64,000 nucleotides of DNA, from the NCBI RefSeq assembly GCF_026236535.1, contig NZ_JAHTMW010000022.1:1-64000 (forward strand), read 5' to 3'. This document shows, piece after piece, positions 1 to 64,000 of the stretch (the stretch's first letter is position 1; each line of letters begins with the position of its first letter). The notes under the pieces are model-generated. The model did not search any database, was not told where the DNA came from, and worked only from the letters and a program-made list of their open reading frames with translations. Made by a program: the position numbers and the translations under genes. Source of the stretch: Streptomyces sp. SKN60 (GTDB lineage: Bacteria > Actinomycetota > Actinomycetes > Streptomycetales > Streptomycetaceae).

Positions 1-361
1 CGCCTCGTGCCCCGCCCCCGCCCCCGCGCTCCGGCCTCGGCGCCCCGGTTCCGCCGCCCGGCCGCTGCGGCGGCACGACCGGCTTCCCGTACTCCTCGCC
101 CGGATCCCGCACCGGCACCCGCAGCACCGCCCCGCACGCGCAGCCCACCTCGGGATGCGGCCAGTCGGAGCGGCGGGTGCAGTCGGGGCACTGGACGGTG
201 ACCCACTCGTCGGACCAGTTGCGGTGGGTGACGGGCACCGCCTCGGCGCCGGCGATCACCTGGGGCGCGAGCGGCCTGCCGCAGGAGCAGGGGAAGGCGG
301 GCGCCGCGTACCGCAGCGCACGGAGGCATTCCGGACAGCGCACCTCTACCGACTCGGCCAC
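1..361 (-). CDS. Double zinc-ribbon protein, C-terminus outside window (partial)
   Basis: The frame opens at a GTG at 361, with AGAGGGGG seven bases upstream, and runs without a stop to the left edge (120 codons seen). The visible protein has two similar modules, each a CPxC pair followed by a CxCG knuckle (Cys9, Cys12, Cys25, Cys27, then a second set near residues 60-78). After these comes a Pro/Gly-rich stretch at the edge. The cysteine spacing suggests two zinc ribbons, but I do not recognise a function. It is divergent from gcl and shares a roughly 225-bp intergenic region with it. Confidence 0.7.
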   Translation of the reverse strand, partial: MAESVEVRCPECLRALRYAAPAFPCSCGRPLAPQVIAGAEAVPVTHRNWSDEWVTVQCPDCTRRSDWPHPEVGCACGAVLRVPVRDPGEEYGKPVVPPQRPGGGTGAPRPERGGGGGARG

Positions 362-452
362 GGACGTACCCCCTCTGCGACGTGCGCCCCCATCGTCCAC
401 CAATTCGGCCGTCCGGGGGAGCAACTTCGGCCATCGCGCGCCAGGACGTCTC

Positions 453-520
453 TTGACGCCCCTCCACCCCCCGACCTACATTGCTTCCGTATAGCAGAAC
501 AGTACTTCCGCATTATGGAA
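453..520 (+). promoter_or_regulatory. gcl promoter with tandem TTCC-N7-GGAA operator pair
   Basis: A housekeeping-like promoter is visible: TTGACG at 453-458, an 18-bp spacer and TACATT at 477-482, giving a start near 488-490. Just downstream are two palindromes. The first (485-499) has half sites TTCC and AGAA; the second (506-520) is a perfect TTCC-N7-GGAA. They lie 21 bp apart, two helical turns, on the same DNA face at the transcription start, which fits repression. The same pair recurs at hyi, aceB and allR/allB. AllR, encoded in this window, is the likely binder (inference). Confidence 0.7.
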
Positions 521-587
521 ACAAGCCGCTGGCGCTCCTGCCGGAGCCGCCGCGCCTGTGTCCCCTGGCCGAAGCAGGAGCACTCCC

Positions 588-2375
<1,788 letters not shown>

Positions 2376-2431
2376 CCCTCAAGGTCCGACGCGAGGTCCG
2401 ACCCTGAAGGTCCGACCGGGCTGCCGTGACA

Positions 2432-2467
2432 AGGCCCCCGTCCCGCTGAGCACCGGGACGGGGGCCT
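2432..2467. terminator. Bidirectional terminator between gcl and the ArsR gene
   Basis: A perfect 14-bp stem (2432-2445 with 2454-2467, AGGCCCCCGTCCCG arm) encloses an 8-base loop. The right arm touches the stop codon of the convergent ArsR-type gene, so the hairpin can end both transcripts. There is no U tract, as is common in Streptomyces. Confidence 0.8.
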
Positions 2468-3441
2468 CACGGCGTCTGCGCCCGTACGAGGGCGGCGCCC
2501 GCTTCCGTCCAGTCGTAGAGCACCGAGCGGCCCGCCCGCCGCCGCCGTACCAGACCGGCGTCGAGCAGCACCTTCAGATGCCGCCCCACCGACCCCAGCC
2601 CCTGCCCGGTCAGCGCCACCAACTGCGTGGTGGACGCCGGGGATCCGAGGCGCACGAGGACCCCGGCGCGGGCCCGGCCGAGCAGGACGCCGAGGGCCTC
2701 CGGCACGGCCGGCCCGGACACGTCCGCCAGAGCGCCGGAGCACGCGTACGTCACCGCGTACCGCTCCGTGCCCTCCCACGACGACCAGCCCTTGGCCGGC
2801 GTCACCGGCACGAAGAGCAGCCGGGCCCCCTCCAGTGAACGCGGCGGATAGTCACGGGTGTTGATCTGCAGCCGCCCGTCGCCCAGCCAGCGCATCTTCC
2901 CCGGACACAGCTCGTTGAGCGCCGCCGCCCAGCCGCCCCGGCCCAACAGGGCCGTCCGCGCGACCACATCGGCCTCCAAGACCCGCCGGCGCCGCGGCCA
3001 CTCCGGCAGCACCGTCTCGCGCCACACCCACTCCAGGATCCCCGCCATCCGCCGCGGCAGATCGGGCGCCCGGCGCAGCGGCTCCGGCACCGGTCCGCCC
3101 ACTGCCACCGCCAACTGCGGTACGGCGTCGCCCGGTTCGGTGTCCCGGACGGCCGCGAGCTCCTCCTCGAAGGACGGCTCTCCCTCGCCCAGCGGCGTCG
3201 GCGTGAGGAAGTCCGCGTTCCAGGTGGGACCGATCGCGGCCCGGACGAGCAGCGCGTCCACCGGATCGGCGGCGAGCCGCGCGCGGTACGCCGGCAACCG
3301 GGCCGCCAGCCAGGCCCGCTCGCCCGGGTGCGCGCCCCCGCCGGAGTGCAGGGTCATCAGCGCCGCGACCGTCTCGGCCAGCGGAGACACCACGAACCGG
3401 CTGCTCGCGAGCGCGTCCGTACCGAGGTGCCACCAGCCCAT
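2467..3441 (-). CDS. ArsR/SmtB-type winged-helix regulator, 324 aa
   Basis: A long regulator whose last ~75 residues form an ArsR-like winged helix (STTQLVALTGQGLGSVGRHLKVLLDAGLVRRRRAGRSVLYDWT). The N-terminal ~240 residues form a conserved Streptomyces domain of unknown ligand. Family members of this size usually sit beside a transporter that they control, and here an MFS gene starts 59 bp away in the opposite direction, so local repression of the pump is likely. No metal-binding cysteine pair is visible, so a metal-sensing role is not supported. Confidence 0.88.
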   Translation of the reverse strand: MGWWHLGTDALASSRFVVSPLAETVAALMTLHSGGGAHPGERAWLAARLPAYRARLAADPVDALLVRAAIGPTWNADFLTPTPLGEGEPSFEEELAAVRDTEPGDAVPQLAVAVGGPVPEPLRRAPDLPRRMAGILEWVWRETVLPEWPRRRRVLEADVVARTALLGRGGWAAALNELCPGKMRWLGDGRLQINTRDYPPRSLEGARLLFVPVTPAKGWSSWEGTERYAVTYACSGALADVSGPAVPEALGVLLGRARAGVLVRLGSPASTTQLVALTGQGLGSVGRHLKVLLDAGLVRRRRAGRSVLYDWTEAGAALVRAQTP

Positions 3442-3500
3442 GTTTCGCCTCCCCGCGAAACAATAACGGCGCCGCGCCGCACTCCCCGAGACTCCGCGGC

Positions 3501-4724
3501 ATGCCCCGCTACCGCGACGTCTTCCGCGTTCCCGAGTTCACCCCGCTCTTCCTCAGCGGCTCCGCGCAGTCCGCCGCCCAGACCCTGGCCGGCCTCGGCC
3601 TCGCCACCCTCGTCTACCGGGCCACCGGCTCGCCGCTGCTCTCCGCCCTCGCCATGTTCGGCCCGGCGCTCGCCCAGCTCGTCGGCGCCACGACCCTGCT
3701 GTCCGCCGCCGACCGGCTGCCGCCGCGCGCGGCCCTGAGCGGCGTCGCCCTGCTCTTCGCGGCCGGCACCGCCGCCCAGGCGCTGCCCGGCCTGCCGGTC
3801 GCGGCCGCCTTCGCGCTGCTCTTCCTGCAGGGCCTGGCCGGCTCCGTCACCGGCGGCGTGCGCTACGGACTCCTGAACGAGATCCTGCCCCGGGACCGCT
3901 TCCTGCTCGGCCGGTCCGTCCTCAACATGTCCGTCGGCGTCTGCCAGATCGCCGGCTTCGCCACCGGCGGCGTCCTGCTCGCGCTGCTCTCGCCGCGCGG
4001 GGCGCTGCTTGCCGGCGCCGCGCTCTATCTGGCCGGGGCGCTGCTCGCCCATCGGGGCCTGTCCGCGCGGGCCCCGCGTGCCGCCGGGCGGCCCTCGCCG
4101 GGGGAGACCTGGCGGACCAACGCCCTGCTGTGGTCCTCGCCCGCCCGGCGGCGGATCTATCTCGCCCTGTGGGTGCCCAACGGGCTGATCGTCGGCTGCG
4201 AGTCGCTGTTCGTGCCGTACGCTCCCGAGCGCGCCGGACTCCTCTTCGTCTGCGCCGCCGTGGGCATGCTGGCCGGGGACACCGCCGTCGGCCGCTTCGT
4301 ACCGCCGTCGTGGCGGGCCCGGCTCGCGGCGCCCCTGCAGATCCTGCTCGCCGCCCCGTACCTCGCCTTCGTCCTCCGGCCGGCGCTGCCGCTCGCGGTG
4401 CTCGCCGTCACGGTCTCGGCCGTCGGGTACGCGGCGAGCCTGCTGTACCAGGAGCGGCTCACGGCGCTCGTGCCGGACGAACTGAGCGGGCACGCCCTCG
4501 GGTTGCACGCCTCCGGGATGCTCGCCCTTCAGGGCCTGAGCGCGGCCCTGGCCGGCGGGCTCGCCCAACTCGCCTCGCCCGCGGCCGCGATGACGATGCT
4601 GGCGGCCGCCTCGCTCGCGGTGACGGCTGCCCTGTCCGTCCAGGCCTCACGGATGCGGAGGGCGGAGCAACGCAAGAGCGCGGAACCAGGGACCGTAAAC
4701 CTGGTTCCGCGCTCTCGTTGGTGA
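3501..4724 (+). CDS. MFS transporter, about 12 membrane segments
   Basis: A 407-residue hydrophobic protein of the major facilitator superfamily. It has the N-terminal signature of small-drug efflux members (EFTPLFLSGSAQSAAQ) and two bundles of about six helices. It is divergently paired with the ArsR-type gene that probably regulates it; the substrate is unknown. The last ~15 codons (from about residue 392) are encoded by a perfect intrinsic-terminator hairpin and end only just beyond it. The genuine C-terminus may have been extended by loss of an earlier stop. Confidence 0.88.
   Translation: MPRYRDVFRVPEFTPLFLSGSAQSAAQTLAGLGLATLVYRATGSPLLSALAMFGPALAQLVGATTLLSAADRLPPRAALSGVALLFAAGTAAQALPGLPVAAAFALLFLQGLAGSVTGGVRYGLLNEILPRDRFLLGRSVLNMSVGVCQIAGFATGGVLLALLSPRGALLAGAALYLAGALLAHRGLSARAPRAAGRPSPGETWRTNALLWSSPARRRIYLALWVPNGLIVGCESLFVPYAPERAGLLFVCAAVGMLAGDTAVGRFVPPSWRARLAAPLQILLAAPYLAFVLRPALPLAVLAVTVSAVGYAASLLYQERLTALVPDELSGHALGLHASGMLALQGLSAALAGGLAQLASPAAAMTMLAAASLAVTAALSVQASRMRRAEQRKSAEPGTVNLVPRSRW
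4675..4715 (+). terminator. Terminator hairpin lying inside the 3' end of the MFS gene
   Basis: A perfect 16-bp stem (4675-4690 with 4700-4715) surrounds a 9-base loop, followed by CGTTGG. It overlaps the coding frame, which stops at 4722-4724, so ribosomes finishing the gene must melt the hairpin. Confidence 0.8.
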
Positions 4725-4790
4725 CCGCCCGACGGTGCGAGGCTGGCGCGACAGGACGTTCGCGCCGCCGGGCGGAGTCTGTGAAGTCTG

Positions 4791-4815
4791 ACCCCCTTCT
4801 GTGCGAGAAGGGGGT
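4791..4815. terminator. Second hairpin in the 4725-5033 non-coding stretch
   Basis: A 10-bp perfect stem (ACCCCCTTCT with AGAAGGGGGT) has a 5-base loop. It lies 76 bp after the MFS stop and could back up the first terminator. The rest of 4816-4978 shows no open frame with convincing coding bias and no tRNA. Confidence 0.5.
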
Positions 4816-4978
4816 GCGTCGGACCGCGGTGGTGCCGACGGGTGCTGCGGCCGGTCCCTTCCTTCAGGTCAGAAAGGGGAGGCGACAGTCCCTTACCACC
4901 GCACTGGCTCGGCGCCACCGCGGTCCTCACGCTGTCCGGTCCACCGACCACCCCTCATCCGGGCCGGTGATCCGGACC

Positions 4979-5015
4979 GCGTACGGCCCCTGACCTCCCG
5001 TCAGAAACCGTACGC
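4979..5015 (-). terminator. Nested hairpin downstream of catalase
   Basis: The outer arms GCGTACGG/CCGTACGC (4979-4986, 5008-5015) enclose an inner stem CTGAC/GTCAG (4990-4994, 5000-5004) with a 5-base loop. It begins 18 bp beyond the katA stop and is the best terminator candidate for that gene. Confidence 0.5.
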
Positions 5016-5033
5016 AGCCTGGGTGTCGGAGGC

Positions 5034-6491
5034 TCAGTCCTCGCGCAGGGCGCGGACGGCCTCCTCGACGCGCCGGCCGTACTCGGCGTCGGCGGCGGCG
5101 AAGTGGGCGAGGTTCTTCTCGATGACGTCCTCGCGGGCGACCTGGGAGAGGCTGCCGGCGATGTTGGACACCAGACGGGACTTCTCGTCCTCGGACATCA
5201 GCCGGTAGAGCTCACCGGCCTGGAAGAAGTCGTCGTCCTTGACGTGCGCCGGGGCGGCGTGGGTGCCGGTCCAGCCGTGGATCGCGAGCGGCGCGGAGAG
5301 CGCGGCGTCGGTCTGCGCCGGGCCCTGGTGCGAGTTGGGCTCGTAGTTCTTGTCGTGGCGCGAGCCGTTGCGGGTGGCCATCAGGCCGTCACGGCCGTAG
5401 TTGTCGGCCGTGGTCGCCTTGGGGGCGTTGACCGGCAGCTGGGTGTGGTTGACGCCGAGGCGGTAGCGGTGGGCGTCCGCGTAGGCGAAGAGGCGGCCCT
5501 GGAGCATCTTGTCCGGCGAAGGACCGATGCCCGGCACGAAGTTGTTCGGGGAGAACGCGGCCTGCTCGACCTCGGCGAAGACGTTGTCCGGGTTGCGGTC
5601 GAGGACCAGCCGGCCCACGCGCTGCAGCGGGTAGTCGCTGTGCGGCCACACCTTGGTGAGGTCGAACGGGTTGAAGCGGTAGTCCGCGGCCTCGGCGGCC
5701 GGCATGACCTGCACGTAGAGGGTCCAGGACGGGCTCACGCCGCGCTCGATGGACTGCAGCAGGTCGGTCTGGTGCGAGTTGGCGTCCTTGCCGACCAGCT
5801 CGGCGGCCTGCTCGGCGGAGAGGCTGCGGACACCCTGGTTCGTCTTGAAGTGGTACTTGACGAAGAAGGCCTCGCCGGCCTCGTTGGTCCACTGGTAGGT
5901 GTGCGAGCCGTAGCCGTTCATGTGGCGGTACGAGGCAGGGATGCCGCGGTCGCCGAACAGCCAGGTCACCTGGTGGGTCGCCTCGGGGGCGTGGGCCCAG
6001 AAGTCCCAGACGTTGTCCGCCTCCTGCTTGCCCGTGAAGGGGTCGCGCTTCTGGGAGTGGATGAAGTCGGGGAACTTGATCGGGTCCTTGATGAAGAACA
6101 CCGGGGTGTTGTTGCCGACGAGGTCGTAGTTGCCCTCCTCGGTGTAGAACTTCAGCGCGAAGCCGCGCGGGTCGCGGACCGCGTCCGCGCCGCCGAGCGA
6201 GTCGGCCACCGTGGAGAAGCGCAGGAACAGCTCGGTCTTCTTGCCGACCTCGGAGAGGAAGGCGGCCTTGGTCCAGGCGGTGACGTCGTCGGTCACCTCG
6301 AAGTAGCCGTACGCGCCGGAGCCGCGGGCGTGCACCACGCGCTCCGGGATCCGCTCACGGTTGAAGCGCGCGAGCTTCTCCAGGAGGTGCTGGTCCTGGA
6401 GGAGGATGGGGCCACCGACGCCGGCGGTGGCGGAGTTCTGGTTGTCGGCGACGGGGGCGCCGGACTCGGTCGTAAGCACGCGCTTCGACAT
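5034..6491 (-). CDS. katA: Monofunctional haem catalase (small-subunit clade)
   Basis: A 485-residue catalase that dismutates H2O2. Features seen are the N-terminal active-site segment ([16 protein letters not shown], catalytic His about residue 55), the substrate-channel NNTPVFF region and the proximal haem-ligand motif [11 protein letters not shown], with Tyr as ligand. The length fits small-subunit catalases of Streptomyces. ATG 6491 has GGAAGG 7 bases upstream. It lies downstream of hyi-glxR on the same strand but has its own promoter, which shares a palindrome with the uricase operon. A role in removing uricase-derived H2O2 is therefore plausible (inference). Confidence 0.96.
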
Positions 6492-6550
6492 GGTGACCTT
6501 CCGTACGGGAGCTGCACTGTTGAGTGGTCTGAGCAGACTGAAGTGCCTGG

Positions 6551-6591
6551 AGCGTAGGTACGCCCGGCAAAAAACGTCAACAGTTTGTTGA
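6551..6591 (-). promoter_or_regulatory. katA promoter merged with TCAACA-N3-TGTTGA palindrome
   Basis: Read on the minus strand: a perfect palindrome TCAACA-N3-TGTTGA (6577-6591), whose right half forms part of a TTGACG -35 (6575-6580). An 18-bp spacer and a TACGCT -10 (6551-6556) follow. The predicted start is near 6544, about 50 bases before the ATG. The uricase-operon promoter has the same architecture: palindrome fused to TTGACG, 18-bp spacer, TA-rich -10. The binding protein is unknown. Confidence 0.68.
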
Positions 6592-6699
6592 AAAAGAAGG
6601 GTGGTGTTCCGGACGGCGGCGGCGCCTGGGCGCGACAGGACAGGTTGTCAGCGCCGCCACCGCCCGGAAATCTGGGCCCCGTCGGAACGGGGGACCGGG

Positions 6700-7590
6700 T
6701 CAGACCTGCTGGCCGGAGAGGCGCTCGACGGCGCGCAGCAGGGCCGAGTGGTCCAGGCCGCCGTCGCCCTGCGCACGCAGGGAGGCGACGAGCTGGGCGA
6801 CCACGGCGCCGACCGGGAGGGCCGCGCCGACGTTGCGGGCGGCGTCGGTGACGATGCCCATGTCCTTGTGGTGCAGGTCGATCCGGAAACCGGGCTTGAA
6901 GTCGCGGTTCAGGAAGTTGTCCTTCTTGCGGGTCAGGACCGTGGAGCCGGCCAGACCGCCGTTGAGGACGTCCAGCGCGGCGTTGAGGTCCACGCCGGAC
7001 TTCTCCAGGAAGACCACGGCCTCGGCGCACGCCTGGATGTTGACGGCGACGATGAGCTGGTTGGCCGCCTTGACCGTCTGGCCGGAGCCGTGCGGGCCGC
7101 AGAGGACGATGGTCTTGCCGAGGGCCTCCAGGATCGGGAGGGCCGCGTCGAAGTCGGCCTGCTCGCCGCCCACCATGATCGACAGAACGGCCTCGATGGC
7201 GCCGGCCTCGCCGCCGGAGACGGGGGCGTCGATGACGCGGATGCCCTTCTCCTTGGCGTTCTTGGCCAGGTCGACCGAGGTCTGCGGAGTGATCGAGGAC
7301 ATGTCCACGATCAGGGCGCCCTGCCTGGCGTTCTCCAGGATGCCCTCGGGGCCGTAGGAGATGGCCTCGACCTGCGGGGAGGCGGGCACCATCGTGATGA
7401 TCACGTCGGCGTCCTTGACCGCCTCGGCGATCGAGCCGGCCGCGGTGCCGCCGGCGGCGGCCAGGCGGTCAAGCTTGTCCTGCTCCAGGGTGAAGCCGGT
7501 GACGGAGTAGCCGGCCTTGATCAGGTTCTCGGACATGGGGGAGCCCATGATGCCGAGACCGATCCACGCGATCTTGGGGAGGTTGCTCAT
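6700..7590 (-). CDS. glxR: Tartronate semialdehyde reductase (2-hydroxy-3-oxopropionate reductase)
   Basis: A 296-residue member of the beta-hydroxyacid dehydrogenase family that reduces tartronate semialdehyde to D-glycerate with NAD(P)H. It has an N-terminal Rossmann fingerprint (GLGIMGSPM), the substrate-binding DAPVSGGEAGA motif and the catalytic-lysine segment GSGQTVKAANQ near residue 170. The start at 7590 gives the family-typical MSNLPKIAWIGLG; a longer in-frame start only adds low-complexity residues. It follows hyi by 62 bp, so the two are probably co-transcribed and complete the glycerate pathway begun by gcl. Confidence 0.95.
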   Translation of the reverse strand: MSNLPKIAWIGLGIMGSPMSENLIKAGYSVTGFTLEQDKLDRLAAAGGTAAGSIAEAVKDADVIITMVPASPQVEAISYGPEGILENARQGALIVDMSSITPQTSVDLAKNAKEKGIRVIDAPVSGGEAGAIEAVLSIMVGGEQADFDAALPILEALGKTIVLCGPHGSGQTVKAANQLIVAVNIQACAEAVVFLEKSGVDLNAALDVLNGGLAGSTVLTRKKDNFLNRDFKPGFRIDLHHKDMGIVTDAARNVGAALPVGAVVAQLVASLRAQGDGGLDHSALLRAVERLSGQQV

Positions 7591-7652
7591 GAGGGTGCCT
7601 CTCGAAAACAAGGTGGTACGGGGAGGGGGACGCCGGGCTGCGGCGCCGGGCG

Positions 7653-8486
7653 TCAGCGGGCCGGGCGGGCCTCGGCCGGCAGCCACTCGAAGGACGCGGC
7701 GGCGTCGACGGCCTTGTACTCCAGGCCGACCCAGCCGTCGTAACCGGCCTTCTTCAGCTCGTCGAGCAGCTGCTCGAGCGGGAGCTCGCCGGTGCCCGGG
7801 GCGCCACGGCCCGGCATGTCGGCGATCTGTACGTGGCCGGTCTTGTCCGCGTAGGCGGCGATGACCGCGCTGACGTCCTCGCCGTTCATCGCCAGGTGGT
7901 AGATGTCGAGGAGGAACTTGGTGTTGCCGAGGCCGGTGGCCGCGTTCACCTTGTCGACGACCTCGATCGCGGCGGGGGCGCTCACCAGCGGGTAGAGCGG
8001 CGACTCCGGCTTGTTGAGGGTCTCGATCAGCAGGATCGCACCGACCCGGTCGGCCGCGCGGGCGGCCAGCACCAGGTTCTCCAGGGCGAGCTCGTCCTGG
8101 ACGGCGGGGTCGACGCCCTCGACGCGGTTGCCGTACAGCGCGTTGAGCGCCTTGCAGCCGACCGAGGCCGCGAAGTCCGCGGCGATGTCGATGTTGGCCT
8201 TGAACCGGTCCGACTCCTGGCCGGGCACCGAGACCGCGCCGCGGTCCGGGCCGGGCAGCTGTCCGGCGTAGAAGTTCAGGCCCACCAGCTGGGTGCCGGC
8301 GTCGTCGAGCGCCTTCTTCAGGGCGTCGAGCTCACTCTGCTCGGGGGTGGCGGTGTCGATCCAGGGCCACCACAGCTCGACCGCCGTGAAGCCCGCCGCG
8401 GCGGCGGCCGCGGGGCGCTCCAGGAGCGGGAGTTCCGTGAAGAGGATCGACAGGTTCACATCGAAGCGCTGGTCCGGGTATCCCAT
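7653..8486 (-). CDS. hyi: Hydroxypyruvate isomerase
   Basis: A 277-residue TIM-barrel enzyme of the AP-endonuclease-2-like superfamily that interconverts hydroxypyruvate and tartronate semialdehyde. The N-terminal FDVNLSILFTELPLLERP and the ELWWPW and IETLNKPES segments are characteristic. ATG 8486 is chosen as the family start; an AAGGAG about 12 bases upstream is the only Shine-Dalgarno-like sequence, and it abuts an operator palindrome. It is the first gene of hyi-glxR. A regulator bound at 8503-8538 would cover both promoter and leader. Confidence 0.94.
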   Translation of the reverse strand: MGYPDQRFDVNLSILFTELPLLERPAAAAAAGFTAVELWWPWIDTATPEQSELDALKKALDDAGTQLVGLNFYAGQLPGPDRGAVSVPGQESDRFKANIDIAADFAASVGCKALNALYGNRVEGVDPAVQDELALENLVLAARAADRVGAILLIETLNKPESPLYPLVSAPAAIEVVDKVNAATGLGNTKFLLDIYHLAMNGEDVSAVIAAYADKTGHVQIADMPGRGAPGTGELPLEQLLDELKKAGYDGWVGLEYKAVDAAASFEWLPAEARPAR

Positions 8487-8502
8487 GAGGGGTCGGCGCT
8501 CC

Positions 8503-8538
8503 TTCCGTATTGCGGAAGTAACTTTCTGTCTGGTGGAA
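8503..8538 (-). promoter_or_regulatory. hyi-glxR tandem operators, TTCC-N7-GGAA type
   Basis: A perfect TTCC-N7-GGAA lies at 8503-8517 and a one-mismatch copy (TTCT-N7-GGAA) at 8524-8538, 21 bp apart. The perfect copy overlaps the purine-rich ribosome-binding region of hyi, so binding would block the very start of the message. I could not assign a convincing -35/-10 pair here. Confidence 0.68.
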
Positions 8539-8625
8539 GGTTGCAGGGCGGGCGCCCCACTTGTCAAGAGGTCCCCGCAGGTCCGGGACTCCCCGAGGGC
8601 CGGGGGCGGGCCTTAGCGTGGGGGC

Positions 8626-8907
8626 ATGGTGCGTTTGAGAGTGGAGTTCACGACCGAGCCGTTCGACCTCGACGAGGCGCCGGCGCACGCGGTCGTGGCA
8701 CGTGAGGTCATCCAGTCGGCCGAACTGGACGCGGTGGACGTGGGGCCCTTCGGCAACACGGCCGAGGGCGGCGCGGACGCCGTGCTCACCGCAGTGGACG
8801 CGCTGCTGCGCAAGTCCCTGGCGGCCGGTGCGACCCGTGTGTCGCTCCAGGTCAATGTGATCGACGGGGCCGCTGGGGCGGACGGGACGGGTGGGGGCGA
8901 CAGATGA
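8626..8907 (+). CDS. MTH1187/DUF77-family thiamine-binding-like protein
   Basis: A 93-residue ferredoxin-fold protein of the MTH1187/YkoF-like (DUF77) group. The diagnostic GPFGNTAEGGADAV segment and C-terminal RVSLQVNVI strand are present, near residues 40-80. Members bind thiamine or related ligands, which would be notable beside the ThDP enzyme Gcl, but no role has been shown for this gene. TAGCGT six bases before the ATG suggests a leaderless message. It overlaps the next gene by ATGA, so the two are translationally coupled. Confidence 0.8.
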   Translation: MVRLRVEFTTEPFDLDEAPAHAVVAREVIQSAELDAVDVGPFGNTAEGGADAVLTAVDALLRKSLAAGATRVSLQVNVIDGAAGADGTGGGDR

Positions 8908-9290
8908 GCGAGCATCCCCTGGTGTCGGCGGTGAAGCCGCTGGTGGACGCGATGGGCGGCGAGCTGCTCGTGCCCGAGCAGGCGCAGCCGGACGACGTGG
9001 TCCTCGCCTGGGAGGGCGAGGACGTGCTCGCCGTACGGCTGCCGCAGCTGTCCGAATCCCTGGACCACATTCTCGCCGCCATGGAAAGAAGGCACGGGGT
9101 GCCGCTCTCCGAGCTCGACCGCAAGGCCAAGCAGGAGATCGTGCGGATCCTTGAGGCACGCGGTGCCTTCTCGGTGCGCCACGGTGTGGAGACGGTGGCC
9201 GGCGCCCTCGGCGTCAGCCGCTTCACCGTGTACAACTACCTGAACCGGGAGACCGCCCTGAACAGGGAAAAGGCGCCCAAGAACGGCTAG
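8904..9290 (+). CDS. Small regulator with DauR/YheO-type helix-turn-helix
   Basis: A 128-residue protein with an unrecognised N-terminal half. Its C-terminal helix-turn-helix (SVRHGVETVAGALGVSRFTVYNYLNR, about residues 88-113) resembles the HTH_22 domain of DauR/YheO-like regulators. It is coupled to the DUF77 gene by ATGA overlap and sits directly upstream of the urate operon, separated by a terminator. It is a reasonable candidate for the unknown factor at the TCAACA-N3-TGTTGA sites, though this is position-based inference only. Confidence 0.8.
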   Translation: MSEHPLVSAVKPLVDAMGGELLVPEQAQPDDVVLAWEGEDVLAVRLPQLSESLDHILAAMERRHGVPLSELDRKAKQEIVRILEARGAFSVRHGVETVAGALGVSRFTVYNYLNRETALNREKAPKNG

Positions 9291-9308
9291 TTGATCATTC
9301 CGTACCGG

Positions 9309-9342
9309 AAGCCGTCGTCCAGATGTCGGGACGACGGCTTTT
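9309..9342 (+). terminator. Rho-independent terminator after the HTH gene
   Basis: A 12-bp perfect stem (AAGCCGTCGTCC/GGACGACGGCTT, arms 9309-9320 and 9329-9340) has an 8-base loop and is followed by TT. It insulates the urate operon from the upstream pair. Confidence 0.85.
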
Positions 9343-9356
9343 GTGTGGCCGAGTTT

Positions 9357-9397
9357 TCAACAAAGTGTTGACGTGGTGTTGCGGAGGGCGTTAGCTA
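9357..9397 (+). promoter_or_regulatory. Urate operon promoter merged with TCAACA-N3-TGTTGA palindrome
   Basis: A perfect palindrome at 9357-9371 runs into TTGACG (-35, 9368-9373). TAGCTA (-10, 9392-9397) follows after 18 bp. The start would be near 9404, about 43 bases before uraD. The layout is the same as at katA, 2.8 kb away. Confidence 0.7.
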
Positions 9398-9446
9398 TCC
9401 GCAGCCCGTCCGACGCACAGCGAAAAACAGCCACGGAGGCATTCCC

Positions 9447-9968
9447 GTGACTTCTGGTACGACTCCGGGTCTCACCCGGTTCAACACTTCGGCGGAGGGC
9501 GACGCGCTCGCCGCGCTGCACGAGGTGTGCACGAGTTCGGCGTGGGCGAGCAAGCTCCTCGCCCAGCGCCCCTACGCCACGGTCGAAGCCCTCTTCCAGG
9601 CCAGCGACGCCGCCATGGCCGAGCTGACCGCCGAGGACCTCGCCGAGGCGATGGCGGGCCACCCGCCGATCGGTCGTCCCAAGGAAGGGGACCCGACCTC
9701 CTCCCGCGAGCAGAGCGGGATGGCCGGCGCCTCCGCGGACCTCAAGGCCGAGATGCTCGAACTGAACCTGGCCTACCAGGACACGTTCGGACATGTCTTC
9801 CTCATCTGCGCCACCGGGAAGACCGGCGAGCAGATGCGCGACGCGATCCGCGAACGGATCGGTAACTCGCCCGAGCGGGAGCGGGAGATCGTCCGCACCG
9901 AACTGGGCAAGATCAACCGCATCCGTCTGAACCGTCTCGCCGAGACCACCGAGGAAGAGAACCGATGA
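9447..9968 (+). CDS. uraD: OHCU decarboxylase
   Basis: A 173-residue 2-oxo-4-hydroxy-4-carboxy-5-ureidoimidazoline decarboxylase, which makes S-allantoin in the last step of urate oxidation. The HPPIG motif with the catalytic His (about residue 72) and the SREQSGM segment are present. It starts at GTG 9447 after GGAGG and overlaps uraH by ATGA. It is the first gene of uraD-uraH-uricase. Confidence 0.95.
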   Translation: MTSGTTPGLTRFNTSAEGDALAALHEVCTSSAWASKLLAQRPYATVEALFQASDAAMAELTAEDLAEAMAGHPPIGRPKEGDPTSSREQSGMAGASADLKAEMLELNLAYQDTFGHVFLICATGKTGEQMRDAIRERIGNSPEREREIVRTELGKINRIRLNRLAETTEEENR

Positions 9969-10372
9969 GCACCGACACCACCGCATCGGTGTCCACCCAC
10001 ATCCTGGACACCAGCATCGGCCGGCCGGCCGAGGGCGTGGCCATCACGCTCACGGCCCGGGCCGGCTCCGACGCCGCGTGGGTGGCCCTGGGCGGCTCCG
10101 CCACCGACGCGGACGGGCGCTGCAAGGACCTCCCGGCCCTGCCGGAGGGCACCACCCACGTGCGGCTCGATTTCCGGACCGAGTCGTACTTCCTGACACA
10201 GCAGAACAAGCAAGCCGAGGCGCAGCAGGACGCCCCCGCGAATCGGGACAGCGGTGCGACCGGTGTGTTCTTCCCGGAGGTGGCGATCACGTTCGCCGTC
10301 GTCCCGGGCGAGCACTACCACGTACCGCTGCTGCTCAACCCGTTCGGCTACTCCGTTTACCGAGGGAGCTAG
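9965..10372 (+). CDS. uraH: 5-Hydroxyisourate hydrolase (transthyretin-like)
   Basis: A 135-residue transthyretin-like protein that opens 5-hydroxyisourate to OHCU. It has the N-terminal STHILDTSIGRPA motif and ends in the family signature YRGS. A Gln/Asp-rich segment near residues 75-100 is longer than in most homologues. It is coupled to uraD by ATGA and precedes uricase by 5 bp. Confidence 0.95.
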   Translation: MSTDTTASVSTHILDTSIGRPAEGVAITLTARAGSDAAWVALGGSATDADGRCKDLPALPEGTTHVRLDFRTESYFLTQQNKQAEAQQDAPANRDSGATGVFFPEVAITFAVVPGEHYHVPLLLNPFGYSVYRGS

Positions 10373-10377
10373 CAGAC

Positions 10378-11301
10378 ATGCCCACGATTCTCGGCCAGAA
10401 CCAGTACGGCAAAGCAGAGAACCGCGTCGTCAAGATCACGCGCGACGGCGGCACGCACCACATCAAGGACCTGAACGTCTCCGTCGCCCTCTCCGGCGAC
10501 CTCGACGACGTCCACCTCACCGGCTCCAACGCCCACTGCCTCCCCACCGACACGACGAAGAACACCGTCTTCGCGTTCGCCAAGGAGTACGGCATCGAGT
10601 CCGCCGAGCAGTTCGGCATCCACCTCGCCCGCCACTTCGTGTCGAGCCAGGAGCCGATCAAGAAGGCCCGGATCCGGATCGAGGAGTACGCCTGGGAGCG
10701 GATCGCCAGCTCCGACGCCAACTCCAAGTTCATCGGCGCCGACGAGGTCAACCACTCCTTCGCCCGCAAGGGCCAGGAGACCCGCGTCACGCAGATCACC
10801 TACGACGGCGAGAAGTGGGAGGTCATCTCCGGCCTCAAGGACCTCGTCGTCATGAACTCCACCAACTCGGAGTTCTGGGGCTACATCAAGGACAAGTACA
10901 CCACCCTCCAGGAGGCGTACGACCGGATCCTCGCCACCCAGGTGTCGGGCCGCTGGCGGTTCAACTGGACCGACGACGACCAGCGCATGCCCAACTGGGA
11001 GCGGTCCTACGAGCAGACCAGGAAGCACATGCTCGAGGCCTTCGCGGAGACCTACTCGTACTCCCTGCAGCAGACGCTGTACCAGATGGCCACGCGGATC
11101 ATCAACAACCGCGCGGAGATCGACGAGGTGCGGTTCTCGCTCCCGAACAAGCACCACTTCCTGGTCGACCTCGAGCCCTTCGGCCTGAAGAACGACAACG
11201 AGGTCTACTACGCCGCCGACCGCATGTACGGCCTGATCGAGGCCACGGTCCTGCGGGACGGCGCCACGGCGCAGATCCCGGTCGACATGACCAATCTCTG
11301 A
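10378..11301 (+). CDS. pucL: Uricase (factor-independent urate hydroxylase)
   Basis: A 307-residue cofactor-free urate oxidase that converts urate and O2 to 5-hydroxyisourate and H2O2. The catalytic DTTKNTVFAFAKE segment near residue 60 and the C-terminal PNKHHFLVDLEPFGL region match bacterial uricases. ATG 10378 is preceded by CGAGGGAG. It is third in the operon. Its H2O2 by-product explains why a shared operator with katA would make sense. Confidence 0.96.
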   Translation: MPTILGQNQYGKAENRVVKITRDGGTHHIKDLNVSVALSGDLDDVHLTGSNAHCLPTDTTKNTVFAFAKEYGIESAEQFGIHLARHFVSSQEPIKKARIRIEEYAWERIASSDANSKFIGADEVNHSFARKGQETRVTQITYDGEKWEVISGLKDLVVMNSTNSEFWGYIKDKYTTLQEAYDRILATQVSGRWRFNWTDDDQRMPNWERSYEQTRKHMLEAFAETYSYSLQQTLYQMATRIINNRAEIDEVRFSLPNKHHFLVDLEPFGLKNDNEVYYAADRMYGLIEATVLRDGATAQIPVDMTNL

Positions 11302-11316
11302 GCGGCCCTGAGTGAC

Positions 11317-11352
11317 CCGGTCCCCGCCCGCCCGCAGTCGGGCGGGGACCGG
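11317..11352 (+). terminator. Strong hairpin between uricase and the urate permease
   Basis: A perfect 14-bp GC stem (arms 11317-11330 and 11339-11352) has an 8-base loop and no U tract. The permease ribosome site GGAGGG follows 9 bases later. It could end uricase transcripts, or attenuate or stabilise a common mRNA. Confidence 0.65.
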
Positions 11353-11375
11353 CGCCAGACCGGAGGGAACCCAGC

Positions 11376-12803
11376 ATGGCACTGCCCGCAAAGGGGCCGG
11401 CATCCGCCGAAGGCCCGTGTTCCACCCCGTCCACCCCGGCACCGTCGTCGGCCCCGTCCGCGGCCGGCTGCCACCCCGTGGACGAGAAGCTCCCCGCCTC
11501 GCGGCTCGTCCCCGCGGCTCTCCAGCACATCGCCGCCATGTACGCCGGCGTGGTCACCCCTCCGCTCATCATCGGCCAGGCCGTCGGCCTGGACGCCGCC
11601 GGAATGACCCGGCTCATCGCCGCCGGCCTGCTGATCGCCGGCTGCGCCACCATCCTGCAGACCATCGGCCTCGGCGGCTTCGCCGGAAACCGGCTCCCGT
11701 TCGTCAACGCGGCCTCCTCGGCCGGCATCGCCCCGATGCTCGCCATCGCCGAGACCAGCGCCAAGGGCCACCAACTCCCCGCCATCTACGGCGCGGTGAT
11801 GGTCGCCGGAGTCTTCTGCCTCGCCGTCGGACCCTTCTTCGGCCGGCTGCTCCGCTTCTTCCCGCCCCTCGTCACGGGTGTCGTGATCACCCTCATCGGG
11901 GTCACCCTGATGCCCGTCCCGGTGGGCTGGGCCCAGGGCGGCGACAAGAACGCCGCCGACTTCGGCGCCATGAAGTACCTGGCGCTCGCCGCCTTCACGC
12001 TGGTCGTCATCCTGCTCTTCCAGCGCTTCGGCAAGGGCTTCGTCAAGCAGATCGCCCTGCTCCTCGGGCTCTTCATCGGCACCCTCGCCGCGATCCCCTT
12101 CGGCCTGGCGGACTTCACCGCCCTCCGCGAGGCGCCGGTCGCCGCACTGCCCTCGCCCTTCGCCTTCGGCACCCCCGAGTTCCAGCCCGCCGCGATCCTC
12201 TCGCTCTGCATCGTCATGCTGGTCCTGATGACCGAGTCCAGCGCCGGCATGCTCGCCCTCGGCGAGATCTGCGAGCGTCGCAGCGACGGGCGGACCATCA
12301 CCCGGGGCCTGCGCACCGACGGCATCGCCACCCTGATCGGCCCGGTCTTCGGCTCCTTCCCCACCTCGGCCTTCGCACAGAACGTCGGCGTCGTCTCGCT
12401 GACCCGGGTGCGCAGCCGCTATGTGGTCGCCGTCGCCGGCGGCGCCCTGCTCGTCCTCGGCGCCTTCCCGGTGCTCGGCGCGGTGGTCTCGCTGGTCCCC
12501 ATGCCGGTCCTCGGCGGCGCGGGCATCGTCCTCTTCGGCTCGATCGCGGTCAGCGGCATCCGTACGCTGTCCGAGGCCGGCCTGGACGACAGCTCCAACA
12601 TCATCCTGGTGGCGGTCGCGCTCGGCGCGGGCATCATCCCGCTCGCCGCCCCCACCTTCTACGCCGGATTCCCCGCCTGGGCACAGACCGTGCTCGGCTC
12701 CGGCATCAGCGCCGGCGCGCTCGTCGCCGTCCTGCTGAACCTGTTCTTCCATCATCTCGGCACCCGGAGCCGTCACCCGGCCCCGGCACTCAAATCCTCC
12801 TAG
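11376..12803 (+). CDS. uacT: NCS2 purine permease (urate/xanthine type)
   Basis: A 475-residue nucleobase:cation symporter-2 with about 14 membrane segments. The soluble N-terminus is Ala/Pro-rich. NCS2 motifs are QHIAAMYAGVVTPPLI, the TESSAGMLALGE segment carrying the substrate-contacting acidic residue, and the FAQNVGVVSLTRVRSR signature, which is typical of UacT/UapA-like urate-xanthine carriers. ATG 11376 follows GGAGGG. Its position after uricase points to urate uptake, though specificity cannot be settled by eye. Confidence 0.9.
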   Translation: MALPAKGPASAEGPCSTPSTPAPSSAPSAAGCHPVDEKLPASRLVPAALQHIAAMYAGVVTPPLIIGQAVGLDAAGMTRLIAAGLLIAGCATILQTIGLGGFAGNRLPFVNAASSAGIAPMLAIAETSAKGHQLPAIYGAVMVAGVFCLAVGPFFGRLLRFFPPLVTGVVITLIGVTLMPVPVGWAQGGDKNAADFGAMKYLALAAFTLVVILLFQRFGKGFVKQIALLLGLFIGTLAAIPFGLADFTALREAPVAALPSPFAFGTPEFQPAAILSLCIVMLVLMTESSAGMLALGEICERRSDGRTITRGLRTDGIATLIGPVFGSFPTSAFAQNVGVVSLTRVRSRYVVAVAGGALLVLGAFPVLGAVVSLVPMPVLGGAGIVLFGSIAVSGIRTLSEAGLDDSSNIILVAVALGAGIIPLAAPTFYAGFPAWAQTVLGSGISAGALVAVLLNLFFHHLGTRSRHPAPALKSS

Positions 12804-12817
12804 GGTCCTGCCGTGCC

Positions 12818-12850
12818 CTCCCCCTACGACGTCGTCATGGGGGACCCCCA
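12818..12850. repeat. Palindromic element of the TCCCC...GGGGGACCCCCA class
   Basis: CCCCC and GGGGG arms (12820-12824, 12839-12843) flank a 10-bp palindrome, ACGACGTCGT, followed by ACCCCCA. The ends resemble the element inserted in the P450 gene at 61515 and a lone right end at about 51540. It may be a member of a dispersed Streptomyces palindromic family. Confidence 0.45.
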
Positions 12851-12876
12851 CCCCCTGGAATGAAGGAAGCACCGCC

Positions 12877-14268
12877 ATGGCAGCACCTTCGGCAGCCCCC
12901 CAGCGCATCGTCATCGAGAACGCGGCGATCGCGACCGTGGACGCGAACGACACCGAGTACGCCACCGGCTACCTCGTCGTCGCCGACAACAAGATCGAGT
13001 CCCTGGGAGCCGGCCGGGCCCCCGAGGGCCTGGAGAACGTGGTCCGGCGGATCGACGCCACCGGGCATCTGATCACGCCGGGTCTGATCAACACCCACCA
13101 CCACTTCTACCAGTGGATCACCCGCGGCCTCGCGACCGACCACAACCTCTTCAACTGGCTGGTGGCGCTCTACCCGACGTGGGCGCGGATCGACGAGTCG
13201 ATGGTCCGCACCGCCGCGCAGGGCTCGCTCGCCATGATGGCCCGCGGCGGTGTCACCACCGCGATGGACCACCACTACGTGTACCCGCAGGGCTCCGGCG
13301 ACCTGTCCGGCGCCATCATCGGCGCCGCCGCCGACATGGGCGTCCGCTTCACCCTCGCCCGCGGCTCCATGGACCGCAGCGAGAAGGACGGCGGCCTGCC
13401 GCCGGACTTCGCCGTCGAGACCACCGAGGGCGCGCTCGCCGCGACCGAGGAGACGGTGAAGCAGTACCACGACGCCTCCTTCGACGCGATGACCCAGGTC
13501 GCCGTCGCCCCCTGTTCGCCCTTCTCCATCTCCACCGAGCTGCTGCGCGAGGGCGCGGCCCTCGGCCGCCGGCTCGGCGTGCGCATGCACACCCACGGCT
13601 CGGAGACCGTGGAGGAGGAGAAGTTCTGCCACGAGCTGTTCGGCATGGGCCCGACCGACTACTTCGAGTCCACCGGCTTCCTCGGCGAGGACGTGTGGAT
13701 GGCGCACTGCGTCCACATGAACGACTCCGACATCGCCGCCTTCGCCCGCACGAAGACCGGTGTCGCCCACTGCCCGTCCTCCAACGCGCGGCTCGCCGCC
13801 GGCATCGCCCGCGTCCCCGACATGCTGAAGGCGGGCGTCCCGGTCGGCCTCGGCGTCGACGGCACCGCCTCCAACGAGTCGGGCGAACTGCACACCGAGC
13901 TGCGCAACGCGCTCCTCATCAACCGCCTCGGCGCCCACCGCGAGGCCGCGCTCAACGCCCGCCAGGCCCTGCGCCTCGGCACCTTCGGCGGCGCGCAGGT
14001 GCTCGGCCGCGCCGACAGCATCGGCTCCCTGGAGCCGGGCAAGCTCGCCGACTTCGTCCTCTGGAAGATCGACGGCCTCGGCCACTCGTCGATCGCCGAC
14101 CCGGTCACCGCCATCGTCTTCGGCGCGGCGGCCCCGGTCACCGCCTCCTTCGTCAACGGCCGGCAGATCGTGGAGAACAACCGACTGCTCACCGCCGACG
14201 AGGACGCCATCGCGCGTGACGCGCGCGCGGAGGCGCAGCGCCTGGCCCGCATCGCGGCCCGGGCCTGA
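12877..14268 (+). CDS. 8-Oxoguanine deaminase (amidohydrolase)
   Basis: A 463-residue metal-dependent amidohydrolase of the AtzA/TrzN/SsnA group. It has HHHF (residues 72-75) as metal ligands after TPGLINT, a His in MHTHG, the MAHCVHM segment, and a late Asp in GLGVDGTASNESG. These match characterised bacterial 8-oxoguanine deaminases, which convert 8-oxoguanine (and guanine-like rings) to urate. That product feeds the adjacent uricase operon. ATG 12877 follows GAAGGA. It lies between two NCS2 permeases on the same strand. Confidence 0.85.
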   Translation: MAAPSAAPQRIVIENAAIATVDANDTEYATGYLVVADNKIESLGAGRAPEGLENVVRRIDATGHLITPGLINTHHHFYQWITRGLATDHNLFNWLVALYPTWARIDESMVRTAAQGSLAMMARGGVTTAMDHHYVYPQGSGDLSGAIIGAAADMGVRFTLARGSMDRSEKDGGLPPDFAVETTEGALAATEETVKQYHDASFDAMTQVAVAPCSPFSISTELLREGAALGRRLGVRMHTHGSETVEEEKFCHELFGMGPTDYFESTGFLGEDVWMAHCVHMNDSDIAAFARTKTGVAHCPSSNARLAAGIARVPDMLKAGVPVGLGVDGTASNESGELHTELRNALLINRLGAHREAALNARQALRLGTFGGAQVLGRADSIGSLEPGKLADFVLWKIDGLGHSSIADPVTAIVFGAAAPVTASFVNGRQIVENNRLLTADEDAIARDARAEAQRLARIAARA

Positions 14269-14284
14269 CCCCTCCCCAAGGAGT

Positions 14285-14340
14285 CCGACCGAGGGGGACG
14301 GCCCTCGGTCGGTCACCGCGGACCCGAGCGGGGTCCGCGG
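14285..14340 (+). terminator. Two tandem hairpins after the deaminase gene
   Basis: An 11-bp stem with a 6-base loop (14285-14312) is followed 3 bp later by a 10-bp stem with a 5-base loop (14316-14340). Both are perfect and GC-rich. They probably end the urate-permease-deaminase unit. Confidence 0.75.
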
Positions 14341-14348
14341 CTGCCGGA

Positions 14349-14390
14349 CCGGGGGGTGTGCGTACGCACCAGTCGTACCGCACCCCCCGG
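14349..14390. other. Third palindrome, with an inner GTGCGTACGCAC, in the leader of the second permease
   Basis: Outer arms CCGGGGGGTG/CACCCCCCGG (14349-14358, 14381-14390) enclose GTGCGTACGCAC, itself a perfect 12-bp palindrome. It could be a further terminator or an operator for the permease 170 bp downstream. Nothing else stands out in 14391-14550. Confidence 0.4.
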
Positions 14391-14563
14391 GTCGGTGAAC
14401 CCGTGTCCGCACCCCCACCGGACGCCCGTCCCGCGCGGCAACCCCTCCGCCGGCGCACCGCACCACCTCGCAACGAGCCGCACCTCCTGCACCTCGCACC
14501 GCATCGCACCACCTCCCTGACACCCGCGTCACCGCCGACGTGTACCCGACCGGAGGAACCGCC

Positions 14564-16015
14564 GTGGCCGCCAAGCCCCAGGTTCGCAATGCACAAGACG
14601 CAGGCAGCGCCCTCGACGGCGACCGGAGCAAGCATCCGGTCGACGAGACCCTGCCCCCACTGAGAATGCTCACCAGCGGTCTGCAGCACGTGGCCGCCAT
14701 GTACGCGGGCGTCGTCGCCCCGCCCCTGATCGTCGGAGCGGCCGTCGGCCTCTCCGGGACCGAACTGACCTTCCTCACCGGCGCCAGCCTCTTCACCGCC
14801 GGCCTCGCCACCTTCCTCCAGACCCTCGGCGTCTGGAAGATCGGTGCCAAGCTCCCGTTCGTCAACGGCGTCACCTTCGCCGGCGTCGCCCCGATGCTCG
14901 CCATCGTCGACACCACGAAGGACAAGGCCGACGCCCTCCCCGTGATCTTCGGCGCGATCATCGTCGCCGGACTCCTCGGCTTCATAGCCGCCCCCTGGTT
15001 CTCCCGCCTCGTGCGGTTCTTCCCGCCGGTCGTGACCGGCTCCGTCATCACCCTGATCGGCGTCTCGCTGCTGCCGGTCGCCTTCGGCTGGGCCCAGGGC
15101 CCCAACCCCGCGGCGCCCGACTACGGTTCGACCACCTATCTCTCGCTCGCCGGCATCACCCTGGCGATCGTGCTGCTGCTCCGCCGCTTCACCACCGGCT
15201 TCCTCAAGCAGATCGCCGTCCTGGTGGGTCTGGTGCTGGGCACGCTCGTCGCGATCCCGTTCGGCGCCACCGACTTCAGCCCGGTGACGGAGGCCGACGT
15301 CGTCGGCTTCCCGGCCCCCTTCCACTTCGGCGCCCCGCAGTTCGCGCTCGCCGCGATCATCTCGATGTGCGTCGTCATGCTGGTCTCCATGACCGAGTCG
15401 ACCGCCGACATGCTCGCCCTCGGCGAGATCGTCGACCGGCCGGCCGACGAGAAGACCATCGCGGCCGGACTGCGCGCCGACACCCTCGGCTCGGCGCTCA
15501 GCCCCCTCTTCAACGGCTTCATGTGCAGCGCCTTCGCGCAGAACATCGGCCTGGTCGCGATGACCCGGATCCGCAGCCGCTTCGTGGTCGCCTGCGGCGG
15601 CGGCTTCCTGCTCCTGATGGGCCTCTCGCCGGTGGCCGCCTCGCTGATCTCGGTCGTGCCGCGGCCGGTGCTCGGCGGCGCGGGCGTCGTCCTCTTCGGC
15701 TCGGTCGCCGCGAGCGGCATCCAGACCCTGGTCAAGGCCGGCCTGGAGAAGGACAACAACGTGCTGATCGTCGCCGTCTCGCTGGCGGTCGGCATCATCC
15801 CGATCACCAAGCCGGAGTTCTACCACGCCTTCCCCGAGACGGCGCAGATCATCCTGGACTCCGGCATCTCCACCGGCTGTGTGGCCGCCGTGCTGCTCAA
15901 CCTGGTCTTCAACCACCTCGGCAGGAGCCGGGACGCCGACACCGTGACCGCGCCGATGGAGCCGGGCGAGGAGATCTCCGAGACCGCCTCCGCGAAGGCG
16001 GCCCACGTCCACTGA
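14564..16015 (+). CDS. Second NCS2 purine permease
   Basis: A 483-residue paralogue of the permease at 11376, with the same core signatures (QHVAAMYAGVVAPPLIVG, MTESTADMLALGE, FAQNIGLVAMTRIRSR) and about 14 membrane helices. GTG 14564 was chosen because GGAGGA lies 6 bases upstream; an ATG 24 bases earlier has no such site. It has its own ~290-bp leader with palindromes, so it is probably expressed separately. Likely substrates are xanthine, urate or another oxopurine. Confidence 0.88.
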   Translation: MAAKPQVRNAQDAGSALDGDRSKHPVDETLPPLRMLTSGLQHVAAMYAGVVAPPLIVGAAVGLSGTELTFLTGASLFTAGLATFLQTLGVWKIGAKLPFVNGVTFAGVAPMLAIVDTTKDKADALPVIFGAIIVAGLLGFIAAPWFSRLVRFFPPVVTGSVITLIGVSLLPVAFGWAQGPNPAAPDYGSTTYLSLAGITLAIVLLLRRFTTGFLKQIAVLVGLVLGTLVAIPFGATDFSPVTEADVVGFPAPFHFGAPQFALAAIISMCVVMLVSMTESTADMLALGEIVDRPADEKTIAAGLRADTLGSALSPLFNGFMCSAFAQNIGLVAMTRIRSRFVVACGGGFLLLMGLSPVAASLISVVPRPVLGGAGVVLFGSVAASGIQTLVKAGLEKDNNVLIVAVSLAVGIIPITKPEFYHAFPETAQIILDSGISTGCVAAVLLNLVFNHLGRSRDADTVTAPMEPGEEISETASAKAAHVH

Positions 16016-16083
16016 ACCGCCGCCCGCACCACCCCCACGCCGCCCCGGTCCCCGCGCACGCCGCGGGGCCCGGGGCGCCGGGC

Positions 16084-16869
16084 GTGCGCCCGCCCGCCGT
16101 GGTCCTGGTCAACCCCAACACCTCGGCGGCCACCACCCGGATGATGACCGGCATCGCCCGCCGCGCCCTCGCCGGCACGGGCCTCCGGGTCCGGGGCGTC
16201 ACGGTCGCCGCGGGCCCGCCGATGCTCACCGACCCCGCCGCCCTGCGCGCCGCCGCCCCGCACGTCGTGGCGGCCGCGCACGAGGCCCTGGCCTCGGGCG
16301 ACTGCGCGGCCCTGATCGTCGCGGCCTTCGGCGACCCGGGTGTGCCGGAACTCCGCGCGCTGCCGTGGCCCGTGACGGATGCCCCGACACCGCCGCACCG
16401 CCCCGGGCCAAGCCCCGGCCCCCTCGGACCGTGCGCCGCGCCCGGACTCGCGCCCGGACTCGCGCCGGCACCCGCACCCGTACCTCTGGTCGGCATCGGC
16501 GAGGCGGCCCTCGCCGAGGCCGCGGCGGGCGGGCGGCGCTTCGGCGTCGCGACGACCACACCGCTCCTGGCCGGCTCGATCGACGCCCAGGTCGCCCGAC
16601 TCGGCCTCGCCCCCTCGTACACGGGCGCCCGCTTCACCACGGGCGACCCCGAACTGCTCGCCGCCCGCCCCGAGTCGCTGCTCGCCGCCCTGGAGACCGC
16701 CGCCCGCGCCTGCGCCGTACGGGACGGGGCCGAGGCGGTCGTCATCGGCGGCGGCCCGCTCGGCGAGGCCGCCGACGCCCTCAGCTCGCGTCTCGCGGTC
16801 CCGGTCGTCGCCCCGATCCCGGCCGCCTGCCGCCGGATCGCCCGCGCCCTGGGTGTCTCCGGTCCCTGA
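16084..16869 (+). CDS. Asp/Glu/hydantoin-racemase-fold protein lacking both catalytic cysteines
   Basis: A 261-residue member of the Asp/Glu racemase superfamily, closest in layout to hydantoin/allantoin racemases (N-terminal VLVNPNTSAATT, an FGDPG loop, a VIGGGP loop). The two catalytic cysteines of that family are replaced: Ala81 before FGDPG and Gly223 in the second loop. Residues ~98-135 are a Pro/Ala/Gly-rich insertion. GTG 16084 is the first plausible start but has a poor ribosome site. It follows the permease by 68 bp. An allantoin or hydantoin binder, or an enzyme with another mechanism, are both open. Confidence 0.75.
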   Translation: MRPPAVVLVNPNTSAATTRMMTGIARRALAGTGLRVRGVTVAAGPPMLTDPAALRAAAPHVVAAAHEALASGDCAALIVAAFGDPGVPELRALPWPVTDAPTPPHRPGPSPGPLGPCAAPGLAPGLAPAPAPVPLVGIGEAALAEAAAGGRRFGVATTTPLLAGSIDAQVARLGLAPSYTGARFTTGDPELLAARPESLLAALETAARACAVRDGAEAVVIGGGPLGEAADALSSRLAVPVVAPIPAACRRIARALGVSGP

Positions 16870-16876
16870 CACCCCC

Positions 16877-17455
16877 TCACCGCTCCACCTCCATCCGCCG
16901 CCCGCACTCGCGGGCCAGATGCGGATAGGCCGCCGCGATCGCCTCGTACACCCGGCGGCGCAGCAGCCGCTCGGCCTCGGCGCGGCCGGTGTCGCCGTAC
17001 AGGCCGTCGAGCAGGGTGTCGTAACGGGAGAGGGCGTGCCGCAAGTAGCCGACCTGCCAGCGGACCATCGCGCCCGCCGTCGCCCCGCCGGGACTGCGGG
17101 CGCCGAGCAGATGCCGGTGCCGCACCGCGCGCCGCTCCAGCTCGGCGGCGGGGAGCCGGGGGACCTCGATGGGTTCGGCGCGGATCGACGCGAGGACCGC
17201 GAGGCGCCGCCGCTCGGCGCCCGCGCCGGCCGCCGCCGAGCCGCGCCCCGCCACGGCGGAGGCGCCCAGGAACTCCGGGGTGCGCTCCACCGCCTCGACC
17301 CGCGCGAGGAGATAGAGCAGCACCGGGGCGAGCGACCACCGCCGCGGGTCGCGCCCCTGCACATCGGCCTGGCCGAGCAGCTCGCCGATCATCGCGTCGC
17401 TCCAGCCGCGCCCGCGCAGCCCGGCCAGCGTCACATACGTCGTACGGTCCGTCAC
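16877..17455 (-). CDS. Conserved hypothetical protein, 192 aa
   Basis: GTG 17455 follows GGGGGA. The N-terminus (YVTLAGLRGRGWSDAMIGELLGQADV) resembles a short actinobacterial module often found at the start of hypothetical proteins, where a W-[TS]-[DE]-x-x-I pattern precedes LLG. The remainder is helical and Arg/Ala-rich. There is no recognised enzyme motif. It is convergent with the racemase-like gene, 7 bp away, and divergent from the FnIII lipoprotein. Confidence 0.7.
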   Translation of the reverse strand: MTDRTTYVTLAGLRGRGWSDAMIGELLGQADVQGRDPRRWSLAPVLLYLLARVEAVERTPEFLGASAVAGRGSAAAGAGAERRRLAVLASIRAEPIEVPRLPAAELERRAVRHRHLLGARSPGGATAGAMVRWQVGYLRHALSRYDTLLDGLYGDTGRAEAERLLRRRVYEAIAAAYPHLARECGRRMEVER

Positions 17456-17595
17456 GATTCCCCCAGATTCGACTACGGAGAGTGATGAATCCAGTGAAGC
17501 GCACCCCACTGACAACGCCCTCTTGTCCCCGCCCCGCCTGCCGTGGGATATAGGTCCAGACCTTTCACCGGACCCGCCGGACGGAGGCACCCCCC

Positions 17596-18564
17596 ATGCG
17601 CCGCCCCTGCACCGCACTCGCCCTCACAGCCGCAGCCCTGACCGCCCTGACCGCCCTCACCGCCTGCTCCGGCGCCTCCGCGGCCCCCCAGGACACCCGC
17701 GCCCCCACCACCCCCACCGGCGTCACCGCCACCGCCGGCAGCGCCACCACCGTCCACGTCATGTGGAGCGCCGCCACCGACGACCGGGCCGTCACCGGCT
17801 ACGCCGTCTACCGCCAGGGCCAGAAGGTCAAGGACCTGCCCGCCGGCACCCTGATGACCGACGTCACCGGCCTCGCCCCCGCCACCCCGTACACCTTCAC
17901 CGTCCGCGCCCACGACGCCGCCGGCAACGTCTCCCCGGACAGCGCCGCCGTCACCGCCACCACCCCCGCCGCGAGCGCCGAGGACCGCACCGCCCCCACC
18001 CGCCCCACCGCCCTGCGCCTCACCCCCGCCGGACCCGAGGCCGCGACTCTCGCCTGGCGCCCCGCTCGCGACGACACCCGCGTCACCGCCTACGACGTCT
18101 ACCAGTCCGGCTCCCGCGTCCACACCGTCCCCGGCACCGCCACCGAGGCCCGCGTCACCGGCCTGCGCCCCGCCACCGCCTACTCCTTCACCGTCCGCGC
18201 CCGGGACGCCGCCGAGAACTCCTCACCCGACAGCGACGCGGTCCCGCTCACCACCCCCGCCGTCCCCGGCCACCGCCCCGCCACCGCCCCCACCGGCGTC
18301 ACCGTCCGCGCCGCCGAGGGCACCCTCACCGTCACCTGGACCCCGCCCCGCACCGCCACCCCCGTCAAGGAGCACCAGCTCCACCTGAACGGCCGCTTCG
18401 CCACCACCATCGTCTGGGGCGCCGACCCCGGCCCCGGCCCGGTCGCCTACACCCTCACCGTCCCCGCCACCCCGGGCGTCCGCTACGCCCTCACCCTGCG
18501 CGCCAAGCTCCCCGACGGCACCTGGGGCGACTTCTCGACGCCGGTCACGGTGGTGACGGTCTGA
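17596..18564 (+). CDS. Secreted lipoprotein with three fibronectin type III domains
   Basis: A 322-residue protein with a signal peptide ending in a lipobox (LTAC, Cys about residue 24). Three FnIII repeats follow (about 35-120, 130-215, 225-320), the first two with the GYAVYRQG/AYDVYQSG and SFTVRARDAAENSSPDS signatures. No catalytic domain is attached. Such FnIII units usually accompany secreted glycanases; here they stand alone, which suggests a surface binding or spacer protein. Confidence 0.85.
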   Translation: MRRPCTALALTAAALTALTALTACSGASAAPQDTRAPTTPTGVTATAGSATTVHVMWSAATDDRAVTGYAVYRQGQKVKDLPAGTLMTDVTGLAPATPYTFTVRAHDAAGNVSPDSAAVTATTPAASAEDRTAPTRPTALRLTPAGPEAATLAWRPARDDTRVTAYDVYQSGSRVHTVPGTATEARVTGLRPATAYSFTVRARDAAENSSPDSDAVPLTTPAVPGHRPATAPTGVTVRAAEGTLTVTWTPPRTATPVKEHQLHLNGRFATTIVWGADPGPGPVAYTLTVPATPGVRYALTLRAKLPDGTWGDFSTPVTVVTV

Positions 18565-18638
18565 CGGTCGCGGTGGTGACGTTCTTACGGACGTCGCCGA
18601 CCCGGCACACCGCCCCGCCCCGAACTACGCTGGGAAGC

Positions 18639-20444
18639 GTGGCCGAGATCGTTCTCACCAACACCGGTCTTGACGCGTTCCTGGCAGCGCACCCCGAGTT
18701 CCGGGGACCCGGCGCGGCCCGGGCCGCCGACGCCGTCCTGGGCCTGCTCGCGCTGCGCGGGGCGGACCGGACGAGCGGGCTGCCGGAGCCCACGCCCGCG
18801 CTGGTCAGACGGCTCCTGGTGGAGGACCTGCCGGCCTTCGTGGGCGCCGCGCCCGCCGAGCTCGACGTCTACCCGGCCGTCCTGCGGGCCCTGGTCGCCG
18901 GGCTCGACGGAGACCGCCGCCGGCGCGTCGAAGGGGCCATCGGCGAGGCCGAGCCCGACTTCGCCCGCGCCATGGGCGACCCCGGCAACCTCACCTGGCC
19001 CCGCTGGTACGCCCAGCTGCTGCGCGCCGACGGCACCGACCCCGGCGACCCCGGAGCCGTACGCGACTGGCTCGCCCGGCTCGACGGGCCGCCGCTGCCC
19101 GACGGCATGCGCAGGGCCGACCTCATGGGCCGCACCGCGCTCGCCGACGTCCTCCTCGCCGAGGTCCTGACCAGGGCCTACGTCCGCGACGCCGAGCATC
19201 CGCCGGCCGCCGGGCCGCTGCTCGGCGACCACGACGTGGCCCAGGGCATCGGCACCGTCGCCGCCGCACTGCTCGACCGGTGGACCGCCGCCGGGCTCGC
19301 CGAGGAACTGGCCGGTCCCTACGCCCACCTCGCGCCCGGACCCGACGACTTCCCCCACCTCGTCCTCGCCGACGCGCTCCTCGACGAGCACCTGGACTAC
19401 TACGGCGACCCCGCCGTGCCGCTCCCGCCGCCCGAGGGCGCGATCGGGGCCGGAGGCGGGGACGTCGAGGCCGACGCCGACCTCCTCGCCGGCGCCGTCG
19501 ACGCCCTCCAAGGCGCGGACGGGGAGGACTCCGGGCCGTACGGCGGCGAGGCCGCGCACCTGCTCTACACGCTCTACCAGCGCGGCTGCTCCGCCGAGTC
19601 GGTCGCCCGCCGCGCCGCCGAGTTCGAGGACTGGACCGTCGACCCGGCCCTGGAGGACGCGCCGGTACCCGTACCGCCGCCCGCGTCCCCCGGCTACACC
19701 ACCCCGACCGCCGGCGAACTCGCCCGACTGCTCGGCACGCCCGGTCTCACCGACACCGACCGCGCCCGGCTCGACAAACCCGCCCGCGAGCTCGCCGCCG
19801 TCGTCGACCGGCTCGCCGCCACCGGACTCGTCTTCCGCAACGGCGACGCCTTCGGGCTCACCCCGCGCGGCTGCGCCGCGGTCCGCTATCTGCTCGCCGT
19901 GCGCCGGGTCGAGGTCCCCGACGCCGCCGAGACGGCCGGCTGGGACGCCGCCCGGCTGGTGGCCGCCGCCGAGGGCTGGCCGCAGGCCGCCGCGAGCCCG
20001 GTTCTCGGCGCCTGGCTGACCGCCCGGGACGGCGCCGAACAGGCCTGGGGCGAACTCTTCGACGCGGTCGGCACGGTCAACGCCGGCACCCCCGACGCCG
20101 CCTCGACCCGCGCGCTGCTCGGCCTCCTCGACTGGTCCGCCGTGCCGTCGGGCGCCCTCCGTGCCGCCCTCGCCGACCCGGTGGCCGGCGCCCGTGCCGC
20201 GGCCGAACTGACCGTCCGCGGCGAGCCGGTCGACCCGGCCGCGGTGCCCGCCTCCGCCCGCGCGCTCGCCGTCCTGGACGCCCTCCCGGCGAAGAAGGGG
20301 CCCCTGGAGTTCCGCCGCACCGCCTTCGACACCGCCGCCGCCCACTGGCCCGGCGGATCGGCCGCCCTGGTCGCCACCATGACGGCCGCGGACCCGCACG
20401 AGACCGCGCGGGTCCTGAAGCCGCTGGGCGTCAGCGTGCCCTGA
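18639..20444 (+). CDS. Large conserved hypothetical protein, 601 aa
   Basis: GTG 18639 is preceded at seven bases by TACGCT, which fits a leaderless transcript. The protein is Ala/Asp-rich, soluble and mostly helical. A segment around residues 360-420 (GELARLLGTPGLTDTDR... TGLVFRNGDAFGLTPRG) has the look of a winged-helix fold. I recognise no catalytic motif. It is convergent with the SGNH hydrolase gene. Confidence 0.72.
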   Translation: MAEIVLTNTGLDAFLAAHPEFRGPGAARAADAVLGLLALRGADRTSGLPEPTPALVRRLLVEDLPAFVGAAPAELDVYPAVLRALVAGLDGDRRRRVEGAIGEAEPDFARAMGDPGNLTWPRWYAQLLRADGTDPGDPGAVRDWLARLDGPPLPDGMRRADLMGRTALADVLLAEVLTRAYVRDAEHPPAAGPLLGDHDVAQGIGTVAAALLDRWTAAGLAEELAGPYAHLAPGPDDFPHLVLADALLDEHLDYYGDPAVPLPPPEGAIGAGGGDVEADADLLAGAVDALQGADGEDSGPYGGEAAHLLYTLYQRGCSAESVARRAAEFEDWTVDPALEDAPVPVPPPASPGYTTPTAGELARLLGTPGLTDTDRARLDKPARELAAVVDRLAATGLVFRNGDAFGLTPRGCAAVRYLLAVRRVEVPDAAETAGWDAARLVAAAEGWPQAAASPVLGAWLTARDGAEQAWGELFDAVGTVNAGTPDAASTRALLGLLDWSAVPSGALRAALADPVAGARAAAELTVRGEPVDPAAVPASARALAVLDALPAKKGPLEFRRTAFDTAAAHWPGGSAALVATMTAADPHETARVLKPLGVSVP

Positions 20445-20479
20445 GCGGCCTGCGTCCGCCGGGCTCCCGGCGATCAGGT

Positions 20480-21628
20480 TCAGCCGGTGGTCAGGTACAT
20501 CCCCGACGCGCCCGTGCCGGCCGTGTTGCGGCAGCCGAAGTTCCCGGTCGGCCGGGCGTTGATCAGGGCCAGGCAGCGGCCGAGCGCCAGCTGGCCGTAG
20601 TAGTTGGGGTGCATGTCCTCCTGGAGGGGGCCCTGGGTCTCGTTCTGGTCGATCCAGCGGGCCCATTCGCTGGTGGTCGCCGAGGCCGGAGTGGTCGACG
20701 TCACCTGCTTGCTGGCCTTCGCGCACACCTCGCGGCCCTGGAGCATGTCGCGGAGGTCGAGGAACTGCGCGCCCTTCGCCGTCGCCACCGCCTTCAGGCG
20801 GTTCGCGATCTGCGGGACGAGGGAGTCGCGGGCCCAGTCGGAGTCGAGGTTCCAGAAGGGACAGCCGCCCGTGTTCGTACGGGTCCAGCCGCTCTCGCCA
20901 TAGCGGTTCTCGGCGGCCCGGGGGATGGGGGAGGGGTACGACTGGAGCACGATCCGGTAGTCGGAGGACGCGTAGCCGGCGCCGGACATCACGGCGCGGA
21001 TCTCGTCGACCGCCTTGCCGACGTTCGCCATCACGCCGTCGATCTTCGCGTCGACGACTGCCTGCTGGTCGTCGTGGCAGTAGGAGTACCAGACGATGTA
21101 GTCGGTGGCGCAGGTGGTGATGATGTCGGCGAAGCCCAGGTCGTTGCCGCCGATGGAGAGCGCGATCAGCTTCACGTCACGGGTGGCGGCGACGGCCGCG
21201 AGCTGGTCGGCCTGCGGGGCCTCGCCCTTGTAGGACACGCCGCCGGAGACGGTCCGGAAGACGTTCTTCGTCGTGGCGCCGGAGCAGGCGAGATTGATCT
21301 GCTCGGTGGTGAGCGCGCCCGCGCTGTTCACCTCGGCCGAGTCGGAGCGGTGACAGCCGTTGGCCTCGGAGCTGCCGTAGACCCGGCTGGGGTCGTACGT
21401 GCTGCCGGTCCAGGCCCGGTCGGTGCCGGTGCGGCTGCCGCTGGTGGTCAGGCTGTTGCCCTGCCAGCGGCCGGCCTCGCCGGAGATGTAGCTGTCGCCC
21501 ATGGTGACGACGGCGGTGGGACCGCTGCCGGGGGAGGCCAGGGCGGGGGTGGGCGCCAGGGTGACGAGGCCGGCGGCCAGGCACAGGGGGAGCAGTCCGC
21601 GCAGCGCGCGGTGGCGGAACGAAGGCAT
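20480..21628 (-). CDS. Secreted SGNH/GDSL-type hydrolase
   Basis: A 382-residue exported esterase/lipase. A Sec signal peptide covers about residues 1-31 (cleavage after ALA). Block I is GDSYISGE with Ser46, block III is SIGGNDLGF and block V is DMHPNYYG with the catalytic Asp/His. Six or more cysteines suggest disulfides. The AT-richer upstream region (21700-21780) includes a TACCGCTAGGTA palindrome that might be regulatory. Confidence 0.9.
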   Translation of the reverse strand: MPSFRHRALRGLLPLCLAAGLVTLAPTPALASPGSGPTAVVTMGDSYISGEAGRWQGNSLTTSGSRTGTDRAWTGSTYDPSRVYGSSEANGCHRSDSAEVNSAGALTTEQINLACSGATTKNVFRTVSGGVSYKGEAPQADQLAAVAATRDVKLIALSIGGNDLGFADIITTCATDYIVWYSYCHDDQQAVVDAKIDGVMANVGKAVDEIRAVMSGAGYASSDYRIVLQSYPSPIPRAAENRYGESGWTRTNTGGCPFWNLDSDWARDSLVPQIANRLKAVATAKGAQFLDLRDMLQGREVCAKASKQVTSTTPASATTSEWARWIDQNETQGPLQEDMHPNYYGQLALGRCLALINARPTGNFGCRNTAGTGASGMYLTTG

Positions 21629-21794
21629 GGCTGTGCTCCTGCGGGATGCGGTGCGCAGTGAGTGGGGGACAGCCGCCGGCCGGTGGCATGGCGGAATTTC
21701 GCATGCGCCGGCTTGTTACCGCTAGGTAGTTGCATATTTCGGTTGCGTTACGTGACTTGTGAAACGCCATGGATCGAAAAACGTGCAAACGGCA

Positions 21795-21834
21795 AAAAGC
21801 CCCGCCCCCGGCGCTGCGTGCGCCGGGGGCGGGG
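21795..21834 (-). terminator. Intrinsic terminator of aceB
   Basis: A perfect 14-bp stem (arms 21800-21813, 21821-21834) has a 7-base loop and is followed on the minus strand by a run of five U. It is 46 bp past the aceB stop, and is one of the few hairpins here with a true U tract. Confidence 0.9.
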
Positions 21835-21879
21835 TCGGTCCTACGGCCCGTCAGGGCGAGCTGTTCGGCCGCTGTGCGG

Positions 21880-23511
21880 TCAGCCGACCAGCTGGTCGTA
21901 CGCGGGGAGGGTCAGGAAGTCCGCGTAGTCGGCGTCCAGCGAGACATGCAGCAGGAGGTCGTGCGCCTGCTGCCACTTTCCGGCCGCGAAGGCCTCCTCG
22001 CCGATCTCCTCGCGGATCGCGGCCAGCTCCTCGGCCGCCACCCGGCGGGCCAGCTCCGGCGTCGCCTTCACGGATTCCCCGCCGTGCTCGAACTCGACAC
22101 CCGCGTTGATCCACTGCCAGATCTGCGAGCGCGAGATCTCGGCGGTGGCCGCGTCCTCCATCAGGTTGAAGATCGCGACGGCGCCCAGGCCGCGCAGCCA
22201 GGCCTCGATGTAGCGGATGCCGACCTGGACCGCGTTGCGCAGGCCCTCGTACGTCGGGTGGGCGTCCAGCGAGGCGATGTCGATCAGCTCGGGGCCGGCC
22301 ACGTGCACGTCCTCGCGCAGCCGGTCCTTCTGGTTCGGCTTCTCGCCGAGGACCGCGTCGAAGGAGGCCATGGCGATCGGCACCAGGTCGGGGTGGGCGA
22401 CCCAGGAGCCGTCGAAGCCGTCGCCGGCCTCGCGGTCCTTGTCGGCCTTGACCTTCTCGAAGGCGACCTTGTTGACCTCGGCGTCCCGGCGGGACGGGAT
22501 GAAGGCCGCCATGCCGCCGATCGCGTGCGCGCCGCGCTTGTGGCAGGTGCGCACGAGCAGCTCGGTGTAGGCGCGCATGAACGGGGCGGTCATCGTCACG
22601 GCGTTGCGGTCCGGCAGGACGAACTTGGCGCCGCCGTCCCGGAAGTTCTTGACGATGGAGAAGAGGTAGTCCCAGCGACCGGCGTTCAGACCGGCGGCGT
22701 GGTCGCGGAGCTCATAGAGGATCTCCTCCATCTCGTACGCGGCCGTGATGGTCTCGATGAGGACCGTGGCGCGGACGGTGCCCTGCGGGATGCCGACGTA
22801 GTCCTGGGCGAAGACGAAGATCTCGTTCCAGAGGCGGGCCTCCAGGTGCGACTCCGTCTTCGGCAGGTAGAAGTACGGGCCCTTGCCGAGGTCGATGAGC
22901 CGCTGCGCGTTGTGGAAGAAGTAGAGGCCGAAGTCGACCAGCGCACCCGGGACCGGGCGGCCGTCGACCGTCAGGTGGCGCTCCTCCAGGTGCCAGCCGC
23001 GCGGGCGCATGACGACCGTGGCCAGCTCGCCGGCCGGCTTCAGGGCGTAGGACTTGCCCGACTTCGGGTCGGTGAAGTCGATGTTCCGGGTGTAGGCGTC
23101 GATCAGGTTGACCTGACCGAGGACCACGTTCTCCCAGGTCGGCGCCGAGGCGTCCTCGAAGTCCGCGAGCCAGACCTTCGCACCCGAGTTCAGCGCGTTG
23201 ATCGTCATCTTGCGGTCGGTCGGGCCGGTGATCTCCACACGCCGGTCGTTCAGCGCCGCCGGGGCGGGCGCGACCTTCCACGAGTCGTCGGCGCGGATCG
23301 CCGCGGTCTCGGGCAGGAAGTCCAGGGAGGACGTACGGGCGATCTCGGCGCGGCGCTCGGCGCGGCGGGCGAGCAGCTCGTCCCGGCGCGGGGTGAACCG
23401 ACGGTGCAGCTCGGCCACGAAGGCGAGGGCCGCGTCGGTGAGCACCTCCTCCTGGCGCAGCAGGGGCTCGGCTTCGACGACGACCAGGGAGGACGGCGCT
23501 GGTGCGGACAT
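21880..23511 (-). CDS. aceB: Malate synthase A
   Basis: A 543-residue malate synthase that condenses glyoxylate with acetyl-CoA to malate. The family segment [37 protein letters not shown] (about residues 225-260), the early [17 protein letters not shown] and the late [13 protein letters not shown] match isoform A over full length. It gives the second exit for glyoxylate released by the allantoicase pathway. Its promoter carries both palindrome families of this region, so induction by ureides is expected. Confidence 0.97.
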
Positions 23512-23637
23512 GAACTGTCACTTCCTTCAGCGGACTTCACGGGCGGTGCCAGCCCGGCCGCCGGGCGTCGTCGTGTGGCACGCGGTGCCACAGGCGCCGG
23601 GATACGGCCGGGAGCGCCGTCTCGGGGGATCAGGCGC

Positions 23638-23690
23638 TTCTGAACAGTGGATACTAGTTTCCTCATGGTGGAAGTTCAATGGTTTGTTGA
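23638..23690 (-). promoter_or_regulatory. aceB promoter with both operator types
   Basis: Minus strand: TTGAAC (-35, 23674-23679), a 17-bp spacer and TAGTAT (-10, 23651-23656). The perfect TTCC-N7-GGAA (23659-23673) fills the spacer. Its degenerate partner (TTCT-N7-GGAT, 23638-23652) is 21 bp away over the start site. A TCAACA-type palindrome (23676-23690, one half imperfect) covers the -35. Two different regulators could act here. Confidence 0.75.
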
Positions 23691-23795
23691 TGTCGAGATT
23701 CTTTGGGTCGACAGAACGTGGCGCTCGGTGCCACCGCCCTCACTCCCGGTGTCCCGGCCCGCCCGTGCCCCGCGCCCCTCGCTCCCGTCACCCCC

Positions 23796-24428
23796 TCACT
23801 CCAGGCGTGCCAGATCCGCCTCCGTGTCGATGTCGTACGGCTCGGCCACATCCGAACAGTCCACCAGGGTGATCGCATCCCGGTGCGCCGCCAGATAGTC
23901 CCGCGCCCCCCGGTCGCCCACCGCCCCCGCCGCGATCCCCGCCCAGCGGTCCGCGCCGAACAGCACCGGATGGCCCCGCTTCCCGTGGTATGAGGCGGCC
24001 GCCAGCGCGTCCCGCCCGCCGTACGCGCCGCGCACCCGGGCCACCGCCGCCGCGCCGATCCCCGGCTGGTCCACCAGCGACACCAGCGCCGCGTCCACCG
24101 GGACCGGCGCCGCCGCCCGCAGCGAGTCGAGCCCCACCCGCAGCGAGGACCCCATGCCCTCCGCCCACTCCGGGTTGTCCACGAGCACGCACCCCGGCAG
24201 CTCCGCCTCCGCCCGCACCCGTTCGGCCGCAGCCCCGAGCACCACGTGCACCACCTCGCAGCCGCCCTCGCGCAGCATCCGCACCGCGTGCTCCACCAGC
24301 GGACGGCCGCGATGCGGGAGCAGCGCCTTCGGCCGGCCGCCGAGCCGGCGCCCGCCGCCGGCGGCCAGCAGAAGCCCGGCGACCAGGGGTTCGTGTGTCT
24401 CATGCGTCATGAGGACTGCATACCGCAT
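23796..24428 (-). CDS. MobA/MocA-like nucleotidyltransferase (probable molybdenum cofactor cytidylyltransferase)
   Basis: About 210 residues with the NTP-transferase signature LLLAAGGGRRLGGRPKALLPHRGRPLVEHA near the N-terminus, the LVSLVDQPG metal-binding Asp motif and a RGHPVLFG loop, as in MocA-type enzymes. MocA matures the Mo-pterin cofactor of xanthine dehydrogenase, so its place in a purine region is sensible, although no xdh genes are in the window. The start at 24428 was preferred because GAGG lies just upstream; ATG 24410 is the alternative. Confidence 0.8.
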   Translation of the reverse strand: MRYAVLMTHETHEPLVAGLLLAAGGGRRLGGRPKALLPHRGRPLVEHAVRMLREGGCEVVHVVLGAAAERVRAEAELPGCVLVDNPEWAEGMGSSLRVGLDSLRAAAPVPVDAALVSLVDQPGIGAAAVARVRGAYGGRDALAAASYHGKRGHPVLFGADRWAGIAAGAVGDRGARDYLAAHRDAITLVDCSDVAEPYDIDTEADLARLE

Positions 24429-24562
24429 CGCACCTCGCCACACGGACGCCTGAAATCGCGTCATGCCGCTGGCGCGGCGGGCGCGCGGAGGTGTTGACTG
24501 ACCGCGACCCCGGCGCCTGACCACCGCTCGACGGGTCGGTACGAAGTCGTGCGAGGGGGAGC

Positions 24563-24922
24563 ATGTCGCGGAGCGTGGGGCAGAGGCGAGTGACCGGGCG
24601 AGTGACCGCGGACGGCGTGGACCCGAGAGTGGCCGAACTGCGCGCCGCCGTGTCCCGGCTCCGTCGCGAACTCGCCGGACATCGCCCGGAGTTCACCGAC
24701 CGGGGGATCGCCGAGGACGAACTCGCCGCCCTCGACGCGATGGCCGCCGGCGGCGCCCCCGAGGTGTGGCGCCTGCGCCGCTCCCTGCTCCTCGTCGCCG
24801 GCGCCCTCGGCTCGGTCAGCGCGCTCGCCGAAGGCCTCACCGCCGTCCGCCGCGCCGTCGACCTCTTCGGCCCGCCGACCGTCCCCCCGGCCCGCGACGG
24901 CCACCACCACCCGGACGCCTGA
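24563..24922 (+). CDS. Small conserved Streptomyces protein, 119 aa
   Basis: A single helical protein with a central segment (RVAELRAAVSRLRRELAGHRPEF) likely to form a coiled coil, a second helix with LRRSLLLVAGALGSVSALAEGLTAVRRAVDLF, and a short His-rich tail. It resembles an actinobacterial family of unknown function (possibly DUF5955). It is divergent from the nucleotidyltransferase gene. Confidence 0.7.
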   Translation: MSRSVGQRRVTGRVTADGVDPRVAELRAAVSRLRRELAGHRPEFTDRGIAEDELAALDAMAAGGAPEVWRLRRSLLLVAGALGSVSALAEGLTAVRRAVDLFGPPTVPPARDGHHHPDA

Positions 24923-25065
24923 CTTGCCCCCCGATCCGCCCGCCCGGAACCGGCCGGCTGGGACCTTCGGGTACCCCGGAGGGGTTTGTCCGGCTCTGCC
25001 GGTACGCCCATACGCCGTCAGACTGAAGAGGACCAGGGCCCCGGGGCCCGTCCGACGGAAGGGCG

Positions 25066-28000
25066 GTGGCGAGCATGCCGGCAGCGCGCGGCACCCGTCC
25101 GCAGGGGGCGGCGGGTGCGCCCGGCGGACCGGCGGGGGCCGGGGAAGCGGCCGTACCCGGAGGCCCGGCCGCCTCCGGCGGCGGGCCGGCCGTTCCGGGC
25201 GGGCCCGTGGCGGCCAGGGGCCCGGCTGCGCCGGGTGACCCGGCCGTGCCTGATGGATCGGCGGCGGTCGGTGGACCGGCCGTTCCGGGCGGCCCCGCCC
25301 TGTCGGGCGGCCCCGCCCTGTCGGGCGGACCCGCCCTGTCGGGCGGACCCGCCCTGTCGGGCGGACCCGCCCTGTCGGGCGGACCCGCCCTGTCGGGCGG
25401 ACCCGTCGTGTCGGGCGGACCCGTCGTGTCGGGCGCACCCGTCGTGTCCGGCGGGCCGGCGGGGGCCGGGGGATCGGCGAGGCCCGGAGGTTCCGCCCGG
25501 TCGGGCCGACCCGCCGTGCCCAGCTCACCCGCCGGGTCCGGCCCACCGGCCGGCCCCGGCGTCGACCCGCTCGGTGACCCCTTCCTCCGGACCCGGTTCG
25601 TGCCGCCGGCGATCCCCACCACCTTCCTGCGGCGGCCGCGCCTCGTGGAGCGGCTGGGCGGCGAGGGGCGGGTGCCGGGGACTCCGCTCACCGTGGTCGA
25701 GGGCTGCGCGGGGGCGGGGAAGACGCTGCTGGCCGCGGACTGGGCCGCGGGCCTGGACCGGCCGGTCGCCTGGCTCACGCTCGACCCGGCTATCCAGGGG
25801 CCCGGGATGTTCTGGGCGCACTTCCTGCAGGCGCTGCGCGCCGCCGGGACGCCGGTCGGGGCCGAGGCCGGGCCGGCCGCCGGGCCCGGGCGGGGGGATC
25901 CGGCGCTGCCGGCCCGGCTCGCCGCGGAGCTCGCCGGACTCGACCGGCCGGTGACGGTGGTCATCGACGAGTTCGACCGGATGACCGCGCCCGAGACGGC
26001 GCGGCAGCTGGAGTTCGTCCTGCACCACGCCGGCCCGGGACTGCGCCTCGTCCTGGTCACCCGTACCGAACCGCTGCTCCCGCTGCACCGCTACCGGGTG
26101 GCCGGGGAGATCACCGAGATCCGGGACGCCGACCTGGCCTTCACCACCGAGGAGGCCGTCACGCTGCTCGCGCGGCACGGGCTCGATCTGTCCGCCGCCG
26201 CGGCAGCGGCACTGGTGGAGCGCACCCGCGGCTGGGCGGCGGGCCTCCGGCTGAGCGCCCTGGCCGCCCGGCTCAGCCCGGACCCGGAGCTCTACCTCAA
26301 GGAGTTCGAGGCCGACCGCGGCACGATCGCCGACTTCCTGCTCGCCGAGGTGCTCGAACGGCAGCCGCAGCAGACCCAGGACCTGCTGCTCCGCGTCAGC
26401 GTCCTGGACCGCTTCCACCCGGAGCTCGCCGACGCCCTGACCGGCCGCCGCGACGCCGCGCCGATCCTCGCCGGACTGCTCCGCGACAACGCGTTCGTGG
26501 AGGACTTCGACCACGGCTGGTACGCGCTCCACCCGCTGTTCCGGGAGATCCTCCGGGCCCATCTGCGGCGCCGCTCGCCCGGACTGGAACGCCAACTGCA
26601 CCGGCGCGCGGCCCGCTGGCTGCGCGGCTCCGGCGCACTGCCGGAGACCCTGGCCCAGGGGGCCGCCGCCGGGGACTGGACCTTCGCCGCCGGCGCCCTG
26701 GTCGACGACCTGGCGATCGGACAGCTCTTCACCGGCCCCCGCTCGGACGAACTGGAGGCGCTGTTCGCCGGCCTCGACGCCCGGACCCCCGGCCCGGCCG
26801 CGGACCTCGTCCGCGCCGCCCGTGCCCTGACCCGCCACGACCTCGATCGCGGCCTCGCCCACCTCCACCACGCCGAGGAACAGCTGACCGCCGGTGCCGA
26901 TGCTGGTGACGCGGCGGCCCGGCTCGGCTGCGCCCTGCTCACCGCCCTCGCGGGCCGCCTCGCCGGCTCCGCGCGTACGGCGGAGCGGGCCGCCGCGACC
27001 GCCTCGGACCTGCTCCTTCAGGTGCCCGCCCGGCTGCTGGACGAGCACCCCGAGTTCCTCGCCCTGCTCCAGACCCATCTGGGCTCCTCCCTGCTCTGGG
27101 CCGGCCGCTTCGACGAGGCACGGGCCGCCCTCGCCGCCGTGACCGCCGGGCCCGGCGTCGCCGCCACGGCGCTGCCGCTGCGGGACTCCCTGGAGCACCT
27201 GGCCCTCATCGACTACCTCGACGGCTGGCCGGCCCGGGCGGAGCGCCGGATCCGCGCGGCGACCGCCGCCGCCGAGCGCTGCGGTGCCCCCGTACCGGCC
27301 GGCACCGGACTCGGCAGGCTCGTCCTCGCCGCGGTCGCCGTGGAGCGCGGCGACACCCGCCGGGCCGAGGCCCTGCTGCGGCGCCCGCCCGACGCCCCGG
27401 ACCCGGACGCCGTCCCGTACCCCGGCGCGTACAAGGGCCGGTACCCCGGCGCGTACCCGGGCCCGCACCTCGGCCCGTACCCGGACGCGCGCCCGACCCC
27501 GGACCTGCCCTTCGGCCCGCACCTCGGCCCCTACCCCGACCCTGACACGCACCCGGCACCGGATCCGACCCTCGACCCGACCCCGTACCCGGACCGCGAC
27601 CCGGATGACGTGCGCCCGACGCCGACCCTGACCCCGTACCCGACCCCGTACTCGCACCCCGACCCCGTGACGGCAGCGGGCCGTCGCCTCGCCACCACCC
27701 GGCTGCTCCTCGCCCGGGGGCACACCCGGGCCGCCCTCACCGCCGCGGCGCGGCGCATTCCCGCCGCCGAGGACTCCCCGTGGGACCGGGGCCACGCCGC
27801 CCTGACCGCCTCGGCCGCCCACCTGGCGGCAGGCAGCGCCGAAGCCGCCGCCGAGGTCCTGCGGGCGGTGGCCGACGACCAGCCGCTGTGCCGGATCGCC
27901 GCCGCCCGGGCGTACCTCGCGGCCGGCGACCGCGCCACCGCCCTCAGCCTCCTCGACGGCCTGCCCGGACCGGGGCGCAGCGGCCCGGCGGTGTCCGTGC

Positions 28001-28464
28001 GCGCCGCGCTGGTGCGCGCCCGGGTCGCCCGGCTGGAGGGCGACCTCGCCTCCGTGCACCGGCTGCTCGGCCGGGCCCTCCGGGAGGCCGGGCCGGAGGA
28101 ACTGCGGCGCCCATTCCTGGAGGCCGGGCCCTGGATCGCCCCGTTTCTGACGGCTCCGTCCCTGCGCCCGCTCGCCGCGGGCTGGCTCGCCCCCGGCCCC
28201 GCCCCTGTGTCCGCGCCCGGCCCCGCGCCCGGCTCCGGCCCCGCCCCCACCCCCGTGCCCGAGGCACCCGTCGAGCCGCTGAGCGCCCGCGAGCGGGACG
28301 TCCTGAGCCGGCTCGCCCGGACGATGTCCACCGAGGAGATCGCCGCCGATCTGTACGTGTCGGTCAACACGGTCAAGACCCACCTCAAGAGCGTCTACCG
28401 GAAGCTGTCGGTCCACCGGCGCAACGAAGCCGTGCGCCGCGCCCGCGACCTCGGCCTCCTCTGA
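25066..28464 (+). CDS. Giant LuxR-family ATP-dependent regulator (MalT/AcoK-like)
   Basis: About 1130 residues. The order is a ~160-residue Gly/Pro/Ala-rich leader with a six-residue repeat, then a STAND-type NTPase (Walker A GCAGAGKT about residue 216, Walker B VTVVIDEFD about 305). A winged-helix region and a helical TPR-like region with a Pro/Tyr-rich insert (about 784-868) follow. A LuxR helix-turn-helix closes the protein in the last 65 residues (LSARERDVLSRLARTMSTEEIAADLYVSVNTVKTHL). Such proteins activate transcription on binding a small ligand; the ligand is unknown. GTG 25066 or ATG 25075 could be the start. Confidence 0.88.
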   Translation: MASMPAARGTRPQGAAGAPGGPAGAGEAAVPGGPAASGGGPAVPGGPVAARGPAAPGDPAVPDGSAAVGGPAVPGGPALSGGPALSGGPALSGGPALSGGPALSGGPALSGGPVVSGGPVVSGAPVVSGGPAGAGGSARPGGSARSGRPAVPSSPAGSGPPAGPGVDPLGDPFLRTRFVPPAIPTTFLRRPRLVERLGGEGRVPGTPLTVVEGCAGAGKTLLAADWAAGLDRPVAWLTLDPAIQGPGMFWAHFLQALRAAGTPVGAEAGPAAGPGRGDPALPARLAAELAGLDRPVTVVIDEFDRMTAPETARQLEFVLHHAGPGLRLVLVTRTEPLLPLHRYRVAGEITEIRDADLAFTTEEAVTLLARHGLDLSAAAAAALVERTRGWAAGLRLSALAARLSPDPELYLKEFEADRGTIADFLLAEVLERQPQQTQDLLLRVSVLDRFHPELADALTGRRDAAPILAGLLRDNAFVEDFDHGWYALHPLFREILRAHLRRRSPGLERQLHRRAARWLRGSGALPETLAQGAAAGDWTFAAGALVDDLAIGQLFTGPRSDELEALFAGLDARTPGPAADLVRAARALTRHDLDRGLAHLHHAEEQLTAGADAGDAAARLGCALLTALAGRLAGSARTAERAAATASDLLLQVPARLLDEHPEFLALLQTHLGSSLLWAGRFDEARAALAAVTAGPGVAATALPLRDSLEHLALIDYLDGWPARAERRIRAATAAAERCGAPVPAGTGLGRLVLAAVAVERGDTRRAEALLRRPPDAPDPDAVPYPGAYKGRYPGAYPGPHLGPYPDARPTPDLPFGPHLGPYPDPDTHPAPDPTLDPTPYPDRDPDDVRPTPTLTPYPTPYSHPDPVTAAGRRLATTRLLLARGHTRAALTAAARRIPAAEDSPWDRGHAALTASAAHLAAGSAEAAAEVLRAVADDQPLCRIAAARAYLAAGDRATALSLLDGLPGPGRSGPAVSVRAALVRARVARLEGDLASVHRLLGRALREAGPEELRRPFLEAGPWIAPFLTAPSLRPLAAGWLAPGPAPVSAPGPAPGSGPAPTPVPEAPVEPLSARERDVLSRLARTMSTEEIAADLYVSVNTVKTHLKSVYRKLSVHRRNEAVRRARDLGLL
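25291..25452 (+). repeat. 18-bp minisatellite inside the LuxR-type gene
   Basis: Nine head-to-tail 18-bp units encode GPALSG six times, GPVVSG twice and APVVSG once. Each unit contains a short inverted repeat (CCGCC/GGCGG), so slippage is likely. The unit length keeps the reading frame whatever the copy number. Confidence 0.92.
27415..27668 (+). repeat. Low-complexity Pro/Tyr/Asp-rich tract in the LuxR-type gene
   Basis: This stretch encodes irregular PYPGA, GPHLGPYPD and DPTPYPD units interrupting the TPR-like domain. The repeat is degenerate, unlike the N-terminal minisatellite, and splits what should be a continuous helical array. Confidence 0.75.
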
Positions 28465-28476
28465 CGCACCCGGCCC

Positions 28477-28499
28477 GCCTCACCCGCCGCGGGTGAGGC
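28477..28499. terminator. Perfect 10-bp hairpin between the LuxR gene and the MFS gene
   Basis: Arms GCCTCACCCG/CGGGTGAGGC enclose a 3-base loop 12 bp after the LuxR-type stop. It is most simply a terminator, but as a tight palindrome 74 bp before the transporter start it could also be an operator. Confidence 0.6.
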
Positions 28500-28572
28500 A
28501 CCGGACCGGCGCGTCGGGTGTGATGGCAGCGTGGGGGCGCCCGACCCGGGTGGACACGAAGAGGTGGACACG

Positions 28573-30195
28573 GTGAGACAGTGGCGCGCGCTGATCGTCC
28601 TGGGCACGGCCCAGTTCCTGATGGTCCTGGACACCTCCGTCATGAACGTGTCCATCAGTCAGCTCGTCGAGGACTTCGACACCGAGGTGACCGCCATCCA
28701 GGCCGTCATCACCCTGTACGCCCTGGTCATGGCCGCCTTCATGATCATCGGTGGCCGGATCGGGGACATCCTGGGCCGCCGCCGGGTCTTCCTGATCGGC
28801 ATGGCCGTGTACGGCGTGGGCTCGGCCCTGACCGCCGCCGCGCCCACCCTGTGGGTCCTGGCCGTCGGCTGGTCGGTCGTCGAGGGGCTCGGCGCCGCGC
28901 TGGTGCTGCCGTCGATGGCGGCCCTCGTCGCCGAGTCGTACCGCGGCAAGGACCGCTCCGTCGCGTACGGCGTCATCGGCGGCCTCGCCGGCGCCGGCAT
29001 CGCGGTCGGGCCGCTGCTCGGCGGCTGGGTGACGACGTACCTCACCTGGCGGCTCGTCTTCGCCGGCGAGGTCGTGGTGGTCCTCGCCGTCCTGCTCTTC
29101 CGGCGGGCGATCGAGGAGCACCCCGCGCCGGGCCGGCGCCCCGGCCTGGACGTCGTCGGCGCCGTGCTGTCGGCGGCCGGCCTGGCCGTCGGCGTCCTCG
29201 GGGTGCTGCAGAGCACCACCTGGGGCTGGGTGGCGCCGCGCGATCCGCCCTTCACGGTGTTCGGCTTCGCCCCCACCCTGTTCGTGATCGCGGCCGGGGT
29301 GGCGCTCCTCGCCCTGTTCCGGGCCTGGGAGCGACGGCGGGAGGAGGGTGGCCGCGACCCCCTGGTCCACCTCACCCTGCTCCGCAGACCCGTCCTGCGG
29401 TCCGGCCTGATGACCCTGCTGAGCCAGAACCTGATCCTGCTCGGCCTGTTCTTCACCATTCCGCTGTATCTGCAGGTCGTGCAGGGCTTCGACGCCTTCG
29501 AGACCGGACTGCGGCTGCTGCCGGTCTCCGTGACCATGCTCGTCGCCTCCCTCGGCGGCGCCCGGCTCGGGCGCCGGGCGGGCCCGCGCCGGGTCGTGCG
29601 GGTGGCCCTGGTGCTGCTCGTGGCGGCCATCGTCTGGCTCCTCGCCACCATCGACCCGGTCATCGACGACGCCCAGTTCTTCGGGGCGATGGCGCTCCTC
29701 GGCCTGGGCATGGGGATGCTGGCCTCGCAGCTGGGCAACGTCGTCCAGTCCAGCGCGGGGGAGGAGGAGCGCAGCGAGGTCGGCGGCCTGCAGTTCACCG
29801 CGCAGAACCTCGGATCGGCGCTCGGCACGGCCCTGATCGGCTCGATCCTGATCGGCGCCCTGGTCCAGGCGTTCACCACGAAGGTCGAGGACAACCCGCG
29901 CCTGTCGGAGGAGGCCCGGCAGCAGACGAGCATCGCCCTGGAGTCCGGGGTCAGCTTCGTCTCGACCGACCAGGTGCGCACCGCCGCCGAGCAGGCCGGG
30001 CTGCCCCCGCGCGAGGTGGACGCCGTCACGGAGTCCTACGCCTCCGCGCAGCTGAACGGCCTGAAGGCGGCGATCTTCGCGACCGGCGGCATCACGCTCG
30101 CGAGCTTCCTGGTGACCCGCGGACTCCCCACCGGGAGCCGGACCACGAGGACCCGGGACTCCGGCCGGGACTCCCAGGTCACCCCTGAAGGGTGA
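28573..30195 (+). CDS. DHA2-family MFS drug transporter (14 segments)
   Basis: A 540-residue permease with the DHA2 features MVLDTSVMNVSISQL in helix 1, GGRIGDILGRRRVF (motif A) and about 14 hydrophobic segments. It probably exports hydrophobic drugs with proton exchange. GTG 28573 was chosen because GAAGAGG sits 7 bases upstream; two earlier in-frame starts lack spacing or signal. It follows the LuxR-type regulator, but nothing in the sequence links the two. Confidence 0.9.
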   Translation: MRQWRALIVLGTAQFLMVLDTSVMNVSISQLVEDFDTEVTAIQAVITLYALVMAAFMIIGGRIGDILGRRRVFLIGMAVYGVGSALTAAAPTLWVLAVGWSVVEGLGAALVLPSMAALVAESYRGKDRSVAYGVIGGLAGAGIAVGPLLGGWVTTYLTWRLVFAGEVVVVLAVLLFRRAIEEHPAPGRRPGLDVVGAVLSAAGLAVGVLGVLQSTTWGWVAPRDPPFTVFGFAPTLFVIAAGVALLALFRAWERRREEGGRDPLVHLTLLRRPVLRSGLMTLLSQNLILLGLFFTIPLYLQVVQGFDAFETGLRLLPVSVTMLVASLGGARLGRRAGPRRVVRVALVLLVAAIVWLLATIDPVIDDAQFFGAMALLGLGMGMLASQLGNVVQSSAGEEERSEVGGLQFTAQNLGSALGTALIGSILIGALVQAFTTKVEDNPRLSEEARQQTSIALESGVSFVSTDQVRTAAEQAGLPPREVDAVTESYASAQLNGLKAAIFATGGITLASFLVTRGLPTGSRTTRTRDSGRDSQVTPEG

Positions 30196-30230
30196 GGCGG
30201 ATGACACCTCCCACGGCGCACGATCGCCGT

Positions 30231-30428
30231 ATGCAGTACGAGATCCGCGTCGACGGGCACATGTCGGAGCCGCTGATCAGCGCGTTCCCCGAACTGGAGC
30301 ACGTGGTGATCTCGCACGAGTCGGTGCTGTACGGCCCCGTCCTGGACGAGGCGCACCTCTACGGACTGCTGGCCCGCTTCCAGTCGCTCGGACTGCACGT
30401 GGTGGAACTGCGCCGCCTGCCCGAGTGA
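30231..30428 (+). CDS. Small conserved protein, 65 aa
   Basis: A short beta-rich protein (MQYEIRVDGHMSEPLISAFPELEHVVI...LYGPVLDEAHLYGLLARFQSLGLHVVELRRLP). Similar small proteins are common in Streptomyces and have no known function. ATG 30201, with GAGG just before it, is an alternative start adding ten residues. It lies between the transporter and a SHOCT-domain membrane protein. Confidence 0.7.
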   Translation: MQYEIRVDGHMSEPLISAFPELEHVVISHESVLYGPVLDEAHLYGLLARFQSLGLHVVELRRLPE

Positions 30429-30457
30429 CGGGGAGACGATTCGGAACGGAGCAAGAG

Positions 30458-30946
30458 ATGGGCACGTATCTCGCCTACGACTATCCGCTGCTGGGCGCCT
30501 TCTGGACCATGCTGTGGCTCTTCCTGTGGATCCTCTGGTTCATCCTGCTCTTCCGGATCATCGTCGACATCTTCCGCGACGACGACATGGGCGGCTGGGG
30601 CAAGGCCGGCTGGCTGGCGTTCGTGATCCTGCTGCCCTTCCTGGGCGTGCTCGTGTACGTCATCGCCCGCGGCAAGTCCATGGGCGGCCGGGAGCTCCGG
30701 CACGCCCGCGCGCAGCAGAAGGCGTTCGACGACTACGTCCGTGAGACCGCCTCCGGTGGTGGCGCCGGCGGAGGCGCCGGCCGCAGCCACGCCGACGAAC
30801 TCGCCAGGCTCTCCGAACTCCGGACCCGCGGCGACATCACCGAAGAGGAGTTCCGCCGGGCCAAGGCACTGGTCCTGGGCGACGACGCCCCGTCGGGGTC
30901 CGCGTCCACGACCGCGGCAGACACCGGCGGCGCCTCCCGTAGCTGA
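30458..30946 (+). CDS. Membrane protein with SHOCT domain
   Basis: 162 residues. Two N-terminal membrane helices (about 10-38 and 50-70) have the PLDc_N-like pattern ending FLGVLVYVIARG. A glycine-rich linker follows, then a C-terminal SHOCT module (ADELARLSELRTRGDITEEEFRRAKALVLG, about 110-140), a short oligomerisation motif. It begins a three-gene unit with the next two genes (gaps 29 bp, then a GTGA overlap). Function unknown. Confidence 0.85.
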   Translation: MGTYLAYDYPLLGAFWTMLWLFLWILWFILLFRIIVDIFRDDDMGGWGKAGWLAFVILLPFLGVLVYVIARGKSMGGRELRHARAQQKAFDDYVRETASGGGAGGGAGRSHADELARLSELRTRGDITEEEFRRAKALVLGDDAPSGSASTTAADTGGASRS

Positions 30947-30975
30947 GTCACGGGAGGACGGAAAGGAGAACCGAG

Positions 30976-31428
30976 ATGGCCACCGCACACGCCTCCACCC
31001 ACACGTCACGGAAGAGTTCGGCCAGCTACGCCTGGGCCGAGGGGCTGACGGCCTTCGCCGCCGTCATGCTCGGCCTGGCAGGGCTGCTCGCCATCTTCCG
31101 CGGCATCATGGCGATCGCCGAGGACGAGGTCTTCGTCACCACACCCAACTACGTCTTCCAGTTCGACCTGACCGGGTGGGGCTGGGTCCATCTCGGGCTC
31201 GGCATCGTCGCCGTGCTCGTGAGCGCCGGACTGTTCATGACCCAGACCTGGGCACGCGTCCTCGGCGTGGCCATCGCCGGGCTCGTCATCATCGCCAACT
31301 TCCTCTCGCTGCCGTACTACCCGGTGTGGTCCGTCATCATGATCGCGATGTCCGGATTCGTCATCTGGGCCCTGTGCGTCAGCCGCAAGGACGACACCGG
31401 CGCCGCCTCCGGCGGGAGCACGTCGTGA
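30976..31428 (+). CDS. Four-helix membrane protein (DUF7144-like)
   Basis: A 150-residue protein with four hydrophobic segments (about 22-44, 64-82, 88-108, 112-130) and polar ends. It resembles an abundant actinobacterial family often found next to stress or envelope genes; I know of no defined function. GGAAAGGAG precedes the ATG. It is translationally coupled to the amphi-Trp gene by a GTGA overlap. Confidence 0.8.
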   Translation: MATAHASTHTSRKSSASYAWAEGLTAFAAVMLGLAGLLAIFRGIMAIAEDEVFVTTPNYVFQFDLTGWGWVHLGLGIVAVLVSAGLFMTQTWARVLGVAIAGLVIIANFLSLPYYPVWSVIMIAMSGFVIWALCVSRKDDTGAASGGSTS

Positions 31429-31871
31429 ACGACCTGAAGTTCGAGCAGAAGCGTTCGCTGAGCCACGAGGAGGCGGCGGACCTGCTGGCCTCGCTCGCCA
31501 AGGCGTTCAGGAAGGGCGAGGAGGCCGAGCTGGCCTTCGGCGGGGGAACGCTGAGCCTCAAGGTCCCCGACGGTTTCCGCACCGAGGTGGAGATCGAGGT
31601 CGACGGCGACGAGATCGAGATGGAGCTCGAACTGAAATGGCGTACGGGCGGCGAACCCGCCGCCCCCGCGCCCCCGCCGGCCGAGCCGAAGGCCGCGGCG
31701 AAGGCCGAGGCCGCCAAGCCGGACAAGCCGGCGAAGCCCGCCAAGCCCGCCAAGCCCAAGGACAAGGCCCCGAAGCCGAAGGCCACGTCCGCCAGGCCCA
31801 AGAGCAGCTCCGCGAAACCGAGGGGCAAGCGCGCCAAGCGCCGGGCCAGGCGCGCCCGCGCCAAGCAGTGA
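31425..31871 (+). CDS. Amphi-Trp domain protein with Lys/Pro/Ala-rich tail
   Basis: 148 residues. Residues 1-68 form an amphi-Trp-like domain (KFEQKRSLSHEEAADLLASLAKAF...VEIEVDGDEIEMELELKWR). From about residue 80 onward there is only a KP/KA/PK-repeat tail ending in a very basic RAKRRARRARAKQ, like the tails of bacterial histone H1-like proteins. The tail suggests nucleic-acid or polyanion binding; that is inference. Confidence 0.82.
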   Translation: MNDLKFEQKRSLSHEEAADLLASLAKAFRKGEEAELAFGGGTLSLKVPDGFRTEVEIEVDGDEIEMELELKWRTGGEPAAPAPPPAEPKAAAKAEAAKPDKPAKPAKPAKPKDKAPKPKATSARPKSSSAKPRGKRAKRRARRARAKQ

Positions 31872-31917
31872 CCCCGCGGGCCCACGGCCCGGCGGCCCGA
31901 TCCGGAAGGCGCGTGCG

Positions 31918-32544
31918 CTAGCGCCGGATCAGCCGCCGGGCCGTCGCCGTCGCCACCGCCGCCGTGCGCGAGTCCACGCCCAGCTTGGCGAAGATGTGCA
32001 CCAGATGGGACTTCACCGTCGCCTGGCTCAGGAACAGCGCCTTGCTGATCTGCTGGTTCGACAGGCCCTCGCCGACCAGCTGGAGCACCTCCAGCTCGCG
32101 CCGGGTCAGCGCCTCCGCCGGGGTGCGCATCCGGTCCATCAGCCGGTGCGCCACCGCCGGGGCGAGCGCCGACTGGCCGGCCGCCGCCGTCCGTACCGCC
32201 GCCGCCAGCTCCTCCGGCGGGGCGTCCTTCAGGAGATAGCCCGAGGCCCCCGCCTCCACCGCCGCCAGGATGTCCGCGTCCGAGTCGTACGTGGTGAGCA
32301 CCAGGACCCGCGGCCCGCCCGGTACGGCGGTGATCGCCGCCGTCGCCTCCGAGCCGTGCATCCCCGCGCCGAACTGCAGGTCCATCAGGACCACGTCCAC
32401 ACCCCCGGCGGCGGCCAGCTCGACCGCACGCTCGGCGGTCGCCGCCTCCGCGACCACGGCGAAGTCGGGCTCCGTGTCGAGGACGGCGCGCAGCCCGGCC
32501 CGTACCACCGGGTGGTCGTCGGCGAGCAGCAGTCGGACGGTCAT
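31918..32544 (-). CDS. NarL/LuxR-type response regulator
   Basis: 208 residues: a receiver domain (LLADDHPVVRAG acidic pocket, phospho-acceptor Asp in VVLMDLQFG about residue 54, Lys in YLLKDAPP) and a C-terminal LuxR helix-turn-helix (LTRRELEVLQLVGEGLSNQQISKALFLSQATVKSHL). It overlaps the sensor-kinase stop by ATGA. The divergent ABC transporter is its probable target. Confidence 0.93.
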   Translation of the reverse strand: MTVRLLLADDHPVVRAGLRAVLDTEPDFAVVAEAATAERAVELAAAGGVDVVLMDLQFGAGMHGSEATAAITAVPGGPRVLVLTTYDSDADILAAVEAGASGYLLKDAPPEELAAAVRTAAAGQSALAPAVAHRLMDRMRTPAEALTRRELEVLQLVGEGLSNQQISKALFLSQATVKSHLVHIFAKLGVDSRTAAVATATARRLIRR

Positions 32545-33728
32545 GCGTCGGCTCCAGCGGGGAGGGTGAGGGGCAGGGGGAGGGAGACGGCAACGGCGGC
32601 GCCCTGGCCGGGGGCGGACTCGACGGTGAAGGACCCGCCGAGCGACTCCGCCCGCGAGCGCATCGCCGGCAGCCCGAAGCCGCCCTCGGAGGAGGGGCAC
32701 ACGGCCCGCAGCGCGCCCGGATCGAACCCCTTGCCGTCGTCCACCACGTCCAGGGTCACCGACCCGCCCATGAAGGACAGCGTGATCTCCGCCCGCGAGG
32801 CGGCGGCGTGCCGGACGGTGTTCGCGAGCGCCGACTGCGCGATCCGCAGCAGCGCCACCTCGTACGGGGTGGGCAGCTCCACCGGCGTGCCGCTCACGGA
32901 GAACCGCACGCGCGGACCGTCCGGACCGGCCGTCCCGCACAGCCGCTCAAGCGCCCCGGCCAGCGAACCGTGCTCCAGATCGGGCGGGGCGAGCGCGCGG
33001 ACGAACCGGCGCGCCTCCGCCAGGTTGTCCTGGGCGGCCCGCCGCGCCGCCTCGATGTGCCCGGCGGCCGGCGAGCCCTCCGGCAGCGCCCGCTCGGCGG
33101 CCCGCAGCAGCAGCTGGATCGAGGACAGGCCCTGGGCCAGGGTGTCGTGGATCTCCCGGGCGAGCCGCTCCCGCTCGGCGAGGGTTCCCGCGTGCCGCTC
33201 GGCCGCCGCGAGCTCGGCCCGGGTGGCGATCAGCTCCTCGACCATCCGCCGGCGCCGTTCGCTCTCCCGGTACAGGGCCTGGTAGCCGAGCACCGTCGCC
33301 ACCGCGACCGCCGCGCCGAGCAGCGGCCCGATGAAGACGCCCGGGTTCAGCGCGGCGCCGTGCCGCACGTACGAGAGGATCGCGGCGCCCGCCGTCAGGC
33401 CGACGGCCGGCAGCGACCAGCGCACCGGCAGCAGGTGCAGCTGGAGGAAGTACAGCGGGAAGGCGATCCACAGCCCCTCCGGTGTCACCCAGAGCAGCAC
33501 CAGCCACGCCAGGCACAGCGTGCCCAGCCACACCGCGGCGGCCCGCTGCGATTCCCGTACGGCGGGCAGGAACGATCCGGCCGCGTACACGACGCCGGTG
33601 ACGACGGCCGCCGCCACTCCGGCGGCGGTGTGCGCGCGCAGCGCGGCGAGCACGAGCAGGCCCGCCATCAGCAGGTGGAGGCAGAGCCGCAGGGCGCGGA
33701 GGGCGGGGGTGAGGTGACGCGGATCCAT
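32541..33728 (-). CDS. Sensor histidine kinase, HisKA_3 type
   Basis: 395 residues. Several N-terminal membrane helices lie within residues 12-150, followed by a coiled region. The HisKA_3 phospho-acceptor His194 is in LAREIHDTLAQGLSSIQ, and an HATPase domain has NTVRHA and DDGKGFDPG motifs. There is no extracellular sensor domain of note, as in LiaS/DesK-like intramembrane sensors. Such kinases typically control an adjacent ABC exporter, and one starts 124 bp away on the other strand. Confidence 0.92.
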   Translation of the reverse strand: MDPRHLTPALRALRLCLHLLMAGLLVLAALRAHTAAGVAAAVVTGVVYAAGSFLPAVRESQRAAAVWLGTLCLAWLVLLWVTPEGLWIAFPLYFLQLHLLPVRWSLPAVGLTAGAAILSYVRHGAALNPGVFIGPLLGAAVAVATVLGYQALYRESERRRRMVEELIATRAELAAAERHAGTLAERERLAREIHDTLAQGLSSIQLLLRAAERALPEGSPAAGHIEAARRAAQDNLAEARRFVRALAPPDLEHGSLAGALERLCGTAGPDGPRVRFSVSGTPVELPTPYEVALLRIAQSALANTVRHAAASRAEITLSFMGGSVTLDVVDDGKGFDPGALRAVCPSSEGGFGLPAMRSRAESLGGSFTVESAPGQGAAVAVSLPLPLTLPAGADA

Positions 33729-33852
33729 GACCCGTCCAGCGTAGGCGGGCCGGGGAGCCGGTCCGGACAATCCAGACTCAACCGAAAGTTTGATTACGGA
33801 GCCATCCGTGGCGCGATGCCCGCGGCGGCCCCCGCCGAGCAGTCTGGGTCCC

Positions 33853-34950
33853 ATGTTCGTGGCATGGAGAGACCTGAGATTCGCCAAGGGGCGTTTCACC
33901 CTGATGGGCACCGTGATCGTGCTGATCACGCTGCTCGTCGGACTTCTTTCGGGACTGACCGCCGGGCTCGCTCGCGAGAACATCTCGGCGATCACCGGCC
34001 TCCCGGCGGACCGGCTGGCCTTCGCCGCCCCGCCCGCCGGCCAGTCGGTCTCCTTCACCAATTCGACCGTCACCGAGTCCCAGTGGCGTGCCTGGGCCGC
34101 CCGCCCCGGCGTCGACGCCGCCGCGCCGCTCGGCATCCGCACCCTCAACGCGGCGGCCGGCGACCGCACCGCCGCCCTCTCCGCCTTCGGTACGGAGCCG
34201 GGCTCGGGCCTCGCGCCGGAGACCGGCGCCGGGGCGAAGCTCGGCCCGGGCCGGGTGATCCTTTCCGAGTCGGCGGCCGAGGAGCTGGGCGTCGGGGCCG
34301 GGGACGCGGTGCGGCTCGGCACCCTGGACGCCACCGTCGCGGCGGTCGCCGGAGACGCCTCGTACAGCCACACCCCCGTCGTCTGGACCTCCCTCACCGA
34401 CTGGCAGAAGCTCGGCCACAGCGGCACGACGCCCGAGGAACAGGCCACCGTCATCGCCCTGACCGCTTCCGGCACTGCCGTGGATTGGGCGGCCGGGGAC
34501 ACGGCCCTGAAGACCTCGGCGAAGACGCCCGACGAGGCCCTCGGCGCCATAGGGTCCTACCAGGCCGAGAACGGCTCGCTCCAGCTCATGCGCGGCTTCC
34601 TCTTCGTGATCTCCGCGCTCGTCATAGGAGCCTTCTTCACCGTCTGGACCATCCAGCGCAGCGCCGACGTGGCCGTCCTCAAGGCGCTCGGCGCCTCCAC
34701 CCCGTACCTCCTGAAGGACGCCCTCGGGCAGGCCCTGGTCATGCTCACCGCCGGCACCCTGCTCGGTACCGGGCTCGCCGTCGGCATCGGCGCGCTCATC
34801 AGCGGCGGCGACGTGCCCTTCGTGCTCCAGCCGCTGACCGTGCTCGGCCCGGCCGCCGTGATGATCGTGCTCGGTGCGCTCGGCGCGGCCCTGTCCATCC
34901 GGCGGATCACCGCCGTCGACCCCCTGACCGCCCTCGGGAGTGCCCGATGA
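33853..34950 (+). CDS. FtsX/DevC-like ABC permease
   Basis: 365 residues with the MacB/FtsX topology: one N-terminal helix (about 17-38), a ~210-residue extracytoplasmic domain and three C-terminal helices. It ends with the ALGSAR tail found in this family. No clear ribosome site is seen before ATG 33853. It overlaps the ATPase gene by ATGA. It is divergent from the two-component system. Confidence 0.9.
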   Translation: MFVAWRDLRFAKGRFTLMGTVIVLITLLVGLLSGLTAGLARENISAITGLPADRLAFAAPPAGQSVSFTNSTVTESQWRAWAARPGVDAAAPLGIRTLNAAAGDRTAALSAFGTEPGSGLAPETGAGAKLGPGRVILSESAAEELGVGAGDAVRLGTLDATVAAVAGDASYSHTPVVWTSLTDWQKLGHSGTTPEEQATVIALTASGTAVDWAAGDTALKTSAKTPDEALGAIGSYQAENGSLQLMRGFLFVISALVIGAFFTVWTIQRSADVAVLKALGASTPYLLKDALGQALVMLTAGTLLGTGLAVGIGALISGGDVPFVLQPLTVLGPAAVMIVLGALGAALSIRRITAVDPLTALGSAR

Positions 34951-35636
34951 GCCTGCTGCTCGCAGACGTGACCCTGACCTATCCCGACGGCGACGGGCGG
35001 CTCACCGCCCTCGACGCGGTCTCCCTCGACGTGCCGGCCGGCACCCTGACCGCCGTCGTCGGCCCCTCCGGCTCCGGCAAGTCCAGCCTGCTCGCCGTGG
35101 CCGCCACCCTGGTCACCCCGGACAGCGGCCGGGTCGTCGTGGCCGGCACCGAGACCGGCCCGCTCGGCCCGGCGGCCCGCGCCGAGCTGCGCCGCGACCG
35201 CATCGGCATCGTCTTCCAGCAGCCCAATCTGCTGCCCTCGCTCACCGCGCTCGAACAGCTCCAGGTCATGGGGCACCTGTCCGGCCGGACGAGCCGGGCG
35301 GTACGGGACCGGGCCGCCGGGCTCCTCGACGCCGTGGGCCTCGCCGAGCAGGCGCACCGGCGCCCGCACCAGCTCTCCGGCGGCCAGCGCCAGCGCGTCA
35401 ACATCGCCCGGGCGCTGATGAACGAGCCCTCCGTGCTCCTCGTCGACGAGCCCACCAGCGCCCTGGACCACGAGCGGGGCGCGGCCGTCATGGAGCTCCT
35501 CGCCGGTCTGACGGCGGAGCGCGGCACCGCCACGGTGCTCGTCACCCACGACCGGGCGCACCTGGGGCGCGCGGACCGGGTGGTGACGGTGCAGGACGGG
35601 CGGCTGACGGAGGAGACGGCGCCCGCGGCCGTGTGA
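34947..35636 (+). CDS. ABC exporter ATP-binding protein (MacB/LolD type)
   Basis: A 229-residue ATPase with Walker A GPSGSGKSS (about residues 38-46), Q-loop VFQQPNLLPSLT, signature LSGGQRQRVNIARALM, Walker B VLLVDEPTSALD and an H-loop THD. It pairs with the preceding permease by a 4-bp overlap. Together they probably form an antibiotic-resistance or lipid/peptide export pump under control of the adjacent two-component system. Confidence 0.93.
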   Translation: MSLLLADVTLTYPDGDGRLTALDAVSLDVPAGTLTAVVGPSGSGKSSLLAVAATLVTPDSGRVVVAGTETGPLGPAARAELRRDRIGIVFQQPNLLPSLTALEQLQVMGHLSGRTSRAVRDRAAGLLDAVGLAEQAHRRPHQLSGGQRQRVNIARALMNEPSVLLVDEPTSALDHERGAAVMELLAGLTAERGTATVLVTHDRAHLGRADRVVTVQDGRLTEETAPAAV

Positions 35637-35650
35637 CCGAGCCGCGGTAC

Positions 35651-35694
35651 GAAGAAGGGCGCCCGGAGCAGAGATGCTCCGGGCGCCCTTCTTC
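35651..35694. terminator. Long bidirectional terminator between the ABC exporter and allR
   Basis: A 20-bp perfect stem (35651-35670 with 35675-35694) has a 4-base loop. It is placed 14 bp after one stop and 7 bp from the convergent allR stop. It is the strongest hairpin in the window and separates the exporter cassette from the allantoin genes. Confidence 0.92.
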
Positions 35695-35701
35695 GTGCCC
35701 C

Positions 35702-36511
35702 CTAGGCCTGGCCGTTGCCCGCCGTGTTCACCAGTGCCGCCGACAGCTCCTGGGCGACCTGCTGCAGGATCGGGACGATCTTCTCGGTGGCGGCCTCGGT
35801 GACGCGGCCCGCCGGGCCCGAGATGGAGATGGCCGCCGCGGTGGGGGAGTTGGGCACCGGCACCGCGAGGCAGCGGACTCCTATCTCCTGCTCGTTGTCG
35901 TCGACCGCGTAGCCCGTCTCGCGGACCGCCGCCAGGGCCTCCAGGAAGCCCTCGGGCGTGGTGATGGTCTTCTCGGTGGCGGCGGGCATGCCGGTACGGG
36001 CGAGCAGCGCGCGCACCTCGTCGGCCGGGGTGTCGGCGAGCAGCGCCTTGCCCACGCCGGTGGAGTGCGGCAGCACCCGGCGGCCGACCTCGGTGAACAT
36101 GCGCATCGAGTGCTTGGAGGGCACCTGGGCGACGTAGACGATCTCGTCGCCGTCGAGCAGCGCCATGTTCGCCGTCTCGCCGGTCTCCTCCACGAGCCGC
36201 GCCAGGTACGGGCGGGCCCAGGTGCCGAGCAGCCGGGAGGCGGACTCACCGAGCCGGATCAGGCGCGGGCCCAGGGCGTACCGGCGGTTGGGCTGCTGGC
36301 GGACGTAGCCGCAGGCGACCAGGGTGCGCATGAGGCGGTGGATGGTGGGCAGCGGCAGGCCGCTGCTGGCGGAGAGCTCGCTGAGCCCGACCTCGCCGCC
36401 GGCGTCGGCCATCCGCTCGAGGAGATCGAAGGCACGCTCGAGGGACTGGACGCCACCGCTCGCGGCGGCGGGTTTCGCGGCGTCGGTGGTGCTGGCGCTG
36501 GACGTCGGCAC
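35702..36511 (-). CDS. allR: AllR, IclR-family repressor of allantoin/glyoxylate genes
   Basis: 269 residues. The N-terminal winged helix ([40 protein letters not shown], about 38-80) is followed by an IclR effector domain ([38 protein letters not shown]). GTG 36511 was chosen as start because AAAGGA lies 8 bases upstream. AllR of Streptomyces represses allantoin genes and responds to pathway intermediates (known for S. coelicolor). The 15-bp tandem palindromes in this window are its most likely targets, but which palindrome family it binds is not proven here. Confidence 0.92.
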
Positions 36512-36675
36512 GGCAACGGTCCTTTCGGGGCAGGCGGGCAAGGCAGCAGCCTACCGGGCCGCCGAGCCGGACACACGGCACAGGTCTCGGCGTCCGGGCC
36601 GGTCAGGGGGGTGTTTGTCCCAGGTCGGCGGCCGCCTCGCGGGCTCCTGGTGCGCCCCGCATGTACGGAGCTACG

Positions 36676-36711
36676 TTCTACTGTACGAAATTTCCATTCC
36701 ACTTCATGGAA
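36676..36711. promoter_or_regulatory. Tandem TTCC-N7-GGAA operators between allR and allB
   Basis: A perfect copy lies at 36697-36711 and a two-mismatch copy (TTCT-N7-GAAA) at 36676-36690, again 21 bp apart. It sits midway in the 347-bp divergent region and could control either gene, including autoregulation of allR. Confidence 0.68.
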
Positions 36712-36768
36712 ACGTCCAATCGGCCCTCGCGGGGGCGGGTCGCGCCGGGCGATCCTGGAAACGTGCTC

Positions 36769-36815
36769 TTGACGGCATGTCGTCACGCACGCAGACTCCT
36801 TCAACAGTTCGTTGA
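36769..36815 (+). promoter_or_regulatory. allB promoter region with TCAACA-N3-(T/C)GTTGA palindrome
   Basis: TTGACG at 36769-36774 and a weak CAGACT at 36792-36797 (17-bp spacer) place a start near 36804, inside the palindrome 36801-36815 (one mismatch). Immediately after lies a further TTCCGCGGAA palindrome (36824-36833). The -10 is poor, so the promoter call is tentative. Confidence 0.5.
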
Positions 36816-36858
36816 ATTTTCGGTTCCGCGGAAGCGGATGCGAGGAGAAGGGGTACGG

Positions 36859-38193
36859 GTGGACGTCAATCTGGTCCTGCGTTCGACGCGGGTGATCACG
36901 CCCGAGGGGACGCGCGCGGCGTCGATCGCCGTCGCGGGCGGGACGATCGCGGCCGTGTGGCCCCACGACGCCGAGGTCCCGGCCGGCGCCCGGCTGGAGG
37001 ACGTCGGCGACGACGTGATCCTGCCCGGCCTGGTCGACACCCACGTCCACGTCAACGACCCCGGGCGGACGGAGTGGGAGGGCTTCCACACCGCGACGCG
37101 TGCCGCCGCGGCCGGCGGCATCACCACCCTCCTCGACATGCCCCTCAACTCCCTCCCGCCGACCACGACCGTCGAGCACCTGCGGATCAAGCGGGAGGTC
37201 GCGGCGCCGAAGGCCCACGTCGACACCGGGTTCTGGGGCGGGGCGGTGCCGGACAACGTCAAGGACCTGCGGCCCCTGCACGACGCCGGCGTCTTCGGCT
37301 TCAAGTGCTTCCTGTCCCCCTCCGGGGTGGAGGAGTTCCCGCAGCTCGACCAGGAACAGCTCGCCGCCTCGCTGGCCGAGATCGCCGGGTTCGACGGGCT
37401 GATGATCGTCCACGCCGAGGACCCCCACGAGCTGGACGCCGCCCCGCAGAAGCCCGGCCCCGCCTACGCCGACTTCCTCGCCTCCCGGCCCCGTATCGCG
37501 GAGAACACCGCGATCCAGAACCTCATCGACCAGGCCCGCCGCCTGGCCGCCCGCGTCCACGTCCTGCATCTGTCGTCCTCGGACGCGCTGCCGCTGATCG
37601 CCGCCGCCAAGGCCGAGGGCGTGAAGATCACCGTCGAGTCCTGCCCGCACTTCCTCACCCTGACCGCCGAGGAGATCCCCGACGGCGCGACCGAGTTCAA
37701 GTGCTGCCCGCCCATCCGCGAGGCGGTCAACCAGGACGCCCTCTGGGAGGGGCTCGCGGACGGCACGATCGACTGCATCGTCTCCGACCACTCCCCCTCC
37801 ACGGCCGATCTGAAGACCGGGGACTTCGCCTCCGCCTGGGGCGGGATCTCCTCGCTCCAGCTCGGGCTGCCCGCGATCTGGACCGAGGCCCGCCGCCGCG
37901 GCCACGACCTCACCGACCTCGCCCGCTGGATGTCCACCAACCCCGCCCGCCTCGCCGGCCTGGACCGGAAGGGCGCGATCGAGCCCGGCCGGGACGCCGA
38001 CTTCGCCGTCCTCGACCCCGACGCCACCTTCACCGTCGACCCCGCCCGGCTCCAGCACCGCAACCGCGTCACCGCCTACGCCGGCAAGACCCTCCACGGC
38101 GTCGTCACCTCCACCTGGCTCCACGGCGAACGCATCAACCACCGCGGCACCCTCACCGACCCCGCCGGCCGCCTCCTCGAAAGGACCAACTGA
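36859..38193 (+). CDS. allB: Allantoinase
   Basis: A 444-residue cyclic amidohydrolase that opens allantoin to allantoate. It has the zinc ligands [10 protein letters not shown] (about 58-67), a carboxylatable Lys in [11 protein letters not shown], His in MIVHAEDP and LHLSSSD, and Asp in [11 protein letters not shown] 36859 is chosen because AAGGGG is 5 bases upstream. The allantoicase gene begins one base after its stop, so the two form an operon. Confidence 0.95.
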
Positions 38194-38194
38194 C

Positions 38195-39310
38195 GTGTCC
38201 GCCATACCCTCCTTCACCGGCGACGCCAGCCCCTACGGCGGCGGTGACCCCTACGCCGACTACCGCACGGCCGACTTCCCCTTCACGCAGTACGCCGACC
38301 TCGCCGACCGGCGCCTCGGTGCCGGCGTCGTCGCCGCGAACGACGAGTTCTTCGCCGAGCGCGAGAACCTGCTCAAGCCCGAGGCCGCCGAGTTCGACCC
38401 CGAGCACTTCGGCCACAAGGGCAAGATCATGGACGGCTGGGAGACCCGCCGCCGTCGCGGCGTCTCCGCCGCGCAGCCCCACCCCACCGAGGACGACCAC
38501 GACTGGGCGCTCGTGCGCCTCGGCGCCCCTGGCGTCATCCGCGGCCTCGTCGTCGACACCGCCCACTTCCGCGGCAACTACCCGCAGGCCGTGTCGGTCG
38601 AGGCCGCCTCCGTCGCCGGCTCGCCCTCGCCCGAGGAGCTGCTCGCCGACGACGTCAAGTGGACGACCCTCGTGCCGCGCACCGCCATCGGCGGCCACGC
38701 CGCCAACGGCTTCGCCGTCGACGTCGAGCAGCGCTTCACCCACCTCCGCGTCAACCAGCACCCCGACGGCGGCATCGCCCGCCTCCGCGTGTACGGCGAG
38801 GTCGCCCCCGACCCCGAGTGGCTCGGCGTGCTCGGCACCTTCGACCTCGCGGCCCTGGAGAACGGCGGCCAGGTCGAGGACGCCTCCGACCGCTTCTACT
38901 CCCCGGCCACCAACACCATCCAGCCCGGCCGCTCCCGCAAGATGGACGACGGCTGGGAGACCCGCCGCCGCCGCGACAAGGGCAACGACTGGATCCGCTA
39001 CAGCCTCGCCGCCGAGGCCGAGATCCGCGCCGTCGAGATCGACACCGCGTACCTCAAGGGCAACAGCGCCGGCTGGGCCGCGCTCTCCGTCGCCGCCGAG
39101 GGCTCCGAGGACTGGACCGAGATCCTGCCCAGGACCCGCCTCCAGCCCGACACCAACCACCGCTTCGTCCTCGGCGTGCCGGCCGTCGGCTCCCGGGTCC
39201 GGATCGACATCTACCCCGACGGCGGCATCTCCCGCCTCCGTCTCTTCGGCTCGCTCACCGATGCGGGCACGGCGCGGCTGACCGCCCGCCACCAGGAACT
39301 GGGCGGCTGA
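38195..39310 (+). CDS. alc: Allantoicase
   Basis: A 371-residue enzyme of two homologous jelly-roll repeats (about 30-190 and 210-355). Each has KxMDxGWETRRRR, an ID/VDTAxFKGN-like strand and a HxDGGIxRLR/YPDGGISRLR motif. It cleaves allantoate to ureidoglycolate and urea; ureidoglycolate breakdown then yields glyoxylate. GTG 38195 is used. No ureidoglycolate lyase or urease is encoded in the window. Confidence 0.95.
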   Translation: MSAIPSFTGDASPYGGGDPYADYRTADFPFTQYADLADRRLGAGVVAANDEFFAERENLLKPEAAEFDPEHFGHKGKIMDGWETRRRRGVSAAQPHPTEDDHDWALVRLGAPGVIRGLVVDTAHFRGNYPQAVSVEAASVAGSPSPEELLADDVKWTTLVPRTAIGGHAANGFAVDVEQRFTHLRVNQHPDGGIARLRVYGEVAPDPEWLGVLGTFDLAALENGGQVEDASDRFYSPATNTIQPGRSRKMDDGWETRRRRDKGNDWIRYSLAAEAEIRAVEIDTAYLKGNSAGWAALSVAAEGSEDWTEILPRTRLQPDTNHRFVLGVPAVGSRVRIDIYPDGGISRLRLFGSLTDAGTARLTARHQELGG

Positions 39311-39357
39311 CGCCACCCGGTCACACGATCTGGGCGGGCACGACACCCCGCCCGGCA

Positions 39358-39411
39358 CGAGGGCGCACCGACCCGACAGCACCGGTGCGCCCTCGCGCGC
39401 CCTCCTTTTTT
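39358..39411 (+). terminator. Terminator of allB-alc with T run
   Basis: A 13-bp stem (39358-39370 with 39383-39395) has a 12-base loop; CGCGCCCTCC and a run of T follow. The next ~140 bp (39412-39555) are non-coding and contain no feature I can name. Confidence 0.85.
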
Positions 39412-39555
39412 ACGGCTCGGGTCGCCTCCGGGCGCTTTGAGCCGGGCTCACAGCCCCGACCGTGCTCGACTTCTCGTTCCTCGCAGCCTCCGCGCGCTCG
39501 CGACTGTTCCCCCGGCGCGCCCTTCGGCTCACTCGCCGGTCCATGGGGTGCCGGG

Positions 39556-40296
39556 TCAGGCCGCGTGGCCGCCGTCCACCGAGAACTCGGCGCCCGTCAC
39601 GTACGCCGCGCCCGGGCCGGCCAGGAAGGCGACCGTCGCCGCGACCTCGGCGGGCGTGCCGAAGCGGCCCAGGGCCGTCATCGCCGCCTGGCCCGCCGCG
39701 TACGGGCCGTCCGCCGGGTTCATGTCGGTGTCGACCGGGCCCGGGTGGACCAGGTTCGCCGTGATGCCCCGGTCGCCGAGCTCGCGCGCCAGCGCCTTCG
39801 TCAGGCCGACGAGGGCCGACTTGCTGGTCGCGTACAGCGTGCCGCCTGGCCCCGGCACCCGCTGCGTCATGCAGGTGCCGATGGTGATGATCCGGCCGCC
39901 GTCCGTCATCCGCGCGGCCGCCGCCTGGGAGGCCAGGAAGGTCGCGCGGACGTTCACCGCGAGGACCCGGTCCACCTCGGCGAGCGACAGCGACTCCAGC
40001 GGGCCGAGGACCCCGACGCCCACGTTGTTCACCAGCACGTCGAGCCGGCCGAGCGCGTCCGCCGCCCATTCCACCGCCCCCGCCGCGTCCCCGGCGTCGG
40101 CCGCGTCCGCGCGCAGCGGCAGCGCCTTGCCGCCCGCCGCCTCGATCCGGGCCGCGACCGCCCGCGCCCGCTCCTCCTCCCGTACGTACGTGAAGGCGAC
40201 GTGCGCGCCCTCCTCGGCCAGCCGGACGGCGGTCGCCGCGCCGATGCCCCGGCTGCCGCCGGTGACCAGGACCGCCTTGCCGTTCAACGTGGACAT
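39556..40296 (-). CDS. SDR-family NAD(P)-dependent oxidoreductase
   Basis: A 246-residue classical short-chain dehydrogenase. It has the cofactor motif TGGSRGIGAA (about 12-21), the NNVGVG loop, the catalytic Tyr-x3-Lys in YATSKSAL (about 150), and the VHPGPVDTDM C-terminal element. It resembles FabG-like 3-oxoacyl-ACP reductases, with no clue to substrate. ATG 40296 has GAGGAG 8 bases upstream. Confidence 0.92.
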   Translation of the reverse strand: MSTLNGKAVLVTGGSRGIGAATAVRLAEEGAHVAFTYVREEERARAVAARIEAAGGKALPLRADAADAGDAAGAVEWAADALGRLDVLVNNVGVGVLGPLESLSLAEVDRVLAVNVRATFLASQAAAARMTDGGRIITIGTCMTQRVPGPGGTLYATSKSALVGLTKALARELGDRGITANLVHPGPVDTDMNPADGPYAAGQAAMTALGRFGTPAEVAATVAFLAGPGAAYVTGAEFSVDGGHAA

Positions 40297-40524
40297 CTCG
40301 AACTCCTCGTACCTCGGTGACGCGGTGTCGTACCGCATCTCGTTGCGAGTTCAATCAAAGATGGGCGGGGGCGGAGGTGCTGGCGGGAATCGGACGCCGA
40401 GCCGAGGGGGGAGCGGTCGGGGGAAACGTGTAGCCACCACCGGCCGCGCGCCGGTACGGTGATCCCCCCCGCCCCGTGTGCGAGCCGCCGAAGTCTCCAC
40501 CGCACCCCCTGAGTTGGAGACCGG

Positions 40525-41451
40525 ATGTCGTCCCTCGCCGCCCCGCTGCCCCTCGGCGCCCCGCGCCGCGCCTGGCTCACCGACCTGCCCGTCCTGCTCG
40601 TCGCGGTGGTCTGGGGCGCCAGCTATCTCGCGGCGAAGGGCATCACCACCGCCCACACCGTGCTCGCCGTGCTCGTGCTGCGCTTCGCCGTGGTGCTGCC
40701 GGTGCTGGTCGCGGCGGGTTGGCGCCGGCTGCGGGCGCTGAACGCCGCGCAGTGGCGCGGGGCCGGCGTGCTCGGCCTGATCCTCGCCGGGATCTTCCTC
40801 CTGGAGACCTACGGAGTCGTCCACACCTCCGCCACCAACGCGGGCCTGATCATCAGCCTCACCATGATCCTCACACCGCTCGCCGAGGCGGCCGTCACCC
40901 GCACCCGGCCGTCCCGCGCCTTCCTGGCCGCCGCCGCGCTCTCGGTGACCGGCGTGATCCTGCTGACCCAGGGCGGAGGCTTCACCGCACCCAGCACCGG
41001 CGACCTGCTGATGCTGCTCGCGGCCCTCGCCCGTACCGTGCACGTGCTCGCGATGTCCCGGATCAAGGCCGTACGCAGCGCCGACTCGCTCTCCCTCACC
41101 ACGGTCCAACTGGGTGCCGCCGTCGCCGTCTTCGCGCTCCTCGCCGCCGCGCCCGGCACCGGAGCCTCGCCGTGGGCGGCCGCCGCGGACTTCGGCTCCG
41201 GCGAGTGGGCGGGCCTGCTCTTCCTCTCCGTCTTCTGCACGCTCTTCGCCTTCTTCGTGCAGATGTGGGCCGTCCGCCGCACCTCCCCGTCCCGGGTCAG
41301 CCTGCTCCTGGGCACCGAACCCCTGTGGGCCGCGGCCGCCGGCATCGCGCTCGCGGGCGACCGGCCCGGCGTGGTGGGCCTGCTGGGCGCCGTCCTCGTC
41401 CTGGCCGGAACGGCGTGGGGCCGCCGGGCCGCCGACGGCGCCGCCCACTAG
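40525..41451 (+). CDS. EamA/DMT-family permease
   Basis: 308 residues, ten predicted helices in two EamA repeats (first about 20-155, second about 165-300), with the VVWGASYLAAKG N-terminal signature. Members export amino acids, nucleosides or other metabolites; the substrate is unknown. The ~230-bp upstream region shows GC-rich sequence with no gene. Confidence 0.9.
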   Translation: MSSLAAPLPLGAPRRAWLTDLPVLLVAVVWGASYLAAKGITTAHTVLAVLVLRFAVVLPVLVAAGWRRLRALNAAQWRGAGVLGLILAGIFLLETYGVVHTSATNAGLIISLTMILTPLAEAAVTRTRPSRAFLAAAALSVTGVILLTQGGGFTAPSTGDLLMLLAALARTVHVLAMSRIKAVRSADSLSLTTVQLGAAVAVFALLAAAPGTGASPWAAAADFGSGEWAGLLFLSVFCTLFAFFVQMWAVRRTSPSRVSLLLGTEPLWAAAAGIALAGDRPGVVGLLGAVLVLAGTAWGRRAADGAAH

Positions 41452-41458
41452 GCGACGG

Positions 41459-41677
41459 TCAGCTTCTGACCCGGTCCGACATCACCATCAGCGCGAAGCC
41501 CAGCGCCGCTATCACGATGTTCGCGAACAGCGCGTGGTCCGCCAGGAACCACACGTTGTCGGTCAGGAAACGGGTCACCCCCAACAGCCGGAACCAGCCG
41601 TCGGTCAGCTCGCGGAGCACCCCGCAGACGCCGAAGACCGTCAACAGAAAGCCCGTGATCTCCAGAAACCTCTTCAT
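41459..41677 (-). CDS. Small two-helix membrane protein, 72 aa
   Basis: ATG 41677 gives MKRFLEITGFLLTVFGVCGVLRELTDGWFRLLGVTRFL, with two hydrophobic segments (about 5-22 and 45-66). It is convergent with the DMT permease (7 bp) and divergent from the sensor kinase. Function unknown. Confidence 0.75.
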   Translation of the reverse strand: MKRFLEITGFLLTVFGVCGVLRELTDGWFRLLGVTRFLTDNVWFLADHALFANIVIAALGFALMVMSDRVRS

Positions 41678-41844
41678 GTCCCGAGCATGATCCACCGGCG
41701 GCCCCGCTCGCGTCGGCCGTCGGTATCGGACCCGGGACCCGCCGTACCGCCTTTCGTACGACCGAAGTCCCGAGCCGTGCGACTTTGGTATCGCGCGGCG
41801 GCTTCCGTGCCGCGCCCCGGCCCCCACCTGCGTACATTTCCGGT

Positions 41845-43077
41845 ATGACACGCACGGCCCGCCCGGAGCGGCACACCTGGCTGCTCCCCTCCCATCTGGT
41901 CCAGGCCGCCCGCGACGGCGGCGACCGGCCGGAGGGGCCGCGGCCGCGCCGCACCGTGCGCGACTGGATCGTCGACACCATCCTGTTCCTGCTCGCCGCG
42001 CTCGTCGGACTGCTCGCCGCCGAGACCAGCGCGCAGTACAACAGCGCGGCCGTCGCCCTCGCCGACCAGGTCGTCGGCGGTCTCGCCTGCGTCGCGCTCT
42101 GGCTGCGCCGCCGCTGGCCGGTCGGCCTCGCCGTCGCGCTGTCCCTGGTCAGCGTCGTCGCGCCGACCGCGGGCGGCGCGCTGCTCGCGAGCCTGTTCAG
42201 CGTCGCCGTGCGCCGCCCGTTCCGGCAGGTCGCCTGGATCGGGCTGCTCGCCATGGCCGCCTCCACCGCGCAGGTCTTCGCCCGCCCCGACCCCGGCACC
42301 GCCACCCTCCTCAACATCGGCGTCGGCGTCGTCCTGGTGCTGCTCGTCACCGCCTGGGGCATGCTGGTGCGCTCCCGCCGCCTGCTCGTCGAGGCGCTGC
42401 GCGACCGCGCCGTACGGGCCGAGGCCGAGGCCGAACTGCGCGCCCAGCAGGCCCAGCAGCTGGCCCGCGAGGCCATCGCCCGCGAGATGCACGACGTGCT
42501 CGCGCACCGGCTCACCCTGCTCAGCGTGCACGCCGGCGCCCTGGAGTTCCGGCCCGACGCCCCGCCCGAGCAGGTCGCCCGCGCCGCCGGCGTCATCCGG
42601 GACAGCGCCCACGAGGCCCTGCAGGACCTGCGCGAGATCATCGGCGTGCTCCGCTCCCCGGACGAGGGCGCCGAGGACCGGCCGCAGCCCACCCTCGCCA
42701 CCCTCGACACCCTGGTCGACGAGGTCCGCGAGGCCGGCATGAAGGTCGTCCTCGACTCCACCGTCACCGACCCGGACCGGGTGCCCGCCGCCACCGGCCG
42801 CACCGTCTACCGGATCGCCCAGGAAGCCCTCACCAACGCCCGCAAGCACGCCCCCGGCACCGAGGTCACCCTCACCCTGCGCGGCCGCCCCGGCGACGGA
42901 CTCACCGTCGAGGTCCGCAACCCCGCCCCCACCGGACCCGTCCCGCCCGTCCCCGGCTCGGGCCAGGGCCTCATCGGCCTCACCGAACGCGCCACCCTCG
43001 CCGGTGGCCGGATGGAGCACGGACCCGCCCCCGACGGCGGCTTCGCGCTGCACGCCTGGCTACCGTGGCCCGCATGA
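41845..43077 (+). CDS. Sensor histidine kinase, HisKA_3 type
   Basis: 410 residues. About five membrane helices lie between residues 44 and 175, and His216 is in the phospho-acceptor motif AIAREMHDVLAHRLTLL. An HATPase region follows with NARKHA and GQGLIGL. The -10-like TACATT lies 6 bases before the ATG and no ribosome site is visible, so translation is probably leaderless. It overlaps the response-regulator gene by ATGA. Confidence 0.93.
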   Translation: MTRTARPERHTWLLPSHLVQAARDGGDRPEGPRPRRTVRDWIVDTILFLLAALVGLLAAETSAQYNSAAVALADQVVGGLACVALWLRRRWPVGLAVALSLVSVVAPTAGGALLASLFSVAVRRPFRQVAWIGLLAMAASTAQVFARPDPGTATLLNIGVGVVLVLLVTAWGMLVRSRRLLVEALRDRAVRAEAEAELRAQQAQQLAREAIAREMHDVLAHRLTLLSVHAGALEFRPDAPPEQVARAAGVIRDSAHEALQDLREIIGVLRSPDEGAEDRPQPTLATLDTLVDEVREAGMKVVLDSTVTDPDRVPAATGRTVYRIAQEALTNARKHAPGTEVTLTLRGRPGDGLTVEVRNPAPTGPVPPVPGSGQGLIGLTERATLAGGRMEHGPAPDGGFALHAWLPWPA

Positions 43078-43856
43078 CCTCCACCCCGCCGCCCGCCGGG
43101 CCGGCCGACCCGCCGTCCGAGCCGACCCCGGTCCGACTGCTCGTCGTCGACGACGACCCCCTCGTCCGCGCCGGCCTCGCCCTCATGCTCGGCGGCGCCG
43201 ACGACGTCGAGATCGTCGGCGAGGGCGCCGACGGCGCCGAGGTGCCCGAGCTCGTCGACCGGCTCGCACCCGACGTCGTCCTCATGGACATCCGCATGCC
43301 CGGCGTCGACGGCCTCACCGCCACCGAGCGGCTGCGCGCCCGGCCCGGCGCGCCCGAGGTCGTCGTGCTCACCACCTTCCACGCCGACGAGCAGGTGCTG
43401 CGCGCCCTGCGGGCCGGCGCCGCCGGGTTCCTCCTCAAGGACACCCCGCCCGGCGAGATCGTCACCGCCGTTCGCCGGGTCGCCGCCGGCGACCCCGTCC
43501 TGTCCCCGGCCGTCACCCGTCAGCTGATGAGCCAGGTCGCCCGACGCACACCGGCCCCTGCACCGGACGCCCCCGCCCCGGAAACCCCCGCCGCCGAGCG
43601 GCCGCCGTCCCGCCGCGCCCTCGCCCGCGAGCGCCTCGCCACGCTCGCCGAGCGCGAACGCGAGGTCGCCGTCTGCGTCGGCCAGGGACGCTCCAACGCC
43701 GAGATCGCCGGCACCCTGTACATGAGCGTGCCGACCGTCAAGACCCACGTCTCACGCATTCTGGCCAAACTCGGCCTCAACAACCGTGTCCAGATCGCGC
43801 TGTTGGTCCACGACGCAGGCCTGCTCGACCTCCCCGACGGCGAGCAAGCGGACTAG
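43074..43856 (+). CDS. LuxR-type response regulator
   Basis: 260 residues. The receiver has LLVVDDDPLVRAG and VVLMDIRMPGVDG (Asp about residue 68) and Lys in FLLKDTPP. A Pro/Ala-rich linker (about 158-180) leads to a LuxR helix-turn-helix (VAVCVGQGRSNAEIAGTLYMSVPTVKTHVS). It is coupled to the kinase, and the P450 gene follows 9 bp later. Confidence 0.93.
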   Translation: MTSTPPPAGPADPPSEPTPVRLLVVDDDPLVRAGLALMLGGADDVEIVGEGADGAEVPELVDRLAPDVVLMDIRMPGVDGLTATERLRARPGAPEVVVLTTFHADEQVLRALRAGAAGFLLKDTPPGEIVTAVRRVAAGDPVLSPAVTRQLMSQVARRTPAPAPDAPAPETPAAERPPSRRALARERLATLAEREREVAVCVGQGRSNAEIAGTLYMSVPTVKTHVSRILAKLGLNNRVQIALLVHDAGLLDLPDGEQAD

Positions 43857-43865
43857 CCTGACCCG

Positions 43866-45047
43866 ATGTCGGTCACCGATCTGCGGGAGTACGGCGCGGA
43901 GTTCACCGCGAACCCGTACCCCTACTACGCGAAGCTCCGCGCCTCAGGCCCGGTCCACGAGATCCTCACCCCCGAGGGCATCCCCGCCTGGCTGATCGTC
44001 GGCTACGACGAGGCCCGCGCCGCCCTCGCCGACCAGAGACTCATCAAGGACCCCTCCGTCGTCATGGACTTCGTGCCGCTGGAGTTCGAGGTCATCGGCC
44101 CCAACCTGCTCGGCATCGACCCGCCCGACCACACGCGGCTGCGCAAGCTCGTCGCGGGCGAGTTCACCGGCCGCCGGGTGGAGGCCCTGCGCCCCAGGAT
44201 CCAGCAGCTCACCGACGAACTCCTCGACGCGATGGCCCCGGCGGGCCGCGCAGACCTCGTCGACTCCTTCGCCTTCCCGCTGCCCATCACCGTCATCTGC
44301 GAACTCCTCGGCGTCCCCGCCGCCGACCGCGACTCCTTCCGCGCCTGGTCGAACGAGCTCGTCGCCCCCACCGGCGCGATGACCGAACGCGAGGCCGTCG
44401 AGGGCTTCGGCGGCTACCTCGACGAACTCATCGAGGACAAGCGCGCCGCCGGCCCCCGGGACGACCTGCTCTCCGCGCTCATCGCCACCCGCGCCGAGGA
44501 CGGCGACCGACTCTCGCTGCCCGAACTGCGCGCCCTCGCCTATCTGTTGCTGATCGCGGGCCACGAGACCACGGTCAACCTCATCGCCGGCACCGTACGG
44601 CTGCTGCTCACCCACCCCGACCAGCTGGCCGCGCTGCGCGCCGACCCCGGACTCGTCGACGCGGCGATCGAGGAGGGCCTGCGCTTCGACGGACCGGTCG
44701 AGGCCGCCACGTACCGCTTCTCCAGCGAGGACGTGGAGATCGCCGGGACGGTGATACCCGCCGGTTCCGTGGTCCTCGTCGGTCTCGCCGCGAGCGCCCG
44801 CGACGCCGCCCGCTTCCCGGACCCGGACCGCTTCGACGTCCACCGCGACCCGCGCGGCCACCTCGCCTTCGGCCACGGCATCCACTACTGCCTGGGCGCC
44901 CCGCTGGCCCGCCTGGAGGGCAAGATCGCCATCCGGTCGCTTCTGGAGCGCTTCCCGCGGCTGGAACTCGACCCCGACGCGGGCTCGTTGGAGTGGCTGC
45001 CGGGTCTGCTGATCCGCGGCACCCGCCGGCTCCCGGTCGTATGGTGA
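43866..45047 (+). CDS. Cytochrome P450, CYP107-like
   Basis: 393 residues with the P450 core: the oxygen-activating helix motif LIAGHETT (about 234-241), an ExxR-equivalent E-GLRFDG region, and the haem loop FGHGIHYCLG with the thiolate ligand Cys342. The layout is that of soluble bacterial class I P450s that need a separate ferredoxin and reductase, neither of which is nearby. TAGCCT followed by six bases and ATG indicates a leaderless promoter independent of the upstream two-component genes. Confidence 0.93.
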   Translation: MSVTDLREYGAEFTANPYPYYAKLRASGPVHEILTPEGIPAWLIVGYDEARAALADQRLIKDPSVVMDFVPLEFEVIGPNLLGIDPPDHTRLRKLVAGEFTGRRVEALRPRIQQLTDELLDAMAPAGRADLVDSFAFPLPITVICELLGVPAADRDSFRAWSNELVAPTGAMTEREAVEGFGGYLDELIEDKRAAGPRDDLLSALIATRAEDGDRLSLPELRALAYLLLIAGHETTVNLIAGTVRLLLTHPDQLAALRADPGLVDAAIEEGLRFDGPVEAATYRFSSEDVEIAGTVIPAGSVVLVGLAASARDAARFPDPDRFDVHRDPRGHLAFGHGIHYCLGAPLARLEGKIAIRSLLERFPRLELDPDAGSLEWLPGLLIRGTRRLPVVW

Positions 45048-45052
45048 CGCCC

Positions 45053-45496
45053 ATGACCTCCCTGCCCTCCGAACTCGACGCCGACCTCGCCCGCAAGGTC
45101 CTGGACGCCCAGCCCTTCAGCCGTCTCCTCGGCGCCCGGATCGCCGCCTTCGGCGACGGTGCGGCGACGCTGGAGCTCGACATCCGCGACGAGCACCGCC
45201 AGCAGAACGGCTTCGTGCACGGCGGCGTGCTCTCCTACGCGGCCGACAACGCGATCACCTTCGCGGCGGGCTCGGCCCTCGGCCCCGCGGTGCTGACCGC
45301 CGGCTTCTCCATCCAGTACATGCGCCCGGCCGTCGGCACGGTGCTGCGCGCCCGCGCGACCGTGGTGCACGCCGGGCGCCGGCAGGCGGTGGTGCGCTGC
45401 GACCTGTTCTGCGTGGACACGGAGGGCACGGACGGCACGGAGGGCACGGAGACCCTGTGCGCGGTCGCGCAGGGGACCGTACTGAACTCCGCCTGA
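45053..45496 (+). CDS. PaaI-like hotdog thioesterase
   Basis: 147 residues with the hotdog helix NGFVHGGVLSYAADNAITFAAGS (about 43-65) containing the HGG and Asp of PaaI-type acyl-CoA thioesterases. A Gly/Thr/Glu repeat (EGTDGTEGTET) near the C-terminus is probably a surface loop. A GTG at 45044 overlapping the P450 stop (GTGA) is a possible coupled start. Confidence 0.85.
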   Translation: MTSLPSELDADLARKVLDAQPFSRLLGARIAAFGDGAATLELDIRDEHRQQNGFVHGGVLSYAADNAITFAAGSALGPAVLTAGFSIQYMRPAVGTVLRARATVVHAGRRQAVVRCDLFCVDTEGTDGTEGTETLCAVAQGTVLNSA

Positions 45497-45527
45497 GGCC
45501 CGGTCAGGACCCCCGGTCAGCGCCTGG

Positions 45528-46535
45528 TCAGGACGCCGGGATCTCCGCCAGGCGCACCGGCCGGTGCTCGCGGCGGGACAGCTCGCAGGTCTCGGCGATG
45601 CGCAGGGCCTTCAGGGCCTCCGCGCCGTCGCACGGGTTGTCCCGCTCGCCGCGCACCAGGCGTACGAAGGCGTCCAGCTCCGCCTCGTACGCCGGGGCGA
45701 ACCGCTCCAGGAAGCCGGGCCAGGGCTTGCCGGGCGGCGGCGGGCCCATCGGCTCGACCGACTCGAGCGGGGTGCGCTCGTCCAGGCCCACCGCGAGCTG
45801 CGCCAACTCCCCGGCCAGCTCCATCCGTACGTCGTAACCGGCGCCGTTGCAGCGGGTCGCGGTCGCCGTCACCAGCGTGCCGTCGTCCAGGGTGAGCAGC
45901 GCCGCCGCCGTGTCCACGTCGTGCGCCGCGCGGAACATCGCGGGTCCGGCGTCCGAGCCCCGCGCGTACACCTCCACGACCTCCCGACCGGTCACCCAGC
46001 GCACCATGTCGAAGTCGTGCACCATGCAGTCCCGGAAGAGACCGCCGGACAGCGGCAGATACGCGGCGGGCGGCGGCGCCGGGTCGGAGGACGCCGTCCG
46101 TACGGTGTGCAGCCGGCCGAGCCGGCCCTCCGCGACGGCCTCCCGGGCCGCCCCGTACCCGGCGTCGAAGCGCCGCATGAAGCCCAGCTGCAGCTCGGTC
46201 CCGGCCTCCGCGACGGCCCGCAGCGCCCCGAGCGTCCCCGGTATCCCCAGCGCGATCGGCTTCTCGCAGAACGCCGGAAGCCCGGCCGCCGCGGCCCGCC
46301 CGATCAGCTCCGCGTGCGCCGCCGTCGCCGAGGCGATCACCACCGCGTCCAGCGCGTGATGCCCGAACAGCGCCTCGACGTCCGGGGCCGCCTCGGCCCC
46401 GAGCGCCCCGGCCACCCGCGCGGCCCGCGCCGGGTCGGCGTCCGCGAGGACCAGACCGTCGACCTCCGGGTGCCGCGCGAGCACTCCCGCGTGGAATCCG
46501 CCGATCCGTCCCGTCCCGACCAGTCCGATCCGCAT
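45528..46535 (-). CDS. Gfo/Idh/MocA oxidoreductase, inositol 2-dehydrogenase-like
   Basis: 335 residues. The N-terminal Rossmann motif is GLVGTGRIGGFHA, the catalytic Lys is in FCEKPIALG (about 96), and the active-site segment GGLFRDCMVHDFDMVRWV carries the Asp/His pair. It is most similar in layout to IolG-type myo-inositol/scyllo-inositol dehydrogenases. It is divergent from a sugar ABC transporter, so it probably acts on the transported polyol or sugar. Confidence 0.9.
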   Translation of the reverse strand: MRIGLVGTGRIGGFHAGVLARHPEVDGLVLADADPARAARVAGALGAEAAPDVEALFGHHALDAVVIASATAAHAELIGRAAAAGLPAFCEKPIALGIPGTLGALRAVAEAGTELQLGFMRRFDAGYGAAREAVAEGRLGRLHTVRTASSDPAPPPAAYLPLSGGLFRDCMVHDFDMVRWVTGREVVEVYARGSDAGPAMFRAAHDVDTAAALLTLDDGTLVTATATRCNGAGYDVRMELAGELAQLAVGLDERTPLESVEPMGPPPPGKPWPGFLERFAPAYEAELDAFVRLVRGERDNPCDGAEALKALRIAETCELSRREHRPVRLAEIPAS

Positions 46536-46642
46536 GGCCCCAAGGTCGTTCGGATCGCGGCGGGTGTCAAGGAAGGGTCAGGACAACCGGACCGGCGCGC
46601 CCCTTCGCGTTCGGATCGCTCGTCCGTGGGTAGGCCGTCTGT

Positions 46643-46675
46643 TTCGGATCAGGTGCGGATCGGGTGCGGATCAGG
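46643..46675. promoter_or_regulatory. Three 11-bp direct repeats (TKCGGATCRGG) between the dehydrogenase and ABC genes
   Basis: TTCGGATCAGG, TGCGGATCGGG and TGCGGATCAGG follow each other without gap, one per helical turn. Two more TTCGGATC copies lie at 46549 and 46610. The repeats sit in the only control region shared by the divergent polyol genes and could bind a regulator in a phased array. Confidence 0.55.
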
Positions 46676-46752
46676 CCCCGCTGAAGATCGGCGCGACCCC
46701 CATGACCGATACTGCAATGCACGCAGAAGGACACAAAGGAGGGCACGGTCTC

Positions 46753-47772
46753 GTGACCAGGGTTCGCACAGGAGGGGTACGCGCGGCGGTCGGCGCCGTG
46801 CTCGCGGTGGCGCTGACCGCCGCGCTCGCCGGATGCAGCAGCACCGGCGGCAAGCGCGCGGAGGACGCCCGCAAGGCGGCCGCGGCCCAGGGCAGGGCGG
46901 CCGTGAACACCCCCCGCTGGACCTTCGCCATGGTCACCCACTCGGGCGACGGCGACACCTTCTGGGACATCGTCCAGAACGGCGCCAAGCAGGCCGCCGT
47001 CAAGGACAACATCAACTTCCTCTACGCCCACAGCGACGAGGCGCAGCAGCAGGCCCAGCTCATCGACTCGTACGTGGCGAAGAAGGTCGACGGCATCATC
47101 GTCACCCTCGCCAAGCCCGACGCGATGAAGGCCTCCGTCGAGAAGGCCGTGAAGGCCGGCATCCCGGTGATCACGGTGAACTCCGGCGCCGACCAGTCCA
47201 AGGCCTTCGGCGCCCTCACCCACATCGGCCAGGACGAGACCGTGGCCGGCGAGGCCGTCGGCGACGAGCTGGATCAGAGGGGCCGCAAGAAGGCCCTGTG
47301 CGTCCTGCACGAGCAGGGCAACGTCGGACACGAGCAGCGCTGCGCCGGCGCGAAGAAGACCTTCGGCGGCGAGCTGCAGAACCTGTACGTGGACGGCACC
47401 AACATGCCCGACGTCCAGGCCTCCATCCTCGCCAAGCTCCAGTCCGACCCGTCGATCGACGCCGTCGTGACCCTCGGCGCGCCGTTCGCGGACGCCGCCG
47501 TGCAGGCGAAGAAGAGCGCGGGCAGCAAGGCCGAGGTCGACACCTTCGACCTCAACGCCAAGGTCGCCACGGCCCTGGAGGCCGGCACCCTCGGCTTCGC
47601 CGTCGACCAGCAGCCCTACCTCCAGGGCTACGAGGCCGTCGACCTGCTCTGGCTCTACCGCTACAACGCCGACGTCCTCGGCGGCGGCAAGCCGGTCCTC
47701 ACCGGCCCGCAGATCATCACCAAGGACCAGGCGGGCGCGCTGAAGGAGTACACCGAGCGGGGCACCCGATGA
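46753..47772 (+). CDS. Sugar/polyol ABC transporter substrate-binding lipoprotein
   Basis: 339 residues. The signal peptide ends in lipobox LAGC (Cys about 25). A Peripla_BP_4 domain follows ([58 protein letters not shown]), as in ribose/inositol binders. GTG 46753 is chosen because AAAGGAGGG lies about 10 bases upstream. It heads an operon of three genes joined by 4-bp overlaps. Confidence 0.92.
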
Positions 47773-48824
47773 GCGCCGCCTCCCCGCCCTCGGACGGCCT
47801 CGACCACGTCGACGAACGCCTGATCCGCACCTCCCCGCTGAAGAAGCTGCTCGCCCGGCCCGAGCTCGGCTCGGTGGTCGGCGCCGTCGCCGTCTTCGCC
47901 TTCTTCTCGATCGTCGCGGACAGCTTCCTGCGCGCCTCCAGCCTCGGCACGGTGCTGTACGCGGCCTCCACCATCGGCATCATGGCCGTGCCGGTCGCGC
48001 TGCTCATGATCGGCGGCGAGTTCGACCTGTCGGCGGGCGTCATGGTCACCAGCTCGGCGCTGATCTCCTCGATGTTCAGCTACCAGATGACCGCCAACGT
48101 CTGGGTCGGCGTCGGCGTCTCGCTGCTCGCCACCCTCGCCATCGGCGCGTTCAACGGCTTCATGCTGACCCGCACCAAACTGCCGAGCTTCATCATCACG
48201 CTCGGCACCTTCCTGATGCTGACCGGTCTGAACCTCGGCTTCACCAAGCTGATCAGCGGCACCGTCTCCACCAAGTCGATCGCCGACATGGAGGGCTTCC
48301 CCTCCGCCCGCAAGCTCTTCGCCTCCACCTGGACGGTCGGCGGGGTCGAGCTGAAGGTCACCATCCTGTGGTGGTTCGCGCTCGTCGCCCTGGCCACCTG
48401 GATCCTGCTGCGCACCCGCTTCGGCAACTGGATCTTCGCGGTCGGCGGCGGCGCCGACGCCGCCCGCGCGGTCGGCGTCCCGGTCTACAAGACCAAGATC
48501 GGCCTCTACATGGGCGTGGCCTTCTGCGCCTGGATCTCCGGCCAGCACCTGCTGTTCTCGTTCGACGTCGTCCAGTCCGGCGAGGGCGTCGGCAACGAGC
48601 TGATCTACATCATCGCGGCCGTCATCGGCGGCTGTCTGATCACCGGCGGCTACGGCTCCGCCATCGGCTCGGCGGTCGGCGCCTTCATCTTCGGCATGAC
48701 CGGCAAGGGCATCGTCTACGCCGAGTGGAACCCGGACTGGTTCAAGTTCTTCCTGGGCGCGATGCTGCTGCTCGCGACGCTCCTGAACGCCTGGATCCGC
48801 AAGCGCGTGGAGGCGACCAAGTGA
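47769..48824 (+). CDS. Sugar/polyol ABC transporter permease (BPD_transp_2)
   Basis: 351 residues with about ten membrane segments and the motif [20 protein letters not shown] typical of RbsC/IolP-like permeases. It overlaps both neighbours by 4 bp (ATGA and GTGA). The EAA-like loop [17 protein letters not shown] near residue 240 should contact the ATPase. Confidence 0.92.
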
Positions 48825-49630
48825 CGACGACAGCCAACCCGCCCACCGCCACCCCGCTCGTCGAGCTCGACGACGTCAGCAAGTACTACGGCAACATCCG
48901 CGCCCTCGAAGGGGTCTCCCTGGAGGTGAAGGCGGGGGAGATCTCCTGCGTCCTCGGCGACAACGGAGCCGGCAAGTCCACCCTCATCAAGATCGTCGCC
49001 GGTCTGCACCGGCACGACGCCGGCAGCTTCCGCATCGAGGGCGAGGAGGTCACCCTCGCCAACCCGCGCGACGCCCTGGACCGCGGCATCGCCACCGTCT
49101 ACCAGGACCTCGCCGTCGTCCCCCTGATGCCCGTCTGGCGCAACTTCTTCCTCGGCTCCGAGCCCACCCGCGGCAAGGGCCCGTTCAAGCGCCTCGACGT
49201 CGCCACGATGCGGGAGACCACCCGTACGGCGCTGCTGCGCATGGGCATCGACCTGCGCGACGTCGACCAGCCCATCGGCACCCTGTCCGGCGGCGAGCGC
49301 CAGTGCGTGGCCATCGCCCGCGCCGTGCACTTCGGCGCCAAGGTCCTCGTCCTCGACGAGCCGACCGCCGCGCTCGGCGTCAAGCAGTCCGGGGTCGTCC
49401 TGAAGTATGTGGCGGCCGCACGTGACCAGGGCCTCGGCGTGGTTCTCATCACCCACAACCCGCACCACGCCTATCTCGTCGGCGACCGATTCGTGCTCCT
49501 GAAGCGCGGTGTCATGGCCGGCAGCCACACCAAGGGCTCCATCACCCTGGACGAGTTGACCCGCCAGATGGCCGGCGGCAGCGAGCTGGAGGACCTCCGC
49601 CACGAACTGGAACGCCCCTCCGGAACGTAA
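48821..49630 (+). CDS. Single-domain sugar ABC ATPase
   Basis: 269 residues. Walker [10 protein letters not shown] (about 48-56), signature [15 protein letters not shown], Walker [13 protein letters not shown] and the H-loop LITHN are present. Most ribose-type ATPases carry two fused domains of ~500 residues; this has one, as in the FrcA type, so it should work as a homodimer. It starts at a GTG overlapping the permease stop. Confidence 0.9.
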
Positions 49631-49677
49631 TCCCTTCATCACGCGGACCTCACATCCCACCTGGCAGAATCGAGCCG

Positions 49678-50853
49678 ATGAGTACCTACCGTGACCTCAC
49701 CCACCGCGGCTCGGCTCGCGGCACGGTCCTGCGGACCGTCGGCACCCGGGAGCGGCGCTCGCATCTGACCGCGCCCCGCGTGCCGACCGTCGGCATCGAC
49801 ATCGGCGGTACGAAGGTGATGGCCGGGGTCGTCGACGCCGACGGCAACATCCTGGAGAAGGTCCGCACCGAGACCCCCGACAAGTCCAAGAGCCCCAAGG
49901 TCGTCGAGGACACCATCGTCGAACTGGTCCTGGACCTCTCCGACCGGCACGACGTGCACGCCGTCGGCATCGGCGCGGCCGGCTGGGTCGACGCCGACCG
50001 GGCCCGGGTGCTCTTCGCCCCCCACCTCGCCTGGCGCAACGAGCCGCTGCGGGACGCGCTCCAGGACCGGCTCGCCGTCCCCGTCATGGTGGACAACGAC
50101 GCCAACACCGCCGCCTGGGCCGAGTGGCGCTTCGGCGCCGGCCGCGGCGAGGACCACCTCGTCATGATCACCCTCGGCACCGGCATCGGCGGCGCCATCC
50201 TGGAGGACGGCCAGGTCAAGCGCGGCAAGTACGGGGTGGCCGGCGAGTTCGGCCACATGCAGGTCGTCCCCGGCGGCCACCGCTGCCCCTGCGGCAACCG
50301 CGGCTGCTGGGAGCAGTACAGCTCCGGCAACGCGCTGGTCCGCGAGGCCCGCGAGCTGGCCGCCGCCGACTCCCCGGTCGCGTACAACATCATCGAGCGG
50401 GTCAAGGGCAGCGTGCCCGACATCACCGGCCCGCTCATCACCGAGCTCGCCCGCGAGGGCGACGCCATGTGCGTCGAGCTGCTCCAGGACATCGGCCAGT
50501 GGCTCGGCGTCGGCCTCGCCAACCTGGCCGCCGCGCTCGACCCCTCCTGCTTCGTCATCGGCGGCGGCGTCTCCGCCGCCGACGACCTGCTCATCGGCCC
50601 CGCCCGGGACGCCTTCCGGCGCCACCTCACCGGCCGCGGCTACCGCCCCGAGGCGCGGATCGCCCGCGCCCAGCTCGGCCCCGAGGCCGGCATGGTCGGC
50701 GCCGCCGACCTCGCCCGGCTCGTCGCCCGCCGGTTCCGCCGCGCCAACCGCCGGCGGGTCGAGCGCTACGAGCGGTACGGCCGCTACGCGCAGGTGCTGC
50801 GCGGCGCGACCACCGAACGCGGCTCCCGCCCCACCCAGGACCCCCAGCCATGA
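49678..50853 (+). CDS. ROK-family sugar kinase
   Basis: 391 residues with the ATP phosphate motif GIDIGGTKVMAGVVD (about 38-52), GTGIGGAI, the catalytic Asp in VMVDNDANTAAW, and the ROK zinc motif HRCPCGNRGCWEQY. It lacks an N-terminal helix-turn-helix, so it is a kinase rather than a repressor. It follows the ABC transporter by 47 bp and probably phosphorylates the imported sugar, though glucokinase activity is also possible. Confidence 0.9.
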   Translation: MSTYRDLTHRGSARGTVLRTVGTRERRSHLTAPRVPTVGIDIGGTKVMAGVVDADGNILEKVRTETPDKSKSPKVVEDTIVELVLDLSDRHDVHAVGIGAAGWVDADRARVLFAPHLAWRNEPLRDALQDRLAVPVMVDNDANTAAWAEWRFGAGRGEDHLVMITLGTGIGGAILEDGQVKRGKYGVAGEFGHMQVVPGGHRCPCGNRGCWEQYSSGNALVREARELAAADSPVAYNIIERVKGSVPDITGPLITELAREGDAMCVELLQDIGQWLGVGLANLAAALDPSCFVIGGGVSAADDLLIGPARDAFRRHLTGRGYRPEARIARAQLGPEAGMVGAADLARLVARRFRRANRRRVERYERYGRYAQVLRGATTERGSRPTQDPQP

Positions 50854-51449
50854 CCGTGCCCCACCCGACCCTGCCGCCCGAGCACTCCGAGCGTCCGCCC
50901 GAGCCGCCCGAGGGCCGGCTCCCCGAGGACCGCGGCCACATGCTGCGCCGGCGCGTGCTCACACTGCTGATCATCGTGCTGCTCATCGGCGTGCCGGCCG
51001 GCTATCTGGCGATCTCCGCCGGGCAGAGCCGCGACAGCGGCCGCGACAAGGAACGCGAGTCCTCCGCCGTCGGCCTCCAGGACAACTGGCCCTCGCTGAT
51101 GAAGCGCCGGGTCTTCGAGATCCCGGTCCCGTCCGACGCCTGGCACGTCGCCTACTACGAGACCAGCAACTGGAAGACCAGCCGCCTCTACGTCCAGTTC
51201 ACGACCTCCGCCGCCGGTCTTGACGCCTTCCTCGCGGACAGCGGCGCCGGCCGCGCCGCCCTGAAGCCGGGCGAGGTGACGGTCAGCACCCGCGACGCCG
51301 ACATCGTCGGCTGGCGGTTCACCCCCGACCGGGCCTGGTCCGGTGCCACGATCACCCGCGAGCAGCCCCGCCCGCACACCACCATCACGGCCGACCTGAC
51401 GGATCCGGCCTTCCCGCGCGTGTACGTGGTGTCGGCGACCTCTCCCTGA
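50850..51449 (+). CDS. Single-pass membrane-anchored protein, 199 aa
   Basis: A Pro/Glu-rich N-terminus of ~32 residues, one membrane helix (about 34-55, LRRRVLTLLIIVLLIGVPAGYLAI), and a ~145-residue external domain with W-rich segments (DAWHVAYYETSNWKTSRLYVQF). It overlaps the kinase stop by ATGA. No family is recognised. It is conserved beside this ROK gene type as far as I recall, but I could not check. Confidence 0.75.
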   Translation: MTVPHPTLPPEHSERPPEPPEGRLPEDRGHMLRRRVLTLLIIVLLIGVPAGYLAISAGQSRDSGRDKERESSAVGLQDNWPSLMKRRVFEIPVPSDAWHVAYYETSNWKTSRLYVQFTTSAAGLDAFLADSGAGRAALKPGEVTVSTRDADIVGWRFTPDRAWSGATITREQPRPHTTITADLTDPAFPRVYVVSATSP

Positions 51450-51551
51450 TGGGTACGGTGCGGGGCGCGGCTGAGTAGCGCGACTCAGGACGCCCAAGCC
51501 CGCCCCGGCCGAGCATGGCGTCAGGAACGTCGCCGACCTCGGGGGGACCCC

Positions 51552-52262
51552 ATGCTGAGCCGCCTTTCCGGACACCTGCTGCCGACCGTGGCCCGCCTGG
51601 GCGTCACCGCCGACCCGCGGGCGGCCCTCGCGCCCGGCAGCATCCTGGTCGCCAACCACACCTCGCTCGCCGACCCGGCGGTCGTCCTCGCCGCCCTGCG
51701 CCGGCTCGGCGTCGAACCCGTCGTCGCCGCCACCGCCGGTCTCTGGCGCGTGCCCGGGCTGGGCCATGCGCTGGCCCGCGAGGGCCACATCCCGGTGCAC
51801 CGGGGCAGCGCCCGCGCCGCCGAGGCCCTCGACCTCGCCGCCGAGGCACTCGCCGCGGGACGCCTGGTCCTGCTCTACCCGGAGGGCGGACTGCCGCGCC
51901 GCAAGGACGCCGCCGAGGCGCCCCCGGAGGCCTTCCGCAGCGGCATCGCCCGGCTCTCCCTGAGCACCGGAGCCCCGCTCGTCCCCATCGGCCAGGCCGG
52001 CGCCCGCCGGCTGCTCTCCGGCGGTACGGCGAAGCAGCTCGCCGGCCTCGCGACCGCACCGCTGCGCCGCCCGGACCTCCACGTCCACATAGGCCGCCCG
52101 CTCGTGCTCACCGGCGACACCCCGACCCGTACCGCCCAGGCGCACCGCGCGGTCACCGCCGCCTGGCGGGAGGCCGCCGCGCGGCTCGGCGAGCCGGCCG
52201 CCGCGGTGCTCCCGCTGCCCTCGCCCGCGAGCGGGGAGGACCGGCGTGAAGCCGCCGCCTGA
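51552..52262 (+). CDS. 1-Acyl-sn-glycerol-3-phosphate acyltransferase-like (PlsC family)
   Basis: 236 residues with the PlsC blocks NHTSLADP (block I with catalytic His/Asp, about 35-42), the PVHRG region (block II) and LLYPEGG (block III). It is a membrane-associated acyltransferase of phospholipid or related lipid synthesis. The sequence immediately upstream (GGGGGGACCCC) looks like one end of a dispersed palindrome and also supplies the purine-rich ribosome site. Confidence 0.88.
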   Translation: MLSRLSGHLLPTVARLGVTADPRAALAPGSILVANHTSLADPAVVLAALRRLGVEPVVAATAGLWRVPGLGHALAREGHIPVHRGSARAAEALDLAAEALAAGRLVLLYPEGGLPRRKDAAEAPPEAFRSGIARLSLSTGAPLVPIGQAGARRLLSGGTAKQLAGLATAPLRRPDLHVHIGRPLVLTGDTPTRTAQAHRAVTAAWREAAARLGEPAAAVLPLPSPASGEDRREAAA

Positions 52263-52345
52263 GATCTTCACGGAGCCGCCACAACGCGGGACGGGTCGCG
52301 TGGGGTGACGACCCGGGCACGGCGGACGGCGGAGGATGTGAGAGC

Positions 52346-53614
52346 GTGCAGGGCGTGAGTGAGAATCCGACGAACACCCTGCAGTACCGCATCGACGGGC
52401 GGGACGACGCACCGGTCCTGGTGCTCGGTCCCTCGCTCGGCACCACCTGGCACATGTGGGACCGCCAGATCCCCGAACTGACCCGTTCCTGGCGGGTCGT
52501 GCGCTTCGACCTGCCCGGACACGGCGGCGCCCCCGCGCACCCGGCGAGCTCCGTCGCCGAGCTCGGCGACCGGCTGCTCGCCACCCTCGACGAGCTCGGC
52601 ATCCAGCGCTTCGGCTACGCGGGCTGCGCCCTCGCCGGAGCCATCGGCCTCGACCTCGCGCTGCGCGCCCCGCACCGGGTGGCCTCCCTCGCCCTGGTCT
52701 CCACCTCGCCCCGCTTCGGCACCCCGGACGAGTTCCGCCAGCGCGGCGTGATCGTCCGCACCAACGGCCTCGAACCGATGGCCCGCACCGCCCCCGAGCA
52801 GTGGTTCACCCCCGCGTTCGCCGGCGCCCAGCCCGCCATCGTCGACTGGGCCGTGCAGATGGTCCGCACCACCGACCCCGGCTGCTACATCGCCGCCTGC
52901 GAGGCGCTCGCCGTCTTCGACGTCCGCGACGCCCTGGAGCGGATCGGCGTCCCCGCGCTCGTCCTGGTCGGCGCCGACGACCGGGTCACCGGACCCGCCG
53001 AGGCCCGCACCCTCGTCGCCGGCATAGCCGACGCCCGGCTCGCCGTCGTCCCCGGCGCCTCCCACCTCGCGCCCGTCGAGCAGCCCGCCGCCGTCACCGA
53101 ACTGCTCACCGGCCACTTCGCCCCGCTCGCCCAGGAGTCCACCGGCTCCCTCGCCGCGCCCGGCATGCCGCCGGTCTCCGCGCCCGTCGTCCCGGCCGGC
53201 GAGCTCGGCCCCGCGGCCCCCGCCGAGGACGAGGACACCCGCCCCGACCCGTACGAGAGCGGGCTCAAGCTGCGCCGCGAGGTGCTCGGCGACGCGCACG
53301 TCGACGAGGCCCTCGCCGACCCCTTCGGCACCGACTTCCAGCACCTCGTCACCCGCTTCGCCTGGGGCGAGGTGTGGAGCCGCGAGGGCCTCGACCGGCG
53401 CACCCGCAGCGCCGTCACCCTCGCCGCCCTGATCTCCGGCCGCCACCACGAGGCCCTGGCCGACCACACCCGCGCCGCCCTGCGCAACGGCCTGACCCCC
53501 GACGAGCTCCGCGAGATCCTCCTCCAGACCGCCGTCTACTGCGGCCTCCCGGCCGCCGAGAGCGCCCTCCGGGTGGTCCGCCGGGTGATCGAGGAGGACA
53601 CCACGCCCCGGTAG
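52346..53614 (+). CDS. pcaL: PcaD-PcaC-type fusion (enol-lactonase/carboxymuconolactone decarboxylase-like) lacking the nucleophile Ser
   Basis: 422 residues. The N-terminal alpha/beta-hydrolase domain (about 10-260) is followed by a linker and a C-terminal carboxymuconolactone decarboxylase domain (about 300-415; RTRSAVTLAALISGRHHEAL...LLQTAVYCGLPAAESA). This matches Streptomyces PcaL of beta-ketoadipate catabolism. However, the nucleophile elbow reads GCALAG with Ala95 where PcaD has Ser, while the Asp (VGADDRV) and His (GASHLAP) are kept. No other pca genes are near. The decarboxylase half may be the active one. Confidence 0.8.
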   Translation: MQGVSENPTNTLQYRIDGRDDAPVLVLGPSLGTTWHMWDRQIPELTRSWRVVRFDLPGHGGAPAHPASSVAELGDRLLATLDELGIQRFGYAGCALAGAIGLDLALRAPHRVASLALVSTSPRFGTPDEFRQRGVIVRTNGLEPMARTAPEQWFTPAFAGAQPAIVDWAVQMVRTTDPGCYIAACEALAVFDVRDALERIGVPALVLVGADDRVTGPAEARTLVAGIADARLAVVPGASHLAPVEQPAAVTELLTGHFAPLAQESTGSLAAPGMPPVSAPVVPAGELGPAAPAEDEDTRPDPYESGLKLRREVLGDAHVDEALADPFGTDFQHLVTRFAWGEVWSREGLDRRTRSAVTLAALISGRHHEALADHTRAALRNGLTPDELREILLQTAVYCGLPAAESALRVVRRVIEEDTTPR

Positions 53615-53638
53615 CCGCTCCGGCCGTAGGCTCGGTGC

Positions 53639-54271
53639 GTGAAGCTGACGAAGAACACCCACGCCTGCGTCCGGCTGGAGAAGGACGGGCGCACGCTCGT
53701 CATCGACCCCGGGATGTTCACCGAGGAGGACGCCGCGCTCGGCGCGGACGTCCTCCTCGTCACCCACGAGCACCCCGACCACTTCGACGAGGCCCGGCTG
53801 CGCGCCGCGCTCGACGGCAATCCGGCCGCCGAGGTGTGGACGCTGCGCAGCGTCGCCGAACAGCTGTCCGCGGCCTTCCCCGGCCGGGTGCACACCGTGG
53901 GGCACGGGGACACGTTCAGCGCCGCCGGCTTCGACGTCCAGGTGCACGGCGAGCTGCACGCGGTGATCCACCCCGACATCCCGCGCATCACCAACGTCGG
54001 CTTCCTCGTCGACGGCGCCGTCTTCCACCCCGGCGACGCCCTCACCGTGCCCGACCGGCCGGTGGAGACCCTGTTCCTGCCGGTCATGGCGCCGTGGAAC
54101 AAGATCTCCGAGGTGATCGAGTACGTCCGCGAGGTCAAGCCGGTGCGCGCGTACGACATCCACGACGCGCTCCTCACCGACCTGGCGCGCCCCATCTACG
54201 ACCGCCAGATCGGCGCCCTGGGCGGCACCGACCACCGCCGCCTCGCCCCGGGAGACTCGGCCGAGCTCTGA
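53639..54271 (+). CDS. Metallo-beta-lactamase-fold hydrolase (UlaG-like)
   Basis: 210 residues with the metal motif THEHPDHFDE (about 42-51), a later His in HGELHAVIH, and Asp in FHPGDAL. The short size and lack of the full HxHxDH spacing at the N-terminal end suit the UlaG-like MBL group. GTG 53639 lies six bases after TAGGCT, so it is probably leaderless. Substrate unknown. Confidence 0.86.
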   Translation: MKLTKNTHACVRLEKDGRTLVIDPGMFTEEDAALGADVLLVTHEHPDHFDEARLRAALDGNPAAEVWTLRSVAEQLSAAFPGRVHTVGHGDTFSAAGFDVQVHGELHAVIHPDIPRITNVGFLVDGAVFHPGDALTVPDRPVETLFLPVMAPWNKISEVIEYVREVKPVRAYDIHDALLTDLARPIYDRQIGALGGTDHRRLAPGDSAEL

Positions 54272-54312
54272 GCGACCCCGGCTTGTCAGAGGTCGCCGTT
54301 AGGCTTGCGCTC

Positions 54313-55092
54313 ATGCGCATCGCCACCTGGAACGTCAATTCGATCACCGCCCGGCTGCCCCGGCTCCTGGCCTGGCTGGAGAGCAGCGGCACCGACGTGC
54401 TGTGCATCCAGGAGACCAAGTGCACCGCCGAGCAGTTCCCCGCCGCCGAGCTGCGCGAGCTGGGGTACGAGTCGGTGGTCAACGCCACCGGACGGTGGAA
54501 CGGGGTCGCCCTGGTCTCCCGGGTCGGCCTGGACGACGTGGTCACCGGGCTGCCCGGCGGCCCCGACTACGACGGCGTGCAGGAGCCGCGGGCGATCTCC
54601 GCGACCTGCGGCCCGGTCCGCCTCTGGTCGGTCTACGTGCCGAACGGCCGGGAGGTCGCCCACGACCACTACGCGTACAAGCTGCGCTGGCTGGAGGCCC
54701 TGAAGGCGGCCGTCGCCGACGACGCGGCGGGGGAGCGCCCCTTCGCGGTGCTCGGCGACTACAACATCGCGCCGACCGACGACGACGTCTGGGACATCGC
54801 CGAGTTCGAGGGCCTCACCCATGTCACCGAGCCGGAGCGGGCCGCGCTCGCCGCGCTGCGCGAGGCCGGCCTCGGCGACGTGGTGCCGCGCCCGCTGAAG
54901 TACGAGCACCCCTACACGTACTGGGACTATCGCCAGCTGCGCTTCCCCAAGAACAAGGGCATGCGCATCGACCTGGTCTACGGCAACAAGCCGTTCGCGG
55001 ACGCCGTCAAGGACAGCTACGTGGACCGCGAGGAGCGCAAGGGCAAGGGCGCCTCCGACCACGCCCCGGTCGTCGTCGACCTCGACGTCTGA
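54313..55092 (+). CDS. xthA: Exodeoxyribonuclease III
   Basis: 259 residues of the EEP nuclease fold: TWNVNSI, the metal Glu in CIQETKC (about 34), the Tyr in SVYVPNG, the Asp-Asn pair in LGDYNIAPTD and the terminal SDHAP. It acts at AP sites in base excision repair. TAGGCT stands seven bases before the ATG. It is unlinked in function to neighbours, although repair of oxidised purines would fit the 8-oxoguanine theme (loose inference). Confidence 0.95.
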   Translation: MRIATWNVNSITARLPRLLAWLESSGTDVLCIQETKCTAEQFPAAELRELGYESVVNATGRWNGVALVSRVGLDDVVTGLPGGPDYDGVQEPRAISATCGPVRLWSVYVPNGREVAHDHYAYKLRWLEALKAAVADDAAGERPFAVLGDYNIAPTDDDVWDIAEFEGLTHVTEPERAALAALREAGLGDVVPRPLKYEHPYTYWDYRQLRFPKNKGMRIDLVYGNKPFADAVKDSYVDREERKGKGASDHAPVVVDLDV

Positions 55093-55125
55093 CCGGCGTC
55101 CGACTGTCGTGCGGCCGTCCCGCGC

Positions 55126-55163
55126 GCCGGGTGCCCGCGTGCCGGGTGCCCGCGTGCCGGGTG
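55126..55163 (+). repeat. 15-bp direct repeat, 2.5 copies
   Basis: GCCGGGTGCCCGCGT is repeated twice exactly (55126-55140, 55141-55155), followed by a half unit, between xthA and the DUF6278 gene. Each unit holds GGGTGCCC, so hairpins can form. Confidence 0.7.
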
Positions 55164-55197
55164 GTGCCCCCCAGGGGTGCGGTGCGACGCTGTTCGG

Positions 55198-55635
55198 ATG
55201 AACATTCCTTTCCTGGACAACTGGCGCAAGAAGCACGACACGGCACGCTCCCCCCTGGTCTCCGTCTTCGACCGGGACCCGGAGGGGGCGGCCGAGCTGC
55301 TCGCCGAGTGCGAGCTGCTGCGCGCCCGTGCCCAGGAGGCCGGGGTGGCGCTCGACGACACCCCGCGCTCGCTCGCCGCGCTCGACCAGCTGCCACCGCG
55401 CTGGCGGGACGACCCGGAGGAGCTGCCCTGGGTCGGCAACGACGCGGGCCTCTATCTGGGCACGGTGATCGTCCGGACCGTGCCGGGCGCCGGCTGGCGG
55501 CTGCGGCCCGACGGACAGCCGGTGGTCCTGCTGCCCTCCGGGCGCGAGGTCAACGTGGTCGAGGCGGGCCTCGACTGGGCCACGACCGGGATCCCCGAGC
55601 TGTCCCAGATCTACGCCGAATCGGCGGAGTTCTGA
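55198..55635 (+). CDS. DUF6278-like protein, 145 aa
   Basis: A conserved Streptomyces protein beginning MNIPFLDNWRKKH, with a helical N-half and a beta-rich C-half (DAGLYLGTVIVRTVPGAGWRLRPDGQPVVLLPSGREVNVVE). The family has no assigned role. It precedes the glutamate transporter genes by 122 bp and probably has a separate promoter. Confidence 0.78.
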   Translation: MNIPFLDNWRKKHDTARSPLVSVFDRDPEGAAELLAECELLRARAQEAGVALDDTPRSLAALDQLPPRWRDDPEELPWVGNDAGLYLGTVIVRTVPGAGWRLRPDGQPVVLLPSGREVNVVEAGLDWATTGIPELSQIYAESAEF

Positions 55636-55757
55636 CCCCTTTGCAGTAAATACGGCTTATCCCGGTTTCATGCGTGTCGGGTGTGAAGTCCCTTTTCTCG
55701 GCGGATAGTTTGCGCTGACCTCGACAGCAGCTGAGAGACCAGGGGGCAGGGCAGCAG

Positions 55758-56504
<747 letters not shown>

Positions 56505-56531
56505 CCGGGACCGGGAGCAGCGCACACCCCC

Positions 56532-57449
56532 ATGCAGCGAACGAAACGAACCCTCGCCGCGCTCGCCCTGCTGCTCGCCGCCGCCCTCACCGGCGCCGGC
56601 TGCGGCAAGGAGGGCAGCCCGCCCGTCAAGGGCCCCCAACCGGACCAACTCCCCGTCTACCAGGTCCGGTCCGGCTTCACCCTGACCGACTCCGCGACCT
56701 GGAACCGGGCGAAGAAGCGCGGCCGGCTCGTCGTCGGCGTCAAGGAGGACCAGCCCTACATGGGCGAGAAGGACCCGGCGACCGGCGTCTACTCGGGCTT
56801 CGACATCGAGATCGCCCGGATGATGTCCGCCTCCCTCGGCTTCGACCCGGCCGGCATCTCCTTCCGGACCATCGCCTCGGCCAACCGCGAAACCGCCCTG
56901 CAGAACGGCCAGATCGACTACTACGTCGGCACCTACACCATCAACGACAACCGCAAGAAGCTCGTCGGCTTCGCCGGCCCCTACTACCTGGCCGGCCAGT
57001 CCCTGCTGGTCCGCACCGACGAGAACGACATCGACGGACCCCAGGACCTGGCCGGCAAGCGGGTCTGCTCGGCCGCCGGCTCCACCCCGTACCAGCGCAT
57101 CCAGAAGGACTACCCGCAGGCCGAACTCGTCGCGTACGACACCTACTCGGTCTGCGTCGACAACCTGCTCACCTACCAGGTCGACGCCGTCACCACCGAC
57201 GACACCATCCTCATGGGCTACGCGGCCAAGGTCCCCGACGAACTCAAGCTGACCGGACAGCCGTTCAGCAAGGAGCCGTACGGCATCGGCGTGCCGCGCT
57301 CCGACACCGCGCTGCGCTTCGCCCTCGACGACGCGATCGCCGCCCACGAGAAGAACGGCGACTGGAGGAAGGCCTACGACGCGACCCTCGGCCTGTCCGG
57401 CGTGCCCGCGCCCGCCCCGCCCGCCATCGACCGCTATCCGGCGAGCTGA
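56532..57449 (+). CDS. gluB: Glutamate-binding lipoprotein
   Basis: 305 residues. The lipoprotein signal ends in GAGC (Cys about 25). An SBP_bac_3 domain follows with GRLVVGVKEDQPYMGEKDPATGVYSGFDIEIAR, VDNLLTYQVDAVTTDDTIL and KEPYGIGVPRSD, the last two being ligand-binding segments. It delivers glutamate (or aspartate) to GluCD. Confidence 0.94.
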   Translation: MQRTKRTLAALALLLAAALTGAGCGKEGSPPVKGPQPDQLPVYQVRSGFTLTDSATWNRAKKRGRLVVGVKEDQPYMGEKDPATGVYSGFDIEIARMMSASLGFDPAGISFRTIASANRETALQNGQIDYYVGTYTINDNRKKLVGFAGPYYLAGQSLLVRTDENDIDGPQDLAGKRVCSAAGSTPYQRIQKDYPQAELVAYDTYSVCVDNLLTYQVDAVTTDDTILMGYAAKVPDELKLTGQPFSKEPYGIGVPRSDTALRFALDDAIAAHEKNGDWRKAYDATLGLSGVPAPAPPAIDRYPAS

Positions 57450-57469
57450 GGAAGGAGCACCACCCCGCC

Positions 57470-58114
57470 ATGGACGTCCTGACAGAGAACTTCTCCACCT
57501 ACGGCGAAGGCTTCCTCGGCACCGTCGAACTCACCGTCTACTCCTCGCTGTTGGCCCTGGTGCTCGGCTTCCTCGTGGCCTCCTTCCGGGTCGCCCCGGT
57601 CCGCTCGCTGCGGGTGTTCGGCACCGCGTGGGTCACCGTGCTCCGCAACACCCCGCTCACCCTGCTGTTCTTCGCGGTGATGCTGGGCCTGCCCCGGTTC
57701 GGCCTCGTGCTGCCCTTCGAGCTGTTCGCGGTGCTCGCCCTCGGCTGCTACACCTCCGCGTTCATCTGCGAGGCGCTGCGCTCCGGCATCAACACCGTGC
57801 CGCTCGGCCAGGGCGAGGCCGCCCGCAGTCTCGGCATGACCTTCGGCCAGACCCTCGGCAACGTCGTGCTGCCGCAGGCCTTCCGCTCGGTGATCCCGCC
57901 GATCGGCTCCACCCTCATCGCCCTCGCCAAGAACTCCGCCATCGCCGGCGCGTTCAGCGTCACCGAACTCCTCGGCACCTACAAGACGTTGAGCGAGCTC
58001 GGCTACAACATCGTCTGGACCTTCGTCTGGATCGCCGTCGGCTACCTCATCATCACCCTCGCCATCAGCGCGCTCTTCCACCTCCTGGAGAAGCGCTATG
58101 GAGTCGCCCGATGA
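57470..58114 (+). CDS. gluC: Glutamate ABC permease subunit
   Basis: 214 residues with five membrane helices and the HisM-type EAA loop GQGEAARSLGMTFGQTLGNVVLPQAFRSVIPP (about 108-140). ATG 57470 follows GGAAGGAG. It overlaps gluD by ATGA. Confidence 0.94.
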   Translation: MDVLTENFSTYGEGFLGTVELTVYSSLLALVLGFLVASFRVAPVRSLRVFGTAWVTVLRNTPLTLLFFAVMLGLPRFGLVLPFELFAVLALGCYTSAFICEALRSGINTVPLGQGEAARSLGMTFGQTLGNVVLPQAFRSVIPPIGSTLIALAKNSAIAGAFSVTELLGTYKTLSELGYNIVWTFVWIAVGYLIITLAISALFHLLEKRYGVAR

Positions 58115-58971
58115 CCACCGCCACCTCCGCGCTCTACGACATCCCGGGCCCGCGCACCCGCCAACGCCATCTGATCTACGGACTGATCTCCACCGCGGTC
58201 CTGCTCGGCCTCGCCGCCTGGATCCTCTATCTCCTCTTCGACACCGGCCAGTTCACCGCCACCAAATGGACGCCCTTCGCATACCAGGGCATCCAGGACT
58301 TGCTGCTCCGGGGCCTCGGCAACACCCTCAAGGCCTTCGCGTACGCCTCGGTGCTCTCCCTCGCGCTCGGCGCGGTCCTCGCCACCGGACGCCTCTCCGA
58401 ACACCGGGCCTTCCGCTGGACCTCCACCCTGCTCGTCGAGTTCTTCCGGGCCATGCCGGTCCTCGTGATGATCTTCTTCATCTTCGTGGCGCTCAAGGTC
58501 CAGCCGCTGCCCGCCCTGGTGGCCGGACTCACCCTCTACAACGGCTCGGTGCTCGCCGAGGTCTTCCGCACCGGCGTCCACGCGGTCGCCCGCGGGCAGC
58601 GGGAGGCCGCGTACGCGCTCGGCATGCGCAAGACCCAGGTGATGACCTATGTCCTGGTGCCGCAGGCGGTGCGGGCCATGCTGCCCGCCATCATCAGCCA
58701 GCTGGTGGTGGCCCTGAAGGACACCTCGCTCGGCTTCCTCATCACGTACGAGGAGTTCCTGCACGCGGGCAAGCTGATCGCCTCCAACCTGGACTACGAC
58801 CTGCCGTTCATCCCGGTGGTGCTGGTGATCTCGCCGATCTACATCGGCATGTGCATGCTGCTGTCCTGGTTCGCCACCTGGGTGGCGCGGAGGGAGCGCC
58901 GCAGCCCCCGGACGAAGGCCGTCGACGTGGCTCCGGCGGAACCGCCCACGCTGCTGCCGGACCGGGAGTAG
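58111..58971 (+). CDS. gluD: Glutamate ABC permease subunit
   Basis: 286 residues. A long cytoplasmic N-terminus leads to about five helices and the EAA loop GQREAAYALGMRKTQVMTYVLVPQAVRAMLPA (about 166-196). A charged C-terminal tail of ~25 residues follows, longer than GluC's. It forms a heterodimeric channel with GluC. Confidence 0.94.
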   Translation: MTTATSALYDIPGPRTRQRHLIYGLISTAVLLGLAAWILYLLFDTGQFTATKWTPFAYQGIQDLLLRGLGNTLKAFAYASVLSLALGAVLATGRLSEHRAFRWTSTLLVEFFRAMPVLVMIFFIFVALKVQPLPALVAGLTLYNGSVLAEVFRTGVHAVARGQREAAYALGMRKTQVMTYVLVPQAVRAMLPAIISQLVVALKDTSLGFLITYEEFLHAGKLIASNLDYDLPFIPVVLVISPIYIGMCMLLSWFATWVARRERRSPRTKAVDVAPAEPPTLLPDRE

Positions 58972-59029
58972 CCTCCCGGCACGGCGCACCAGCCCCGCCC
59001 GGGCCCTGCCCGCCCGGCAGCAGCCGTGA

Positions 59030-60580
59030 TCACTCCGACCGCAGCGGTACCGACACGAAGCTCGGGTCGGCCGCGGGCGAGGAGAAGGTCAGCTGCGCGC
59101 CGGTCGGGTTGTGCTCGATGTACAGCGGGTCGACGGTGTCGACGACCAGCGCGAGCCGGTGGCCGGCCGGTACGTCGTAGGCCGTGGAGAAGAGATCCAG
59201 GTCGACGGCGAACGGCCGCCCCGGCTGCCGGTCGTGGAAGGTGTACGGGGCGTGGGTGACCAGCTTGCCGATCCCGAGCGGGCCCACGTCGTAGAGGTAC
59301 GCCACGAAGGTGCCGCTCTCGGCGGTCGGGGTGACCGTGGTGTGCAGCCGCGCCGTGCCGCGCACCCGCTGCGGGGTGGCGTACCGCTCGGACTGCCACA
59401 CGCCCGCGAAGGCGCGGGGGAGCAGCGGGACCGAGACGGCGGGCGGGGCCTGGAAGAACTGGTCCAGGAGGTTGGACAGCAGGACGACGCCGCCGTCGGC
59501 GCCGGAGTCGACGTTGGCCCACAGGTGCTCGGAGCCGCCGAGCGGGATCTCGCGCCGGTTGGCGTTGACCGACGTCCAGTCCGGATAGCCCTCGTAGCCG
59601 GCGTCGGAGCGCGGCTTGAGTCGCACGGGCTGCTCGCGGTCGACGCCGTTGTCGACGCCCTTGAGGTAGTGGTCGAACCAGCGGTGGGCGCTGGTCCAGG
59701 TGTCGTTGGGCAGCCCGAGCAGTCCGGTGGCCTCCGCGGTGGCGTGGTCGCCGGGCCGGAACTCCAGGCGCTTGGGCCCGGCCAGCTTCTCGTAGAAGCT
59801 CGCGAACTGGTTGGGCGGGAAGATGGTGTCGCCCCAGGCGTTGCCCAGCATGATCGCGGGCCGGTTGGCGTTGAGCGCGTCGAGGTGGGTCGCGGCGGAG
59901 CGCTCGCGGCCCCACGCGATCATCTCGTCCTCCTTGTCCAGGTTGGAGGAGAGGAAGTCCTTGAGCGTCTGCTGGAGTTCGGGCCCGGGTCGGCCGGTGA
60001 GATAGCCGGCACCGCCGAGCAGCGCGGCGGCCTGGAGGTGCTGGGTGCGGCCGCTGTAGATGGAGTCGATGAGGTCGGCCCAGCCGCTGAGCGCGGCGAC
60101 CGCCTTGACCCGCTTGTCGTGCGCGGCGACGAGCAGGCTGATGCCGGCGCCGTACGAGACGCCGGCCATGCCCACCCGGGCGGGATCGGCCGGGGTGTTC
60201 GCCAGCGCCCAGTCGATGACGAGCGAGGCGTCGGCGACGTCCTTCGGCCCGGCGGTCTCGATCTCGCCGCCGGACTGCCAGAAGCCGCGTGAGTTGTAAC
60301 TCACCACGACATAGCCGGAGTCGGCGAGCTGCTTGGCCTGGGCGAGGTACTCGACCTGGGGCATCGCCCAGCTGGTCGGCAGCACGATCACGGGGTAGCG
60401 GGCGCCGGCGGCGGCTCCGGCCGGGGTGACGACATTGGCCTTGAGGACGGTGCCGCCGTCGCCGGCGATGTCGACGAAGCGGACGGTGTCGGCGGAGTCC
60501 GCCTGGGCGGCGGGGGCGAGCCCGAGGGCCGTCCCGGCGACGAGGGCCGCCGAGACGGCGAAGGTCAGGGCTGTGCGCAC
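59030..60580 (-). CDS. Secreted S15/CocE-type alpha/beta-hydrolase
   Basis: 516 residues. A Sec signal peptide (about 1-27, AQA|DS) precedes an S15 alpha/beta-hydrolase core with nucleophile Ser in GVSYGAG (about 147) and catalytic His in GDHATAEATG, then a C-terminal galactose-binding-like PepX_C domain (about 340-515, ending SFVSVPLRSE). Members are X-Pro dipeptidyl-peptidases or acyl esterases. It starts at GTG 60580. Palindromes in its upstream region may be operators. Confidence 0.9.
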   Translation of the reverse strand: MRTALTFAVSAALVAGTALGLAPAAQADSADTVRFVDIAGDGGTVLKANVVTPAGAAAGARYPVIVLPTSWAMPQVEYLAQAKQLADSGYVVVSYNSRGFWQSGGEIETAGPKDVADASLVIDWALANTPADPARVGMAGVSYGAGISLLVAAHDKRVKAVAALSGWADLIDSIYSGRTQHLQAAALLGGAGYLTGRPGPELQQTLKDFLSSNLDKEDEMIAWGRERSAATHLDALNANRPAIMLGNAWGDTIFPPNQFASFYEKLAGPKRLEFRPGDHATAEATGLLGLPNDTWTSAHRWFDHYLKGVDNGVDREQPVRLKPRSDAGYEGYPDWTSVNANRREIPLGGSEHLWANVDSGADGGVVLLSNLLDQFFQAPPAVSVPLLPRAFAGVWQSERYATPQRVRGTARLHTTVTPTAESGTFVAYLYDVGPLGIGKLVTHAPYTFHDRQPGRPFAVDLDLFSTAYDVPAGHRLALVVDTVDPLYIEHNPTGAQLTFSSPAADPSFVSVPLRSE

Positions 60581-60646
60581 GGGTCACTCCTCACTGGTTC
60601 ACTGAATGGGGGGCAGTGAAAGTGACCCGACGGTAACCGCGATGCC

Positions 60647-60686
60647 TTACCGGAGGTAACTGGTCGGTAAGTTACGCATGGGTAAC
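60647..60686. promoter_or_regulatory. Cluster of GGTAA/TTACC palindromes upstream of the secreted hydrolase
   Basis: A perfect TTACC-GGA-GGTAA (60647-60659), GTAA-G-TTAC (60667-60675) and GTTAC-N6-GTAAC (60671-60686) overlap. A single GGTAAC lies at 60632. Such dense symmetry in a 168-bp intergenic region suggests an operator array for the minus-strand gene starting at 60580. Confidence 0.55.
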
Positions 60687-60749
60687 GATTGGCCGGTTCG
60701 CGTCAGTGCGCTGAGCCCTCGCCCCGAGATCACGGGCGCCCCGCCCGGT

Positions 60750-61070
60750 TCACGGGGCCGTGGCCGCCCGCTGCGCCTCCAGTGCGCGGCGCAGCCGTCC
60801 CTCCCCGCCGGGCACGTCGTCCGGGATCCGCCGCGCGGCCGCCACCGCCTCGGTCGCCAGGTCGAGGCGCACCCGCCGGTCCCCGCTGCGGCCGGCCGCG
60901 AGCAGCAGCCCGTCGACCAGCTTCGGCAGATACGCCTTCGGGCTCACCTCCGCCAGCACCCGGTACGCCAGCACCTCCTCCCACGAGATGTCGTCCCACG
61001 CGCCCAGTTGCTTGCTCCCCAGGAGCAACACCCGCGCCCGCAACACCGCGTCGTGATCGATCTTCCCCAT
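60750..61070 (-). CDS. Conserved hypothetical protein, 106 aa
   Basis: ATG 61070 (MGKIDHDAVLRARVLLLGSKQLGAWDDISWEEVLAYRVLAEVSPKAYLPKLVDGLL) follows AGGGGG. It is all-helical and soluble, with no motif that I recognise. It lies upstream of the secreted hydrolase on the same strand with a 169-bp gap containing palindromes. Confidence 0.72.
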   Translation of the reverse strand: MGKIDHDAVLRARVLLLGSKQLGAWDDISWEEVLAYRVLAEVSPKAYLPKLVDGLLLAAGRSGDRRVRLDLATEAVAAARRIPDDVPGGEGRLRRALEAQRAATAP

Positions 61071-61218
61071 GTGCCCCCTGTTCTCCGTGTGATGCACGAC
61101 GGAGATTCTGGGAGTCGGAGGACACCCCGGACAAGGCTCCCGAACTGTGCGTTCCGTCCTACGAAAATGGCCGCTGACCTGTCATGATGGTGACGTCTTC
61201 ACTCCGACGGGAGGGTCG

Positions 61219-62511
61219 GTGGAAAAGCCGGACGGCACACCCGACGTCTTCGACCCGCGGATCTACGCCGCCGGGATCCCGCACGACCGCTTCCGGCTGC
61301 TCCGGGACAGGTGGCCGGTCGCCCGTCAGCGGGAGCCCGAGATCCTCGGCTGGCCCGCCGGGCCCGGTTTCTGGGCCGTCACCCGGCACGCCGACGTCGT
61401 ACGGGTCCTCAGGGACGCCGCCGGATACTCCTCGTACCTCGGCGCCACCCAGATCCGCGACCCCGACCCGGCCGACCTGCCGTTCATCCGGCGGATGATG
61501 CTCAACCAGGACCCTTCCCCACGCTCTGAACCGCGTTCGAGCGGGGGAGACCCCATGCACCACGGCCGGCTGCGCCGCCTCGTCAGCCGGGCCTTCACGC
61601 CCGGGCGGATCGAGCGGTTCGCCGTCACCGCCCGCGCGCGGGCCCGCGAACTCCTGCTCGCCGCACGGGAGTCGGGGCCCGAGATCGACCTGGTGTCCGC
61701 CGTCACCGACGAGTTCGCCCTGCTCAACCTCACCGATCTGCTCGGCGTGCCCGCCGCCGACCGGGGCCTCCTGCACACCTGGACCGAGCGGGTCATCGCC
61801 TACCAGGACCCCGACGAGCCACCCGTCCTCGGCCCCGACGGGCGACCGGTCAACCCCCGCTCACCCGCGATGCTGGCCGAGATGTTCGCGTACGCGCAGG
61901 AGCTCGCCGCGGACAAGCGGAAGCACCCCGCCGACGACGTGATGACCACTCTCGCCGGCTCCGAACTCCGCGACGCCGAACTGGAGATGTTCTTCTTCCT
62001 GCTCACCGTCGCCGGCAACGACACCGTCCGCAGCGCCGCCCCCGGCGGGCTGCTCGCCCTCGCCGAACACCCCGACCAGCAGCGGGCGTTGTGGCACGGC
62101 GAGGTGGCCATGGACACCGCCGTCGACGAACTGCTTCGGTGGCACCCGCCCGTGCTCTCCTTCCGCCGCACCGCCGCCCGGGACACCGAACTCGCCGGGG
62201 TGCAGATCGCCGCCGGGGACAAGGTGGTCGTCTTCCACGCCTCCGCCAACCACGACGAGCGGGCCTTCACCGACCCGCACCGGCTCGACCTGGGCCGCAC
62301 GCCCAACCCGCACGTCTCCTTCGGCGACGGACCGCACGTCTGCCTCGGCGCGCACTTCGCCCGGCTCCAGCTGCGCGTCCTCTACGAGGAGGCGCGCGCC
62401 GTACTGCCCGGCCTCACGCCCGCCGGGCCGCCCCGCCGGCTCGTGTCCAACTTCATCAACGGGATCAAGTCGCTGCCGGTGCGGCTTGCGGAGTGCGCGC
62501 CACGCGCGTGA
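61219..62511 (+). CDS. Cytochrome P450 (CYP125/142-like) with a 13-residue in-frame insertion
   Basis: 430 residues. The I-helix motif is VAGNDTVR (about 279), ExxR is in DELLRWHPP, and the haem loop FGDGPHVCLG carries Cys375. The GNDT variant and overall layout resemble steroid/fatty-acid-hydroxylating CYP125/124/142 enzymes. Residues 100-112 are encoded by a palindromic 39-bp element inserted in the conserved DP-x-H-x-RLRR region of the substrate-access side. GTG 61219 has GGAGGG 4 bases upstream. Activity of the altered protein is uncertain. Confidence 0.88.
   Translation: MEKPDGTPDVFDPRIYAAGIPHDRFRLLRDRWPVARQREPEILGWPAGPGFWAVTRHADVVRVLRDAAGYSSYLGATQIRDPDPADLPFIRRMMLNQDPSPRSEPRSSGGDPMHHGRLRRLVSRAFTPGRIERFAVTARARARELLLAARESGPEIDLVSAVTDEFALLNLTDLLGVPAADRGLLHTWTERVIAYQDPDEPPVLGPDGRPVNPRSPAMLAEMFAYAQELAADKRKHPADDVMTTLAGSELRDAELEMFFFLLTVAGNDTVRSAAPGGLLALAEHPDQQRALWHGEVAMDTAVDELLRWHPPVLSFRRTAARDTELAGVQIAAGDKVVVFHASANHDERAFTDPHRLDLGRTPNPHVSFGDGPHVCLGAHFARLQLRVLYEEARAVLPGLTPAGPPRRLVSNFINGIKSLPVRLAECAPRA
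61515..61553 (+). mobile_element. 39-bp palindromic insertion in the P450 gene with GACCC flanking repeat
   Basis: The element TTCCCC-ACGCTC...GAGCG-GGGGA is bounded by GACCC at 61510-61514 and again at 61549-61553, like a target duplication. Removing it restores the family consensus DP-MH-x-GRLRR. It matches the palindrome class common in Streptomyces intergenic regions and is related in its ends to 12818-12850. Confidence 0.7.
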
Positions 62512-63196
62512 GATCGGCGACGAGTTCGACCACATCGGGGCCGTACGCCTGGGAGTTGACCACCCGCAGCAGCAGCACGAAGGAGCCGTCCTGCCCGTAC
62601 TTGCCGGCCAGCGCCTTGTGGTGGCGGGCCAGATGGCGCGCGGCGGCCTGGTTGGTGACCGCGGCCTGGCCGCAGAGCAGGAACACCGGCCGGCCGCCCT
62701 CGCCGCGGGTGAGACGGGCGAGGACGACGTACTCGCTGACGCCCCACTCCGGGCGGTAGGTCTCGCCCGCCACGGTGAACATGCCGCGGTCCTCGGGCGG
62801 GTCCTGCTCGACGTTCATCGTGAGCCCCGGCAGCAGATTCGGCAGATGGGCGGCCATGCGGCGATTTGAGAACGGCCCGCCGATGCAGAACTCGGCTATC
62901 TCGCCCAGGCCTTGGCGTGCGGTGTCGTGCTGCACGATCCGGGGCCGAGCCCCGCAGTCCTTGATCAGCGCCGACAGTTCGAGGAGTGCCGACACGTCGG
63001 TGGCGTGCACCCCCCGCTCGCTGCCCGCCAGCCGGTTCACCACGAGCAGGCATTCCGAGCCGGCGGGCAGCCCGAAGAAGGCCTGCTTGCGACGCAGCCG
63101 GCGGCGCCAGAAGTAGGTGCGGGTCAGCCAGCCGAGGGAGCCGCTGACGCCGGTGGCGAGCACGCCCAGGATGACGTTGCGCAGGTCTTCGTTCAT
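62465..63196 (-). CDS. Membrane-anchored hypothetical protein, 243 aa
   Basis: One N-terminal helix (about 6-22) followed by basic residues (RRRLRRKQ) and a ~210-residue cytoplasmic domain with SECLLVVNRL, IGGPFSNRRMAAHL and VFLLCGQAAVTNQAAARHLARH segments. The pattern is seen in actinobacterial proteins of unknown function near nucleotide-binding folds. Its 3' end overlaps the convergent P450 gene by 47 bp. Confidence 0.8.
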   Translation of the reverse strand: MNEDLRNVILGVLATGVSGSLGWLTRTYFWRRRLRRKQAFFGLPAGSECLLVVNRLAGSERGVHATDVSALLELSALIKDCGARPRIVQHDTARQGLGEIAEFCIGGPFSNRRMAAHLPNLLPGLTMNVEQDPPEDRGMFTVAGETYRPEWGVSEYVVLARLTRGEGGRPVFLLCGQAAVTNQAAARHLARHHKALAGKYGQDGSFVLLLRVVNSQAYGPDVVELVADLTRVARTPQAAPAAT

Positions 63197-63302
63197 GGGC
63201 GCGCATGCTACTGGGCGACCGGTCGACTGTTCGAGAGGCGGTCCTGACGGGAGACGCGGACAGAAGTTACGCTGTGCGAACGGTCGTTGACTGGAGGTTG
63301 GG

Positions 63303-64000
63303 ATGCAGTCTCGGACGCGGCGCTTCGCCGTACGCAACGGATCGGTCCTGGCGGTCGCCGTGACGGTGCTCTCGGTGGGCGCCGCGGCCCCGCCGGCCGC
63401 CGCGCCGCCGGGCCCGGCCCCCGCCAAGGTGCCGGTCGCCGCCGGCTGGGGCGGGGCCGTCGCCAGCGTCGACGCGGACGCCTCCGCCGCCGGCGTCGAG
63501 GTGCTGCGCAAGGGCGGCAACGCCGTGGACGCGGCCGTCGCCGTGGCCGCCGCGCTCGGCGTCACCGAGCCGTACTCGGCGGGCATCGGCGGAGGCGGCT
63601 ACTTCGTCTACTACGACGCCAAGACCCGTACGGTGCACACCGTCGACGGCCGTGAGACCGCGCCCGGCTCCGCCGACGCGCACCTCTTCACCGAGAACGG
63701 CGTGCCCATCCCCTTCGAGGAGGGCATGACCAGCGGCCGGGGTGTCGGCACCCCCGGCACCCCCGCCACCTGGGAGACGGCGCTCGACGCCTGGGGCAGC
63801 AAACCGCTCGGCAAGCTGCTCGAACCGGCCGAGCGGCTCGCCCGCGACGGCTTCACCGTCGACGCCACCTTCCGCGCCCAGACCGCGGGCAACGAGGCCC
63901 GCTTCCGCGACTTCCCGGCCTCCGCCGAACTCTTCCTGCCCGGCGGGCGGTTGCCGGTGGTCGGCTCGGTCTTCAAGAACCCCGACCTGGCCCGTACGTA
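63303..64000 (+). CDS. ggt: Gamma-glutamyltransferase, N-terminal part (cut by window edge)
   Basis: The first 232 residues only. A Sec signal peptide (about 1-40) precedes the GGT large-subunit start (VASVDADASAAGVEVLRKGGNAVDAAVAVAAALGVTEPYSAGIGGGGYFVYYD) with the catalytically important Arg in DGRETAP. The autocatalytic Thr and the small subunit lie beyond the edge. ATG 63303 follows GGAGG. It is probably an exported enzyme releasing glutamate from glutathione or gamma-glutamyl peptides. Confidence 0.9.
   Translation, partial: MQSRTRRFAVRNGSVLAVAVTVLSVGAAAPPAAAPPGPAPAKVPVAAGWGGAVASVDADASAAGVEVLRKGGNAVDAAVAVAAALGVTEPYSAGIGGGGYFVYYDAKTRTVHTVDGRETAPGSADAHLFTENGVPIPFEEGMTSGRGVGTPGTPATWETALDAWGSKPLGKLLEPAERLARDGFTVDATFRAQTAGNEARFRDFPASAELFLPGGRLPVVGSVFKNPDLART

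Follow-up and report, generated by a model that had tools for sequence, protein, structure and literature searches.

On balance, the promoter of the malate synthase gene aceB in Streptomyces sp. SKN60 is probably a stacked-operator promoter, in which a tandem operator of the IclR-type repressor AllR, the site of a second repressor that recognises TCAACA-type palindromes and a pair of GC-rich palindromes acting through DNA looping would be combined around one sigma-70-like promoter; as judged from comparative sequence analysis, the AllR layer would be ancestral and the TCAACA layer branch-specific. Malate synthase is the meeting point of glyoxylate derived from allantoin and glyoxylate derived from acetate and fatty acids, and the aceB promoter seems to carry operators of both glyoxylate routes and, in addition, one of purine breakdown. 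Positions refer to the window, i.e. the whole stretch of DNA that was analysed (64 kb, rich in GC and with a gene content that fits Streptomyces), and the coordinates of all features are collected in Table 1.

Read on the minus strand, the block upstream of aceB is ATCAACAAACCATTGAACTTCCACCATGAGGAAACTAGTATCCACTGTTCAGAAG. The original prediction had placed in front of aceB a TTGAAC-N17-TAGTAT promoter with a TTCC-N7-GGAA operator in its spacer, a partner of this operator over the start and a TCAACA-type site over the -35, and direct reading confirmed each of these elements at fitting positions. The 17-nt spacer runs from 23673 to 23657 and contains the main operator (23673-23659); the partner is a weaker copy, matching 6 of the 8 arm bases, which lies 21 bp (two helical turns) downstream, over the end of the -10 and over a transcription start that we infer to be near 23644. 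The TCAACA site is also degenerate, with two mismatches to the palindrome TTCAAC-N5-GTTGAA, and the -35 hexamer doubles as its right arm. A scan for consensus promoters (at least 9 of 12 bases, hexamers 16-18 apart) did not list the aceB promoter, which scores 8/12; its hexamers, of the sigma-70 (HrdB) type, are conserved at fixed spacing across 60 genomes. Two operator families thus meet at aceB, as had been proposed, and both recur at other genes. Directly upstream of aceB there is a gene for a MobA-like nucleotidyltransferase (23796-24524, minus strand; PF12804), which possibly serves the cofactor of xanthine dehydrogenase. A further conserved stretch, GAGAATCTCGAC at 23691-23711, which includes TCGAC-N10-TCGAC, adjoins the TCAACA site upstream (1.16 bits in the clade of 53 rows described below).

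Table 1. Genes and proposed regulatory elements of the aceB promoter and of the two operator families that meet there.
Feature	Position	Strand	Remarks
Tandem TTCC operator before gcl	485..520	+	2 mismatches to the dual pattern, 21-bp spacing; read in this genome only
gcl, glyoxylate carboligase	558..2375	+	TIGR01504, 1143 bits (cut-off 711.2)
Catalase gene	5034..6491	-	PF00199
TCAACA palindrome before the catalase gene	6576..6592	-	over the -35
glxR, tartronate semialdehyde reductase	6700..7686	-	TIGR01505, 490.8 bits (cut-off 340.75)
hyi-like gene, hydroxypyruvate isomerase	7653..8567	-	TIGR03234, 303.7 bits, below the cut-off of 353.45
Tandem TTCC operator before hyi-glxR	8503..8538	-	dual-pattern match, 21-bp spacing; read in this genome only
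Small HTH_22 protein, candidate TCAACA regulator	8904..9290	+	PF13309, 75.1 bits; between hyi and uraD
TCAACA palindrome over the uraD -35	9356..9372	+	29/30 loci; 8/10 further genomes
uraD	9447..9968	+	followed by transthyretin-like HIU hydrolase and uricase genes
aceB, malate synthase A	21880..23511	-	TIGR01344, 836 bits (cut-off 594.5)
GC-rich leader palindrome of aceB, GGCAC-N3-GTGCC	23577..23589	-	52/60 genomes
Degenerate partner operator ATCC-N7-AGAA	23638..23652	-	ATCC-ACTGTTC-AGAA; 21 bp downstream of the main operator, over the -10 end and the predicted start
-10 hexamer TAGTAT	23651..23656	-	TA---T in 60/60 genomes
Main TTCC-N7-GGAA operator within the promoter spacer, proposed AllR site	23659..23673	-	TTCC-ACCATGA-GGAA
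-35 hexamer TTGAAC	23674..23679	-	TTGAA- in 55/60 genomes
TCAACA-type palindrome over the aceB -35	23675..23691	-	TCAACAAACCATTGA at 23690-23676
GC-rich partner GGCAC-N3-GCGCC upstream of the aceB promoter	23720..23732	-	33/60 genomes; imperfect, missing in 27/60
IclR-family regulator, proposed AllR	35702..36541	-	PF09339, 68.4 bits; PF01614, 151.3 bits; adjoins allB
Tandem TTCC operator in the allR-allB gap	36676..36711	-	matches the dual pattern without mismatch; on the allR side
TTCAAC-N5-GTTGAA at allB	36800..36816	+	just downstream of a -10-like hexamer; TCAAC-N6-TTGA in 29/29 untruncated loci (of 30)
allB, allantoinase	36859..38193	+	TIGR03178, 622.6 bits (cut-off 357.85; ORF scored from 36661)
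Allantoicase gene	38195..39310	+	TIGR02961, 415 bits (cut-off 277.9)
TCAACA palindrome before the urease operon (ureA)	L041 1501-1515, contig C10:58793		exact at the main ureA in 7/15 Streptomyces
TCAACA palindrome in the divergent cydA-like/cyclophilin-like (PF04126) gap	L042 1501-1515, contig C15:212340		perfect copy

The exact pattern TTCC-N7-GGAA occurs five times in the 64-kb window against 0.27 expected. When a partner was defined as a copy with at least 6 of the 8 arm bases 11-45 bp away in either direction, four of the five had one and only one, in each case at 21 bp; at this distance 40 Markov controls gave no partner. The fifth copy, at 44952, is partnerless and lies inside a P450 ORF (43866-45047); it was taken as a chance match. 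Genome-wide, the dual pattern is matched exactly at two places, aceB and allR, and with up to two mismatches at eight, four of them within the window; the backward control gave one forward and one reverse row.

The protein encoded at 35702-36541 has both domains of the IclR family (HTH_IclR and IclR_C). It scores 122.6 bits against the E. coli AllR equivalog NF007548 (below the cut-off of 406) and 169 bits against the NCBIfam model of E. coli IclR (below 380), and its best NCBIfam match is BhcR, with 205 bits (below 350). As expected of a Streptomyces AllR regulon, the regulator stands beside allantoinase and one operator is shared by genes of allantoin and glyoxylate metabolism, namely gcl, hyi-glxR, aceB and allR itself. 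The TTCC sites were assigned to AllR because of this gene order and of the type of motif, and the tandem would fit an IclR-type repressor. In the account of Navone et al. 2015, aceB is reportedly among the AllR targets of Streptomyces coelicolor; if so, the TTCC part is largely known biology. Across the allR-allB gaps of 29 loci, exact TTCC-N7-GGAA is found in 21 and a 21-bp tandem with an arm sum of at least 13/16 in all 29, the 30 shuffles of each gap peaking at 10-13; in ten distant genomes the tandem on the allR side reaches 13/16 in only three (G018, G031 and G051). The operator of GenR, an IclR-family protein, is given as ATTCC-N7(5)-GGAAT (PMC8222616); a homologue in S. coelicolor is reported to repress allantoin genes and the homologue SACTE_5479 is described as a likely repressor (both PMC12772271), and allantoic acid is reported to weaken the binding of AllR (PMC11438217).

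For the second family, TCAAC-N6-TTGA gives seven rows (four places) in the window against 0.05 expected, and the genome holds four perfect copies of TCAACA-N3-TGTTGA, before the catalase gene (6577), uraD (9357) and the urease operon and in the gap between the cydA-like and cyclophilin-like genes; the copy at allB (36801) has one mismatch and that at aceB is degenerate. The family recurs at functionally related promoters. Among the ten further genomes, the uraD site retains 11 of 12 bases in G010 and is absent from G031. At allB, most loci show TTGAC, a -10-like hexamer and then CC-TTCAACAG; the palindrome is present in six of the ten further genomes, while G060 has a copy nearer the gene, G037 one with one mismatch, and G010 and G043 none. 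The cyclophilin-like gene was found in 8 of 27 genomes, and the palindrome is exact in seven of these and has 11 of 12 bases in the eighth. The place of the palindrome varies between promoters: at uraD, catalase and aceB it covers the -35, at ureA it is found close upstream of a TA---T box and at allB it lies at the predicted start, and therefore a repressor is favoured. Moreover, the allR-allB gap (36676-36816) holds both families, the TTCC tandem lying nearer allR and the TCAACA palindrome at the start of allB.

An exact search of the phylum for TTCAACA-N3-TGTTGAA gave matches in 6 of 296 genomes. One of them, G186, carries the site of the cyclophilin-like gene; no ureide genes were recognised by reading the ORFs around the sites of G144 and G293, and no frames were found under the high-GC filter around those of G105 and G331. 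In the genome of SKN60, the one-mismatch sites L003, L004, L006-L008, L045-L047 and L050 lie inside coding frames and were dropped, and L048 lies between genes. The exact sites of G367, G376 and G423 are likewise inside a coding frame, and that of G361 (L214) has no frame nearby. To judge from its spacing, a second TCAACA site near uraD in G378 and G426 would belong to catalase. Taken together, the distribution of the palindrome points to an unassigned operator through which the genes for urate breakdown, allantoinase, urease and catalase of Streptomyces would be linked.

The aceB block was compared in 60 upstream regions, our own and those of 59 of 60 other genomes of the same genus (G001, with aceB in pieces, was left out; for G050, 246 bases upstream of aceB were available). 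The block is kept as a unit, at widely differing distances from the start codon. The main TTCC operator is exact in 51/60 genomes, has at most one mismatch in 59/60 and at most two in 60/60; for the partner, WTYC-N7-AGAA, the corresponding figures are 40/60, 51/60 and 53/60. TCAAC-N6-TTGA is kept in 46 genomes and absent from 14, the half-site TCAACA occurs in 49/60, and three genomes have a perfect TCAAC-N5-GTTGA. In a tree of AceB proteins, whose direction is inferred from a midpoint root (support of 82/93 for the fork that defines the clade; several long branches), the seven deepest rows (G018, G031, G035, G037, G043, G051 and G060) have no TCAACA arm, and four further rows without it (G010, G026, G032 and G055) fall inside the remaining clade of 53 rows. 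The TCAACA information at aceB amounts to 1.51 bits in this clade (0.61 further upstream) and to 0.44 in the deep seven, and the TTCC arm has 2.0 bits in both; the partner arm AGAA, with 0.43 bits, is not kept in the deep seven. In these deep genomes the palindrome is found at both uraD and allB in G018, G035, G051 and G060, at uraD in G037 and at allB in G031. The other targets thus mostly persist where aceB is without the layer, which indicates that the site was either gained at aceB in one branch or lost from the deep branches. The TTCC/AllR layer at aceB looks ancestral, and the TCAACA layer appears to belong mainly to one large Streptomyces branch.

The third element is a pair of GC-rich palindromes that flank the promoter. 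In the 32 genomes with both copies, the spacing between their centres is 140-144 (22 genomes), 151-153 (4), 162-164 (5) or 172 (1), with nothing between, so that it changes in steps of about 10.6 bp, i.e. whole helical turns, in all 32, as for a looping pair. A comparable periodicity was not reached by any of 20000 random sets of distinct values, in a control that is not tree-aware. The regulon of the GC palindrome was searched for in 3.2 kb upstream of ten malate synthase paralogues. What we take to be the isocitrate lyase signature is present in nine of these stretches (not in G012), and all four that were tested pass the isocitrate lyase cut-offs; in all eight stretches (of ten) with what we take to be the N-terminal motif of the enzyme, GGCAC-N3-GTGCC lies at most 400 nt upstream of it, against 0-2 of 500 shuffles each, and G049 has one more copy. 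The upstream regions of isocitrate lyase contain no TCAAC-N6-TTGA and no TTCC tandem above 11/16, with the stretch misplaced for G060 and G049. Because the GC palindromes also precede isocitrate lyase in relatives, a glyoxylate-cycle signal would enter aceB too, and a glyoxylate-cycle regulator is the most likely protein to use the GC layer as its operator. Many Streptomyces have a second malate synthase downstream of isocitrate lyase (L318-L327), without the operator block of aceB; ten of 18 longer matches to malate synthase paralogues were checked and none has the block. In the genome of SKN60 a single malate synthase was found, and here aceB would have to serve both glyoxylate routes.

A candidate for the regulator of the TCAACA sites is the small HTH_22 protein encoded beside uraD, which has no other Pfam domain above cut-off. 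It is present in 28 of 30 uraD loci and in 8 of 10 distant ones (G043 was left out of this search), and a strong match exists in 100 of 104 genomes of the genus; no such match was found in 15 genomes from elsewhere in the order. The four members of the genus without the protein also have no intact allB (G367 has a fragment), no main ureA and no non-coding exact TCAACA-N3-TGTTGA. In G355 and G361, of another family, allB is present, HTH_22 is absent and there is no site at allB. On the other hand, ureA is missing also in G426, G031, G037 and G047, all with HTH_22; no HTH_22 was seen within about 1.5 kb of the uraD site in G057, G051 or G058, and in G031 the protein is present and the uraD site absent. 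The co-occurrence is an association, which a joint loss of the pathway would explain equally. The allantoinase fragment of G367 (L236, C2:128009-128422; about 138 residues, 74% identical) stands in a genome without HTH_22 and ureA and indicates an apparent recent loss of the ureide pathway. Our guess is that the HTH_22 protein presumably corresponds to SCO6208 of S. coelicolor. SCO6208 is listed as a putative transposase in PMC3897704, and SCO6209-6211 appear in PMC4991794 as urate genes lowered in a SenR-dependent manner; SenR is another input into uraD. A search of the literature for HTH_22/YheO gave unrelated papers only.

In the mechanism that we propose, AllR would bind the tandem TTCC pair and block RNA polymerase until glyoxylate or a ureide releases the repressor. 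The TCAACA site of aceB would be occupied by another repressor, common to the uraD, allB, catalase and urease promoters, and the gene would be fully on only once both repressors have left, so that two de-repressions are combined in an AND. Via the GC pair, a glyoxylate-cycle signal would be brought in by a third protein, which aceB would share with isocitrate lyase, probably by DNA looping. In its most detailed form, with three signals, an ancestral AllR tandem, a later TCAACA layer belonging to an undescribed purine-to-urea regulon possibly run by HTH_22 and a looping GC pair shared with isocitrate lyase, the reading is tentative, and we regard it as possible rather than probable.

The TCAACA layer is open to several other explanations. 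The aceB site could be the -35 plus a decayed or chance left arm and be free of protein, in which case the gene would be regulated by AllR alone or by AllR and the GC-pair protein. The seven deep rows and the four more genomes that have no left arm keep the TTCC core, G002, G021 and G008 retain the half-site at altered spacing, and part of the conservation could be that of the promoter, given the overlap with the -35. The site was scored with a matrix built from the uraD, allB and ureA sites, without aceB: at 20.3 it scores under the other sites, and under the best of 20 random windows, whose best scores average 11.9 and reach 23.7. By the same matrix it nevertheless ranks fourth in the 64 kb, the next score being 12.7, its left arm is better conserved in the 53-row clade than the sequence far upstream, and three genomes have perfect palindromes, so that we consider a chance arm rather unlikely. 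An activator that touches RNA polymerase from over the -35, combined with repression by AllR, would account for the register shared by uraD, catalase and aceB, with the centre near -40 (read by eye); at allB, however, the palindrome follows the -10-like hexamer and lies at the predicted start, and the ureA copy lies close upstream of a TA---T box, which makes an activator improbable.

The same low probability applies to an exchange of roles, in which AllR would bind TCAACA-N3-TGTTGA and another protein the TTCC tandem. Both families are present in the allR-allB gap, and PMC12772271 reports an action of the S. coelicolor AllR on allantoin genes; yet TTCC-N7-GGAA is of the ATTCC-N7(5)-GGAAT type given for the IclR-family protein GenR in PMC8222616, and the TTCC tandem is the one on the allR side of the gap. 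More weight has to be given to the objection that the GC palindromes are no operator pair, the leader copy acting alone or as RNA and the helical spacing reflecting shared ancestry. The upstream copy is imperfect and often missing, the random sets ignore kinship, and the three further exact GGCAC-N3-GTGCC copies in the window (9091, 9155 and 33512) are all inside ORFs. Against this, at least seven changes of turn class are needed on the AceB tree, with no in-between spacing in 32 genomes; the distance to the start codon has no helical period, the leader RNA is not folded more stably than its shuffled versions (z -0.67), and the same palindrome is found at isocitrate lyase. We therefore judge this objection somewhat unlikely and retain the stacked-operator promoter, with looping, as the preferred reading.

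The original prediction had also described aceB as a logic point that combines two ureide/glyoxylate signals. What stands of this is that the two families meet, that the block is kept as a unit and that the regulons fit ureide/glyoxylate metabolism, the TTCC regulon making sense as the disposal of glyoxylate and the TCAACA regulon as the breakdown of purines and ureides. It has to be qualified in that the TCAACA layer is not universal (46/60) and that the allR-allB gap also carries both families; moreover a third palindrome family flanks the promoter, so that more than two inputs are probable. The arrangement suggests that aceB weighs allantoin, purine and acetate-type signals together, and it makes a compact natural test case for the way in which operators come to be superimposed and new layers are acquired over time, with one layer in 60/60 genomes (at most two mismatches), one mainly in one branch and one formed by a phased pair.

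In the literature searched, which consists of open-licence papers accessible in part, no statement was found of the 21-bp rule, the TCAACA regulon or the phased GC pair. Among the closest known systems is AllR of Streptomyces coelicolor (Navone et al. 2015), in which an IclR regulator beside allB reportedly likewise controls allantoin and glyoxylate genes; the operator sequence and the 21-bp tandem rule were derived here, and the TCAACA and GC layers are not known to be part of that account. The looping repressors LacI, GalR and AraC resemble the GC pair in having two palindromes around one promoter at whole-turn spacing, for which the evidence here is comparative sequence analysis. IclR and AllR of E. 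coli, which control aceBAK and the allantoin regulon, belong to the same protein family and act on glyoxylate and allantoin genes, but their operators, TGGAAATNATTTCCA and KTTGGAAWAWTWTTCCAAC, have GGAA on the outside, whereas here TTCC is outside with N7 (PMC8222616). GenR of Corynebacterium glutamicum has an operator of the type found here, ATTCC-N7(5)-GGAAT, and differs in controlling gentisate genes (same source). Stacked and overlapping operators are a well-known kind of promoter architecture, of which aceB is an unusually well conserved case.
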